DNA of 64,000 bases, from assembly GCA_002917775.1 (NCBI GenBank), contig KZ627148.1, forward strand, positions 1,144,764 to 1,208,763. Direction: 5' to 3'. The stretch's first letter is position 1; each line of letters starts with the position of its first letter. Made by a program: the position numbers and the translations under genes. The stretch comes from Glaciozyma antarctica PI12 (lineage: Eukaryota > Basidiomycota > Microbotryomycetes > Kriegeriales > Camptobasidiaceae). Below, piece by piece: positions 1 to 64,000 of the stretch. Under the pieces are notes generated by a model. It was not told the origin of the DNA and made no database searches. It saw nothing but the letters and a program-made list of their open reading frames with translations.

Positions 1-2008
1 AGCAGTCCGATCTGTGGATGATCATCTCAGGACACGCCTACGACCTCAGTCCGTCCTCGCTCCAAAGCGTCCCGCTGACCTCTCTCCCCCAGCCGATTTC
101 GCTCTCTCGCACCCCGGAGGCCTCAAGAACAAGTACAAGGACAAGAAGGAGAAATATGTACGTCCATGTTGCTGCCTGCCCGCGCCGGTCCCCCACTAAT
201 GCCCGAATGCAGGAACCGATCCATCCGCCTGGGACGATCGAGGAGGCGCTACCGAGGGAGAAGCATTTGGGGAAGGTGGATATGAATACGGTGGAGCAGG
301 TCATTCAGGTGGAAGCGGCGCCGAAGGTTAAGGGACAGCTACCGACGCTGGCGGGGTGCTTGAACTTGGACGACGTTGAGGTAAGCACGGCGTGGGGGAG
401 GAGAGGGATGGAGCTGATGTGAGCAATAGCGCGCTGCGGAGGTTATGCTCAAGCCCAAGGCGTGGGGTGAGTGCTTGCCTGAGGCAACTACGCTCGACCG
501 AGGATTGCGGGGCTGATCCCCTCTCGCAGCGTACTACGCTTCAGCAGCAGACGACGAGCGCAGTGCGTTCCCTTCCTACATCCTCAGAAGGAGCTCTAAC
601 GCAAACACGCAGCCAAGAACTGGAACCAGGACTCTTGGAGCCAGGTCCGCTTGCGCCCCCGCATCCTGCGAGATGTCACCTCCGCCGACCTCTCGACCAC
701 GATGCTCGGACACAAGACTGCGCTACCCATCTTTATTGCTCCTGCTGCTATGGGACGCTTGGCTCACCCCGAGGGGGAGAAGCTGCTTGTTCGGGTTGCG
801 GCGTCTGCGGGGATTCCATACATTGTGAGTCTTGCGATTGGACGTCGTTTCGCGCACGAAACTGACTCCTCCTGCATCGAAGGTATCGTCCAACGCGTCG
901 GTCAGCTTCGACGATCTTGCAAAGGAGAGCCCGCTCAACCCCACCCTCTTCTTCCAAGTGCGCTCCCTCCCAGCTCGCCTCGACCGCACACTGATCAGCT
1001 ACCGCAGCTCTACGTCAACAAGGATCGGTCAAAGACTGAGGAACAGCTTCGTCGAGTCGTCAAGGCTGGCTATAAGGGCATCTGCTTGACTGTTGACGCT
1101 CCCGTTGCTGGGAAGCGAGAGCGCGATGAACGTTCTAAGCTCGATGCTGACTCTGTACGCCACCGTTTTTCGTTCCTCCCATCTATTTTGAACGAAGAAC
1201 TGACTCCACCGCAAACACAGGCTGCCGACCCCTCCATGCGCGACGCCGTCGTTCCAGCACAAGGTATCGCCCAATCCCTCGGCTCGTGAGTCCCTCACCT
1301 CGTTCTCCGACCCCTCGCTTATCCACCTCAACCCCACCTGACCCTCTCTCGCTTCCGTCATGTTCAGCTACGTTGACCCACAGCTCTCCTGGACCGATCT
1401 CGCCTGGATCCGCAAGACGACCGGCGGACTCCCGATCATCGTCAAGGGGATTCAGACGGCTGAGGACGCAGCGCTTTGCGCACATTACGGCGTCGACGGA
1501 ATATACCTCTCGAATCATGGAGGACGACAACTCGAGGGCGCACCGTCGGCTCTGGAGACGCTCCTGGAAATTCGGCGGTACGAACCGCAGGTGTTCAAGA
1601 AGTGCGAGGTCTACGTCGACGGTGGAATTCGAAGGGGGACGGATGTGCTCAAGGCTTTAGCGTTGGGAGCTACTGCGGTTGGAGTGGGGAGGCCTTGTGA
1701 GTTCCTTTCTTCTTTCGTGCGAAGGAGCTGCGGCTGAAGAAGCTCTCTCGCAGTCATGTACTCGCTCGTCCTTGGAGAGGAGGGTGTCGCGACCGTTGCG
1801 AGGATTCTTCAAGAGGAGCTTGCACAGAATCTGAGGCTGCTGGGCGCGACCAAGCTATCCGAACTGAGCCCTGCGATGGTGAGGTCTCCTTCGCAAGTTC
1901 TTTTTTGCGGAATGCTGATCGTTTTTCCAGGTCAACACTCGACGACTGGACAACGTTATGTATGAGGGGTACAAGAGCCCAGGGACTGGTGCCTGGGCGA
2001 AGCTTTGA
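1..2008 (+). CDS. CYB2: L-lactate dehydrogenase (cytochrome b2), 5' end outside the window
   Basis: Oxidises L-lactate to pyruvate with FMN and passes electrons through a fused cytochrome b5 domain to cytochrome c in the mitochondrial intermembrane space. The window opens inside the b5 domain: [11 protein letters not shown], an intron, then ALSHPGG, which holds the heme-ligand HPGG motif. The hinge [20 protein letters not shown] matches yeast CYB2, followed by [12 protein letters not shown] and the FMN-binding TIM barrel. Barrel motifs seen are [43 protein letters not shown], the active-site segment [11 protein letters not shown] (catalytic His) and [15 protein letters not shown]. It ends [18 protein letters not shown]. 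At least eight short introns split it. Family assignment is secure. The N-terminus and targeting peptide lie before base 1. Confidence 0.93.
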
Positions 2009-2061
2009 GGACCTGCGCAGGATGCACAAACTAGAATGGCCTACATTAAAAAAACAATTCG

Positions 2062-2078
2062 AATAAATGACAAATAAA
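2062..2078 (+). terminator. Candidate polyadenylation signals of CYB2
   Basis: Two AATAAA hexamers lie 54 and 65 nt after the CYB2 stop codon, in an A-rich stretch that is unusual for this G+C-rich sequence and sits just before the SEC16 start. This is a motif reading only. Confidence 0.45.
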
Positions 2079-2133
2079 TCGAGTAGTGACGAGCTGCTCT
2101 CTCCGCCGGTTTCGACCTCAAGCTGCTGCCAGG

Positions 2134-5100
2134 ATGGCTCAACGGAAGATGCAGCACCAAAGGGCGCTCGCTTCAGTGGGCAACGCAGCCTCTCTCTTCG
2201 GTGGAGGATCAGCAGACGACGGCGACTTCTTCAACGCCCTCGGCAGCTCCACCAACCCTCAACCCGGACCACCGCCACCTCTCCAACCCTCCCTCTCCAG
2301 CTCCCAAGGAATCAGCACCGTCGTGGAGGAGGAGGAGCCCTTGTCGCCCGAGGCGGAGCTCAGGGGCAGCGAGTTCGCGCCGCAAGTCTTCGGCGCGGGG
2401 ACGTCCACGCAGGACGACTGGTTCAGCGGAGGAGAGCACCAGCAGCAGCCTCAACAACAGTACGATGCAGCTCCTCAAGATGAGCAGGCATTCGACCCGG
2501 CGTACGGTGCGGCTTCGGCCTACGACTACTCGCAGCAACCCTCCTACGCCACGTCGACTTCGCACCACGACTACTCCCAGCACGACTACTCCTCCCAATC
2601 GACCTCGCACGACCAGAGCACCTCCGAATCCTCCGATCAGAACGCTGGCTACGCCGAGCCGCAGGTCTATCCGGGGTACATCTACGACTACGCGTCCAAC
2701 TCCTACCTCCCCGACCCGAACGCGCAGGCCGAAGGATGGACGCCGGACCAGCAGTCGGTCGGGTATCAGGCGAATGGAACGGACGAGGACGAGCAGGGGC
2801 AGTGGAACGGCTACGTGGGAGACGGAGGGTATCAGCCAGAGGGAGCGGAGTACGGCGAGCAGCAGTGGGATCAGCAGGGACACGCGACGGGCGGACAGCA
2901 GAGTTGGGAGCAACAGGAGGTACCTCAGGAGCAGCAGCAGGAGGACTACCCCTCCTACGCGCCGTATCCGGCTCTCCCTGCGTCCCCCGACCAAGGGTAC
3001 GATCAGCAGCACGCCTACCAGTCGTTCGCCCCACCATCGGAACCGGCCTACGATCCCTACGCTCAGCAACAATCCGAGCAGAGCCATCAGAAGCACGACG
3101 CGATCGATCCCTACGCCTCTTCCTACCATCCTCAGGTCTCGCCTCTGTCGCCTCCCCACGCCGCTGCCGTCTCCCCACCCCCTCCAGCGTCCTACCAACC
3201 TCCCCAGACGTTATCCCCGCCTCCTCGCACTCTCTCCGGCGGCACTACTCCCGCCACCGTCCCTCCACCGCCTCGGTCCACCAAATCCGTCGCGCCTCCG
3301 CCTCGCTCGACCTCAAGTCCGAGCGTGCAGCCACCGCATTCGACCTCCCCTCCAGCGCCTCCGCCAGCGCCCTTCACTCCTCCCACTGAGGTTGACACCT
3401 TCCAACCCTACCATTCCACGTCTTCCCCGCCTCAACAGTCTTTCCGCGCGGCGCCAGCGCCCATCTCGCGACCGAATGGGCAGGACTCGCCTTACGACTC
3501 TCCTCCGATTCCTCCACCACACTCGGGTGCGTCAAGCCTCTCCCAGCACTTACGGAAACATTTCGCTGACGTTTTGATACCTCCAGCTGCATCCTGGGAG
3601 CAGTCTACCCACTCGTCGGCCGCATTCGACGAGGCGCCTCGATCTCCACCCTTCACGGAGGATTTCCCTTCCACTTCTCTCGCCGACTCGCACGCCTTGG
3701 GCGTAGACCTCTCCTCCCGCGCCATCGACCCCGACGTTGACGACCTCGTTGAGGGCGTTCACGGCTCGACGATCGAAGACCGTCCCGCAACGAGGCGTGA
3801 GGAAAGCTGGAGCGCCAACGTTCCTGAGCTGAGCGTCGAAGCGCCGAGTCCCGAGATGGAAGCGCGGTACGACGACCAGCCTGAGGAGCCCGAGGAGCCC
3901 GAGGCGGGGATCGAGGATGAGATGGGAGGAGCGGCGCTGGAGGACCTCTTCCCCGAGCGGTCTGCGGCGTCGAAGCAGGACGAGCAGTATGGGTTCGACG
4001 ATTCGCAGGTCTTTGGCGAGGAGGGTGGGAACGACGGGAGTCAGGGCGGTTCGAATTATGGGGAGTGGAGTGGGAAGAGCGAGGCGATGCAGGGGTACGA
4101 CTACGTGGCGGGAGCAGGTGGAGCGAGTGGGGAGGCATACGATTCGTACGCGCAGGAAGCCGAGGAGTCGAAGGCGTTCACTCCGACCGTCAACGCGTCC
4201 TCCGTCGCAGACTCTCCCTACGCCTACGCCCCCTCAACGAACGACTCTCCCTACGCCCCCTCCGATTCTTACGCCCCGTCCAGCTCGTACGCTCCTTCGA
4301 CGAACGAAACACCCTACTCCCAGCCCACCCCTCCTCCCCGCGACACCGTCACCACTCTTTACACGTACGGATCGCAACAGTACGGCTCTCCCACCCAATA
4401 CGGCGCCTACGACTCTCCTCCCAAGCCGACTTCGTACCCCTCCCCTCCAAAGCCCTCTGGATTGCACATGCAGTCCCGACAGGCCGACTCTTCGCAAGAT
4501 CCCTACGCCGCCTACCCCGCCCCGACCACTCCCTTCCACGCCGATATGAACGACTCGTACGCCAACTACCCCACGCCGACGAACCAGTCCCTCGCCACGC
4601 ACGATCCCTACTCCGCCACTGCAGACGGGAACATGACCGCTCCTGCGGCGTACGGCAACTACCCCGAATCGACGCACTCCCCTTACCGTCCTTCTCCGAC
4701 GAACGCGCGTCGCTACAGCTTCGACGAACCCGCCGCAGCGCCTTACGACCCTTACGCACGGCCGGAGCCTACACGGCAGATGTCGAGCGCGTCGGTCGAG
4801 ATGGGAGAAGCGGCGGACCTCGGTCTCGAGCGCTGCATGGCGCCGGTCATCTCGTTCGGCTTTGGAGGGAGGATGCTTGTCGTCTTCCCTGGTAGCTCGA
4901 CGCCTGCGTACGGCATGGACGCGTACGGCGCTGCGCCGACTGCACCTTCCTCCCCTTCGACCGTGCACATTCGCAAAGTCGTCGCTCTCTTTCCTTGTAC
5001 GGCGGCGGAGGCGAGCTTCCCTGGACCGATCTTCATGGACGGTGGAAGGGCGAACGCGGGGAAGAAGAGTAAGGAGGCGGTGAGCTGGTTGGAAGGGAGG

Positions 5101-8100
5101 ATTGGAGAGCTGGAGCAGGAGGCGGCGTACGTTCGAGATGCGGGACCGGCGGGCTTTGCAATGTCGGGGGCGGAGGAGGGGGGAGTGCGGAGGAGGAAGC
5201 TCGAGACGAGAGTTATCCTCGTCAAGCTCGTCAAGACGCTCGTTGAGAACGAGGGCAAGCTGAGTGGGACGTGAGTAGCTGTTCTTCGCCTCTTTCTTTC
5301 ACTGCGACTGACAGGCTCTCGGCACCACCAGACCCAATATCGACGAAACGGTTCGCTCGATCCTCGTCCCCCACTCCGTCGCCGCTGCAGATAGCTCCGA
5401 CGCCGACCTACCTCTCGCCTCCGAACTTGCCTTCGCTCATCCCATCACCCCCATGGCGACCGGCAGTTCCGACGCTCCTCTCGCAACCTACACGGTCACC
5501 CCTTCGAACCTCGACCGCATCTCCGCCTTCCTCCTTCGCGGCGAGCGACGCAAGGCCGTCAAGTACGCGCTCGACCACCAGATGTGGGCGCACGCGTTCG
5601 TCATCTCGAGCTGCGTCGATACCGACTGCTGGAAGGACGTCGTTACCGAGTTCTTGAGGTCGGAGTTGAGTCCTTCGCTTGATGGCGGAGCCGCGACCTC
5701 GAATGGACGCGAGGGGCTGCGGGTGGCGTACAGCATGTTTGCGGGCTTGGGGGGAGAGTCGAGTAAGCCGCTGCCTTTTTTGGACATCGTCCTCGCACTG
5801 ATCTTGTTCGCAAACAGTTCAGCAATTCCTACCGCCGCGCCCTCTCGCTCAACCGCAAAGCCACCGCACCGCTCAGCTCCTCTCCGCCGGCCCCATCGCT
5901 CGCGCAGCCACTCCCATCTCCCCCAGCTTCCCCGACGCACTTCTCGTTGGCGACCTCCCCGATTCGGTACTGGCGAACTGGCAGGAGACGGTCGCGATGA
6001 TCATCGCCAACCGAACGGCGGGAGATTCGGTGGCGTTGACGGCGCTGGGAGATACCCTCATGACGAACGGCTGGCTTGACGCGGCTCACGTCTGGTGAGC
6101 CTCGCTTTTGATGCTTCCTCGCTCGCAAACTAACGGCCGAGCCTTCGCAGCTACCTCCTCTCGCCTGGAACCTCTCCCATCGGCGGCGTCGGCACTCCCT
6201 CGACACGACTCGTTCTCGTCGGCGGCGAAGCACCCGCAGCAACGAGCACGGCATCGGTCACCCTCGAGAGCATCATGCTCACCGAGTTGGTCGAGTTCGC
6301 CTTCTCCCTCGCGCCTTCCGTCAAGGGTCAGGAGCAGTTCGCTGGCTTCCCCCACCTCCAGGCATTCCGCCTCCTCCATGCGACGCAGCTCGCCGATGCA
6401 GGCCACCTCTCGCAAGCTCAGAAGTCAGCACCTTCCTCCCGGCCTTCTCTTCGAGCGTCACTGACCGGATTCGGCGCAGGTACACCGATGCTATCGTCAA
6501 CACGCTCAAGCTCGCCACCAAGTCGACGCCGTTCTACAACCCCGGCCTCGTAGCGCAAGTCAAAGCCCTTTCTGACCGACTCATCGCCGCACCCGGCCAC
6601 GACAAGGGCGGATCCTGGCTCGCCCTCAAGGTCCCTCGGCCGACGATCGACTCGCTTTGGTCGACCTTGGAGGGACGGTTCAGCAAGTTTGTCGCAGGCG
6701 AAGGCGAGCCAGCTACGTCGAAGGTCGCGAAAGCCGCCGAAGTCGCCAGGCTCGCAAACGGAGGAGCTATCGGTCCTTTCTCGCACTACAGCTCCATCTC
6801 CCCCGCCAACACCTCCGGCACTCTCTCTCAACATCATTCCCAGACCGACCTTTACGCTCAGAACGCGTACGCCGCACCCCCTTCTCGCCCGACGTCTGCC
6901 GCTGCGCAACCCGTCGCTGGACCTCCGCCCGTCAAGCGCGCACCGTTCAAGACGCACCATTCGAGGTCCTCGTCCCTCGGGTTCGCAGGCTACAATTACG
7001 ACGCCGCAGCTCCTCCGCCCTGGCAGTCGTACCAGCCGCCCGAGGTCGGCCAGGATGCGGAAGCCACGACGCCCAAGGCGACTTCGCAGGAGTTTGGCGC
7101 CGACCCCGACCGAGGGTACGGCTACGAGAGCACGGCGTATGGCGAGGAGGGAGGTGCGGAGGAGGGAGGGAGTGGGAACGATCGAGGATGGGGATGGGGG
7201 TCTCGCAGCGATAACCTCGCTGCGTCCTCCTCGTCATTGCGAGCTCCGACTTTCACGCCTGTCAACGAGACGTTCGCAGAGGACGAGTCGGGCTTCATCT
7301 CCCCCATGGCGGCGTACACCCCTTCGGCTTCGCCTGGGATCCCCTCGTCGTCGTACTCGAACCAGCAGCAGATGTCGCACAAGCGGACGACGACGCGCGA
7401 CGAGCTCGACGACCTTGGGATCGGGAACAGCAAGTCTCGCAAGCCCGCGTTCGACGCTATCGACGAGCAGGCTGGGGAAGGAGAGGATGGAACTGGCGCA
7501 TCGGAGAAGCACGAGGATGCGAAGAAGATCGAGGACAAGCCTGGTTCGTCCTTCCATCTTTTCTCCGCTGCATGCATCTAACGAGGTTATTCGGCAGCTA
7601 TCAAGCCGTCTCGATCTTGGCTCGGCGGGTGGTTCAAGCGCGAGGCCTCCCCTGCCGCTGGTGCTGGTCCCGTCAGGGCGAACCTCGGCGAGCAGACTTC
7701 GTTCGTCTACGATGCTGAGCTCAAGCGCTGGGTCAACAAGAAAGTGCGTTCAGCTCCTTACCTTCTCCTATCCCGCCATACTGACTTAATCTTTCTCCAG
7801 TCCGGCGGCGACGCCAGCTCTGCACCTCTCGCCAATGCACCCCCTCCTCGAGCCGCCACCGCCTCTCCGACACGCGCCGCTCGCGCCCACATGCCCCCGC
7901 CTCGCTACATGTCCGAAACTCCTCCTCCCCTCCCCTCCGGCCCTCCACGTTCCATGAGCGGCCTCCCTCCTCCTCCCCTCAACCGCGCCAAGACGTCGGC
8001 GGACCTCAACGAGATGAACCGCTCGAGCGCAGGGCAGTTCCGTTCGGCGTCGACGGGACCGTCACCTATGCCTCCGAGGCCGAGTTCGGCGGCTGGTTCG

Positions 8101-8237
8101 TCGGGACCGCCTTCGGGGGCGGGAACGCCTGTGGGAGGTCGCAGGAAGCCGATTTCGAAGCGCTATGTCGCCATCTCGTACGTTCCTTTCCGTTGCGCTT
8201 CGTCGTTCGTTCGTTCGCTGACCGCCGTCGCAGTTGA
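2134..8237 (+). CDS. SEC16: COPII coat assembly protein Sec16
   Basis: Scaffold of ER exit sites that binds Sec23/Sec24/Sec31 and organises COPII vesicle formation. The start is the ATG giving MAQRKMQHQRALASVGNAAS; the frame upstream has no other ATG. Residues 1 to about 900 are low complexity: Q/Y-rich, then proline-rich, then repeats of the form SPYAPS near residues 695-730. The central conserved domain follows (LVVFPGSS, VHIRKVVALFP, then the helical ACE1 region with ISAFLLRGERRKAVKYAL, MWAHAFVISSC, ALGDTLMTNGWLDAAHVCYLL and LQAFRLLHATQLADAGHLSQAQKY). The C-terminus is disordered and ends with SKRYVAIS, as the family often ends in a K-R-Y-V segment. At least six introns; the first long exon runs to about 5271. 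The product is about 1,900 residues, normal for fungal Sec16. Confidence 0.93.
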
Positions 8238-8644
8238 GCCAAGGTCGTGATTTCGGTTACTTGTGGATCAATACTCTTTGTTCGTTTGCGCGCGGTAGAC
8301 AATGTCATTTAGCGGTTTCTTGATCAGCATGGCAGACGAGGGAGGAGGGAGAGAGCAGAGAAACCGGAGTCTGCACCACAAGCTCTTCAGCTCCTTCCTC
8401 TCCCTCGGCCTCGCGCTCACCATCGAGATCTGCTTCGTGTACGGGATGGGGTTTGAGCTCAGCGAGGAGAAGATTGAGGTCAGCAAGAGAGTGGATAAGG
8501 GGAACTTCGCAGAGGCTTGAGAAGAGCTGGAGATCCGCGTGCGAAGGAAGCTACGTGTTGGGATCTCTGAGCGACCTCCGGATGGTAGAAAGTGAGTAAT
8601 AGAACAACTGAATGCACAAAAAGCGTCGCGTAAGGCGCTGGTCC
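8238..8644. other. Convergent 3' region between SEC16 and CDT1
   Basis: Both neighbours end here, so this should hold two 3' UTRs. A 72-codon plus-strand ORF (8302-8520) has a hydrophobic middle but no family I recognise. I regard it as chance. Confidence 0.5.
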
Positions 8645-11050
8645 CTACAAACTCCTGACAACTGCTGACAACTGCGAAGCTCGCTCCCGCTCCACCCGGA
8701 CTGTCTCCTTGACCTCCTTGAGCCCAATCACCCCCTTCATGCAGAGCCACTCCTGCCGGTCGACGAGCTTGACGTAGGTAAAGTCGGGGCAGAGGGTGCA
8801 GAGGAGGTTGAGCGAGGCTTGGGCTTCGTCTGCGCGAGAGATGAGCGAAAATTCGTAGGAGGGGGAGGGGAGGACGTACCGACTGAGAGACTGATCTTGG
8901 AGCTCTTCGCAATGGCGGTCGCGACGTCGAGCAGTAGGATTGACCTCCGTTGTCCGACATCAAAGAGCCTGCGATCGTTCGTCGTCAGCGAGCTTTCTCG
9001 CGAGCGCGACGAGGAAGAGACGCACATCCAAACCCCATCCGCGACGTTGCCCAGTCGACTGAGCATGCTGTTCCGCTTGAACCGCTCCATCTGCTCGATC
9101 CGCCACGTCGTCCCAATGTCCTTGTCCCGCTTGAGACTCTTCTTCCCCGCTGATCCTCCCTCTGCGAGCGCCGACATGCTTTTCTGGTACGTCGACATCC
9201 TCGCGTCCTCCTTCGCTTGAATCTATGCGCCAAAATAAAATCAACATCGTTCTCCTCGAGGAAGAATCGGGGGAACCTCACCCGCTCCAGCATCGCCTGC
9301 TTCCGATCCTTGACCACTCCGCCAACAGGCAAAGCCTTCTGTCCCTCGACCAGCATCGCGAGCGTTCCGTTCGGACCGGCGATGGCGATAGCGGGACCGA
9401 AGATGTCGGAGGGGACCTTCTTCTTGGGACTAGGGGAGGAGGTTCCTGCGACGGAGGGGAGGGAGGGGGAGAGGGAAGGGAGAGTCGCGCGAGGGATTTC
9501 GGGGAGGACGAAGGCGGGGGAGGAGATCATGTGGTTCGGTCGCTTGCGAGGTACAAGCTTGGAGGCCGAGACGATGTCGTTCTGCAAATGCGCGTCAATC
9601 GCAGGCTTCGTGAGAGCGGAGAACAGACTCACCTCGTCTTCCGCACACCTCCTCGCCCACTCCCTCAGCCGTCGTCCAAATTCCTCCCTCCGCAGATCGT
9701 TCCCCTGACTCCAAAGCGCCACGACGCTCATCCCCTTTCCCTCCCCTCTCCCCCAGGCTGCTAGGACTGGGCGGCGCGACCTTCTTCTCCGAGTTCCTCG
9801 AAGGCGAGCTAGGCGGTCCAACGAGCTCGTACTTGGGTAATTGCGGGTTCGTCTTGATCGTCACCGAGATGCCGATGCCGTACGTGCTGACGATGGCCTT
9901 CGCAGTTCCGCACCTCGTTTGCGAGACGATGAACCCCAATCCTCCTGCATCTTTCGCCGCTCCTTCGCTCCGGATCTCCAGCTCCTCCTCCTCCTCTCCT
10001 TCTCCAACTCCGCACCCTTCCCAAACCCAGACGAGCTTCGCAAACTCCGTCTCGTTGAACCTTCGTCCGCTGCTCTCGATCTTGCGCGAGAGGTCAGGGA
10101 GGTCGATGAGATTGGGAAGACGAATCGTCGCTTCTCCAGCGGCGTTGGTGTTGGAAGTGGAAGAGGCGACGCGGGAGCCTTCGTTAGCGAGGTGGAAGAG
10201 GAGTACGCTTTCGAGAGCTGTGTGGAGGGCGAGGAGGTCGGCGAGAGGAGGCGGTAGAGGTGTTGTCGCGGGGGTGGAAGGGGAGGAGGAGAGGGCGTTC
10301 GATCGGGGGAGGAAGGGGAGGCCGAGAGGTGGTGGAGAGGCGCGTTGGCCTGCGAGGATGGCGGGTGGTGCGCGACCTTCGTCGTAAGAGCGTGGAGGGA
10401 CGCGAGCCTTGGTTGGGGTTGAGAGCTTCGAGGTGGACGCGTCTCCTCGTGGTGCCTCGATGAACAAGTCGTCGTCACTCCCGCTCGTGTCCCGCTTGAC
10501 TCGCTTCCCTCCCTGCCGCCGCATATCGAGCTCCATCTCCCTCCGTCGCTGTTCCCGCCGTTCCCGCTCTACTTCGCCTACTTCCTCGTCCGGCTCGCCA
10601 AGAAAGTCTTCTCCTGGAGAGTACGAGACGCCTTGCATCTGCATGTCGAGGGTGCGGTAGATTTTGCCGGCAAACTTGATGGCGAGCTTGGGAGACGAGG
10701 TGCTGGGGGAGTGGGGGAGGCGAGGAGGAGTCGACGGAGCTCTGCGGAGGGTGTGGGAGGATTAGCGGTTGCTCCAAGGTCCCCTTAATGTCCTTCCCAA
10801 AAAAACACTTCAAGCAGAGTAACCCGCTCTTGACCGCCGAAGCTCCATCACACCCCACCCGCCAGGCACCCGTCACATCACAATCACCTCGTCAAGCTGT
10901 CCCTCCTCCTGCTGCCTCTGCAGCGCCTGAACACCTGCTAGAGACCACTCACGCTGGGGGTCTTCTCCTCGTAGGGCTTGCGGTCGGCTTGGGGATCAGA
11001 CGTGATCGTGAGCCGCTGGGAACGGCAGGCGACGCGTCCTCCGCCATCAT
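8645..11050 (-). CDS. CDT1: DNA replication licensing factor Cdt1
   Basis: Loads the MCM2-7 helicase at origins together with ORC and Cdc6. Read on the minus strand: MMAEDASPAVPSGSRSRL, a first exon ending at a GTGAGT donor, then LAIKFAGKIYRTLDMQMQG. The geminin-binding-like winged helix has LADLLALHTALESVLLFHL and SSGRRFNETEFAKLVWVWE. The middle carries RKRPNHMIS and QAMLERVR. The C-terminal MCM-binding winged helix has KDIGTTWRIEQMERFKRNS, RSILLLDVATAIAKSSKISL and DFTYVKLVDRQEWLCMKGV. Order and spacing fit Cdt1, with about 650 residues. It converges on SEC16 and lies downstream of the coiled-coil gene on the same strand. The family is diverged in fungi, but both winged helices are recognisable. 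Confidence 0.85.
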
Positions 11051-11387
11051 TTCTCGGGTGCGCCGTCGTCGTTCATCTGGTAGGAGGGAAGAAGTATCGC
11101 GGGCCATGGCGAAGGCGGAAAGGAACCAAGAAGATCAAGGGAGAGGGAAGAGGAAGAAAGAGGTTCGGTCGCGTCCAACCCGCAATTTGCGCGTCGCTCT
11201 TCCTCCTTTGTTCTCTGTCCTCTACCTCACACAGCACACGCAGAGGATCGACTGCACTTGCTGAACAGTGGTAAACACGCGGTTTACTCAAGCTACAAGC
11301 ACCTCCAACTCCATTCACGCCTACAACTCCTCCTCCTCCTCTTCCTCGGCCGGCCACGCGCGAATCGATCCTACTCGGCTCAACGAT
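11051..11387. promoter_or_regulatory. CDT1 5' region
   Basis: 337 bp between the CDT1 start and the 3' end of the upstream coiled-coil gene. It should contain the CDT1 promoter. I see no convincing TATA box or MCB-type (ACGCGT) element. Confidence 0.35.
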
Positions 11388-13852
11388 TCAGAAATCGAAC
11401 GGGCTTGCCGAAGGCGAAGGCGAAGGCGTACCGAACTCGGGAGGGGAGGTGATGAGCGGCGCGTCAAAGAACTCTCCCTTGACGGGGATCGAGAGTGCTG
11501 GGAGGAGGGGAGGAGTCAGCTCAGCCTCCTTGGAGAACGGCTCGGTGAGTGGGAGACGACTTGCCTGGGACGGTCGGAGAAGCGCTGGATGGTGCGCAGC
11601 CGTAATCGAGGGGCGTGGGGGTACGAGCGCGCTCGCTGGCGGGAGTGGGGCGTGGTTCGCGGTCGCCGTTCGAGTCTTCGCCAAAACTGATGAGGTCGTC
11701 CGTCGAGGTCGTCTCGATCGAGGTGGTGCCATATCCTACGAGCGCAGTCGAGCTTCAGCTTTCGTTCGGAATGAAGACGGAAGACGAAGACTGACCGCTC
11801 CCGATGATACTCCTCAGGTCGTTCCTCTCCTTCCCGAGTGATCCGACAGCGGCCAGCATCTCCTTGAAGAGTTTCGCCTTCTCCGCATCGGCGACCTGCT
11901 TCGCAGTCCTTTCCCTCTCCGCATCGTCCTCCCTCGCAGACTCCCTCGCATCAAACGCCCTCCGCAACGACGCCCGCTCCCTCGCAGCCGATGCGACGGC
12001 CTCCTCCTTCTCCGTCTCGATCCGTTCGCAACGCCTCTCCGACGCATCGAGCCTCGTCCTGAGCTGCGCGCACTCCTTCGCGACGCCGTCGATTCGGTTT
12101 CCGGTCCCGCGCTCCTTCGCCAGCATGTTGATCTCCTTCTCGAGATGGAGGATCCGCTTGTTCGACTTGCCGAGCTGGTTGACGAAATCGACTTTTTCGA
12201 GCCTGAATGCCGCCTTCTCCCTCTCGAGCAGGGTTACGTGGTGCTCGGCCGCGCGCTTCTTGACCTTGATCTCGTCGACCTCCTTCTCGCTCGCGGACTT
12301 GCCGATCCCAGCAGCGCTCATCTCCAGCTCTTCGACCTTCCCTCGCAGCGCTTCCACCTCCTCTCGCATCACCTCAAGCTTCTCCTTCCACCCCGCAGCA
12401 TCCATCTCGCTCCTCGTACGCTGCTCGCGCGCCTCGAACGCCTCCTCCCTCGCTTTGCGCAACTCCTGCTTGCGCATCCCCGTCTCGTTCTCGCAGTACC
12501 GCACCCTCTTCCTCGCCGTTTCGAGCGACTTCCTAGTCGCGACCTCGGCTTCGTTCGCTTCCTGAAGGCGGTCGACGTTCTCGATAGCGATAGCGAGGTC
12601 CTCCTCGAGTTTAGCGACCTTCTGCTCGAGATCCTCCCTCGCCTCGACTCCTTCCCTCGCTTGCTCGTCGAGCTGGTCGTTGGCGAACTCGAGCTTCGCG
12701 TTCTGCTCAACGAGGGTCTGGTTCTCCTCCATCACCCTGTCCAGCTCCTCAACGACATTCGCCTTCTCCTCGACGAGATAAGCCTTCTCCTCAACGAGCT
12801 TCGCATTCTCCCTTCGCAGCTCCTCAAGCCCAATCAATTCGTTCCTCGCCGTCTCTTCCTCTCGCAAAGCGCCCAGCTCAGTCGATTCGCGCTCATCCCC
12901 TCGCAGCTCGCTAGGCCCAAGTTTCTCCGCCTGCAGCTCCGTCCGACGCGCGCCAAGCGCCGTCGTATTCGCGCCTGTCCTCGAGGAGACTCGTTCTGCG
13001 AGACTGGCGACGAGGGAGGGTTTCGAGGGAGTGGCGCGAAAGGAGTCGGTGCGGAGGGTGGGGGAAGTGAGGGCTGGAAGAGGGCGGACGGCGGGGTAGA
13101 GGACGGGGTTTGGCGGAGGGGAGAGGACGGGATGGGGGAGGGGAGGGGAGGGAAGTGCGAAGAGGGCCGAGGGGCGAGTGAGGTGGCGAGGGGATGTAGT
13201 TGTCGGGCGCGTGGATCGAGTAAGGCTGGGAGGGACGGCGGGGGACGTCGATGGGAGCGTGCTTCTTGGTGCAGGGAGGAGGAGGAGGTGGTGGTTCGAA
13301 GTGCGGAGGGCTGGGGTAGGCGGCTTGGGAGGGACGGTGCGGAGGGGGGTCGCGGGCGTTGTTCGTCGTGGGAGTGATGGGAGTGATGGGAGTTCCGGTG
13401 GAGATGAGACCAAGTCGAGCGGGATTGATCATCATGCCAGCTGAGTAGAGAGTGAGAGAGGATCAGCTCCCCTCCTCCCTCGAACGAGAGAACGCAGAAG
13501 ACGCACTCTTCTGAGCTCGCTGCGTATCGCTTCCTCCACTCTTCTGCTGCGAGGAACCAGAGCTCGAGACCGCTGGCAGCGAGCCAGCCCCTCCCCGTCC
13601 CCTGTCCTCCCTCGGCGCCTGCTCTACCTGGACCTCCCTCCTCGACAAAATCGGACGGGCGACAGGCTCGCTAGTCGGGTTGCGGCTGTACTGGAATGAC
13701 TCGCCAGCAGCTCCGGAGCTCTTAGGAGTGGGAGGAGCCGCGGCGTTGAAGTCTTGCGCGTCGTCCTCTTCGTTCGGCGAGCGAGCTTCGGCGGCGGTGA
13801 GGGGAGGACGGGAGGAGCGGGAGGAGGTTGAGCTCGGTCGACGTGTCCACAT
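11388..13852 (-). CDS. Coiled-coil protein of unknown function
   Basis: Not recognised. It starts MWTRRPSSTSSRSSRPPLTA at an ATG. Residues 1 to about 270 are disordered (P, S, T). About 370 residues of uninterrupted heptad coiled coil follow, rich in E, K, R and A (ENAKLVEEKAYLVEEKANVV is typical). It then has acidic TSTDDLISFGEDSNGD and ends with SPSPSASPFDF. The last intron (complement 11498-11564) has a GC donor (GCAAGT) and AG acceptor with a GCTGAC branch site; splicing it gives the acidic tail, while ignoring it gives an early stop. The join between the disordered part and the coiled coil needs a one-base frame change near 13,100-13,150 in a run of C/T that I cannot explain by an intron. 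It could be a spindle, septum or cortex scaffold, but nothing in the sequence decides this. Confidence 0.6.
11498..11564 (-). other. GC-AG intron
   Basis: 67-nt intron with donor GCAAGT, branch site GCTGAC and acceptor CCCAG in the coiled-coil gene. Splicing joins ..SPTVP to ALSIPVKGEFFDAPL.. in frame. Confidence 0.6.
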
Positions 13853-14122
13853 ACGTAGCGATGAAAGGGGTTGCTTGCGATGGCGGTAGAGTGGCGATTA
13901 TTCAAAAGACGAGTAAGGAGAAAGGTCCCGCGTTGACCTTCCGCGGAGCTCGTAGCTCTCGCCTGTCAACGTTCTCTCCTTGCGCTGCTCTTGCCTAACC
14001 TTGCTCCTGTCGAACAGCAGCAGTTCCTAAACATAGTGCGAGCCAGAAGAGAGCGAGAGATCCAGCCTCAAAAGCGAGAGGTGTGACACGAACCGAATTC
14101 CATACTAAAAACTTCCCCTACT

Positions 14123-16011
14123 CTACTTCGCCACCACCTTGACGGCCGCCTGCGCCATCTTCATCGTCCTGACCTTCATCAGCTCCGTCGCGACCTTGCC
14201 AGGCCTCCTCAAGCTCGCCCCACTCGCCAACGCGAGACTGAGCAGCACAAGGCTACCAGCCTGGTGCGTCGCGGCGAGGTGGATAGGCACGAGGTAGATG
14301 AGGGTCGAGATGCCGAGTGCGACTTGGAGGAACGACATGTGCATCGTTCCCTTGATGAGCCGGACCGTCGTAGGGGGGAGGTGCATGGCGATCGAGGGAC
14401 GGCGGACGAAGAGGAAGAGGGAGACGATCGAGGTGAAGGTGGTCATGGCCTGAGGGGATGGGAGTTAGTGCGGGTTATGCAACGAGAACGAAGGGGAAGG
14501 ACACACGAGAACGCGGTGATCGAACTGAACGGTCGTGGGGTTCTCGAGCATGTTCCTCCACCAGCGATCCGTCTTCTCGGGCTTGCGGGCGTAGAAGTCG
14601 GAGAAGAGCTCCGAAGTAGGAGGGATGAGGTTTCCGCCCATGAGGGGGAAGTCGTTGTAGACGAGTCCAGCATCGAGGCCAGCGACGAACGCTCCTGCGA
14701 TCGGTGAGAATCAGCGCACTGCGTCGATGGGGCGAAAGGGCGGGAGCAAAACGCACCCGAGACGGCGGTCAAGAAGATAAGAGCGGTCAAGGCCGTAACG
14801 AGGACCCTAACACGTCCAGCGACCTTGCTGTTGAGCTTGGCGAGCGACTCCTCGACTCCCTTAACTCCTCCCAATCCCGCTCCACCTCCTCCGTTTCCAT
14901 TGACGATCTTCCAGTCCCGTCCGACTCCAATGGCGAGCCTCACGCAGGCCGAGTACACCAAAAAATGCGAGGCCAAGATGGGCGGCAAGGCGGTACTGGC
15001 TCACGCGAGCGACGCCACCGAGCTCAACGACGCTCTTCTCGTCGAGGCCCGACTTGACCATGTACCATCCCATGGCACCCTGGCATCCAATGAGCGTTCC
15101 GATACCGAGAAGGGCCAGGGAGGAACGAGGGGAGAGGCGACGGCGAAGGAGGAAGTAGGGGATCGGGGCGAGGAAGGTGAGTCCGATCACGCGGCCGAGG
15201 ATACGGTGCGACCACTCCCAGAAGTAGATCGTCTTGAAGTCTTCGAGGGAGATGTGCTGATTCTGCCTGTGAAAGCGCCGTCGGGGTCAGTTTGCGGCCT
15301 TGAGAGTGAGATCGGGGTGGAAAGACGCACAATCGCCATTCGGGCGTGGCGCGGTACTTGTTGAACTCGCGCTCCCAATCGGCTGCTCCTAAAGGCGGTA
15401 GGATACCGCTAACGACGTTCCACTCGGTTATTGAGAGTCCACTCTCCGTCAACCGAGTCATGCCGCCGACGACCACGATCGTAAAGACCATCGCCGCGAT
15501 CACGACGAGGTACTTGGCGACGGCGGGGGTGGTAAGAGGCACCTCTGGTGGATCGGGGAAGGAGGATTCGGAGGAAAGAGTGGCGGTGGAGAGGGATCGA
15601 GGCGAGGAGGAGGAAGTCGGAGGTGCGGGCGAAGATCGGCTGGAAAGGAGAGAGCTGAGGGAGGATGTCGCCTTGCCAGATAGTCGTGCACTGTGTACTC
15701 CCTTCTGCAAGTGCGTATTAGCTCCCCTGCTCCTTTCCATCGCGGTTCAAGCAGCTCACCTTGGGAAGCAGTGAGAAGACGGTCCCCGTGCTGGTGGAGA
15801 GAGATCGCGACGATCCAAGGCCCCGCCTGGCTCCTCCGGACGTGGAGAGAGGTACCGATGATCGACTACCGCCGGTGCAAGAGCATCGAAGGAGAGATGC
15901 GGTCGAGAGAGCTCTCGGCGATGAGCTGGTGGAGGTGGCGAGGAGGGAACGCGCCGCGAGACGGGAAGTGCTGGCGAAGGAGTGAAGTGGCTTGAAGGTG
16001 ATGGAGGCCAT
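14123..16011 (-). CDS. COX15: Heme A synthase Cox15
   Basis: Converts heme O to heme A in the inner mitochondrial membrane, needed for cytochrome c oxidase. Minus-strand ATG gives [20 protein letters not shown], an S/R-rich presequence. The membrane domain follows with the family signatures [109 protein letters not shown] and [15 protein letters not shown]. The paired histidines of the heme sites are all present. There are about eight transmembrane helices and six or so introns. It stands head to head with BOL3 over 174 bp. Confidence 0.95.
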
Positions 16012-16185
16012 CCTGAAGTACTTTATAGCTTGCTCCGGTGGTCCCAAGTTGATGTAACGAAGTCGAGATGAGAGTTGAAGAGCAAGAGTCGGAGATCGCT
16101 GGCGCGCGGTTGCGCCTGAGTCGGAGCTTCCCTCGCAGTCTGGTTGGCTCAGCTTGGCTTGTTCCACGGACACTTTCAGCTCAGC
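16012..16185. promoter_or_regulatory. Shared promoter region COX15/BOL3
   Basis: 174 bp between two divergent start codons, both for mitochondrial proteins. This is short enough that one bidirectional promoter is likely. No binding site is identified. Confidence 0.5.
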
Positions 16186-16689
16186 ATGCAGTCCCGACTC
16201 TCCAGCCTGCGCCTACCAGCTCTCAGAAGCTTCCAGTCCCGCCCTCTGTCCACCTCCCGCCCTGCCGCATTCGCCTTCGCCTCCTCCTCGCGTCTCAGCG
16301 AGGCCTCCTCCCAGGCCGCCGCATCACCGCCGCTCTCAGAGGGTGAGCAGGCGCTCAAGGACAAGTTGGCAGCAAATATGGACGGAGCAAAGATCGAGGT
16401 TCAGGACGTCTCGGGTGCGTTGAGCTGGCTTTCGGCCAAGGACGGGGGTGTGGAGCTGACTGGGTTGTTCGTCCTACAAGGCGGCTGCGGTACCTTTTAC
16501 GCCATTTCCATATCCCATTCATCCTTCAAGGGCTTGTCAACGATCAAGCAACATCGGGTGGTCAACGAGATCCTGAAGGACGAGATCAAGGGGATGCACG
16601 GGATGCAGGTACGTCTCCTCGCGCTCGCGCTTCTGTGAGGGAATGGAGCTGATGCAGTCCTGTTACAGTTGAAGACGACTGCCGAGTGA
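16186..16689 (+). CDS. BOL3: BolA-like mitochondrial iron-sulfur factor
   Basis: BolA family member that helps transfer 4Fe-4S clusters to mitochondrial client enzymes, with Nfu1. Start ATG gives MQSRLSSLRLPALRSFQSRP, an arginine-rich presequence. After introns the BolA fold reads EQALKDKLAANMDGAKIEVQ, DVSGGCGTFYAISISHSSFK, QHRVVNEILKDEIKGMHGMQ, ending LKTTAE. The GGCGTFY segment and H-x-x-V-N...E-I-K-x-M-H-G pattern are diagnostic of BolA3. About 115 residues, typical. Two introns: one within the GGCG segment and one just before the last six residues. Confidence 0.92.
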
Positions 16690-16889
16690 ACTGCACATAT
16701 ACATATCGAACGAGTCGGAGAGGATGGCGAGGGACCCCCAGCGCTCCTGCTTCGAATTGGCTCTCTCGCTCGTCCCTGCTCGTTTGATCCACCGCTACTG
16801 CTCGAACACAGCACACGACACGCTGAACTGCTTGACAGTAATTACCTGCACCAAGACCCTCTCGAACGACTCTACGCACTCCCGTTCGT
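16690..16889. other. Spacer after BOL3
   Basis: Nothing recognised. It probably holds the BOL3 3' UTR. Confidence 0.4.
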
Positions 16890-17540
16890 CGCCTCCACCT
16901 TCGCTCTAGGCAGCTCGATCCCCATTCTCTTCGTCCAATCGACCGCTCCGTCGTGCCCGAAGTTGTACGCCACACTGCGCCACGCTCATCAGCTCTTTCT
17001 AGACGTGGCCGCGACAACAGACTCACAACTCATTCGGGTTCACGCTTCACTTGAACGCGTTCGCCCCCCCCCCTCCCCTCGGCCTCGACCTAAGGGCCCA
17101 AAGCCTTCATCCTCGAGTACCACTGGATCTTCCCCGCCCTTTCGATAGGAATCTGCGCGACCAGCTTGAGTCGCTCAGGGATCTACGCCTTCACTTCGGT
17201 GAGGGAGGATGCTGCGAAGGGGTTGATGGGGAGAGGAGAGGAGGGAAGGGAGCGTAGGCAGGTCCAAAGCAGAACGCGCCACGGTGACAGCTGCTCTCAA
17301 TCTTGGCAGGCTTTTCTGAGCGTGAACGGGAGAGCAGCAAAGGAGGCAGTATCGCAGCAGACGATCTCGGAGAGGTGGAGAGCGGGGCTGAGTTCTTACA
17401 GGTGATTTGGACTCGCTGCAGAGCTGGATAGGGTAGATCAAATCCGTTTCTCGAAGCATACGAAGCAGTGCTTGCAGGAACGACAGAGGCGAAGGAGGCC
17501 TTAGGGAGGCCCCACCAACTCATCTTCTCCCGGCACCGGC
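16890..17540 (-). pseudogene. Decayed host gene, possibly a D-amino-acid-oxidase-type FAD enzyme
   Basis: Read on the minus strand, protein-like stretches are interrupted by stops. First comes MSWWGLPKASFASV (near 17,525). Near 17,210-17,050 one frame gives SSLTEVKA, a stop, IPERLKLVAQIPIERAGKIQ, WYSRMKALGP, a stop, and VEAEGRGGANAFK, again a stop. Near 16,970-16,890 it continues YNFGHDGAVDWTKRMGIELP. The order GP-x-VEAE followed by YNFGHDGA resembles the C-terminal half of D-amino-acid oxidases (GPRVEAE ... HNYGHGGAG). LVAQIPIERAGKIQ also recalls the last motif of adenylate-forming ligases, so the family is not settled. No set of introns removes all the stops that I can see. This is a host gene relic rather than a mobile element. 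Confidence 0.35.
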
Positions 17541-17678
17541 GCTTATCTCTCTCTTCCACTTCAACACCACACCTCGCTGACGCGCTTTCTGAGCCGACTC
17601 CAGCCACTCCCACCTCGCCTTACGCCCACCTCGCGCCGCGGTCCTTGGACTCCCTCCGCATCAACCTCCCTCCCCACA

Positions 17679-18982
17679 ATGGCCCCTGACTCCCGCCCCG
17701 TCGTAGTCATCACCGGCTGCTCAGCAGGTCCGCTCCCTCCCCTACCTAGCTCTCCAGCCCTAACCCTCTCTCTCCAGGCGGCATCGGCTTCCACCTCTGC
17801 GAAGCCTTCCTCGCGCGCAACTGCCGCGTCTTCGCCGCCTCCCGCAACCTCGCCAAGATGGAGGGCCTCCCCCCTGCTGTGACCAAGGTCGAGCTGGACG
17901 TCAATGATGAGGTTTCTATTGCGAAGGGGGTGGAGAGTATCGTGCGGCAGGCGGGGAGGATCGACGTGTTGGTGAATAATGCGGGGCAGGGATGCGTCGC
18001 GCCGGTGGTTGAGGTGGAGATGAAGGCGCTTCGAGAGACGTTTGATGTGAATGTGTTTGGGCTGGTGGCGATGGTGCAGAAGGTGGCGCCGCATATGATT
18101 CGGGAGAGGTCTGGGACGAGTGAGTGAGGTGTTGGGTTCGGGGGAGGAATGCTCGCTGATTGCTTCGCTCCTGTGCAGTTGTGAACATGTGAGCTGCTCC
18201 AAGCTGATGAGAGCTCAGCTGGATACTGACTAGGCCGCTGCATTCTCAGTGGAAGGTACGACATTTCTCTTTCCCCACCAAAACCGGAGCGCTGACCGCG
18301 CGCTTGCAGTATCGTCGCATACGTCCCAACTCCCTGGGCAGGTTCGCTCTTTCTCTCCAGCCTTTACAGCTAGAGCTAACCTTCAAACAGGAGTCTACTG
18401 CGCCAGCAAAGCCGCCGTCCACTCCTTCTCCGACTCAATGAGAATGGAACTCGCCGGTCCGCCCTCCCTCCCCCCTTCCCAACGCCGCACTAAACTTCTC
18501 ACCCTCTCAGGCTTCGGCATAAACGTAATGTGCGTCGCTCCAGGAGCCATCAAGAGCGGAATCGGCGCGGCGAACGACAGCAAGACCTTTCTCAAGCCCG
18601 GTACGCAACTCGCTCGCTCCTCCCTCCGTAGCTCCACTAAGTTCCCCACAGATTCGGTCTACGCCAACGTCGAGTCCTTCGTCCGTTCCCGTGGCTCCTG
18701 GTCGCAGAGTACGTCTTCCTGCCCCCCCCCGCGATATAGCGAGATCATTGACCTCGCTTCGCAGCGCCACAATCGACCCCCACCGCGGTGCTGGCGAAGA
18801 CGATCGTGGACAACGCGCTCTCGGGAAGGCCGCCGAGGTACCTTAGTACGGGGTATCGATCGACGAGCGCCGTCTTAAGTTATTACCTTCCGACGTGGGC
18901 GAAGGAAAGGTTGTGGGGAGCGCAGTTTGGGATTGATGAGGTTGGGAAGGAGGCGAGCTGTGAAAGTGGAGCTGGAAGATGA
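17679..18982 (+). CDS. AYR1: Short-chain dehydrogenase, 1-acyldihydroxyacetone-phosphate reductase-like
   Basis: SDR enzyme; Ayr1 reduces 1-acyl-DHAP with NADPH on ER/lipid-droplet membranes in phosphatidate synthesis. Start MAPDSRPVVVITGCSAGGIG carries the TGxxxGIG cofactor loop (split by an intron), then KVELDVNDE, VNNAGQGCVAPVVEV (NNAG), NVFGLVAMVQKVAPHM, IVNIGSIVAYVPTPWAG (catalytic Ser), VYCASKAAVHSFSDSMRMEL (Tyr-x-x-x-Lys) and VAPGAIKSGIG. The tail has LSGRPPRYLSTGYRS and LPTWAKERLWGAQFG, as in the Ayr1 group. Two exons are tiny: 18179-18188 (10 nt) and 18250-18255 (6 nt). Both are required to build the IVNIGS motif. At least eight introns. Confidence 0.87.
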
Positions 18983-19187
18983 AGCAGAAATGTTCCTGGA
19001 GCGAGCTAGTCGTCGCTTTGAGAGAGTACAGTCGCACCCGATAGGCGCGAACAGAGGGAGGAGAGCGAGAGGCCGTCTGCACTACGTACGAATACCGAAA
19101 CAACCTGCTTACAACCTTCTCCTATCTGAACATCCCGAGTAGAACCTGCACCACCTCTCCCTCACTGACCAGCAGCTCCTCCCCTCC

Positions 19188-19929
19188 TCAAGCCGCCACC
19201 AGCTCCGTGAGCGCCATCGCAAACGCAGTCGCGGCCAGGACGATCCTAGCCCTATGAAGCGCGAGCCATTCAAGAATGATCGTGTCGACCTCAACTCGCC
19301 CGTTGTTCTTGAGTGGGTCTACGCGCCGTATCAGCTCCCCTCCTCCTTCTAGTAGGTCGGCGAGGACTCACCGGCGATAATGTCCTTCTCAGCCTTCTTG
19401 AGCGCCTGAATCCCACTCCACATCATCGACCTCGTCCAGATCCCAATTCCGAGCGTCGAAACCCCCGCGAGAGCCAGTACGAGCTTCCTGTTCCTCCCCA
19501 CGAAGTTGGAAGGGAGGTACGGTGCCGGTGGAGCGGCTAGGAACGAGGAGAGGAGGAGCGTGGCGGAGGTGAGAGGGACAAGGGAGAGCATAGCCTTGGC
19601 TCCTGCGTCGTAGGATTTCGACCAGAGGTGCTGTGGCGTCGAGCGTTAGGAGAGGAAGGGGGAGGAGGGGCGAGGGTGACGCACGAGCCTGTCCCGCGGC
19701 GCGATAGTGTCGACGCTGTAGATGGCCTGCGCGAGGGTCAGAGAGTGCGTAGCGTGGAGGGGTGGAGCGTACGGGGAAGGTCCAGAGGGAGACGCCGAGG
19801 GTGAGTCCCGTCGCCAGGCCTGCACCGCCAGTGCCGAGAGCGCGGGCGACGGAGAGGAGAGGGGAGTCGGTGGAGGACTGCGTTACGAGGTCAGCTGTGG
19901 TCGAGGTGCACGGGGGGGAGGCTCACCAT
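19188..19929 (-). CDS. Four-helix membrane protein, DUF1772 (anthrone-oxygenase-like)
   Basis: Minus strand. The first coding exon is only the ATG (19927-19929), followed at once by a GTGAGC donor. The mature reading is SSTDSPLLSVARALGTGGAG, LATGLTLGVSLWTFP, YSVDTIAPRDRL, HLWSKSYDAGAKAMLSLVPL, TSATLLLSSFLAAPPAPYLP, VLALAGVSTLGIGIWTRSMM, PLKNNGRVEVDTIILEWLAL, HRARIVLAATAFAMALTELV. Four hydrophobic segments, the early GAGLATGLTLGVSLWTFP, and the late N-x-R-V-x-x-x-I-x-x-W-x-x-L-H-R pattern match DUF1772. About 185 residues. Family members include polyketide anthrone oxygenases, but no polyketide genes lie nearby, so a metabolic role cannot be assigned. Confidence 0.72.
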
Positions 19930-20183
19930 CTTGAGCCAAGTTCGAGGTGAAGGTAAGAGGGAGAGGGGGGAACACGTTCGGGGAAATGGATTTGACCCCT
20001 CTTCGATCTTGTCAAGCCCTTTCTCTCCCTTCGACCGTCAAAGAGAGTCTGCTCACTCGCACACTCTCAGAGAGCTGAAGAACACGCTGCTTCTCTTCCG
20101 CGAGAACAAAAGCACAAAACTCTCGAGAACCGCGCGACCTCTTGAATAACATCCTCAGGCCCAAACACCTCTCTCTATCTCCT

Positions 20184-21301
20184 CACCACTCCTTCGCAAG
20201 CTTGAAACTCCACTCAAAGTCGACGTGAACCGTCTTGTCGTCGTCAATCACGCGAGAGCGCACCGCGTACGTCCCACTCCTCGCAAGCATTCCGGAAGGT
20301 GCCTGCGACAGGGTCAGCTCCAGTTCGGACTCAGCAGCTCGAGATTCGACGAGTGCGACCGTACCTCCTCAGAGACGAAGCGTTTTGTAATCGGTTCGGG
20401 TGAAGGGCCGTAGGATCTGTGAGTTGAACCGTCAGCTCTGAGATATGAGGCTTCGCACGGAGAACCAGACTGACCCGATCATCGCCTCAAGCTTGTCGAC
20501 TGCGAGCAAAATCTAGTTAGCTCCCACCGTCGTAGCTGCACAACCTGAGCGCCATAGCACCATTGATTCCCGCGCGCCTGACGACCTTTTTCAAGCCCCT
20601 ATCAGCTGCTTCCTCCTCTCTCGAGCAAGGGAACGCACCTGGATGTAGCGAAGCCCAGTAACTATCGATCCAGAGATCATAAACTTCAGCTGAGAAACGA
20701 AACACGCATCAGCTCCGTCTCCCGCACCGCAGCTAGCTCCGCCTTACCTCGACAGCGTACTCAGATCCTTCCTGCTCCCTAACGCATCAGCTCCATCCCC
20801 CCCTACAATCACCCAGAGCGCACCTTGATCGTAACTGGATTCTTCTTCAGCCCCGCCAGCTTCTCCCTATCCGTCAAATCCAGCACCAACGGCCCCTCCT
20901 TCCTGCTCTCCGCGACTAGCGACAACGAAACAATCTCCACGCGCGGCGCCTCACTCCTACTGTCTGCTCCCCCGAGCCCAAGGGAAGCTTTCCACTTGGC
21001 GAGCGACTCGTCCTCCGCGTCGAGCTGCTCAGGAACGTTGGCGGGAGTGCGGGGGGCTCGAGCAGGAGAGCGCTCACTTGGGCGTATTCGGCGAGAGACT
21101 TCTTTTCCCCGACCTGGAGGTGGTGAGAGATGTGGTCAGTTGCTTGGTGGGAGAGGGGAGAGAAGGGAGGAGGCACCTTGAACCCCTGGGTGACGCTGGG
21201 CGCTAGATCGTCTTCGGGGATAGAGGAGGGCTCAGCGGCGTGGCTGCGCGCAGGGAGTCGGCTGAGATAACCTTGCTAGGATCCTGATATACTTACGACA
21301 T
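20184..21301 (-). CDS. RDI1: Rho GDP-dissociation inhibitor
   Basis: Extracts prenylated Rho/Cdc42 GTPases from membranes and holds them in the GDP state in the cytosol. The first exon is ATGTC only (21297-21301), then a GTAAGT intron. The protein reads SHAAEPSSIPEDDLAPSVTQ, GFKVGEKKSLAEYAQLDAED, ESLAKWKASLGL, IVSLSLVAESRKEGPLVLDL, GLKKNPVTIKEGSEYAVEVK, MISGSIVTGLRYIQVVRRAG, DKLEAMIGSYGPSPEP, SEEAPSGMLARSGTYAVRSR and DDDKTVHVDFEWSFKLAKEW. The regulatory arm (SLAEYAQLDAEDESL) and the immunoglobulin-like fold are complete, about 200 residues as usual. Six or so introns. Confidence 0.95.
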
Positions 21302-21518
21302 AGCTAAAGATGGAAGGGATCGTGGAAAGAAGGAGAGAGAGGAGCGTTTCCGAACTTGGAGCGTGTTCGCGCCGTGGGTTCGAGCGCATCTCACGGGGAG
21401 CGCGTCGGCGAAGGGAGGAGCGTTGCCAACAGAACGCGGTACTGAGCCTCAATGATAAACGAATCCACAAAGACTCGAACTCCCAATACAAAAGATGCCT
21501 CCCCTCGCAGCGCAGCCA

Positions 21519-23174
21519 TCAAGCACTCTCCTTCGCACTCTTCCCAACCTTGCCCGAAGGCCCGTACGAATCCGCCTTGCGATGAAGAATGTCGATGACA
21601 GGACCTATAGAACGCTTCAGCGAGAGTTCGAGTCGAAGAACGGAACGAGACGCACCGAGGAGGCGAGTAAAGGCCTTCTCTCCGAGCGTCGCGACGCGGA
21701 GACGACCGTGCCCTGGAGTGGCGCGTACAGTCGCTGCTCGAGGCGCCGAGTTGAGGAGAGCGAGCTCTGTAGACGTCAACGCACTATCAGCAATCGTCTC
21801 GCACCAAAGAGCGAAAAAGGACGCACCTCCAAAGTAGTCTCCCTTCCCCAGACTCCCCAACACCTCTTGCTCCTCCGCTCCTCCCTCGACCTCCTTCCTC
21901 CTCAACACCTCCGCCGACCCACTCTCGATGATGTAAAAGTTCTTGCCGACCTCTCCCTCAACGACGACCTCCTCTCCCTCCTCATACACATACACCTTGA
22001 GCGCGTCGGCGATCTTGGCGCGTTCCTTCGTGTTGAGGCTCGCGAGGATCGGAACCTCGCTCAAGAAGCTCTCGTACATCTTGCGCTTCCTCGACGTATG
22101 CTCCATAAGGATACTCCTAAACGTAACCCGATCGAGCGCCCACATCGTCGCCGGACTCGTAGCCACGACCGTCGCCGCCCTCGGCGCGTTGTACATGAGC
22201 GCCAATTCGCCAAACGACCCGCCAGGACCATACGCAGCGACTTGCTTCTCCTCGCCGGGCGAAGTGACCGAGTTGCTCGGGCCGACGTACGTGTGGCTGG
22301 GCGGTGCGCGAACCCAGACTTCGAACGTCCCCTCCTCGACGACGTAGAAAAAGTCTCCGACGGCGCCTTGGACGATCACCTCAGTGCCCTTCGAGACCGA
22401 GACTTCCTTCATCGCGTTCAGGACGTCGTGGTGTTGGTCCTCGTCGAGGTTCCGGAAGAGGAGGTTTTTGGAGATGCTCGCTTCGATGCGGGCGCGTTGC
22501 GAGGGCGTCTTGGGGATGACGATCTTGGGGAGCTGAGCAGCCGAGTTGGGGTCGAGGGATTCGGCAGAGACGGAGGAGCGACGTCCGAGGTTGTACCCCA
22601 CTGGGATCCCGCTGTCCGCGTCGCCTGGAGAGCTCGTCGTACCCGTCGCGGCGTTGTAGTTGTCGCGAGGGTCGTAGACGTCCTCGTCCGACTCCTCCGT
22701 CTGCATCTCGTCGCCCGCGCTAGGCTTCGACGACCGGCCGGGAGAGACGAGCGTCATGTCGCGAAGGGAAGAGGCGTTGGCGGCGGCAGGGGAAGTGGGG
22801 CCGGTCCCTCTGGTGCTAGTCGGCTGTTGCGCGAAGGGCGAAGCGCCGGTGGAGTTGGGAGGGTATTCGGAGAAGGGGGAGCCGGTGGGAGCCTCGACGT
22901 CCATCGAGCGCGGTCCTCCAAAGGTGTACTCCTGACCCGTCAACGAAGGTTGGGACGCCTGCTTCGGCAGTGCTGATCCCCTGCGCGCCGCGAGAGACCC
23001 TTGGCTCAGCGACGCGACCTGCTCCTCGCCCCCGGCCCTCGAAGCGCCGCGCTCAGCTTCGAGGCGTGCGGCGAACCAGTTGGCGCAATATTGGAGAGGG
23101 TCGGTAGGTTGGGTGCGGAGGACGTCGCGGTTTAGGTCGGAGAGGATCGAGGAGTAGGCGGCGGGAAGCGACAT
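21519..23174 (-). CDS. BCY1/PKR1: cAMP-dependent protein kinase regulatory subunit
   Basis: Inhibits the PKA catalytic subunit until cAMP binds. Start MSLPAAYSSILSDLNRDVLR fits the dimerisation/docking helix (LQYCANWFAARLEAER). A disordered linker leads to the inhibitory site GRRSSVSAESL (R-R-x-S). Cyclic-nucleotide domain A has LFRNLDEDQHHDVLNAM and the phosphate-binding cassette FGELALMYNAPRAATV. Domain B has FLSEVPILASLNTKERAKIA, KNFYIIESGSAEVLRRKEVE and a second cassette YFGELALLNSAPRAATVRAT, spliced across an intron (GTGCGT...ACAG). Ends KVGKSAKESA. About 530 residues. An in-frame upstream stretch to 23270 lacks an ATG and is taken as leader. Confidence 0.96.
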   Translation of the reverse strand: MSLPAAYSSILSDLNRDVLRTQPTDPLQYCANWFAARLEAERGASRAGGEEQVASLSQGSLAARRGSALPKQASQPSLTGQEYTFGGPRSMDVEAPTGSPFSEYPPNSTGASPFAQQPTSTRGTGPTSPAAANASSLRDMTLVSPGRSSKPSAGDEMQTEESDEDVYDPRDNYNAATGTTSSPGDADSGIPVGYNLGRRSSVSAESLDPNSAAQLPKIVIPKTPSQRARIEASISKNLLFRNLDEDQHHDVLNAMKEVSVSKGTEVIVQGAVGDFFYVVEEGTFEVWVRAPPSHTYVGPSNSVTSPGEEKQVAAYGPGGSFGELALMYNAPRAATVVATSPATMWALDRVTFRSILMEHTSRKRKMYESFLSEVPILASLNTKERAKIADALKVYVYEEGEEVVVEGEVGKNFYIIESGSAEVLRRKEVEGGAEEQEVLGSLGKGDYFGGASFFALWCETIADSALTSTELALLNSAPRAATVRATPGHGRLRVATLGEKAFTRLLGASRSVLRLELSLKRSIGPVIDILHRKADSYGPSGKVGKSAKESA

Positions 23175-23980
23175 CGTGGGGAAGAGAGAAGGTGGGGAAG
23201 AGAGGGAACGAAGAGTCGTGGGTGGGATCTGGAGCCCAATCGAGGTCAGCTTGTTCCCTCGAGCTCGCAAGCCAGCTTCGCCACGTACGACGGGAGTTCA
23301 GAGACAGGCTGGTCGACACGAGAGGCGTTAGCGCAACCCCGGTTCCTCGAGTCCGCGCCTCTGCTCACCAGCGATAGACAAGCCCGTAAATGCAATCAAG
23401 CTGTAGCCTCTAGAGCGCAAGCTCGCGTAGGTCGGGATCTAGTAGAAGCTGGCCTCAATCTCGAGGACAAAAGGAGGCGTTGCGTCGAGCTTTGAGGCAG
23501 GTGGCTGGCGATTTGGCGAGGGCTGAGAGCGCGTCACCAGAGCGTCGGGGGGCAGTACGAGAATGCTGATATTGAGATAGGGGAGGGAGTGCCGGGAGGG
23601 GGGAGGCTTGTGGAGAGTGCTGGTGCGGGAGACGGGGGGTCAGCTCCTGCAACACGCAACGGAGACCACCTGTTCGAAGCTTGCCACTCACTGAACTTGG
23701 AAGCTGAGGGCCTTCTCTGGAGCTGGTAGAGGTCGCGAGGGAGGGGAGGTGGAGGGGCGGTAGAGTGGGGGACGGTGAGAGAGGCTGGTCCCAAAACGAT
23801 CGAATTTCGCGTAGTCCAAACGACTCCTGTCTTTTTACGCTGCCCTTCTCTTCCTTCGTTCTCCTCCTGGAGTGGAGGGGGTTGTTTCCTTTCTCCGTTC
23901 GACACCATCTGAGAACCGTATTATCGCGAGAATCACAACTCGGCGTACGATCTTGAATCCAACACCATCCGCTTGCAATC
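23175..23980. other. Upstream region of the PKA regulatory gene
   Basis: About 800 bp between the PKA regulatory start and the 3' end of the SnoaL-like gene, both on the minus strand. It should hold the PKA-R promoter and leader. Scattered short ORFs have no recognisable content. Confidence 0.4.
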
Positions 23981-25154
23981 CTACACTCCCAGCGTCACCT
24001 TCATCTCCTCAATCGAGCTTCCGTTCAACCAGTCGATAAACGATTGGTAGAACGCATCGTGCGAGAGACCACGACTTTGAGGAAGGTCCATCTTGATTTT
24101 GTACTGAGGAGCGAGTCAGCTTGGTGAAGAGGAGCGAGCTCGGTAGCGAGATACTCACGGCCGCAGATTGTCCGTATGCGAGGTAGCCTGTCGAGTGAGA
24201 AAGTCAGCATAGCGTACGGAAGCGGGATTTTGAAGGGGGAGAATCGACGCACGGTAGCCTTCAGGGAAGGAAGCGAGCTTTGCCTCGTCCCAAACGGGTT
24301 CCTTGCCTGCAGTCACCGGGTGGTAGTTGTCTTTCTCTGTAGCGGAGCATGAGTGAGCGATTTTCAGACCACTCGAGGAAACCCCGACGAACCGTAGAAG
24401 CCCTTGAAGAAGTGCGCCTTCCATCCGTTCGCCTTCTTCTCGACAAAAAAGCAAAGTCGGCAATCTGCATCGACGTCGACTTCGCAGGTCTCCCCTTCGA
24501 CCGCAGTGGGCATCACAAATCGCTGGGTAATGGTACTGCGAAAATAATGGTCAGGAGAGGATTCGAACGAAGCGAGAGAGCGACGCACGCCTTGAGCTTT
24601 CCGAGTCCTCGGAGACCCGCCATGGGGCCAGAGGTGGCAATATCGATGGTAGCTCCGTTGGCGCGGTGCTGAAAGTAGTCATGAGGTTGTGTACGGCAAG
24701 GAAGGGGAACCTGAGAGCTCACAGCAATCTTGACTCCCTTGGAGAACCCGATTTCGGAGATCTTGATGAACTCGTCGATGGGGACTCCTCCACTCCACGT
24801 CGTAAACACATCTGCAACGACAGTTAGCGCGTGCTATTTTTTTTATGAACCAGCGGCAACGCACATGCATCCTCAGGAGCGAACAGCGCGCGCATCTGAA
24901 CAACCGCAACATCAGGACCGTCGCGTCGCGTCTCCTACAAACGTACCTTGGACCACTCGCACGCATCACGATGGCAAGGAAACCCTTCCATCACCTCACG
25001 GATCTTCCAGCGCTCAAGAGCCTCTGCGATCAAAGCGTAAGCACCGCGGGGGGGGAGGAGGAGGAACCTACGAACCGGCGTCGGTGCCGTTGATTGAGCT
25101 CGAGTTGGTGGGAAGTGGTGGCTGCGCGCCGGCAGGAAGAGCAGTGGGAGACAT
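23981..25154 (-). CDS. SnoaL-like (NTF2-fold) protein
   Basis: Small-molecule-binding cone fold seen in cyclases, dehydratases and hydrolases; substrate unknown. Chosen start MSPTALPAGAQPPLPTNSSS, spliced (donor GTTCGT, acceptor ATCGCAG) to EALERWKIREVMEGFPCHRD, ACEWSK, then FTTWSGGVPIDEFIKISEIG, HRANGATIDIATSGPMAGLR, TITQRFVMPTAVEGETCEVD, VDADCRLCFFVEKKANGWKA, HFFKGFYEKDNYHPVTAG, YKIKMDLPQSRGLSHDAFYQ and SFIDWLNGSS. The N-terminal helices, W-S-G followed by a conserved histidine (HRANG) and the strand order fit the SnoaL_4/scytalone-dehydratase-like class. About 250 residues, seven short exons. A second reading joins this gene to its upstream neighbour (see findings). Confidence 0.66.
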
Positions 25155-25299
25155 GAGAACGCGCTGGCGTAGGTGGTGGGAGGAGAGAAAAGAGAGGAGA
25201 CTGCTGTGGGGGCGGCAAGACGATCTGCCGCGGCCATTTGCGAATTGCGAACGCGACTTGCTCTGCTCCCCAAAGTCAACGCGCACGTCGAACAGGACT

Positions 25300-26885
25300 T
25301 CATTCGACACCAGCAATCAAGCAAACGTCCCTCCACCCGCCCTAATCCGCCAGCCCTGCCATCCTCGACCTTCGCAACCTTCGCCCCCCTCCCTCCCCTG
25401 ACCTCAATATCGACGTACGGCTGCAGCTTCCTCTTGAGCGCCATGAAGATCCCAGCTCCCGCCCCGACCTTCGTCGCCTCGAGTTTCTCCATCGCCACCA
25501 CCTCTTCCTCCGCCGTCGGCAGCCCGCACTGCTCCTTCAGCGCGTCGACCTCGCGTTCGAGCTTGCAGATCATGTCGTCCCGCATCTTGATTCGGTCGTC
25601 CATCTTGACGTCCGCGATGTTCTCGATATACTGCCCCCAGTAGTATCCCTGGGCGGCCTCGCTCCACATGCTCCCTTCCTCGAAGACCTCCAGCGACTCG
25701 GCGAGCTCCTCGACCCGTTCCTCGAGCTCGCGGATCTCCTTCTCCTTCTCCTCGCGCTCGAGCTTCAGATCCTCTTTCAGATCGCAGTAATTTTCCACCA
25801 AGTCGTTCAGCTCGGCTTCAAGGTCCTCGACTTTCTCCTGGAGTTCGGCGACGGCGGTTTCTCGGCGAGCGAGGGCGAGGTCGGCGTGGAGTTTGGCGCA
25901 GTGGGATTCGTGGGTTTCGAGCATAGCGAGCGTTCCAGTCGTAGGACAGTCCTCGGAAACTGCGCTTGTCATCAGCTCTGCCCCAGGAACGCGCCCTTGC
26001 TCGTCAATACTCACCTCGGCACCTGCGAGAAACGACGCTCGTTAATCACCTGCTTCCGCAATGTTAGGAAGGAACACTCACCTCCAGAACTTGCAAACTT
26101 GATCGTGCTCCGACTTCTCGTACCGCAAGAACGTGCACCTGGTCCAGCCTCGAGGACAGACGAGCCGTGCGAACTGGCAGGTCTTGCGCTTGTGCTCGAG
26201 GAGGAGGTGAGCGCGGACGAGCTCTTCGCAGCCGTATCCGCCGTCGTCGTCTTCGCAAGGACATTCGATGAGTCGGCGCTCGCACTGCGTTGCCGCAAAA
26301 GCATCAGCTCCGACCCTCCGCTCGCCACCCGCCCCGCAGCCATTTCGAGACGCACCGCTTGCTCGTGTCCTTTCGCATTCGAGAGTTCGCCAGTCCACGC
26401 GCATCCAAACTCCTTATTCGAGCAATACACGCTGCAAACGCTCGAGCATCAGCTTCCCCCCCTTCTAGCCCCCAGCTCTCCTCTCCGGACTCACTGAAGC
26501 TCTCCAATCAACCTCTCCAAGAACTTGGCCGCCTCCATCATGTACCTCCCCCCCGCCCCTCCCGTCTTGGAATCACGACAGACCGCACAACGCTCGGTCG
26601 TCTTATAAGGCGCGTCGGGGTTCGCGAGACGGTCCTCGTCCTGATTCGCGACGTAGCTGACAGAGCACTGCGCACGCAATCAGCTCCTCCTCCCCCTCGT
26701 AGGCGGCACACGAACCTGGCGGCAGAAGTGGTGGTCGAACGTGCAGACGCGCATCGGGTCGAGCAGGACCTGGACGCGAGTCGTCAGCTCGGAGTGGCGT
26801 GAGAGGAGGGCGCGGAGCCCACTTCGAGGCAGATGCCGCAAATGCTCCACTCGGGGGGAGGCTGGAGGAAGCGCTCTCGTTCCAT
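25300..26885 (-). CDS. RING finger plus TRAF-type zinc finger, coiled-coil protein
   Basis: Probable E3 ubiquitin ligase of the TRAF-like class. Start MERERFLQPPPEWSICGICL; the RING is built over two introns: CGICLEVLLDPMRVC, TFDHHFCRQC, then ERCAVCRDS. Helix MMEAAKFLERLIGEL leads to TRAF-type zinc modules: VYCSNKEFGCAWTGEL, HEQACERRLIECPCEDD, YGCEELVRAHLLLEHKRKTC, RGWTRCTFLRYEKSEHDQVC. A long coiled coil follows (ELQEKVEDLEAELNDLVENY and on), then FMALKRKLQPYVDIEVRGG. The 3' end is unresolved: this frame stays open to 24,935 and runs into the SnoaL-like gene. A stop near 25,320 in the next frame would be reached by a one-base slip in a G-run at about 25,385, so I set the end there. Confidence 0.68.
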
Positions 26886-27637
26886 GAGGAGCGTCGTTGT
26901 TGAGTCGGAGGGAGAGAGGCAGCGCGAAACGCTCAGTCAAAGTTGGAGAGGGTCTGTGCGAAGGCCAAGCGAAGGCGTTCGATTCTGTGCCTTTGGGCTG
27001 GAAACGTTTGGCTTTTGGTTTGACAACAGCACATAAAACTTGCGCGCAAAGCGCTATAATCTTGGTGATAGGCATCTGGTAGATGTAAGAGAGGAGCTGG
27101 TGCAAATCGAAGGCTGAGAACTCCTTCGTTCGTACCCCGCGGGACCAGCGAGCTTTTGAGCGAGCTTGCGAGGTTCTTCGCTCGACGCATAGGCGAGATA
27201 TTCTCTGCAAAGATCATAGGGAAAAGAACTTACTGCTTCCTGCAAGACACAGGAAGAAGAGCAAGGGATCGCTCGCTAGTCACCCGAGTTCTCCCCTCCC
27301 TTCGGCCTCTCCCCCGCTCTCTCTTTTGTAAAATGCTGCTCGCATTCGTTGAGGAACAAGTGTTTGATTCAAACTGGGTAGACAAGATTGAGGTTTGAGA
27401 AGGAGGTACACAAGATGGGTAGGGTAAGTAGCTTGAAGAGGGTGTGGTGCTGGAGCACAGGGGGATAGCGTGGAGGAAGAGGGGGTAAAGAAGGACTCGT
27501 GCTTGTCGAGAACGAGGTAAATCGCTCGGCGAGTCGAAGAGAAATGTGGGGTGCGATGCGGAACTAGGGCGAGGAGAGAGAGAGGTAAAGAGGTGGTGCG
27601 AATGAAGTCGAGGCGGTACGAGGGTCGAAGAGGGTGT
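26886..27637. other. Upstream region of the RING/TRAF gene
   Basis: About 750 bp between the RING gene start and the 3' end of the DEAD-box-like gene, both minus strand. Short ORFs occur on both strands without recognisable content. It likely holds the promoter and leader of the RING gene. Confidence 0.4.
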
Positions 27638-30600
27638 TTATGCAGAGGTGGAAAAGGAAGGGGGGAGTTCGGTGATCTTGCACCGGTAGAAGGACTCGAT
27701 CGAGCGAAGCATGTCGACGTCGGCCCCCGGAGTGACGATGTTGATGGCGGCGCCAGGTCGACCATAGCCGGATGCTGTCGCGCATGCGATTCTGAAAGCA
27801 GGAACGATAAGCTGAGTTCGATGCGAGCAAGCGAGAAAGACTCGCCGGTGAACGTAGGACTCTACGTCTCGAGGGAGATCGTAGTTAATGACGAGCGGGA
27901 CTTTATAGAGGGAAGAACAGTGAGCAGGGATTCTCTGAACGATCCAGAGAAGATCTCACCTTGGTGAACGTCCGTGAGAGTGCGGCACAGAGCGTCGTAG
28001 ACGACGAGGCACCGCTTGTTGGGTCCAGTACGGCTGGGAACGGCCGAGCGGAACTTGGACATGATGGCGTACCTGGCGGACTGGCCCATGTCCTGGTGCT
28101 GTCATCGCAAGCGTTAGGTCGTCTCGGGCTGATGACTAAACGAAAAGACGCACAAGAGCCAAAGCCTCGATGGCGCGAGTTCCGAGCTTGTAGGTAACGG
28201 CCTCAACGGCGTCAACCGACGAGCAGAAGATAACCTGCAGCACCACCATCAGTCGCGCTCGTAGGAAGGCGAGACAAATCTACTCACGCAGTTCTCGAAC
28301 GCATAGTCCTCGCAAAGGTCCGCCAAAGCCTCAAGCTTCCACTCCCTCGCCGTCGTGGCCTCGCGCCTCCCGACGCCAACAGCCTTACTCTTCGCCGCTG
28401 CTCCAACGGCGATGTAGAGGTAGTACTGCTTGAGTCCTCGAACGGACGGGCTCGAGCTGTCGCCGCCCTCGCGACGAACGAGAACGCGAACCGGCTCGCG
28501 CAGCTGGAGCGACGACGCGAAGTTCCTGCACACGAACGTCGTTAGCATCGTTCGAGCGGCGAGGAGGCCGAAACGCGACTCACAAGACGTCCTGAGGGCA
28601 GGTGCACGACAGCAAGACCGTCTGCCGTCCCGACGCCGCAGCGTTGTACGTCGACGACGACTGCATCGAGAACGCGCTCCCCGTCTCTCCAAACGATCCC
28701 GGCAATCCCAGCCCTCCACCAAGCATAGGACTCCTGCTGGCGGTCGGCGACCCGGGCGCTCCGACTCCAGACGGTGGGAGGAGGCGAACGAGGTTGGCGA
28801 CGTAGTCGGAGAGGTTGCGCGCGATGAGCTGGTCGCACTCATCGATGACGAGGAGGCGAATGTCGGTGACGGGGAGGGTTCGCATCGCGAAGAGGTCGAG
28901 GAGGCGCTGAGGCGTGCCGACGAGGACGTGAGGCGGTGCCTTGAGGAACGTCGCGAGGTCTTGCTGGAGGTCTCCCTGGCCGACGCACAGACTGGTGCGA
29001 ATCCCGAGCGAGCCACCGAGTCCGACGGAGAGGCGTTGGGCTTGGGCGGCCTGGTCGACGGTGGCGGTGACGACGAGGATCTGAACGCCTTTCGAGGCGG
29101 AGGACGCGCCTTCGGCTGTCGCTTGCGCTGCGGCGGAGCAGATCATCTGCAGTGCGGGGACGATGTACGACTGGATGCGCTCCTGGATCGAGGGAGCTTG
29201 TGCGACGATGTCCTGGTTGCGAAGGACGCAGGGGATCGCCTTGGACTGGATCTTGGTCGGTGGGCCGAGCCTGCGAAGCCAAGTAGGACGGTCAGCGTCT
29301 GTTCTACGTATCACCAGCGGCCACTACTCACCCATACTTGGCGATAGTCCTGAAGAGCTCTGCTCCGATCCCCAGCGCTTCCCACTTGCCGCCTAGCGAA
29401 CCAGGAGGGTTGCCATTGATCGAGCTGCTGACGAGTCCAGCGAGAGGAGAAGGCATGCCGCCATTCGCGCTCGCCGTCTCCCAAGTCGACTGCGATCCCG
29501 TGTCGAAAGTCTGCACCGCTCATCAGCTTCCATCGCGCCCGCAGAGAGAAAAGAACGCACGCTGCCATCAAGCCTCAATGCGCTCTGCCCCACCGCTCCG
29601 TAGCCCAACTGGCTCCTCCTCCTCTCCTCCATCTCTCCTCTCCCAAACCCACTCCCCGCGCGTCCGCCGACAATCCCATTCGCGCTCCCAGGCCTCATCA
29701 TCCCCGCTCTCCCTCCCAACGCAGTCCCGTTCGCCGTGACGCCCAGCCCCGCTTTCCACCCCTCGACGAGCGAGCCGATCCCCGGAGTTCCAACCGAGGG
29801 CGAACCAATAGGGAGCGACATCTGTCGCTGGTTCTGGTGCTGCGGGATGATGGGGGAGGTAGAGGGGCTTTGGAGACCGACGCTGCCGTTGTTCATAAGG
29901 TGGGCGACAGAGTTGGAGAGGGAGGAGAGCTGAGCCGTGAGAGCGCGAATCTGCTCGTCCTTGCTGTCGGCGCTGGTCGTGCGCGTCCTTTCGTCCCGAT
30001 CCGAGTAGAGTACGCCTGGGGCCGAGTGGGCGGGCGAGGGAGGGATGGAGATGGTTGAGAGGTAGGAGTGAGCGTGTTGCTGCTGAGTCGATCCTGCGTT
30101 GCGAGGGGGGAGGGGGAAGGAGGATTGGGGCGAGGGAGAGCGGAGAGTAAGGAGAGGGGAGTCGGACGTTTCGCCTTGTTGAGCAAGGTGACGAGGACCC
30201 CCAGTGAAGGAGGACGATTGGAGGACGAGACCGCGGAGGACGCCTACCTCCTCGCGGAGAGAGCGGACCTCGTTGTTGACGAGGGAGGAGAGGCCGCCGA
30301 CGGTCGATTCGAGTGAGATAAGGCGTTGGGATAGGACGTCGAGGGAGGTGATGGGGGACGTATCGGTGAGGCGAGGAGAGTCGGCGCGGACAGTCGAGGG
30401 GAGAGGTGAGAGGGCGGATGCGTCCGGAGTGGGGGAGTTGAAGAGGGACGAGGTGGCGATGGCGGCGGCAAGGTTGCTGCTGTCGCTCGGGTTGTTCAGA
30501 ACATCGAGGGAGAGAGAGGGGGTGGATCCAAAGCCGCACGAGTCGTTGCTGCGCGTAGGGAGGACGTCCAAGATGAACGATGAGGCTCGACTGCCGCCGT

Positions 30601-31102
30601 CCTGAGCGTTCGTCACCGGCTCCAAGCTCGAGAGAGCTCCCCTCCCATCCCATCCTCCGGCGCTGACCAGCTTGTCAGGCGACGACGCCAGCTTGCGCCC
30701 GTCTCCTATCGCACCAACGGTCGGCGTGCTCCTTCCCCTCGACGCCGCTCCGCTCCCTCCGCCGTTCGCGACAACCTCCTCCCGCGAAAGGACCATGTCC
30801 ACTGAGCTCGAGACGTCCCTGAAAGACCTCCGCTCGATAGGGGGATAAGGTCGTCCGGTCTCGACGTCCTTGACCGCGACTTGCTGAAAGTCGTGGCGCC
30901 CGAGTACGTCCCGACCGTTGTTCCCGCCGTCCGTAAGCTCGTGAGAGTGGGGAAGAGGGCTGTAGGACGATCCGTAGTGACCAAAGTGGTCGGCAGCGGT
31001 GAAGTAGGAGGAGGGAGCTCCTGAGGGCGAACGACTGCCCGATCCTGGCGCTCTTGAGAAGTAGGCGCTGCCCCCGCTCACGGAGCCACCACTAGTCGCC
31101 AT
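27638..31102 (-). CDS. DEAD-box-fold protein (eIF4A-like) lacking ATPase motifs
   Basis: Residues 1 to about 530 are disordered (S, G, P) with two short leucine-rich helical stretches ([20 protein letters not shown]). Then an eIF4A-type helicase domain aligns end to end: Q-motif [10 protein letters not shown], but motif I reads [17 protein letters not shown] where eIF4A has AQSGTGKT. Motif Ia reads VTATVDQA (PTREL lost), TPQRLLD replaces TPGR, motif II is DECD, motif III SCT. In RecA2, [23 protein letters not shown] and [17 protein letters not shown] are well kept, but motif V and motif VI ([10 protein letters not shown] for HRIGRGGR) are gone. It ends [20 protein letters not shown] like eIF4A. 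Loss of the Walker A Lys and Arg fingers argues against ATP hydrolysis. Role unknown; perhaps a scaffold in translation or RNA granules. The start [15 protein letters not shown] is clear. Confidence 0.82.
27792..27845 (-). other. GC-AG intron
   Basis: 54-nt intron with donor GCGAGT and acceptor TTTCAG in the DEAD-box-fold gene. Splicing joins SYVHR to [19 protein letters not shown] in frame, matching the eIF4A alignment on both sides. Confidence 0.7.
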
Positions 31103-31407
31103 TTTAAGGTTGGTGTTCTAGCCCGTCCGAGTGGACGACTTGGGCGAGAGGATTGGACCTGAGCAGAGGGTGCACGCTCCTGTTACCTTGACGAGGTTGT
31201 GAGCTGTCGCACCTTCCCTGGGGGGTGAAGGGAACGCACGCGTGTGAGTTGGAGCTACTCCCTTCTACGCCGTTGTTCCAACGCTGTTTCGGAAGGTGGA
31301 TCGTGGAGGGGAGGAGGACAAGAGAGTCCCCAGCACGGCACCTCTCTCAGCCAAAGAAATTTGGCTCAGCAACTCGCTGCTTCCCCTCCCTCCAGCAACT
31401 CGACAGG
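31103..31407. promoter_or_regulatory. Divergent promoter region, DEAD-box-fold gene / bL19m
   Basis: 305 bp between two divergent start codons. No specific element is identified. Confidence 0.4.
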
Positions 31408-32088
31408 ATGAGCCGAGTAACAGGATATGCCCAGTCGCTGCTAAGAGCAGTCAAGCCCTCGTCGTCGTCCGCCCGCCTCTTCAGCACCTCAACACCTTCC
31501 TCCTCTCCCTACCCCTTCTCCACCACAGCTCGCATCATCCCCTCCTCCCCTCCCCCCTCAGCCCCTCTCAGCGACTCCCTCCTCCGCACTCTCAACACCC
31601 ACCTCACCTCCCTCCACCCCTCAGCGCCGACCTACCTCCCCCTCTTCTCGCGGCGTCACCCGAACCGTCTCCTCCCAGGCTCAGTCCTCACCGTCTCCTC
31701 CTACTCCTCCGTCCCCACCCCCGAGAACCCCAACCCTACAACCAACTCCTTCTCCGGCGTCCTCATCGCCGTTCGTCGGCGTCACGCAGGACGGGACACG
31801 AGTTTCCGCCTGAGGAACATGGTCGGACGGACGGGCGTCGAACTCGCGTACAAGGTCTTTTCGCCCCTCGTGGCGAACATCAAGGTCGTTAGTCGTGCGA
31901 CTACTTCAGGCCCGCCGACGGTGAGCAAGGGAGGAGTTGAGGGGCAGAGGAGGAAGCCGGCGCTTAGGGCGAGTAGGAGGGCGAAGATGTACTGGGTTCG
32001 CGATCAGCCCGAGGGGTTGGTGGGCGTGGGTGGTATTGTCAAGCAGATGAGGGAGAGGGAGATGCAGGCGGAGAAGAAGAGGAGGTAG
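31408..32088 (+). CDS. IMG1: Mitochondrial ribosomal protein bL19m
   Basis: Component of the large mitoribosomal subunit at the subunit interface. A single exon from MSRVTGYAQSLLRAVKPSSS (presequence) through a low-complexity S/P stretch to the bL19 core: LPGSVLTVSSYS, SFSGVLIAVRRRHAGRDTSF, RLRNMVGRTGVELAYKVFSP and LVANIKVVSRAT. The signature F-S-G-V-L-I-A-x-R-R-R-H-A-G-x-D-T-S-F-x-L-R-N is complete. A basic C-terminal extension (RRKPALRASRRAKMYWVRDQ) is common in fungal forms. 226 residues. Confidence 0.94.
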   Translation: MSRVTGYAQSLLRAVKPSSSSARLFSTSTPSSSPYPFSTTARIIPSSPPPSAPLSDSLLRTLNTHLTSLHPSAPTYLPLFSRRHPNRLLPGSVLTVSSYSSVPTPENPNPTTNSFSGVLIAVRRRHAGRDTSFRLRNMVGRTGVELAYKVFSPLVANIKVVSRATTSGPPTVSKGGVEGQRRKPALRASRRAKMYWVRDQPEGLVGVGGIVKQMREREMQAEKKRR

Positions 32089-32305
32089 AGCGTAACGAGG
32101 TTGCGATTCGAAGGGATGCTCTGGCGTGCGTGCAGAGAGATCAGAAGAGAGCATGCGTCGCGGGTGCGCTGGTCAGGGAGCTAACCTGTGTCTGGGAGAA
32201 GAGAGACTAGGCTCCTGAGTGCTGGGTATCATGCGCGTTCGTTCCATTCGTACAACACTCTCGGTCGCGGTCCTGCTCCTCCCCTCCAGCCACCAGCGCC
32301 CCTCC

Positions 32306-33043
32306 TCACAGGTGCTTCTTGGCCGACGCGCGCACTCTGGCATCAAAAGTCGTCGATCTTAGTGGCGCGTTGAGCTCGTGGAACGGGTTCAGCAGCGTCT
32401 GCACAGGAATCCATCAGCTTCCTCCCTCTCCCCATCCTCGCTCGCCTACGTACCTTGACATACGACTCCCACGTATCCTGAAGGAACAACCGGATCCCCT
32501 CGTCGTTCTTGAGTTCGTGCAGTAGAACAATCTTGACCCCTGCTCGTCGACGCGATCAGCTCCCCCTCAGTCCAGTCGACGAGCGCCAACGCACCTCCTG
32601 GAGTCAACCACGCCGATACTGTCCACCCCTGGAACTTGTCTATACTCTTCAGGTACCTGCTCACCGCATTAGCTCCCTCTCGTACCCCTCCCTGCAGCGG
32701 AAGCGCGCTCACATCCCTCCATTCGTCCACATGACATCCTCCACCACATCCAAACTCGCATGCGCAACAAGCTGCATCACATGCCTCCCCCCAGCCCCGC
32801 TCTTGCTCCCATACCCCACCGTGCTCCCACCTCCCCCTGGCGTCGGCAGTCCACCAAAGATGGAGAAAGAGGCGGAGGACGAGGGCTGGGGGACGGAGAT
32901 GATGGTCGAGGAGGAGGATTTGGTCGAGGTGAGGAAAGCTTCGTAGAGGGGGTTGTCGAGCGTGCCGACTAGGACTGGTGAGGAAGGAGTCAGGGGGAGA
33001 GGAGGACGCGGGGTGACGAGGACGCACCGAGGTAGTAGCTCAT
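32306..33043 (-). CDS. TRS20: TRAPP complex subunit Trs20 (sedlin)
   Basis: Small longin-like subunit of TRAPP II/III that links the TRAPP core to accessory subunits in ER-Golgi traffic and autophagy. The first exon gives MSYYL, then VLVGTLDNPLYEAFL, HVMQLVAHASLDVVEDVMWT, NGGMYLKSIDKFQGWTVSAW, LTPGGVKIVLLHELKNDEGI, RLFLQDTWESYVKTLLNPFH, ELNAPLRSTTFDARVRASAK and KHL at the end. This follows human sedlin residue by residue in the core; a 40-residue S/G-rich loop replaces the short one after the first strand. About 185 residues, five exons. Faces the PPR-like gene head to head over 225 bp. Confidence 0.95.
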
Positions 33044-33268
33044 TCTGAGGCGCACCGGTGGGGAAGGAGGAGCTGGGAGCGCGCCAGGAGCAGTCGTCGG
33101 CGTGTTCTGAGCTTAACTCTGAGCAGGGAGTCGCGGTGGAAGACGACAAGCTGTCTCCCGCCGTCCAAATCTTGAGGTCGTCCGGAGCTCGTCGGGCAGT
33201 ACGCCTTTTTCCCTCTCTCCACGTCGCCTCCTCAGCCAGTCCACCAAGGCACCACCCTCTTTTAAAAT
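33044..33268. promoter_or_regulatory. Divergent promoter region, TRS20 / PPR-like gene
   Basis: 225 bp between divergent starts. An AT-rich TTTTAAAATATG abuts the plus-strand start codon. Otherwise nothing is recognised. Confidence 0.4.
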
Positions 33269-35344
33269 ATGCAGGGCCCAGTCAGGCAGCTGGCTCGACG
33301 AAGCATCAACCAGCTCGCCGAGAAGCGTCCCAACCCGACCCCGTCAACCTCCCTCCTCCCCTGCCTTTGCCCACGCCGTTCCCTCTCCACCTCCGCCCTC
33401 CCCTTCCCTCATTCCACCGACGTTCAATCCAAGCAGCGCGCCTCCTCCTGGGCCGCCCTCTCCCTCGCCGGCCAATCCCTTTTCACTCCCCACGACGAGC
33501 TCAGCCCAAAAACCTCCTCCCCTCCTCCTCCAACCCTCTCCGTCCCCGCCCAGCTCCTCGTCGCCGAACTCCAACTCCGCCGCCCAGATCCTAACCGCTG
33601 CTGGGCGTTGTTCTCCCAACTCGATATCCAGGGGAGCGACGCACACGCTCCCTCCCATCTCCCTCCACTCCCTCCTTGCGGCCCTCTACGTCTCTCCAAA
33701 CCGAAGCCAGCTCGACGTGCATGGCAGCACGACCCGTGCGCGCGCGTTCGGTGCCAAGGTCGATTTGGTGAGGTTGAGGATCGAGCAGGCGGGAGGGAAG
33801 ACGACGGTGGGAGACCTCCTGGCTTGCTTGAGGCAGTACATTGCGCTCAAGTATGCGCCCGGGGTGTGCAAGACGTGGGATGAGATGCTCGAGTACGGGT
33901 GGACGCCTAGCACGAGTTTGTGTGGCAGTGTGTTCGAGGCGATGGAAGGGTGGGTGCAGATGCACGAGAAGGTGGGAGGAAAGGCCGTCGGAAGGGTCGC
34001 GGCGGAACCGTTGGTCGGCAAGGCGGCGGCGATGTTGTTGGAGATCGAGGCGGACGCGAAGAAGAAGGAGGCCGTGCTCGAGTCGTTCTTCAGGATCGTG
34101 CTCAAGGCGAGGGACAGGCGGGTCTTCACCGTCGCCATGCGCACGGTTTACGGGTTCGACCTCGAGCTGCCGGGAGCAGAGGTAGATATGAGCGAGCACG
34201 CTCGAACGGAGATGCGGACGATGGGGGAGGAGCAGGTGTGCTGGGCCCTCGAGATGCTCGCAGAGACGAAGGATCTCAGCGGGATGATGGCCGTCTTCGA
34301 GGTGTTCGACTCGCCGATCCTCCCTACCTCCGCAGAGGAGGAGCCGACCTTCTTCGACCGGTCCTTTTCCACCTCCGCCGACTCCCTCGCTCCCTCCACC
34401 CCTCTTCTCCCCTCTCCTCCCCCTCCCCACCTCATCGGCACCCGCGCCTTCAGCCTCATCATCCACGCCGCCAGCGAGTTCGATCATGGCGCCGTCGCTC
34501 GCCACTACTTCAACCAGCTCTTCTGGCGCTGGCAGGTCGCTGCGGACGAGCGGTTGGCGACGATCGAGCAAGCTGTTGGAGTCGAATACGACGGCGAGGA
34601 GAAGTATCTCGACGAGAAGCTCGAGCACGGCCACTCCCTCCACTCTCGTACATTGCTCCGTTCTTTTTCATCTGGCGAGGACTAACGCCATTCGCATTCT
34701 CAGACTCCCCCTCCGCCCTCTCCTTCATTCCTGTCCCCGCGAAGGACTACTACATCCCCTCGACCCTCGTGAACGACATGACGCGCCACGCACGCGCGCA
34801 CTACGACGCCGGTACAGCGCGCTACATCCGTCGACGCACTCTCCGTATCCTCCAACTCATGGGCCAGCACACGAACCGCATCACCGCCGTCCTCGACCAC
34901 CTCGAATCCTCCATCTCCCCCTCCCCTTCCTCCCCCGTCAAATCCCTCGGCGTCCTCGCGCGCGAAGTCAGTTTCCAGTCGTACCACCGCCTTCAGCTGC
35001 GCCTCATCTTCGACCATATCAAGGCCGAGTCGAACGTCGTCGCTGCGTACGCGCATTTGCACCACCTCCTCTCGGCTCTGTCGTCGAGGATCAAGAGGCT
35101 TCAAGCGGCGACGGGAGATCGCGCCAAGGTGCTCAAGCTTCGTCCTGGGGTCAAGCGGAAGGAGCACCAGGTGCTGTTGGGGAGGATGTTGGTCGCAAGG
35201 CAGAGGTTGGCGAGGTTGCAGAAGATGGGGAAGGCGACGCCGGGGAAGGAGGAGTACGATCATTGGGTTGGAGTGCTGGCGGGGTTGAAGGCGCGGATTG
35301 GAAAGGAGGAGGGGGAGGCGGCGCTAGAGGCAATTGTGGAATAA
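33269..35344 (+). CDS. Probable mitochondrial PPR-like helical-repeat protein
   Basis: Not assigned to a named family. Start MQGPVRQLARRSINQLAEKR is a clear mitochondrial presequence, with a RRSLSTS cleavage-type motif. Helical pairs of PPR style follow: AQLLVAELQLRRPDPNRCWA, PPISLHSLLAALYVSPNRSQ, TTVGDLLACLRQYIALKYAP, KTWDEMLEYGWTPSTSLCGS, CWALEMLAETKDLSGMMAVF, RAFSLIIHAASEFDHGAVAR. An intron at about 34,650-34,708 leads to a helical, basic C-terminus (TLVNDMTRHARAHYDAGTAR to ALEAIVE). Near 33,617 the frame must shift by one base in CAGGGGAG; both sides read well, so an extra G in the sequence is the simplest reason. About 670 residues. A role in mitochondrial RNA expression is inferred from the fold and presequence only. 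Confidence 0.62.
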
Positions 35345-35701
35345 GACAGCTGAGCTGTGGTGAAGAACGAAGTTGCGATGAACGGAATGGGTTGCAGAGA
35401 GCCTTCGAGAGACTGTTCGCCGCGTAACTGTCGGACGTGCTTGTGGTCTTGCAGGAGTCTGTCAATAGGACGGCGGTATCGTTCTTCGTCTCCCTTTGCT
35501 CCTCGAGAAGAGGCGCAATGGATCTACATCGCACGAGAGTGGAAGACGACGGTTGACGAGCAACCAGAGCGCCGAGTCTCGAGCGATGAAAGATATGGAC
35601 GAGTGCAGCTGGCTGGCTGGCCGAATCTAGGGCACATTAGCTCCCTCGTGGGCGTCGTATCCTGCTCTCCTCCCACGCGACGCACAGCAACATCTCCTAC
35701 A
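35345..35701. other. Convergent 3' region, PPR-like gene / TCA17
   Basis: 357 bp holding the two 3' UTRs. Nothing else is recognised. Confidence 0.45.
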
Positions 35702-36512
35702 TTACACAGTGCCTCCCGCGGCGGCGTTCTCTTCCACTCTTGGATTCTCGACCCCTGCCACCCGGTCCATAGCTCTAGAAAACTTGACGCTCCGTATTGG
35801 TGCGGCCAGCGCAGCAGGGTTGTCGGTTTCGGTGGAGGAGAAGGGGTTGGAGATGTAGGAGATGTAGGCGTTGTGGATCGCACGGAAGATCTGGAACGCG
35901 GGTCAGCTCTAAGTAGGAGGGACAAAATAGCAGGCACACAGTCTTGACGTCTGTGTCGCGTACGACGGCGTCCACGAGAGCCAGCACGAGGACGAACTTG
36001 ACGCGCGTGTTGCTCTGGTACCCGTACCTGCCGCCAACTACGTGTCAGCTTTCCCTCCTCTCCCCAGTAGAAGTGGATGTACACTGCGTAGTCCTCCATA
36101 GCGTACAGCAGACCTAGATACGGTTCCGTCGTCTTCGCCGCCGGCAGTTCTACCCTCAGTCGAGTCAGCTCCTTCCTCACCCCCAGCAACTCCGCACACG
36201 AGCGTACCTCGCTCATCAAAAAAGTCCAAAGCCGTGTGCGCGGCGTAATGCCATTTTAGATCCGCTTCGCCGCCGCGTCTTGACGAGTAGGACTGGAGAA
36301 AGAGAGGGTTGCCGTGCTTGCCGAGGACGGCGATGGCTAGGATTCGCAGGGAGGCCAGTTTGACGGGGGGTCGAGTAGGATGGGGAGAAGGACGAGCTGG
36401 CGGAGGGGCGCTGGGTGGTGAGCTAGGTGCGAGGGCGTGGTGGCGGGAGGAGAACGTGCCCCTCGTCGTCAGCGCGAAGTCAATCTCGCGACTCTCTCCC
36501 TTCTCCACTCAT
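35702..36512 (-). CDS. TCA17: TRAPP subunit Tca17 / TRAPPC2L
   Basis: Sedlin-fold paralogue of Trs20 that stabilises TRAPP II. Core: LASLRILAIAVLGKHGNPLF, LQSY, LKWHYAAHTALDFFDE, TTEPYLGLLYAMEDYAVYGY, QSNTRVKFVLVLALVDAVVR, DTDVKTIFRAIHNAYISYIS, NPFSSTETDNPAALAAPIRS and VKFSRAMDRVAG. The E-x-Y-L-G-L-L-Y-x-x-E-D-Y-x-V-Y-G-Y block is diagnostic of TRAPPC2L. Start: no ATG precedes the core in its own frame. An ATGA exon at 36512 with a GTGGAG donor and an acceptor CGCCAG near 36,400 would give MTRPSPHPTRPPVKLASLRI, which I adopt tentatively. It stands head to head with VIP1. Confidence 0.88.
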
Positions 36513-36685
36513 CTCGTCCACTCCTTGCACCAAACCGAGGCCACAGGAAGCTCACTAAGCAGCTCCAAGTCCACCCCGAAGCGTGACCTGCGCCACAGCT
36601 GCTCGACCCCTCCTCGAGCCAGCTCCCCTTCCATCTACCCTATCCTCTCTTGCACCTCTCCCGGACCAGCACCGCCACTCCCAGC
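36513..36685. promoter_or_regulatory. Divergent promoter region, TCA17 / VIP1
   Basis: About 173 bp between divergent starts. No motif is identified. Confidence 0.4.
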
Positions 36686-39600
36686 ATGTCGTCCACACCA
36701 CCAGTTCCCGCCACGCCTCCAGCGCCGGCAGTTACTCCGACTGAGCCTTTGATCCGCCTGGGTGCGTCCTCTCAAGATAGCCGCGGGAAGGCAGCAGCTA
36801 ACAGCCCTTGGCTGCACGCAGGTGTCGCTGCGATGGACCGCAAGGCGCGTTCGAAGCCTATGCGGAACATCCTCTCTCGGCTGCTGGCGACGGGCAAGTT
36901 TGAGATCACGGTGTTCGGCGACAAGGTCATTCTGGATGAATGTGGATGAAGGGAGCTGCTGGCGGCGAGTGCGGAGGTGCTGATGGATCTCGCTCGGTGC
37001 AGATATCGAGAACTGGCCTATCTGCGACTTCCTCATCTCATTCTTCTCGGACGGATTTCCCATCGACAAAGCCAGTCAGTCGCAGCTCCTCCTTCTTCCC
37101 CCTCGCAGCTCGCTCACCTTCATTCTCTCCAGTCGCTTTCGTGGATCTCCGAAAGCCCGTCTGCGTCAACGACCTCCCGCTCCAGAAGGTCTTCTGGGAC
37201 CGCCGTGTCGTCCTCCAGATGCTCGACAAGATTGGCGTCCCGACCTCGAAGCGCCTCGAGTGCAACCGCGACGGCGGGCCTCAAATCGACAAGCGTATCG
37301 CGGACCAGATTCAGCAGAGCCTCGGTATTCGCGTCGACAAGCCGAGGAAGATGTCCGAGTTCACGATGAAGGGGGACGACACGATTGTGATTGACGGCAA
37401 GACGATGGACAAGCCGTTCGTCGAGAAGCCCGTTAGTGGCGAGAACCACAACGTCAACATCTACTTCCCGAAGAAGAAGGGAGGAGGAGCTCGTCGCCTG
37501 TTCCGCAAGGTGAGCTTGCTCGTCTGCGAATTCTGCGATCCCGCTAACCTTGCCTTCGCAGGTCGGCAACCAATCCTCGGCCCTCGAGCCCAACATGACC
37601 GTTCCTCGCACCGACGGCTCATACGTCTATGAGCAATTCATCGACGTCGAGAACTCGGAGGACATCAAGGTCTACACGCTCGGCCCCAACTTTGTGCACG
37701 CCGAAACTCGCAAGTCGCCCGTCGTCGATGGTCTCGTCCGTCGCAACACCGAGGGCAAGGAGATTCGCTTCATCTGCCAGCTCACCGATGCGGAGAAGAA
37801 GATGGCGCGCGACATCTCGGTTGCGTTCAAGCAGAACATCTGCGGCTTCGACTTGCTTCGCGCGAATGGCAAGAGCTACGTTATCGATGTCAACGGTTGG
37901 TCGTTTGTCAAGGGAAACGACTTCTACTAGTGCGTCCTCCTTCCGCTTTTCCTGTCCTCAATTTCGTGCTCACGAGGTTATCTTCGCAGCGACAAGTGCG
38001 CCGAGATCCTCGGCAAGTTCTGCGAGAAGAAGATGCCCTCGATCCCCAAGACTCCCAGCACGAGCGGCACCGAATCTCCTCGCGAGAAGTCCTGGCGCCT
38101 CAAGTCGACCATCTGCGTCGCGCGACACGGCGACCGCACGCCCAAGTGTTCGTTTCTCCCTCTTCCCTCCGTCAACTCAAGCTAATCTCCCTCGCAGGCA
38201 AGCTCAAGTTCAACTTTGCCGGTAACGAACCCTCCTCGCGGCCCTTCATCACCCTCCTCCAAGGCCGCACGAACGAGATCATCCTGCGCGACCCGAATCA
38301 GCTCCAGTACATCGCCGACGCGGCTGAGGAAGCCCTCACTCTCCCTGGCTGCAACACGGACCAGCTCGAGCAGCTGCGGAAGATTATCGAGAAGAAGAAG
38401 TCGACGAACGGGACCAAGGCGCAGCTCAAGCCTGCTTTCAGCGAGGATGGGGTATGCGAGAAGGTGGCGGTGGTTGTCAAGTGGGGTGGAGAGGTGAGTA
38501 CCGGCGCTTGGTGTGGGGATGAAGAGGCTGACGAAGCTGCTGTCGCTCAGTTCACGCACGCTGCGAGGTACCAATCTCGCGATCTCGGCGAGAACATGCG
38601 GAAGGGTGTGATCCCTTCGTTTCTATCTTTTGCAACGCTAACGGAGCCTCTCCAGACTACACGATCATGAACAAGTCTCTGCTCGACCACACGCACGTCT
38701 ACAGCAGCTCCGAGCGTCGCGTCGTCGCCACTGCCGAGATCTTCAGCTCGTCCGTCGCCACCTCATCTTCGCTTCGGCAACGTTCCTAATCCACGCATCG
38801 CAGTGCCTTCCTCGACGATCGCGGAGACTCGGGAGGCAAGGTCCACCAGCTCACGATCCGGAAGGACCTCCTCGACGACTCGAACGCCGCAAAGACCGAG
38901 GTACGTCGTCCGTCTCCCCATCTTCCGCTCGTGCTCACTTCTACGTGATTGCAGATGGAGAACGTCAAGAAAAGGCTCAAGTCGCTCTGCCGCCCTGGAC
39001 TTCACGTGCGACCTGGGTTCGCGTGGCCTCTTGCCGACGAAGAGCCGTTCGAGGTGCGTGGCTTGCGGGCCTGGTGAAGTCAACAGCTGATGGGTCTACG
39101 TGCAGGTCGTCAAGGAGACTATTGAGCTCATGAGGTACCACCGCGAGGTCATGAATGCGAACTGGGAGTCGATGGCGGTGGAGAAGATTCAGACTCGCTG
39201 GTTCGTCGCGCGGGCTTTGCGCAAGCGGGTCGTTCGCTGATGGTTATTTCTCCAGGTGCTGTGGAGAGTACCCCTACCTGTTCCGCGGTGAGTTCCTTTC
39301 CCGAAACAGCAGGCACGACGGGGCTGACTTCCGTACTTTCAGAGCGCTGGGAGGCCCACTTCAAGGACTGGTGCGATGTTGAGCTTTCCAAGTTCGACCC
39401 CTCGCGTGTTTCGGAGCTCTACGACTCGCTCAAGTACGACGGCCTGCACAAGTGCGTCTTCCCCTTCGTTCTTGCCTCCTCCATCGCTAAACACGTCGCG
39501 CAGCCGAGTCTTCCTCGAGACCATCTTCAGCAAGACCACCACGAGTCGTCCCTCTTCCATCGACAGTCGGAGCACGGAAAACGGGGAAGCTGGACCTCCG

Positions 39601-40584
39601 CGAAAGCTTCGAGAGCTCTACCGACGAGCCAAGCTCCTCTTCGATCTCAGTAAGCGCGCCAACGCCGTGTATCCGGGATCAAGCTGACGGTCTTCTCGCA
39701 GTCGCTCCCCAAGAGTACGGAATCGAACGCTCGGAGAAGGAGGAGATTGGCCTCTTGACCTCCCTCCCTCTGCTGGAACAGGTCATCACGAACCTCAAGT
39801 CGGCGAGGGACAACGAGCACGGATCGGCGAGCTTCTACTTCACCAAGGAGTCTCACATGTGCGTACCCTTGCACCACTTTTTATCGCTTCGCAGCTGACA
39901 TCCGAATTCTAGCCACACACTCGTCAACTTGGTCACTCTTTCGGACCTCCCCATTGTTATGCCGCAAGTTCCGGAGCTCGACTACATGAGCTACATCACG
40001 TACGATCTCTTCCTCTTTCCTTTGGTCGACAGCTGTTAATCTCAGCGCCTTCACAGCTTCGAGGTCTACGAGCGGTCGAAGAACGACGCAAAGGAGTTGG
40101 CAGTGCGGATCTCCCTCTCCGAAGGCGCGCATTCGGCAGTCCTGGACGCAAGCCTCGACGCGAAGCACGCTCTCCAGGTGCAGCCTCGTCGTGCTCTGAC
40201 TGGTGCGTGCCTTCTCGCTGCTTTGAACGACCTGAGCTGACGCGCTCGCAGACTACATCAATCTCGACCTCGCAATCGAGATTCTCGCGCGCCACAGTCG
40301 CAAAGCTGAGGAGAAGCACATCAAGAAGAGCACGACTAAGATTGAGGGCTTGCTGCCTATCGAGGTGCGTTCGAGTGTCGGCTTTCTTCCAATGTCGTTG
40401 CTGATTCGAGACGACGCGCAGGGCGACGAGATCTTCAACGGAGCTCAACGGCGTGTGGAGGAGATTCGCGAGTTTGTTTCTCAGCGAGTGAGTTCTCTTG
40501 TTCATGAGCGCGTCGAAGAAGACGCTGATGCGTAACTGGCAGCCGGGATCATTGTACTCGAGCGGCTCCGACAAGGGAGAGTAG
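36686..40584 (+). CDS. VIP1: Diphosphoinositol pentakisphosphate kinase (PPIP5K)
   Basis: Makes 1-diphosphoinositol phosphates from IP6/IP7 with its ATP-grasp domain and removes them with a histidine-phosphatase domain; affects phosphate signalling and polarity. Start [20 protein letters not shown]. Kinase part: [149 protein letters not shown] and [15 protein letters not shown]. Phosphatase part: [16 protein letters not shown] (the RHGxRxP motif), [36 protein letters not shown] and a late HTLVNL. Both domains look complete, about 930 residues, sixteen or so introns. The intron after VILDE uses an atypical GTGGAT donor. Confidence 0.97.
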
Positions 40585-40759
40585 CTCTGTTCGCTCAATT
40601 TATCACCAGCATTATTCCTTCTTCGATTGTCGCCTGTACAGCTCAGCGACGTGCGAGATCTTTAGCGCTGCTTGCTCTCGTCTCCGCGGACCTCCGACAA
40701 AACTCCGCACTCGGCCTCCAGCTCTCTCCCTTCGTCGGCACCGCTCCACTCAAACTCCG

Positions 40760-41259
40760 ATGACCTCTCACAAAATCTCCGTCCTCTCCATCACGGACTT
40801 CCCCAGCGAGGTCTTGCTGACCGTCTTTGACGAGGGACTCGAATACCACGACCTCAAGCGGGTCTCGCACGTCTGCAAGTTCTTCCATCGGCTCCTCCAG
40901 GTACGCTCTCCATACCAGACTACTCGCACTCGCTCACCTGCGATTCCGCCCAGTCGTCCACCTTCGACCGCGCCCTCTTCCGCGACCCTCCTTCCTCCGA
41001 CCTCGCCCAGCAGGTGCTCGATATCCACCCCCTCCTCCAATCCACCTACCTCCCCGACAAGACCGCTGCTCCATTCCTCATCTACGGCGACGAGGATTCC
41101 GAGTATTCGGCACCTCTCCTTCCGTGCGCGCAGGAGGTGATGGACATGGAGACGAAGGTTGCGAACGAGGCGGCTGTTACGGTTGCGCAGGTATTCGAGG
41201 GCCTCGAGCAGATCATGGTGACGCCGCTCAAGCTTGGTTCGCCGGAGTACGAGCTTTAG
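40760..41259 (+). CDS. Small F-box protein
   Basis: Likely substrate adaptor of an SCF ubiquitin ligase. Start MTSHKISVLSITDFPSEVLL; the F-box is FPSEVLLTVFDEGLEYHDLK then RVSHVCKFFHRLLQ, ending at the single intron. The rest (SSTFDRALFRDPPSSDLAQQ, HPLLQSTYLPDK, FLIYGDEDSEYSAPLLPCAQ) is short and ends LKLGSPEYEL. About 145 residues, so it has no leucine-rich or WD substrate domain. It may be a basidiomycete-specific form. It lies 175 bp after VIP1 on the same strand. Confidence 0.75.
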
Positions 41260-41935
41260 AAGAAGGATCCGAGTGCGTCGAAGACGAGTGTTTTCGTGGA
41301 TTGGCTCGGGGGGGTATACGGGGTAGACAGGATGGGAGTTCGCTTGGGCCACCTCGAAGGGGGTGGGGGAACCTGGAGGCGGCGTTCTTTGATTCATGAT
41401 TGCTCGCGGTGCGCGGAGAGTTGGCTTTGGAGACTTTTGAGCTGATTGACTTTGTATTGCTCGTAGGTTCTGCTTTCCAGGTGGATTCTTTTCTCACAGG
41501 AGTATGGGCTTAAACGGGAGATTGGTCGGAGCTTGAAGGGGAGAAGGAACGGAGCTCGGTAGCGAGAGAGTCATCAAGATCGCTCGTGCTGGGACTTGAT
41601 TCCTTCAACGTCTCTCTGGCTCTGATGTGGGTTCCAGTTTCTTGTCCTGCTTGTTTTACCCTGCTCGCACTCTTCCGGTTCGCTTCGCAAGAGAGCCGCG
41701 ACGATTCGCTACGACTTTGCAATTGCAGGAACGTCGCCTCTCACGCGTTGATTCCTCCGTAGCTTTCGAAACACCTGCTCACAGTCCTGCCTTTGCCCCC
41801 TTCCCCTGTTCCTCTCGAAACTGGAAAGAAGGGGAAGGTGAGAAGTAGTACCTCCTCGGAGTAGTACTCGCTCCTCTCCCGACTTGGCCATCCTCAGCCT
41901 GAACGAACTCTCCTACCAGCAAATCCTCTCTCAAA
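41260..41935. other. Upstream region of bL12m
   Basis: About 680 bp with the F-box gene 3' UTR and the bL12m promoter. A CT-rich stretch precedes the bL12m start. Short ORFs here have no recognisable content. Confidence 0.4.
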
Positions 41936-42758
41936 ATGGCCGTACGTACTCTTGAGCAACGCCCAAGCAGCCCACGAGCTCAGCGCTGACCGTTCCCCCA
42001 ACGCTCTGCAGGCCCGCATCTCCTCCCTCTCGCAAAACCTCCTCCGCACCTCCTCCCGGTCCGTCCCTCCCCTCCCTCCCACCCGCCGTACGCCCTACTA
42101 ACCCCACCGGAACCTCTCAGCAGCACCCTCCTCCCCACCTCGATCCGCGCCTTCGCCTCCTCCTCCTCCTCAAGAGCAGCCCCTACCCCCGCCGCCGCTT
42201 CTTCCACCCCTCCTCCTCCTCCCCCTTCGGCTCTCGCACCCAAGATCTCCGCCATCGTAGACCAAATCTCCACCCTCACTCTCCTCGAAGCCGCCGACCT
42301 CGTCGAGGCCCTCAAGGTCCGTTCCCACCTCTTCCGATCCGCCCTCCCTCCGAACCTCAGCTAACCCGCGCCTCCGTGTTGATAGACCCGGTTGAACATT
42401 GTGGACATCGCGATGCCCTCCTCGGCTCCCGCTGCTGCTGCCCCCGCGGCCGTGGTGGAGGAGGTCGCTGCGCCCAAGGAGAAGACGGTCTTCAACGTGA
42501 CTCTCACCAAGATTGACACGGCTCAGAAGGCGAAGGCGATTAGGGAGGTCAAGGCGATCATGCCTAGCATGAACCTGGTCGAGGTGCGTCGCGTTCGTTC
42601 CGTGTGGAGGAAGGGGGAGCTAATGTGTGTGTTGCGTGCAGGCGAAGAAGTTTGTGGAGAGCCTGCCGAAGGTCCTCAAGGAGAACGCGACCAAGGAGGA
42701 GGCGGACAAGCTTGCGACAGCGCTCAAGGCGGTTGGAGCCGAGGTTACGCTGGATTAG
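41936..42758 (+). CDS. MRPL12: Mitochondrial ribosomal protein bL12m (L7/L12)
   Basis: Stalk protein of the mitoribosome that recruits elongation factors. The first exon is ATGGCC, followed by a GTACGT intron. Then ARISSLSQNLLRTSSRS (presequence), an A/P-rich hinge, KISAIVDQISTLTLLEAADL and VEALK (dimerisation helices), a second hinge PAAAAPAAVVEEV, and the C-terminal domain KEKTVFNVTLTKIDTAQKAK, AIREVKAIMPSMNLVEAKKF, VESLPKVLKENATKEEADKL and ATALKAVGAEVTLD. The E-K-T-x-F-x-V and E-A-K-x-x-V-E-x-x-P patterns are canonical. About 190 residues, four introns. Confidence 0.95.
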
Positions 42759-43304
42759 AGAGGGGACGCAGAGCAACGCAAGAGGGGTTCATATGCGAGT
42801 TCGGGCGTGTGCGGGCGCAGGGTGGAGTGCTGCTTGCTGATGTGCTCCGGGGTGCTCTCTCAGAGAGCCTACGACTCTGCGTGGGTGTAGCGTTCTGCTC
42901 GTGGAGGCGGGAGCGACGACTCGGCTCTCTGCTCGCTTGTCCGACAGTCCTCTCGCTCTCTCGCTCTCGCTTCGATCCCGCAGTCTACGTGAACCGAACC
43001 AGTCGATTAAGCAAAGCGACTAGGAGGAGATAGGGAGAGGTAGACAATCGAAGAGTGTGGATAACTGCGAGGAGGAGAGGGGGAAATGTACACCTATGGA
43101 CGAGGGGGTCAAGAAGGGGGGAAGGGGATTCGCGGAATGCTGATAGAGCTAGTTGTGCGGGTGTTTCAACATGGAAGATTGGGTTTGCGTTGGGTAGTGC
43201 TGGGTAGGGAGGCCGAGGAATAGAGTGCGTAGTGGGAGTCGAGGATTAAGGTCAGGAGGGAGGGATGGCGGGACGTATGAGGCGGAAGGAGGCGGCGGAG
43301 GGGA
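42759..43304. other. Convergent 3' region, bL12m / Rab gene
   Basis: 546 bp between two converging stop codons. Nothing is recognised beyond short chance ORFs. Confidence 0.45.
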
Positions 43305-44873
43305 TCAGCAGCACCAGCTGCTTGACGAGGGAGAAGTGATTGCATCGTCGTCCCCGAGCATGATGGAGTCCCTCGAGCGAAGAACTCGGTTCGTCTCAAT
43401 CTGCGACTTGCGTTCGACCAACCTCCTCGTAATATGAAGGAAGAGGTCCTCGATCCCTGCGCCCACTCATCAGCCCCACTTACTCTCACACGAAACGAAC
43501 GCAAACTCACCGAAATCGTCCTTGGCGCTCACTTCCTCGACCTCAATCCCGCACTCCCTCACCATCTCCTCTACCCTCTCCTCCTCCTCGCTCTTCCTCT
43601 CCTCCTCGCTCTTCCTCCCCCGCACCCCCAATCCCAACTTACTTGCACTCCTCACCATTTCCCCCTCCCTCCCCTCACACACCGAGCTAGCACTCGAATT
43701 CGCGCTCGGAGGCCCCACTCCCAATTTAGTACTCATCTTCCTCACCCTCGCCCCGAGGGTAGGAGGCGACGGAGGACCGGGGGGAGAAGTGATGATCGTC
43801 GGCATCGTGCTGAGAGTTCTGGAACGCTGTCGTGGGAGAGGAGGGGAAGGGGTGGGAGAGGGGTGGACCCATTCGGCGATGGAGCGGCGGGCGGTGAGGA
43901 GGTCTACGGCGCGGAGGGAGGAGAGGTCGCCTTTGGAGCCGACGATGTGGATGATGAGGTCTGGAGACATGTTTTGTCGGAGTTCTGCGGGGAGGGGTTA
44001 GAGAGTGTGCGGAGGGAGAGAGGAGGGACCGGGCGCACCTTCGAGCCAGATCTTGATGTCGGCGAAACTGTCGGCGTTCGTGATGTCGTAGACGAGGATA
44101 GCTGCCAGAGCTCCTCGGTAGTACAGTGGTGCTGCGATTATCGTCAGCTGCTGCCCCTACGCGCGTAACGAAAGCGAAACGAGGACGCACCCATGCTCCT
44201 GAACCTCTCTTGACCTGCCGTGTCCCAGATCTGCAAGCGCACCTTGCACCCATCGACGACGAGCTTCTTCGTAAGGAAGCTCGCGCCAATCGTCGACGAG
44301 AGCGAGTAGCTAAAGTGACCCGAAGTGTAGCGATGAACGATGGACGTCTTGCCGACTCCCTGGCTCCCCACTGCGCGATGAAACATCAGCACGTCGCCCC
44401 AAGTCTCACAGCACCTCGTCCTGCCCGATACAAGAGAGAGCAAACTCACAGATGACCACCTTCGCCTCGAGCTGGTTCGCCGTATCCGCGCCAGCTCCTC
44501 CCCCCGCCGTTCGGCGATACGCTCCTCCCTGCCTCCTCCTCGTAGGACCCCTCGTCAATCCCACCGGCGAGCTCCCCGGCCTCCCACTCGTCGGAAACTC
44601 GAACGTAGTCGGCGGCCCGGCGAGAGAGGGGGAGAAGAAGGGCTGAGGGGTCCGGGCTAGAGCATCGACGGAGTGGGAGCGTGGGAGGGGCGAGGCGGAG
44701 GGTGGGAAGCGGGTCGAGGAGGGGGAGGTGCTGGGGTTCGAATGGAGGGAGGAGAGGGAGGGGAAGGTTGCTGGAGGAGAGGAGGTCTTGCGCGATGAGG
44801 AGGTGGACGAGTTGGATGAGGAGAGAGAGTCGGCCGAGGAGGAGGTTAGAGGAGATGGTGGTGTAGGTGCCAT
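43305..44873 (-). CDS. Rab-type small GTPase with N-terminal extension and internal insertion
   Basis: Membrane-traffic GTPase of the Rab5-like branch. Start MAPTPPSPLTSSSADSLSSS opens a disordered extension of about 140 residues. The G domain then has VVILGSQGVGKTS (G1), SLSSTIGASFLTKKLVVDG (effector/G2), LQIWDTAGQERFRSM (G3) and LYYRGALAAILVYDITNADS. G4 reads HIVGSKGDL, so the usual Asn of NKxD is Ser. About 130 residues lie between G4 and G5 (VSAKDDFG), against under 30 in Rab5; the extra part is S/P-rich then acidic-basic (GRKSEEERKSEEEERVEEM). It ends SSSSWCC, a double-cysteine prenylation signal. Seven or so exons. Exon joins around each motif are in frame, so the oddities are not splicing errors. 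Confidence 0.85.
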
Positions 44874-46155
44874 GGGTGTAGTTTGGCGTGCGAGTAAGAT
44901 GAGTTGCTGAAGTTGAGAGAGTTGACTGATTCCAACTGGTGACCTCCTATTCGAACCTAGCGCCAAGGACAGGTTCCCAGCAAGCGCGCTCGCCGTTGCC
45001 TAGTACGCTGGGATGAAGCAACGGCGTGCTGTTCTGCTGGGAGGAAAGAGGAGCGAGGCGGAGAGTGTGGCTAGTGGTGATTCCTGTGTTCGAGAGGGGG
45101 AGGAGGAGGCGCGTCCGAGGTCGTCACGTTCGTCACAGAGAAAGGCGGCGGGCCTGGGGGAGGTGAGGAGACCCTTTGTCTGAAAGGCGAGAGGCCAGGA
45201 GGGGAGAAAGATGGACGAGGGAACTGGGAGAAGGTAAGGAAGCTCTCGAGGACAAGCTTTGTGCAGACTGCCAGGCGCCTGGCCCAGATGAGCTTCTTTT
45301 TCTCTCGTTCTCCGACAAGGGAATACTGCTGCTCCACTCGTACTGCAGCCCCACCTTAGCTCCCCTGCCGCTGTTAGAAACAGCTTCAACCAACCGCTGG
45401 CGACGCGACAAGAAACGCTGGCTCGAAATTGCGTCCTAGTGTTTTGATGATCCTACGCCGTCCCGTGGACTAAACGAACAAGTAGGAGGAACTGAACCCA
45501 ACATACGCGCGCTCTGGCGTGTATCGAGAGCGAAAAGGAAGACAAAGTCCCTGCGACGGGGACTCCGAGATTCTGCCAGGCTGTGCCAGCCTCGCTACTG
45601 GTGTAGCTTCTTCTCCCTGCGTTTCTTTGCTGGTATTCGATCAACTTGAGTTTGAGGAATGTAGCAATACGCGGACAAGGAAGCAGCTGGCGAAGGGCGA
45701 GTACTTGGGTCGCGTTGTTTGTTTATCTCGAACTCAATACGGTCACCTCGATCCTTTTCTTCTTTCACCGCACGAAGGAACTTGCTCCCAATCACTCTGC
45801 TGTATTAACGCGTTCAATTCACTCCAACGACGTGGTGAAGAACTACAAAAAAAGGCCATTCCTCTCGCTGCGCCTTGCCAAAGCGCCAAAGCCCGAGTTT
45901 GTTTTCAGGCGAGTTGTGCTCTCGCTTCCCCCCCTCGACCTCAAGCTCAAAACTCGCTTCTCTTAAATCGTGAAGACCCCCCTCCGTCTTTCACTCCATC
46001 TCCCGCTCGAGGCTCCGCCCTTGCCAGCTCTCCAAGATCGAACTCGGCGCGTCCATCACTCCGTCACGTCCATCACTCCGTCACGTCCATCGCGCCCGCC
46101 GAACTCGACCTCCGTCTCCCCCAGCCACGCCCAGGGAGTGCCTCCTTCTTTACAG
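44874..46155. other. Large divergent intergenic region, Rab gene / MRC1
   Basis: About 1.28 kb, the longest spacer here. It holds both promoters. A 17-bp unit (gtccatcactccgtcac) is repeated 2.5 times at 46,051-46,093. A minus-strand ORF at 45,071-45,337 (KKKLIWARRLAVCTKLVLES within it) is protein-like but unrecognised. Longer plus-strand ORFs are not supported by any family. Confidence 0.4.
46051..46093 (+). repeat. 17-bp tandem repeat in the MRC1 leader
   Basis: Two full copies and a partial copy of gtccatcactccgtcac, about 60 bp before the MRC1 start codon. Confidence 0.75.
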
Positions 46156-49100
46156 ATGAACACGTCTCCCGCCCCCGCCAACACGGCCGACGCCGATCCA
46201 GCCGCTCCAGGACCCCCTTCCTCATCCACGCTCTCCTCCCTCTCCTCCTCCGTCCTCCCCTCCTCCACCAACACCTTCGCGCCCCCTCTCGTCCCCCTCC
46301 TTCACCCCAAACCTGCTACCCGGACGTACGGCCGCAAGTCCGCCCCTACCGCGCCAGCACCCTCGAGCGACGCGTCGGTCCCTCCTCCCCTCCCCCCTCC
46401 TGCCCTCGTGCGGCACTCGACGTCTGCAATTCCAGAGACCGAGTTTGAGCCGCTTAAGGAGAGCGGGGACTTGGGAAGCGATGATGTGACGGAGCGGGAG
46501 GGGAGTGGGAGTAGTTCTTCGCCGACGCGTAGGTGTGAGCAGACGGATCCGACGACCGAGGAGGAGGATATGGAGATGAGGGGGGAGAAGGACGCGAGTC
46601 CTAGTTCTCCTTCTCCCCTTGGAGGGATGGAAAGCTCGGATGGGGAGCAGGAGGGCGCGTTGGCGTACCACAAGAAGAACCTCCGCGTCCTCGAGGCGCT
46701 CGCAGCCATCGACAGGGCAGCAGACGAAGCGGAGGAGCGCGGGGAATCCCTCCCCGTTCTTCTTACCACGCGCCCTCCCGCCTCCTCATCCTCCCTCACC
46801 TCCCTCACCACCTCCGACCCCCTCCTCCCCTCCTCCGTTCTCCGCACCACGCGTCTCCGCGACTCCTCCTCTCAACAAGAAGCCCAACGACCCATCCCCA
46901 TCCTCACCGACTCCTCAGCCTCCTCCCCCAGCCTTCTTCAAGCGATCGACGACTTCCTCCCTCCCCTCGACGCGACCATGAGCGACGCAGATGACGAGGA
47001 GGACATCGTCGCCCGTCCTCGTGCGACGACGCTAAAAGGGAAGAAAGCGCGTCGCGCTGCCATTCTCGATTCAGAGGACGACGACGAGGACGACGTCGTG
47101 GAGCAAGTCGAGATCCCTTCGGATTCGAGCATCGATTCGGACGACGGGATGCTGCCGAAGAACCCGGTCGCGGTCTTGTCGAAGAAGGAGAAGCTCGCAG
47201 CGTTGGCGGCGAAGAAGCGACCGGTCGTGGTGGAGAAGAAGGAGCGAGAGAGGAGTAGGAGCGTGGTGAGCGAGGAGAGCGATACGGGGAAGAAGGTCAA
47301 GGTCAAGGCTTCAAAGATGGGGGTGAGTTCTCGTCAGCTTTGGGGGTCGGAGCGAGGGTTGACTTTAGCGGTGCGCAGAACCGAATGTCGAAGAAGGAGG
47401 AGGAGGAGATGAACCAGCAGACTGCCGCTATAAAGCGCGGTAAGCTTTCCCCGTCGCCTTCGACTGACACTCTCGCTGATTCTTTCGCACGACAGGCATG
47501 CCCGTTTCCCTCCAACCGCGCATCAAGTCCAGCCTTTCCGTCGCCTCCGTCCTCAGCAAAGCCTCCGCTCGGTACGCTCCTCATCGTCTCTCGCTCGCTC
47601 GCTAACCTCCCAATTCCCGCAGCCACAAGCCCGCTCTTCGCCCCATTAGCTCCTTCCAACCGCAACTCCCCACCCCCGACCTAACCGTCTCCTCCCACCC
47701 CCCTCGCGCCCTCCCATCCTCCTCCTCCATCATCATGACCGACTCTCCTGCGCGGCTCTCCTCTCGGGCAATCGAGAAACAACGCGCCACGAGCCCAATC
47801 GACGCTACTCCCATTCAGCGGAAACGCGTCCCGACCATGCTCGTCGAGGAGGAGGACGACGACGACCTCCCTACGATCGAGGAGATGACCCACCGCGCCG
47901 ATGAAGCTCTGAAGCGAGCAGCGTTCCTCGACGCCAAGAGGGCCGCACTAGCATGCACCATCACCCTCTCCGACTCGGATTCCGACCTCGAGATCGAGGG
48001 CGCACCGAATCCGAGGATGCTGCGAGCTGCGAGCGTCGAAATCGAGGAAGCGAGCAAGTTGCCCCGGCTGGGTCGGTCGGCGAGGAAGTTGCAGAAACTG
48101 GCTGGACCGGCGCACGGTCGGGAAGAGGAGGAGCCGAGCGAGAGTCAGCTCGAGGCCAGCGCAAAGACCTGGGGGAATAACCTCGCCGACCCCCAGTTGT
48201 ACCTCTCCAAATCGAGGAAGGGGAGGCCGGCGGTTCAGCTCGCGCCAAGTGCGGACGCGTTGAATCAGAACCTGCTGGACAAGAGTAGGGCTAGGAATTT
48301 GGAGCTCAGGACGAAGAAGGCGATCGCGGCGAGGAGGGCCAAGGAGGCCAAGTTGGATCGCGAGGCGGAGGAGACGGTCAAGCGGGTCGATCCGAAGATG
48401 ATGTTGGCGGACAAGGCGGCGAGGTTAAAGGAGGTTAAGGAGAGGGGTGGAGAGGTGGAGGAGGACGAGGAGGACGCGGCGGACGAGGACTTTGTGCTCG
48501 AGGAGGAGAGGGGGAGCGATGAGGAGAGGGGGAGCGGAGCCGAGGTTGAGGGGAGTGGAGAGGAGGAGGGATCTGCGAGCGAGCAGGAGGGAAGGATGAG
48601 CGACGTTATGGAGGAGGTCGAGGAGGACGAGGACGAGTCGATTCCAGTCGGTACGCGCGGAGGAGGTCGAGCAAAGATCGTGGACGACGACGAGGATGAG
48701 TCGATGCTCCCTCCGGTCGAGGAAGGACCTCGACGCGTTCAGCTTCCTGCGTTCCTGGACGACGGTGGCGACGGAGGTTTCTCCCAGTTCTTCGGCACGG
48801 CCTTCAGCCAGGACGTCGGAGCGAAGAACGACGTGCGTCCCCCGCGCATTCCTCTCCGAGCGATCTGACCCTTTCGCTTCGTAGGTCGAGGGCTTCTTCC
48901 GCGCTCCTGAGCCGTCTGCATTCGGACCCGACCCTACGTTCCTCGGAGCCGTCCTCATCAACTCGGCCGAACGCGCCAAGGACGCCGAACGACTCGAAGC
49001 TGGGAACGCCTTCATGAACGAGCCGGCTACTCCTCGCGAGATGGAACCTCCGCGCCAGTACATTAACAAGAAGGGGTTCGTCCTGTCTTCTGCTCGCACG

Positions 49101-50859
49101 ATGCCTGTGCTAACGATTCGCTCGTCGACAGCTTCATGACCCAAACTCGCCCCGCCAACCTCTTCGAAGACTCCCCCTCCGACTCTCCCGGTGACTCAGG
49201 CCTCCACTCCCAGTCCATCCCCGGCTCCGCCTCCCTACGCATGACCCAAACCCAACTCGACGCGACTCAAACCCCCACGCAAGCTCCTCGTGGCCTCGCT
49301 CGCCGCGCACCGCTCCGGATGCTTGACAGCTTCGTCATGCCCGGCACCGAGGTTCACATCTCGACCGCTGAAGCGGAGGAGGAGGTCGAGGAGACGCAGC
49401 AGCACGAAGTCGAGGAAGATCTGGAGACGCAGGATACCGAGATGAGCGGCCTCGACGTCCCTTCGGCCGGTCAGCGTCTTCCGCAAGCCGCGACGCCGAT
49501 TCGGAGCGCGTTCGAGGTTCTCCAAGCGACGCAGAAAGCTTTGGCGGCGCCTCCGAAGGCGAAGAAGGAGCGCGTGAGGAGCGAGTTTGTCGATAACGAG
49601 GCGGAGAGGTCGGAGGACGAGGGTATGGGGATGGGAGCGGGGAGTGGGGACGAGGATGAGAATGGACTCGACGTCGAGCTCGAGTCGCTCGTTGATAACG
49701 AGGAGGTCGAGCGGGAGCTTCGCGAGGAGCAGGACAAGCTTGCGAACGAGGCGTACATGTGCGCATTCTCGCTGGCGTAGTTTCAAGAAGATGAGAGCTG
49801 ATGCGTTTGGCTCGCAGGGCCGATAATGCGAAGGACGACGCGCAGAACGAGGCGAGGATGAAGAACATCGCCGACGGCAAGGAGCGCGGGAAGCGGCCTG
49901 GAGAAATTGATCTCGACGACGACGATTTCGACGACGACGACTACGGCCGGTCGATGAGGCGCGCAGAGAAGCGGGCCAAGACGAACGCTAGCATGGCCGA
50001 GCTCCGTAAGCCCTTTCTTTACCTATCGTCGAAGCCTCGCTGACGATGTTGTGCAGTCGTCGACGAGGAAACTCAGAGTTTCGCTCTCGCGCATGGCGAA
50101 GGAAGCACCGTACCCATCAAGGACGGCGAGATGGAGATCGTACTCCTTCAAGATGACGACGAAGAAGATCGGAGCGACGAGGACGAGGACGAAGGCGACG
50201 GGATGGACGGAGGCGAGCCTGCGCTTCCTCGAGTGGCCTTGTCGGCTCGCGAAGCCGATCGTCTCGCTGTCGCTGATTCACGTCGCGTGAGTCTCCATCT
50301 CCATGTGTTCCGTTCTGCGGCGCGGCTTTCGCTGACTCGGCGTTGTTCAACAGCGTCGCGAGCTAGGAGAGACGAGAGTCGCTTCGCCCGAGAGCTACCT
50401 CCGCGACAGTCCCCCCGCTCCTCAGTTCAAGATCACGAATCGCGAGCGCCGAACGACCTCAATCACGACCACTGCCGTCGTCGACGAGTGGGGCAGCCTC
50501 GACGTACGTTCGCTTCTCCAGCTTCCACCGACCTCGCTGACCTTTCCCGCCAACAGTCACAGAAGCTCTTCCGCCCTGAACACATGCAAAACTCGGATAT
50601 GAGTCGGTACAAGTCGGATTCGAAGGAGGAGAGTCTAGGGAACGGCACGACGCTCGGCGCCAATTCGTCGGTGTACGTCCCCTCGCTCGCTTTCCCCTTT
50701 CTCGCGCTGACGTTCTTCAGTACGGGATTCACGAAGGCGAAACCGGGAGCCAAGGCGGCGTTTGGAGGGACGTTGGGAGGTGGCGTGAATGGGAAGGTGG
50801 CGGTCACGTCCAAGCAGGAGTCGAGGATGGGTTACAGGAAAAACAACTTTGCGACCTAG
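46156..50859 (+). CDS. MRC1: Mediator of replication checkpoint Mrc1 / claspin
   Basis: Fork protein that couples polymerase and helicase and passes the ATR/Mec1 signal to the Rad53-type kinase. Start MNTSPAPANTADADPAAPGP. The N-terminal half is acidic/basic and disordered. PRIKSSLSVASVLSKASAR and SKSRKGRPAVQLAPSADALN occur mid-protein. SQ/TQ sites cluster: FMTQTRPANLFEDSP, MTQTQLDATQTPTQAPRG, ETQQHE, LETQDTEM. The MRC1-like domain follows: RVRSEFVDNEAERSEDEGMG, VELESLVDNEEVERELREEQ, RPGEIDLDDDDFDDDDYGRS and MRRAEKRAK. The C-terminus has ERRTTSITTTAVVDEWGSLD and KQESRMGYRKNNFAT. About 1,350 residues, ten introns. The SEFVDNEAEESxDE signature is the strongest evidence. Confidence 0.92.
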
Positions 50860-51059
50860 GCGTCTCGGCCCCTGTATCCCTCCTTGTAGTCACTGCATTT
50901 TGATATTCGTTAAGCATTCTGACTCGGTTCGTGGCTTGAGCAGCAGTGAAGGGAGAATCGCGAGCAGGAAGAGCAGAAGACGCGGAGAACTCGAAGATGA
51001 GCCGCAGCCGGAGAATGCCCTCAGATGATAGATGCATAAACATGACGCGCGGCTCTGCC

Positions 51060-52101
51060 TCAATAATACATGATGCTGTGGAGGAGGGCGTGGGGGTGGG
51101 CCTCCTGCTGCCGTGCGAGGATCCCAGCCAAGTCGGCGTCGACGTCGGGAGAGCGTTCGATCTGTGCGCTTTGGGAATCAGCAGTGATCTGGTTGAAAAG
51201 CTAGTGAAGGTACTCACGGCAGTGCAAAGGTCCAGCAAGGCTCTACCGGCGATGAGAGCTTCCTCGTGGTTATCCTTGATCTCGACGTTGATGACGTGAA
51301 CAGGACGGTTCATGTCTCCTCCCTTCATGAGAAGGTCTTGGTTCCAGCATCAGCATAGGCCTCTCGCGTGGAATAGGTGGAGAAGAACTCACCATCGCAC
51401 ACGACGTCGTAGCACCTCTCCTCGCAAGTAATCACCACATCCACCACCGCCGACGTTTCCTGCCACCTCTCCGGCGCCGTCTTGACGCGCCTATTCCGAT
51501 CCAGCATCGTCAGAATCCCATTCGCCGTATACCTGCAGTCCCACCGCTTCATCAGCACCTCCATCCGAGCTGAGGAGGGAGTAGGGAACGCACAGTCGCG
51601 CGTCCTTGGACTTGAGGTCCTGGTACATCTTCTCGTACGGGGTGCCAAAAGGGTAGATATTGGGCTTGTCGATCGTAGCTCCTGGCAGGCGTACAGCCGA
51701 CCCTGTCCCAGCTGAGATGACGCTAAAGTTGGCCTTCCTGCTTCGAGCCTCAGCACCTCTCCCCCCTCGCGCTTTTCCCAGCCCACTCACGAAAGTACGT
51801 TGTGCCCCTCCATAGACCGATTGTTGTTGGACGCGCAGACGATACAGAACCTTGTACGCGACTTGGGTGCCGCTGGCGCCGGCGAACCGCCTTGGACGAG
51901 CGCCTGCTCGAACCGCTGCGGAGGCGGAGCGTTCGAGCTGGAACCGGGAGGCGCGCGGAAGCCGGGTGGAGGAGTTGGGGCGTGGCCTTGTGGAGGAGTT
52001 GGGGGAGGAGGGTACGAGGAGGTGCCTTGAGGAGGAGTGAAGGAGCGGGGAGGAGTGCTGGTGCCGTTGTAGCCCTCGCGAGCGCGAAGTCGGGGATCCA
52101 T
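51060..52101 (-). CDS. SSU72: RNA polymerase II CTD phosphatase Ssu72
   Basis: Removes Ser5/Ser7 phosphates from the polymerase II tail; part of the cleavage/polyadenylation complex. Start [20 protein letters not shown]. Unlike the usual short N-terminus, about 80 proline-rich residues with repeated T-P-P come first. The phosphatase then reads [19 protein letters not shown] (active-site C-x5-R-S), [112 protein letters not shown] and [12 protein letters not shown]. The tail is [12 protein letters not shown]. About 285 residues against about 200 in yeast and human. Confidence 0.95.
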
Positions 52102-52362
52102 CTGCTTGAATGGAGCTTGTTGAACGGAGAGGGGGGGAAGGAGGAAGGGAGAGAGGCAAGCTGAAGCTGGCGAAGTGGTCGGGGCAAGGTCAAGTAGGCT
52201 CAAGTCCGCACGTGTTCCTTCGCAGCTCTCTCTCCCTGGCAAACAATCTCAGAGTAACTCGTTCTCAAGCATCGAAAGCGCACAGAATGGATAGCAAAAG
52301 CAACCTCAGTCATCAAAGTCAAGCGTCTCATCCTCCCCCCCCTGCGCGGCCTCATCCGCTGG

Positions 52363-55300
52363 CTAGCTGGCAGCTCCGCGCTCCTCCTCATCCATCGCGC
52401 TCCCCTCCCCCCTCCCCCTGACCCCATCCCTCGAATCTCCCTCCACCGTCATCGCACCCCTCGACGACACCTCCTCATCGACCTTCGACTCAAAAAGCGG
52501 CGTCTCATCTCGCGTCTCGTCTCGCGTCTCGTCCCGCATCGTCTCGCGCGTCGAAGAACCTGCTGCAAAGGGCAGAGTCGCACAAAGCATGCGAACGGCT
52601 TCAGCTTGAAGGTCTCGAAGAGCTGCGGTGAGATCTTGTGCCGAGAGGGATTTCGAACGGTAGAGGTCTTTGAGCGAGGTTTTGAGCTGGTGCGAAGGGG
52701 GTGAGTCGCCGTCCAGAACGAGGGGGAAGGAGGGACGGACCCTGAGAAGCTCCTTGCGACGAAGAGTGAGTTTGGTGCTTTGTGCACCGGCGCGACCTTG
52801 TGCGGCGAGAGATTCGAGCGTCGCAGAGACGACCGAGGCTTTGTCGAGGACGTCCGAAGGGAGTTTGGCGAGTTTAGCGAGCTCGAGACCTGTGGATCTA
52901 TACAGCTTCTGCGGCGCATAGGAGAACGAAGGGACGAACCGTAGTGTGTGAGAGGAGTCGTGCCGTCGAGGACTCGGTGGTGGAACGTGAGGCTGTAATC
53001 AGGCTGACTTCGGTCGACCTGCGAGCAAGGGTGAGATCTCCCCGAGTGAAGAAAGGAGCTGTGCCAACCTCGGTATCGAGGTAGAGCGAAATGACGTTCG
53101 GGTACCGTCCCAGCGTGACAGACAATTCCTGCGCCGCCTCCTCAGCCCCTCCTCTCCTCCCGCAAAGAAGCGGAAACTCACCTTGAAGTGCGTAGCAAAG
53201 AAGCAAATCGCCTTGGCCTTGATGATGCTCTCCGCCAGCGCATGCGCGATCCCCACTCCCTCGACAGGACTCGTCCCCCTCCCCAGCTCGTCGACGATGA
53301 TGAGGCACTGCTTGCACGTTCCCATCGCGCTGACGATCATTGCCATCGTGCTCATCTCCTTGCTGAACGTCGAGAGGCTCGCTTCGATCGAGTCGTCGTT
53401 GCCGAGGCGAGAGAGGAGGGCGTCGACGACGCGGAATGAGGCGTAGGTGGCGGGAACGTAGCAGCCGATCTGCGACGCTCGTCGGTTGTGAGAGACGGGA
53501 AAATGAGAGAACACACCTGAGCCATGATCTGCAGGAGAGCAATCTGGCGAAGCAGGGTCGACTTTCCAGACATGTTGGAGCCACCGACGATCTGGAACGA
53601 GGCCGAATCGCTCGCGTACGTGTCGCTGCGATAGAACGTATCAGTTTCAACTGCAACCGTGTAAGCGAAGGCAACGCACTTGGGAACGAAGGAGCCGTCC
53701 GAGAGGCGGAAGTGCTCGTGGAGAGGGTGGCGACCAGCCTTGATCGCGAGCGTGTCGGTCCATTCGGGTCGCACTGTCGTTCACATAACGTCAGCTTGAC
53801 GCCGGATCAGCGAAAGGCGAAAGACGAACCGTAGTTGCTCTTCGAGGAGACGTCTGCGAAGCTGCGGGGACGACGAGAGATGAGGCCCATCCTCACGAAG
53901 AGATGGAGACAGAACTCACGCCGCGAGCATGTCGACCATCGCAATTGCTTCCGCGCAGTGGTAGAGGCACGCGATCCCCGTTCGAATCTCCTCAATAAGC
54001 TCGTCGAGAATCTCGTCGCTGCTCGCCGATATCGCCGTCAGCCCTCTCGCCTTTCCGAGAGCTCGCGAGCGAGAACGACGCACCTCATCAGAAAGATCTC
54101 CTGCACGCTCTCCTGAATCCTCGAGTTCTTCTTCTTGAGGTCCATCGAGCTGAACTCGATCTTCTTTGCCTTCTTGTTCTGCTCTCCCCATCAGATCCAG
54201 CACGCGAACTCTGCGAAAAGAGACTCACGACGTTGATGAAGATCCTCGGCAGCTCCTTGCCCTCCAACTCGGCCTTGGAGCAGAAGAAGGCGCACCCCGA
54301 CGCTCCGTAGTCCATGCTCATCTCGATCCCGTACTTGTCCTTCATCTCCTCGCACAACTCGAACGCGTCGTTCAAGTTCTCCTTGTACGTCTCCCTCGCG
54401 ACATCCAACAACCTGTCCTCATTAGCCCTCTCCCCTCCTCCAAACCAGAGAGAAAAGGGACGACTCACAACTTCCTCTCTGCGCGAATCGCATAAATCCT
54501 CGTACTCCTCGTCGCCAACCCCCCCTTCTGCAACCCCGTCACAGCATCCTCATTAATCGTCCCCTTAATCGCCCCCCTAATCTCCTCACTCCTCTCATCT
54601 CCCAAGATTTCTCCCACCCTCGCTAGCAACACCGACGTACTCCCCTGCACCGCTGCCCTGATCGCCGGCAACGCATGCAGGAAAGTACGGAGGTGGAGGA
54701 TGCGAGTGATCTTGGTTTCGGAATCGCGGGAAGGGTCTGCGGAGGTACGGCGTTGGGACGAGCCGGGGCGGGAGGCGACGAGTTGACCGATGAGGAGGTC
54801 GAGGTCTAGAGAGCGGAGAGGTTCGAGGGACTTGCGGAGAGCGTGGAAACGTTCTTCCGAGTCGAGGAGTTCTTCGATCTGTCCGAGCGAGAGGTGAGTG
54901 GGGGTGAGAGAAGGGAGGAGGGGACGTACGGCGTCGAGACGCGGATCGATCACGGTGATGTGCGTGAGGGGGGAGAGGATATTGGTGCGGAGGAGTCGGG
55001 AGCCCATGGGCGTGTAGCAGTGGTTGAGAAGTCCGTGGAGATGCTGCTTCGAGTTCTTGTTGAGAAGCTGCGTAGTGGCGTCAGCGGGACGTGAGAAGTC
55101 GAAAAGGGACGACGCACGTTGGAGACGAGCTCGAGGTTCATGGCTGTGTCCGAGTCGATGAGGCAGTTCCCTTCTAGAGCTGCGTAGGTGATGCGAAGGG
55201 AGCGGGGAGGGAAGACGACCGAGTGCGCATTCTCGAGGTACTTGAAGAGGGCGGAGGTGGCGGAGAGCGCGTAGAACCTGCGTCCACGTTAGCTCAAGTA

Positions 55301-55968
55301 TTTACACAGGAATCAGGAAGAGATAGCACGCACTTGGACGTAGCAGAGGTGATGGTTCCGACGCGTTCATCATTGTGAATGATGAGTTGGCTGATGAACT
55401 CGAATCCTGCGTGTCTCGTCAGCTCTCTTCCCAGCTCCCAGACAGCTCCACAGCTACTCACCACTCAGTTCGTTCCAGAACTTGCGCTGAACCCCAATCA
55501 TCGTGACTCCCTTCCACGCCTCTTGCATGCTCCGGACGAGGATGGTGGCCTCTCCTTTCGCTCCGACTCGTCCTGGCTCTTCCTCTCGTTCTTTCCCAGG
55601 TAGTACCAAGTTCCCGTTCGCCAGGGAGGAGGAGGGGACGAGGATGAGAGAGGGAGGTCGCGAGGTGAGGAGGTGGAGAGTCTTGACGAACGCGGGTGTG
55701 TCCGAGTACTGCGCTGCTGGTTGGCTCTTCCTCCTCCTCCTGCCACGCTGGTGGTGCTTACCTGAGTTATTACCACCTTGCCCAGGTCCCGTTCGATAGC
55801 GACTACTCCTACATCCCTCCCGACCCCGCGTCCTTCGAGGACCGCCACGATCCAATCTCCTTGAAGCTCTGAAGCTGACGTTCGGGAGGTGGTCGCTGTT
55901 CCAGTGCGTGAAGGTGGTCTTGACGTTGCTCTAGTTGAAGTTCTTGTTGGTGGCCGAGAGGTCGACAT
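52363..55968 (-). CDS. MSH4: Meiotic MutS homologue Msh4
   Basis: Forms the Msh4-Msh5 clamp that stabilises recombination intermediates for class I crossovers. Start MSTSRPPTRTSTRATSRPPS. Order: GRGVGRDVGVVAIERDLGKV, YSDTPAFVKTLHLLTSRPPS, FEFISQLIIHNDERVGT, LNKNSKQHLHGLLNHCYTPM, GSRLLRTNILSPLTH, lever/clamp helices, then the ATPase: IVGGSNMSGKSTLLRQIALL (Walker A), QIMAQIGCYVPATYASFRVV, SIEASLSTFSKEMSTMA, CLIIVDELGRGTSPVEGVGI (Walker B) and FFATHFKELSVTLGRY. No mismatch-recognition F-x-E domain is seen, as expected for Msh4. The C-terminal tail has R-D-E-T repeated four times (about 52,500-52,550). About 870 residues. Confidence 0.93.
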
Positions 55969-56143
55969 GGCTGTAAGAAGGACAGAGCTGATTCGACTAC
56001 AAACTTTCTTATCTCCATTAGAGTTTTCTAATCGGCTTTGATCCGGGGTAAGATTTTCCTCGGCCGTCTCCTACCTTGACTCTGTTCAAGCAGCAAGCAG
56101 CGTTCCTTCAAGGCCAGGCTCTTCAGCTTCGAATCGGAACCCG

Positions 56144-57785
56144 ATGGAATCCCTTTCCACTTTGGCTCACCCCATCCCAATCTCCGCCCCAGCCCGCTCC
56201 TCCTCCTCCCTCCCCGACGCCCTCTCCCGCCTCCTCCACCTCCCGACTCGAAGCCGACTCCCTCCTCAACAGCCCTCTCCTCGAATCCGAGCTCGCCGAA
56301 GGGACTCGCGGTCCTCAAGGCCTTCTCGTCCATTCAAAGCTCTCCGACACCATCAAGGCTTCGGCGGAACTCCTCGCGGCGAAGGATACGGGTCGGAAGC
56401 TTACGAGTGAGGAGGAAGCGAGGGGTACGTTCGTGGGCGCTTGGGCGCTAGGAAGGGTCGGAGAGTACGATGGGACGACACCAGAGGACCTTCCGGCGAA
56501 GCTTGAGGCGGCATTGGCGAGCTACCAAGCAGCAGCGGACCTCCTCCATATCCCTCCTCCACCGACCCTCGATGCAGTCCCCTCCGTCACTCGACCACAG
56601 CCTAACAAGCCACCGCTTGTACTGCCTGAAGCGCGCGCGTGGGTAGGGGAAATGCTAGCGGAGTGGGCGCGCACGCAGACGACGTTGGCGTTCGCGAAAC
56701 TCCTCCTGTACGACGTCGTTATCGACGAGGAGAAGCTAGCCGACTTGCTGGACCTTAGCTGCCGTCGCAACGTGCAAGGTGCGTCCTTCCCACCTCTTCT
56801 TTTACCACTGGCGCTCATCCCTACTCGACCGCAGCCCTCTTCACGCCTCTCGACCCCCTCTCCCCCGTCGACGAAACCGTCTCCGCCTCCGAAGCCGGCA
56901 CCGTAATGGGCAACGCACACCTCATCAAAGACATCTCCTCCATGTTCCCCTTCGCCTCTTCCTCCTCCCTCTGGACCCGTCGTATCAACTGGGCGACGCA
57001 TGTCGCCGACACGCGCTTCGTCGAAGCCTCCATGAGCGCGAACCGCCTCGTCGACGCTGCTTCCGCCTCTGCCTCGATCCTCCAATCGGCTTCTACGAGC
57101 CCGGTGACGAGGAATGAGGTGAGGGGAGTACTGGAAGCGACGGTGAGGAGGTTGGTGCCGTTTGAGAAGACGCAGGGGAGTTGTTTGCTTGGGTTGGGGA
57201 GGGTCATGCTCGAGGCGGTTGGGGCGATGTATTTGGGCAGGGAGGAGGGGAAGGCGAAGGAGAGGAGGAGGAGGGACGCTTCGAGGGATAGTCAGGTCGA
57301 GGAGGAGGAGATGGTCGTCGTTCCTGAGAATGAGCTCGTGCGGGAAACGAGGCAGGTTCTCATCCGAGGTGAGTTCTGGCTTCTTGCGTTCTGGTGGTGG
57401 AGGAGAGAGCTGACCATGTTTCGGGAGTCGCAGCGGCGGGACTTTTCGAGAACGCCTACGCCTCATTCCGTCGTTCACCACCCACGAGCCGAACAAGTCG
57501 CGACGAACAACGTCTTTTGCAGCGCGTACGTCCCTCCCTCTCCCTCCTCTCCTTTCAATAACATTTCCGCAGCTCGAAACGACCTACTGCCTCCTCGAAG
57601 AGCTCGACAACAACGAGCCCGAAGTAGTCGAGCTAAGGGCTCAGCGCGTCGAACGAGCGCTGTGGATTAATGATCGGTTGATGGCGCTTGGGGAGGAAGA
57701 GGTGGTGGAGGATAGTGAGGGGGATGAGGATGTTGATTCAGATGAGGAGGAGTTGGCGGAGGGGTATGGGAGACTTGAAATTTAG
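56144..57785 (+). CDS. Unrecognised helical protein
   Basis: I do not recognise the family. The best-supported region reads DTIKASAELLAAKDTGRKLT, TFVGAWALGRVGEYDG, LEAALASYQAAADLLHIPPP, LPEARAWVGEMLAEWARTQT, TLAFAKLLLYDVVIDEEKLA, DLLDLSCRRNVQ; after introns ALFTPLDPLSPVDETVSASE, AHLIKDISSMFPFASSSSLW, INWATHVADTRFVEASMSAN, SCLLGLGRVMLEAVGAMYLG, LQLETTYCLLEELDNNEPEV, ELRAQRVERALWINDRL and an acidic end. It is rich in TPR-like helices. An ATG at 56144 (MESLSTLAHPIPISAPARSS) reads well but is one base out of frame with the main ORF. The true start is unresolved and could lie nearer the MSH4 start, which is divergent. Confidence 0.58.
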
Positions 57786-58095
57786 GAGAGGGGAGTGTTG
57801 TTGTTGCATCTGGGCGAGGGGGAGGGGCTGGCGTGTCTGCTCTTCGCACTCCCTGTTTGCCCTCCCGCTCTCTCACTTCTTTGCTCTCGGCCCTCTCAGC
57901 CATGGCAGACGAATAAAGCCCTGCTCCTCCTCTCATCGACAAGCTCTCGCCCCTGGAATCGCAAAAGTCACTTCCTGCGTTCGCACTCTTCCGCGGACCT
58001 TGCTCAACCACTCTTCGACGCAAGATGCGTGGCGGTAGATTTCGAATACAAGAAGGAGGTTTACTGCATTGCGAAGGAATCTACATACATGGGGG
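57786..58095. other. Convergent 3' region, helical protein / hydrolase
   Basis: 310 bp between converging genes. An AATAAA hexamer at 57,912-57,917 may be the polyadenylation signal of the plus-strand gene. Nothing else is seen. Confidence 0.45.
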
Positions 58096-59142
58096 TCAGG
58101 AGGGAGGAGGAGGAGCGAGGCCGAAAGCGAGTCGAAGACGATCTCGTGCTAGAGCGTACGCTTCGAGCTTCAGTCGATCCGGTTCAGTCCCTTCCTTCGT
58201 CAAGAGGTTCCACCCATGTCCTGCGTCCAAGTCGTCAGGAGCCCATTCCGCGTCGCGTCGAGGAGCGACAAAAGGCGTACCTTGTCCCTCCGCTTCCCAC
58301 ATGACCACATCCTTCCCCCCCTCCCTAATTTTCTCTCCCAGCATCTCCGCCTCCCTCGCCAACGAGTCCATCTCACACGTAACGATCGTCACGCTCTTCG
58401 GGAAAGTCCTCGGCCTCCGCAAAGAGAGGCGAAACGAGCGGGTTCGTGCGGTCGATTCGAGAGGATTGGGAGGTAGCAGGAGTAGAGGAATTGGCGGAGT
58501 TGAGGGGGGAAGGAGAGGCCTGCTGCGTTTGGGAGAGGGGAGAGCTGGGGTTTGGAATAGGGGGATTCGGAGAGGTTCGTCCTGCGCTCTCTCTCGTGGT
58601 CAGCTCGCGTGAAGGGTAAGGGAGAGCGAAACGCACGAAGGGAAGAATACCACTACCGCCGCTAGTTCCTCCCCTTCCCTCCCCGCTCGCGCAGCCTCGA
58701 TCAACGCCAGCGTCCCCCCACTCGAGAACCCTCCCACACTGATCCTCTCCGCATCCCACCCTTTCTCCACTGCCAATTCCCTCACCCTCCCCACCGCAGC
58801 TCTCACATCCTCCACCGCCGCAGGCCACGGATGTTCAGGTGCCTTGCGGTAGTCTGCGTCGATGACGACGCAGGGGACTGAGGAGGCGAGGAAGGCGCAG
58901 AAGGTGCTGTCGAGGGAGAAGGTGGGTAGGCAGAAGGCTGAGCCGTGGAAGTTGATATGTATTGGGAGATGGGTGGTGGAGTGGGTTGAGGGGAGGTAGA
59001 TGTGGATTGGGAGTGAGTGGGAGTGGGTGAGGCGGAGGGAGGGTTGGGCTGGAGGTGAAGGAGAAGGTGCGAGGAGAGTCACGAGGCGGAGAGTCTTGAT
59101 TAAGGCGTACTTTACTGGGTAGAGCAGGTCAAAGTCCATCAT
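58096..59142 (-). CDS. Alpha/beta-hydrolase (hormone-sensitive-lipase-like esterase)
   Basis: Hydrolase fold-3 esterase or lipase, substrate unknown. Start MMDFDLLYPVKYALIKTLRL, a hydrophobic N-terminus. Then LPIHIYLPSTHSTTHLPIHI, NFHGSAFC (HGSAF in place of HGGGF, oxyanion hole), VPCVVIDADYRKAPEHPWPA, AVEDVRAAVGRV, RISVGGFSSGGTLALIEAAR (nucleophile Ser in GFSSG), DRTNPLVSPLFAEAEDFP, KSVTIVTCEMDSLAREAEML (Asp) and GQGHGWNLL (His). The triad is complete. The join DFP-KSV needs a one-base frame change in TTTCCCGAAG near 58,405; an extra C in the sequence is a simple reason. Ends LRLAFGLAPPPPS. About 325 residues. Confidence 0.8.
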
Positions 59143-59398
59143 CTTGTTGAGGAGAGAGAAGAGGAAGAGAAGGAGAAGGGAGAGGACAGGGGGAGTTAGT
59201 GATGATTTTAGTAGCAAGTAGTAGTCACTGCTAGCAACTCCCCAGCCAGAGTGAGAGTGGGCGACCTCACAGCCTGTCCCTTCCTTCAAAGAAACTTCTC
59301 TAAACTCGGAATCACCACCAGCAACTGCGCCGGACTCCCACTCCCCCTCAACACCCCGCCTCTCCTACCCACCAGTTCAACTCTAGGAGCACAGCAAC
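59143..59398. promoter_or_regulatory. Divergent promoter region, hydrolase / NOT3
   Basis: 256 bp between divergent starts. No motif is identified. Confidence 0.4.
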
Positions 59399-62242
59399 AT
59401 GGCAGCCCGCAAGCTCATGAGTGAGTCTACGGAGCAGCACCAGAAGGGAGAGGGACAACGGAGAGGAGCGCCAGGTAGTACAGGGTTGGATTGGTGGGCG
59501 CTCGAAGGGCGGCAGCAGCTGCTGAGGAGCTTGGGAGAAGGCGGGCCCGACCGACCGCCACCTTGCGATCCCCACATGACACAGACGAGTTGACGCCGCG
59601 GCTCCTCTTTCGCAGCGGAGATTGAGCGCACACTGAAGAAGGTGGCTGAAGGAGTGAGTGCCTCGCGCGAACTGGAGGTGAGGAAGTGCAGGAGCTGATG
59701 GCGCCCCCGTTCTTCTGCAGGTCGAGGTGTTTGAGGGCGTGCGTACTCCTCGGTGGCGTGCGCTTGCAGGAGCTAATACGATGGCATGTACAGATCTTCG
59801 ACAAGATCCAGCAAAGCACGAACCAGACGCAGAAGGAGAAGCTCGAGGTCGAACTCAAGTCGCAGATCAAGAAGCTCCAACGACTACGCGACCAGATCAA
59901 GACCTGGGTCCAGTCGAACGATATCAAGGACAAGCAACCTCTTGTGGACAATCGTAAACTGATTGAAACAGTGCGTTTGAGTGACCATGCGGGAGGAGCG
60001 TTCGGACGTACGGAGGATGGAGCTGACCCCCCACCCCCGCTCGCAGCAAATGGAACGGTTCAAGGCGTGCGAGAAGGAGATGAAGACCAAGGCGTTCTCG
60101 AAAGAAGGTCTCAACGCGGCCGCCAAGCTCGACCCGAAGGAACAGCAGAAGCTCGAGCTGTGCCAGTGGATCACGACCATGGTCGACGAGCTCTCGCGGC
60201 AAGTCGAACAGACCGAGGCGGAGATCGAGGGGCTTCAATTGCTCAAGAAGAAGAAGGACTCGGATCGGGAGCAGCGTTTGGATGAGCTGGAGGTGCTGAA
60301 CGAGCGGAGAGGGTGGCACGTCGCGCGACTCGAGTTGATCCTTCGTTTGCTCGAGAACGGCAACCTGCAAGCGGACGCAGTGGCAGATGTGCGGGATGAC
60401 ATTGCCTACTTTGTTGAGAGCAATACGGTACGTCCTCTGTCCTCATTCGAGCGCGCGACGAGGGAGGAACGGGAGCTGACTCTGCACGGTCGACAGGAGG
60501 AGGACTTTGAGGAGGACGAAGGCATCTACGACGACCTGAATCTGGAAGAGGAGGAAGAGCTCTTCGGAACTGGCGCCGACGACATCCAATCCTCGCACGA
60601 CTCGGTCTCCGTGGCAGACGAAACTCCCGCACCCTCCTCCATCCCTCCTACGCCCGTCGCCGCTCCTCCGGTACCTCTCCCCACTCCTCGAACGCCCGCC
60701 AAGGAAGCTCCCAAACCGTCTCAACCCGAGCCTCCCGCTGCGAAAGCGAAGAGCGGTCCCTCGCCCACCGCACGGAAACCGACGCTCGATTCGACCACCC
60801 CTCGACCAGTCCTCCAGACCCCCACCCGCGCGTCCTCCATCCCGACACCCGCATCCGCCTCTCCCGCTCCGCGCACGGCTCCAGCACCTCTCCCTCCGAT
60901 CCGCTACGCCGCCGCCGCAGCAGCCGCCAACGCACCTCTCCCCTCTCCCGCCCTCCCTACTCCCACACCTACCACTTCCCTCCCTCTTCCTCCTCCTCCG
61001 ACTCCTTCCCTCCCACCACCAGGCCTCCAGGCATGCAGCATGAGCCTCCGTCTCGACCGCTTCGACGACCGAATCCCGCCAGCCTTCGACGACGTCGAGC
61101 CCTGAGATGATGAAGGCTAGTTTGCCGGATCTGGCGAACTTGGCACTGAGCGAATCGGCGCCGAGTCCGATGATGTCGGCGAGGACGACGGGGACGCCAG
61201 CGAGTGGAAGTCCGGCTTTGAGCGCTGCTTCGCACGTACGTTTTTCTCTCGTCCTCCACGACTGCACGGAACTGACGCTCGCTCCACAAAGATCGCTCCC
61301 TCCGCTCCCTCACCCTCCGCTCCCTCCCCTCTCGCCCCCTCTCCAGCACCCACCTCCGCCTCCCTCCCCACCGCACCCTCGCCCGAGTCTCCCGCCCCTC
61401 CAGCCTCCGAGCCCGCGCCCCAAGCCCCGCCGCCGGCGCGCACGAACGAACCGCGTTTGCCGAGCAGTCTCGCGGATCTGGTGACGAGCTTTGAGAGTGC
61501 TAAACAGAAGTGTGAGTTCTCTCGTTCTTCCTTTGCGGGGGAGGAGCTGATGAGTGCGTGTAGCGATGAGGAGGGAGAATGATTTGGGAAGCTTGCATGA
61601 GATCCTCGATGCGGGATTCTCGTCCGTTCCCCAGCCTCTCGATGCAGAGAAGTACGTTCCCTCCTCTCTCTCCTCGTTACGCACGAGCTGATGAGAGTGT
61701 GATAGGCCAAAGTACTACGTGCCCCGTCAGCCATTCGTCACGCCCGGGTATTACCCTCAGGAGCCTTCGGGACAGTTTGCGAACCCGGCGTTGTTTACCA
61801 AGTTTGATGTCGATACGCTCTTCTACATCTTCTACTACTGCCAGGGGACTTACCTCCAGTACGTCCTTCCCTCCCTCCCTCCCCCTCCTTCCCTACCCGC
61901 CCTCTCCCTCCCTCCTCGCCCTCGCCCCCGCCCCCGCCCCCTCCCCGCCCTCTGCTGACGAGGAAAGCGCTGACGAGACCTTCACAGGTTCCTCGCCGCC
62001 TCGGAGCTCAAAAAGCAAAGCTGGCGGTTCCACAAGCAGTACCTAACCTGGTTCCAACGCGCCAACGAGCCTTCCCAAATCACCGACGAATACGAGCAAG
62101 GAGTCTAGTACGTCCCCTCTCCCCTTCCTTTCGTTGGATGAGGCTGATGAGGAGTAGCTTGTATTTCGATTGGGAGGGTTCGTGGTGCCAGAGAAGGAAG
62201 AGCGACTTTAGGTTCGAGTACCGATATCTTGAGTCCGAGTAG
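59399..62242 (+). CDS. NOT3: CCR4-NOT complex subunit Not3/Not5
   Basis: Subunit of the CCR4-NOT deadenylase complex; it docks on the ribosome E-site in yeast to sense codon optimality. Start [20 protein letters not shown], then the conserved coiled coil: [93 protein letters not shown], and [16 protein letters not shown] long P/A/T-rich linker follows, then [14 protein letters not shown] and the NOT box: [100 protein letters not shown] and RYLESE. About 760 residues. In the linker near 60,950-61,100 the frame must change by one base without a visible intron. Confidence 0.95.
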
Positions 62243-62988
62243 GGTGAGTACTTCTCTCGTGCGAGAGTGTGGAGGGAGGGAGCTGATGAGTGTAGGGAGG
62301 CAGCTGTGTAGCCCTTTCGTTGAATTTCAGCTTGTGTATCGCCGCGTCCTTTGGGTGGGAGAGTTGGGAGCGCTGAGAGAGGTTTGAGAAGGGTTTGCGA
62401 GAGAGTGGGGCTCGAGCGAGGACGAGAGCTCGGGCTTCGCGCGGCGGCTCCTTGCAGAACGTCGTTGAAGTAACCTTGCTGAGGAAGACGCGGAGAGAGG
62501 CGAGCAGGGGAGAGCTGAGTCGGGCTCAGACGAAGTGAGGTCCGTCAGTCCCTCGACGGCAGCGCCGCCTCTGGACGCCAGTTCCGCGACAGGTGGAGTC
62601 TCTCCCTCTCCCAGCGGTGCAAATCTAAGCGCACGTCAAGGCAGGAGGGTGAAGGAAACGAGGTGCAGGATGCGTCGAGGCGCTTGAATGGAGCTGGCGG
62701 AAAGCTGGGAGCAGATTCGATGGCGCGCGCAAGGTCACGACGACCGTTCCAAGAGCAACATCACGAGCAGCGTCACTCCCTCTCGCTCAAGCAGACCAAC
62801 CACACCGAGCAGAAATCTCTTCACTCCCAAGCGCGCAGGCCTTCTCTCTCCCCATCTTCATCTGGAATGCGCCTCATGCGCCGTAGCGTACGAATTGCAT
62901 AGTCGGCCGGTCTCGCTCACGATGGTGTGGGTGGCGGAGAGGAGTGGGAGGTGGGAGGATGCGAAGGGGGGAGTTGTCGAGTGGGGAT
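62243..62988. other. Convergent 3' region, NOT3 / eS25
   Basis: About 750 bp between two converging genes. Short plus-strand ORFs at 62,663-63,137 have no recognisable content. Nothing else is seen. Confidence 0.45.
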
Positions 62989-63529
62989 TTACTCGTCGGC
63001 CTCAGCGATGGCGCGGGTGTCTGCGCGCGAGTCGTATCAGCTCCAAATTCCTCGGCATCTCCAGTGAAGGCTACTCACAGACAAGCTGTCCGTTGTGGTG
63101 GATGACAGGCTTGATGAGTCCCTCCTTCAACAAGTGACGGATGGCGACGCGGGCGAGGGAACCGTTGATCTTCATGCGGTCGATGAGGACCGACTGGGAG
63201 ATCATCTTGAAGGTGGGGACCTCCTTCATGATGCGGTCGAACGTAACGCGGTCGACGATGACGGCGTTGTTGGACTTGTCCTTCACCTTGCCCTTGGACC
63301 ACTTCTTCTTCTTTCCTCCTCCCGACTTGTTCGTGGGCGCTGCTGCTGCCTTGGCCCTGCGTTATGACTGCAAGAAGGGCGTTAGCGCCTGTCCTTGAGA
63401 CTGGGGCGAGAGGTGCGACTCACGAAGATCGAAGTTGACGAGTGGGAGGGAGTGGGGAGTAGGGGAGAAGCGGTCAGCGTGCGGTCCCCATAAGACGATG
63501 GTCTCCCCCTTGTTCCTCCAGTACGCCAT
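62989..63529 (-). CDS. RPS25: Ribosomal protein eS25 (40S)
   Basis: Small-subunit head protein near the E site, needed for some IRES initiation. Certain part: [100 protein letters not shown] and DE at the end; the last exon joins at QLV-Y. The start is inferred. No ATG lies in the exon beginning near 63,358. An ATGGC exon at 63525-63529 with a GTACTG donor would give [15 protein letters not shown], in frame and typical for the family. A stronger donor (GTGAGT, near 63,420) also exists in the leader, so a non-coding first exon cannot be excluded. Confidence 0.9.
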
Positions 63530-64000
63530 CCTCCCTCCTGTACACCCTCTTAATGCCTGCCCCCCTCCCTCCATCGTGCCGAGAATCGGCGCCGCCGTTT
63601 CCTAAGGTCCCGAGTCCGTTCCAGCAGCGTTGGCGGCCGCACGTTCGTACCAGTTGGTAGAGAGTGAGAATGTGAGCGCAGGCAAGAGCCTTACATTGTC
63701 GTAGGTATCGAAAGGGACGGAGGGCAAGAGCACCTCTGCCCAAAAACTCCCCCAAGTCCAACTGCGTTGCGGCGAAACTCTGACTTTGTGGTGAATCTCG
63801 CTCCCGAAGGCCAATTCCTTCTTCTCTTCTTCGTCCTCGCCACTCGAATCGAGAATGAGCAGCGAGAGGAGAGTTAGGATAACTGCTAGATGCCAGACTG
63901 TGAACAGCGAAGATCACGGTCGTTGAGGGGGAAGAGGAAGTTGAAAAAGGTACTATGGACTTCGCAGGCTCAGTGACCCTGAAGCAGCTTCCCTCCGGCG
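63530..64000. other. Upstream of eS25, to window end
   Basis: About 470 bp, expected to hold the eS25 promoter and leader. Minus-strand ORFs (63,602-63,917) have no recognisable family. Confidence 0.4.

Follow-up and report, generated by a model that had tools for sequence, protein, structure and literature searches.

A conserved family of eIF4A-like proteins in basidiomycetes with a rewritten ATP site, proposed to be pseudohelicases

A gene of Glaciozyma antarctica PI12, located on the minus strand of the 64,000-nucleotide stretch of DNA analysed here (the window), encodes an eIF4A-like protein in which motif I of the ATP site is replaced by a different sequence, QAPxxQERI, that is common to every homologue fetched. 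The reading that we favour, at a probability of roughly 0.6 and on the basis of sequence comparison and a predicted model, is that the protein is a pseudohelicase, i.e. an eIF4A-type two-RecA protein that would stand outside the normal ATP cycle and be kept as a non-catalytic docking protein. The QAPxxQERI family is real, conserved and mis-annotated. Its non-catalytic status is well supported by the alignments, to the extent that selection acting on that status is highly probable, and its fold is predicted by modelling. Docking we would back at somewhat better than even odds as the role of the pseudohelicase, and the proposal of a MIF4G protein as the partner is tentative.

The coding sequence extends from 31102 (ATG) to 27638 (end of the stop codon) and specifies 1024 amino acids in eight exons with no internal stop; its ends coincide with those given in a preliminary description made from the DNA letters alone. 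The seven introns are 50-61 bp in length, six being GT-AG and the last GC-AG. The possibility that intron 7 was mis-called was rejected, since an alternative GT four bases further on would cause a frameshift and the loss of a C-terminus that is common to the homologues. Motifs I, Ia, Ib and II and the SCT of motif III all lie within the uninterrupted exon 3, so mis-splicing cannot create them, in agreement with the earlier claim that no mis-splice underlies the changed sites. An L19-type ribosomal protein gene adjoins the locus, and genes for a PKA regulatory subunit, Sec16 and Not3 lie farther away; no clue to function was gained from these neighbours.

Table 1. Positions in the window of the exons and sequence features of the G. 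antarctica gene
Feature	Coordinates	Strand	Basis
Exon 1: aa 1-514, the greater part of the low-complexity N-terminus	29561..31102	-	Gene model; pLDDT <50 here outside two helices in the P0004 model
Helical module 1, aa 258-295	30218..30331	-	Conservation among 30 N-termini of Pucciniomycotina; P0004 model, helix 238-279
Helical module 2, aa 380-406	29885..29965	-	Profile matches; helix 382-410 in the P0004 model
Exon 2: end of linker and start of RecA1, KWEALGIG at 29364-29387	29332..29510	-	Gene model
Exon 3: RecA1, motifs I, Ia, Ib, II and most of III, one open frame	28584..29270	-	Gene model; Pfam DEAD aa 579-802
Recoded motif I (P-loop replaced)	29174..29203	-	.QAP..QERI in 242/242
Recoded motif Ia (TATVDQ)	29033..29068	-	TVDQ in 242/242; column entropy 0.5th percentile
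Changed motif Ib, VGTPQR	28904..28921	-	Alignment, column entropy
Motif II, kept, with a new tail	28811..28843	-	DExDQ in 242/242
Exon 4: end of motif III, linker, start of RecA2	28288..28525	-	Gene model
Acidic helix, equivalent of the eIF4A/eIF4A3 MIF4G-binding helix	28306..28344	-	Both acidic positions in 234/242; mapped via eIF4A3/eIF4A1
Exon 5: RecA2 motif IV region	28154..28234	-	Gene model
Exon 6: motifs IVa and V, both drifted	27960..28098	-	Gene model; entropy percentiles 83 and 76
Exon 7: strand LVINYDLP and beginning of former motif VI	27846..27900	-	Gene model
Exon 8: remainder of former motif VI, C-terminus, stop	27638..27791	-	Gene model; joined via GC-AG intron 27845-27792

Inspection of motif I in 242 sequences, comprising 241 fetched homologues and the G. 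antarctica protein, revealed the pattern.QAP..QERI (consensus [AS]QAP[PAS][TI]QERI) in all 242, the AxxxGxGK[ST] of catalytic DEAD-box helicases being absent from this position throughout. Two variants, AQAPPTQERI (208 sequences) and AQAPAIQERI (27), were accompanied by two others with 5 and 2 occurrences. No GxGK[ST] was present at motif I in any of the 242, and the string was found in a single protein only, far from this motif. A canonical sequence, AQAQSGTGKTATF, aligned without a gap to an example from the family, AQAPPTQERIASY. In the same gapless register against AQAQSGTGKT, the first glycine is replaced by Thr or Ile, the second by Glu, the lysine by Arg and the threonine by Ile in 19/19 of the sequences that were compared residue by residue (19 of the 242). 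Substitutions of this kind in a P-loop make a classical ATP cycle very unlikely, and such a cycle is accordingly not expected of a protein in which lysine has become arginine, threonine has become isoleucine and both glycines are lost.

The same 19 sequences revealed changes in the remaining motifs. The arginine of motif Ia is replaced by valine, the glycine of motif Ib is lost, motif V is lost and so are the later arginines of motif VI (HRxGRxxR), where the second arginine is C, P, A or L in 19/19 and the third position is never Arg among the listed states. By contrast, the glutamine of the Q-motif, the Asp-Glu-x-Asp of motif II and the Ser-x-Thr of motif III are retained. The patterns DExDQ, TVDQ and S[NC]T[VC]P were each found in 242/242, the middle residue of DExDQ being V in 203, C in 31 and another residue in 8. 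The preliminary description had read motifs I and Ia, DECD and SCT correctly in the G. antarctica protein; its claim that every ATPase motif is lost holds for the P-loop, motif Ia, the motif Ib glycine, motif V and the later motif VI arginines, but not for the Q-motif glutamine, DExD and SxT, which persist.

Column entropy was calculated from 42 representatives sharing <80% identity, with 4 short rows left out and 422/469 columns scored. The lowest percentiles, i.e. the most conserved windows, were found in RecA1: motif III at 0.3, Ia at 0.5, the ARNL segment at 1.1, I at 3.2, Q at 3.3 and II at 5.3, with the strand VRVLVRRE at 2.4 and motif Ib at 14. The RecA2 motifs gave values of 61 (IV), 83 (IVa), 76 (V) and 77 (VI). 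That the RecA1 windows are among the most conserved while the RecA2 motifs drift implies that constraint no longer bears on the RecA2 half of the ATP site but on the new RecA1 sequence. Judged from the alignment, the ATP site has been rewritten and then frozen, the pocket being replaced by a different near-invariant sequence and not merely lost.

Homology to helicases is, on sequence scores, far beyond chance. The G. antarctica protein matched Pfam DEAD with 59.2 bits (cut-off 26) and Helicase_C with 49.8 bits (cut-off 23.5), and a phmmer search of PDB sequences returned human eIF4A-I as the best match (E 2.3e-50), followed by eIF4A3 and yeast eIF4A, with Dhh1 well below. The helicase fold that had been proposed from homology is thus upheld by these scores, and the structure prediction that had been suggested as a check was carried out for a homologue of 568 residues from Rhodotorula graminis, P0024, for which an AlphaFold model and fold searches indicated two RecA domains. 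The RecA1 domain of this model matched human eIF4A at 2.1 A over 207 residues, and Foldseek gave an E value of 4.2e-27 to eIF4A1. In the model of this one homologue, the phosphate loop is reduced to about three residues and the following helix is predicted to begin early. Three features of a pseudohelicase are found here: the helicase fold appears to be kept, from sequence and from the homologue model; the catalytic motifs are lost; and the loss is conserved in orthologues.

The core begins with KWEALGIG at aa 556, the K and W of which were found in 240/242 sequences, the remaining 2 being gapped there. It is preceded by a stretch of 555 residues, close to the length of about 530 given in the preliminary description, and the disorder that was claimed for this N-terminus is mostly reproduced in the model of one full-length homologue (P0004), as distinct from the G. 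antarctica protein itself. A profile of helical module 2 scored >10 bits against 39/44 Ustilaginomycotina-type N-termini and 16/144 other N-termini (0/44 and 0/144 when shuffled). Helical module 1 was not found by profile outside Pucciniomycotina, with 0/44 and 0/144 N-termini scoring >10 bits. RRM fusions in five homologues (P0035, P0042, P0057, P0078 and P0082) were considered as a clue to function and rejected, because three Tulasnella proteins carry a single RRM near the start, which we take to resemble a Pab2-type neighbour, and the remaining RRM-fused homologues look different.

The extent of the family was established from three protein searches (E up to 1e-3, ∼8000 candidates scored), of which the best 120 of 344, of 326 and of 3811 matches were used; all 241 distinct proteins among the matches listed were taken into the pattern counts. 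The third search was aimed at shorter or more distant members, and its best 120 of 3811 were the same family again. Named members among the matches listed included Meredithblackwellia, Leucosporidium, Rhodotorula, Sporobolomyces and Microbotryum in Pucciniomycotina; Exobasidium, Tilletia, Ustilago and relatives in Ustilaginomycotina; and Agaricomycetes (many mushrooms, Auricularia and Tulasnella) in Agaricomycotina. Lineages were checked for three example members, many rows being without a name, and the best-120 lists do not bear either way on Tremellomycetes, Pucciniales, Malassezia, Wallemia or Ascomycota. One family record is filed under a fern, probably as a result of fungal contamination. 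A clade with the same motif losses across basidiomycetes, which had been named beforehand as a check, is therefore found in all three large subphyla, and the intact-motif orthologues that had been set beforehand as evidence to the contrary were absent from the 241 homologues examined (best 120 listed per search).

In the 20 Mb genome of G. antarctica the family occurs once: the core found its own locus at high score, and the next match was eIF4A (57.6 bits, 32% identity). This genome also encodes eIF4A (contig 18; 74-75% identity to human eIF4A1), Fal1 (contig 7) and Dhh1 (contig 10), all with GTGKT. Members have been entered in databases as ‘RNA helicase’, ‘ATP-dependent RNA helicase eIF4A’, ‘FAL1’ or ‘related to TIF2’, names that are misleading for the QAPxxQERI family.

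In phylogenetic analysis, 19 family members formed one clade with 100/100 support and a stem branch of 0.97 substitutions per site. Subclades track the subphyla, and the clade is vertical. An AU test on 28 sequences rejected a sister relationship to eIF4A alone and to Fal1 alone (p 0.003 each) but did not reject placement as sister to eIF4A+Fal1 (0.41), to Dhh1 (0.10) or to the Rrp3/Dbp8/Ded1 group (0.59, the best tree). Of the conserved family residues that recur in just one paralogue, 10 were shared with eIF4A1 and 2-3 with each of five other paralogues. These tree and residue results are to be read with the knowledge that long-branch attraction biases the placement one way and the slow evolution of eIF4A the other, and that the paralogue sequences contain some intron noise; both accord with a stem relative of eIF4A and Fal1. 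The earlier term “eIF4A-derived” is consequently apt in that eIF4A is nearest by similarity, in both the PDB phmmer search and the group-unique residues, but not as a statement of descent, as the AU test rejects a sister relationship to eIF4A alone and the tree with Fal1 and Dhh1 leaves the origin open.

A possible partner is suggested by an acidic helix of RecA2. The available portions of two papers report that the eIF4A3 substitutions D270K/D273K abolish CWC22 binding (PMC4482076) and that the eIF4A1 substitutions D265R/E268K/D296A/T298K impair the interaction with eIF4G (PMC7470955). Numbering was transferred by taking eIF4A3 residue 270 of 2xb2 minus five, with agreement of all four letters. 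In the alignment, the positions of D265 and E268 are both acidic in 234/242 sequences; the D296 position is Gly or Ala in 236/242 and the T298 position is Glu or Asp in 242/242. That the acidic face is kept and two of the four eIF4G contacts are altered makes docking to some MIF4G protein plausible and eIF4G itself uncertain; given the changed D296 and T298 positions, eIF4G may not be bound at all. The acidic pair is not exclusive to the family. In the same genome, Dhh1 and Ded1 have no acid at these positions, and one of the two is acidic in Dbp5, a Rrp3-like protein and one Ded1-like protein. The acidic helix as a whole ranks only at the 27th percentile for conservation, and a constraint that centres on the RecA1 cleft, and not on this face, may be a sign of a different ligand.

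The following mechanism is proposed. The P-loop was swapped for QAPxxQERI without a change in length in every homologue fetched, and the invariant Glu and Arg of QERI may occupy the old phosphate site, pairing with the retained acids of motif II. The co-conservation of these residues suggests that the pocket may be filled by a salt bridge within the protein. Filling of this kind would lock RecA1 in one shape and create a new binding surface. The acidic helix that RecA2 has retained would serve to dock a MIF4G/HEAT protein, either eIF4G or a relative, and the disordered N-terminus with its conserved helices might recruit a second partner or self-associate. The outcome would be an adaptor or a competitor of eIF4A or eIF4A3. 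The fullest version of this scheme, which we regard as speculative and on balance improbable, is a basidiomycete-wide ATP-independent decoy of eIF4A, whose pocket would have been rebuilt before the subphyla split (QAPxxQERI/TVDQ/DExDQ/ARNL) as a fixed, self-filled or new-ligand site and which would take the place of eIF4A or eIF4A3 on MIF4G proteins and so control translation or the assembly of mRNPs.

Other explanations of the rewritten pocket have been considered. The recoded RecA1 pocket might bind another ligand, such as a metabolite, a nucleotide or a partner peptide, and so act as a sensor or switch and not as a scaffold only. The strongest constraint lies exactly at the old RecA1 ATP/RNA motifs, with QAPxxQERI, TVDQ and DExDQ in all 242 sequences, as this explanation would have it; however, the loss of both P-loop glycines and the early start of the helix in the model would leave scant space for a phosphate, the pocket has no known ligand, and we consider this explanation unlikely. 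A family member might instead play a structural part, as a RecA brick of a large RNP of ribosome assembly or splicing, outside translation, in the manner of Utp25, which has the same general anatomy of a disordered N-terminus before a dead RecA1-RecA2 (PMC9539457, as far as the available text describes it). A survey of Ustilago maydis RNA helicases, in the portion of its text available, associates by STRING one basidiomycete-specific DEAD-box protein with ribosome biogenesis (PMC12511879); it places the other with translation, and one of the two probably belongs to this family. We regard a brick of this kind as a distinctly improbable role.

Retention of activity is more difficult to accommodate. 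The conservation of DExDQ and S[NC]T[VC]P in 242/242 is what would be expected if the protein were still an ATPase or an RNA-dependent switch through unusual chemistry, but with the Walker lysine changed to arginine, the threonine to isoleucine, both glycines and the motif VI arginines gone and the RecA2 motifs drifting, such activity is very improbable. The missing ATPase motifs, and nothing else, would also fit a faulty gene model, a sequencing error or a pseudogene in decay. That explanation is scarcely credible, given the open frame over eight exons and the same recoding in 241/241 homologues from three subphyla. Recent decay and mis-splicing are ruled out by the intact frame together with this identical recoding, and the earlier judgement that this is not a decaying gene is thereby sustained.

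Like eIF4A (eIF4A1/2, yeast Tif1/2) and eIF4A3 (Fal1, DDX48), which are its best sequence and fold matches, the family has a two-RecA core and the acidic MIF4G pair; unlike them, it is devoid of the P-loop and of motifs Ia, V and VI, has an N-terminal extension of about 555 residues and is rejected by the AU test as sister to either alone. Utp25/Def, the pseudohelicase of the SSU processome, is likewise described in the available text as a conserved DEAD-box fold without catalytic motifs behind a disordered N-terminus (PMC9539457). It differs, in a comparison made by description alone, in having no DEAD sequence and a kept motif Ia (PMC9539457, same portion of text), whereas the present family keeps DExD and has motif Ia recoded. 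Pseudohelicases as a kind are already known from Utp25, the subject of the one pertinent pseudohelicase paper found among open-licence papers, and the eIF4A-like QAPxxQERI family adds a new variant.

Within basidiomycetes, the accessible part of the 2025 Ustilago survey describes UMAG_05873 and UMAG_00835 as DEAD-box helicases that are specific to basidiomycetes and uncharacterised in function (PMC12511879). It ascribes to their cores several canonical motifs (data not shown there), treats both as helicases and, in that part of the text, does not call them inactive (PMC12511879). Because smut proteins named ‘related to TIF2’ belong to the family, one of the two is probably its orthologue. A basidiomycete-specific clade may therefore already have been published, as far as this portion of the survey indicates. 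No paper on UMAG_05873 other than PMC12511879 was found, and a search of open-licence papers found neither the inactivity nor the recoded pocket of such a clade in print.

The database names present these proteins as helicases, and the 2025 survey does so for UMAG_05873 and UMAG_00835; on present evidence, members of the family cannot be ordinary ones. They represent a natural and long-lived split of an eIF4A-type fold from ATP hydrolysis that can show this fold as a pure binding module, and the frozen, rewritten pocket offers a direct structural test of the conversion of a P-loop enzyme to a scaffold. The family can also show whether basidiomycetes own a regulator of translation or mRNP that is missing from yeast models.

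The pseudohelicase gene is transcribed divergently from a ribosomal protein L19 family gene, with a spacing of ∼305 bp between the two start codons; by our reading, this neighbor is of the mitochondrial type. At the other end of the pseudohelicase gene, its last intron, which has a GC-AG pair of splice sites, interrupts the former motif VI (a RecA2 helicase motif whose later arginines are lost in the family) at its middle. An open frame with a domain of the CCR4-NOT complex lies 28 kb away from the pseudohelicase gene.

Features in the window around the pseudohelicase gene
Feature	Position	Strand	Score or source
Sec16 mid-region protein	2086-5274	+	
Regulatory subunit of PKA, with RIIa and cNMP-binding domains	21519-23270	-	
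Last intron of the pseudohelicase gene (GCGAGT...CAG)	27845-27792	-	gene model
Ribosomal protein L19 family gene	31408-32088	+	35.2 bits (cut-off 22)
Open frame with Not3 N-terminal domain	59981-61105	+	156.4 bits

One fetched family member, P0122, carries a source record from the fern Adiantum nelumboides. This sequence is 73% identical to family member P0087 and falls by score with Exobasidium-type sequences, and it is probably a fungal contaminant in a plant assembly.

An annotated RRM domain is present in five homologues (P0035, P0057, and the Tulasnella sequences P0042, P0078, and P0082). In the three Tulasnella homologues, the RRM, which we take to be Pab2-like, is situated close to the N terminus and probably represents an adjoining gene fused in by the gene caller.
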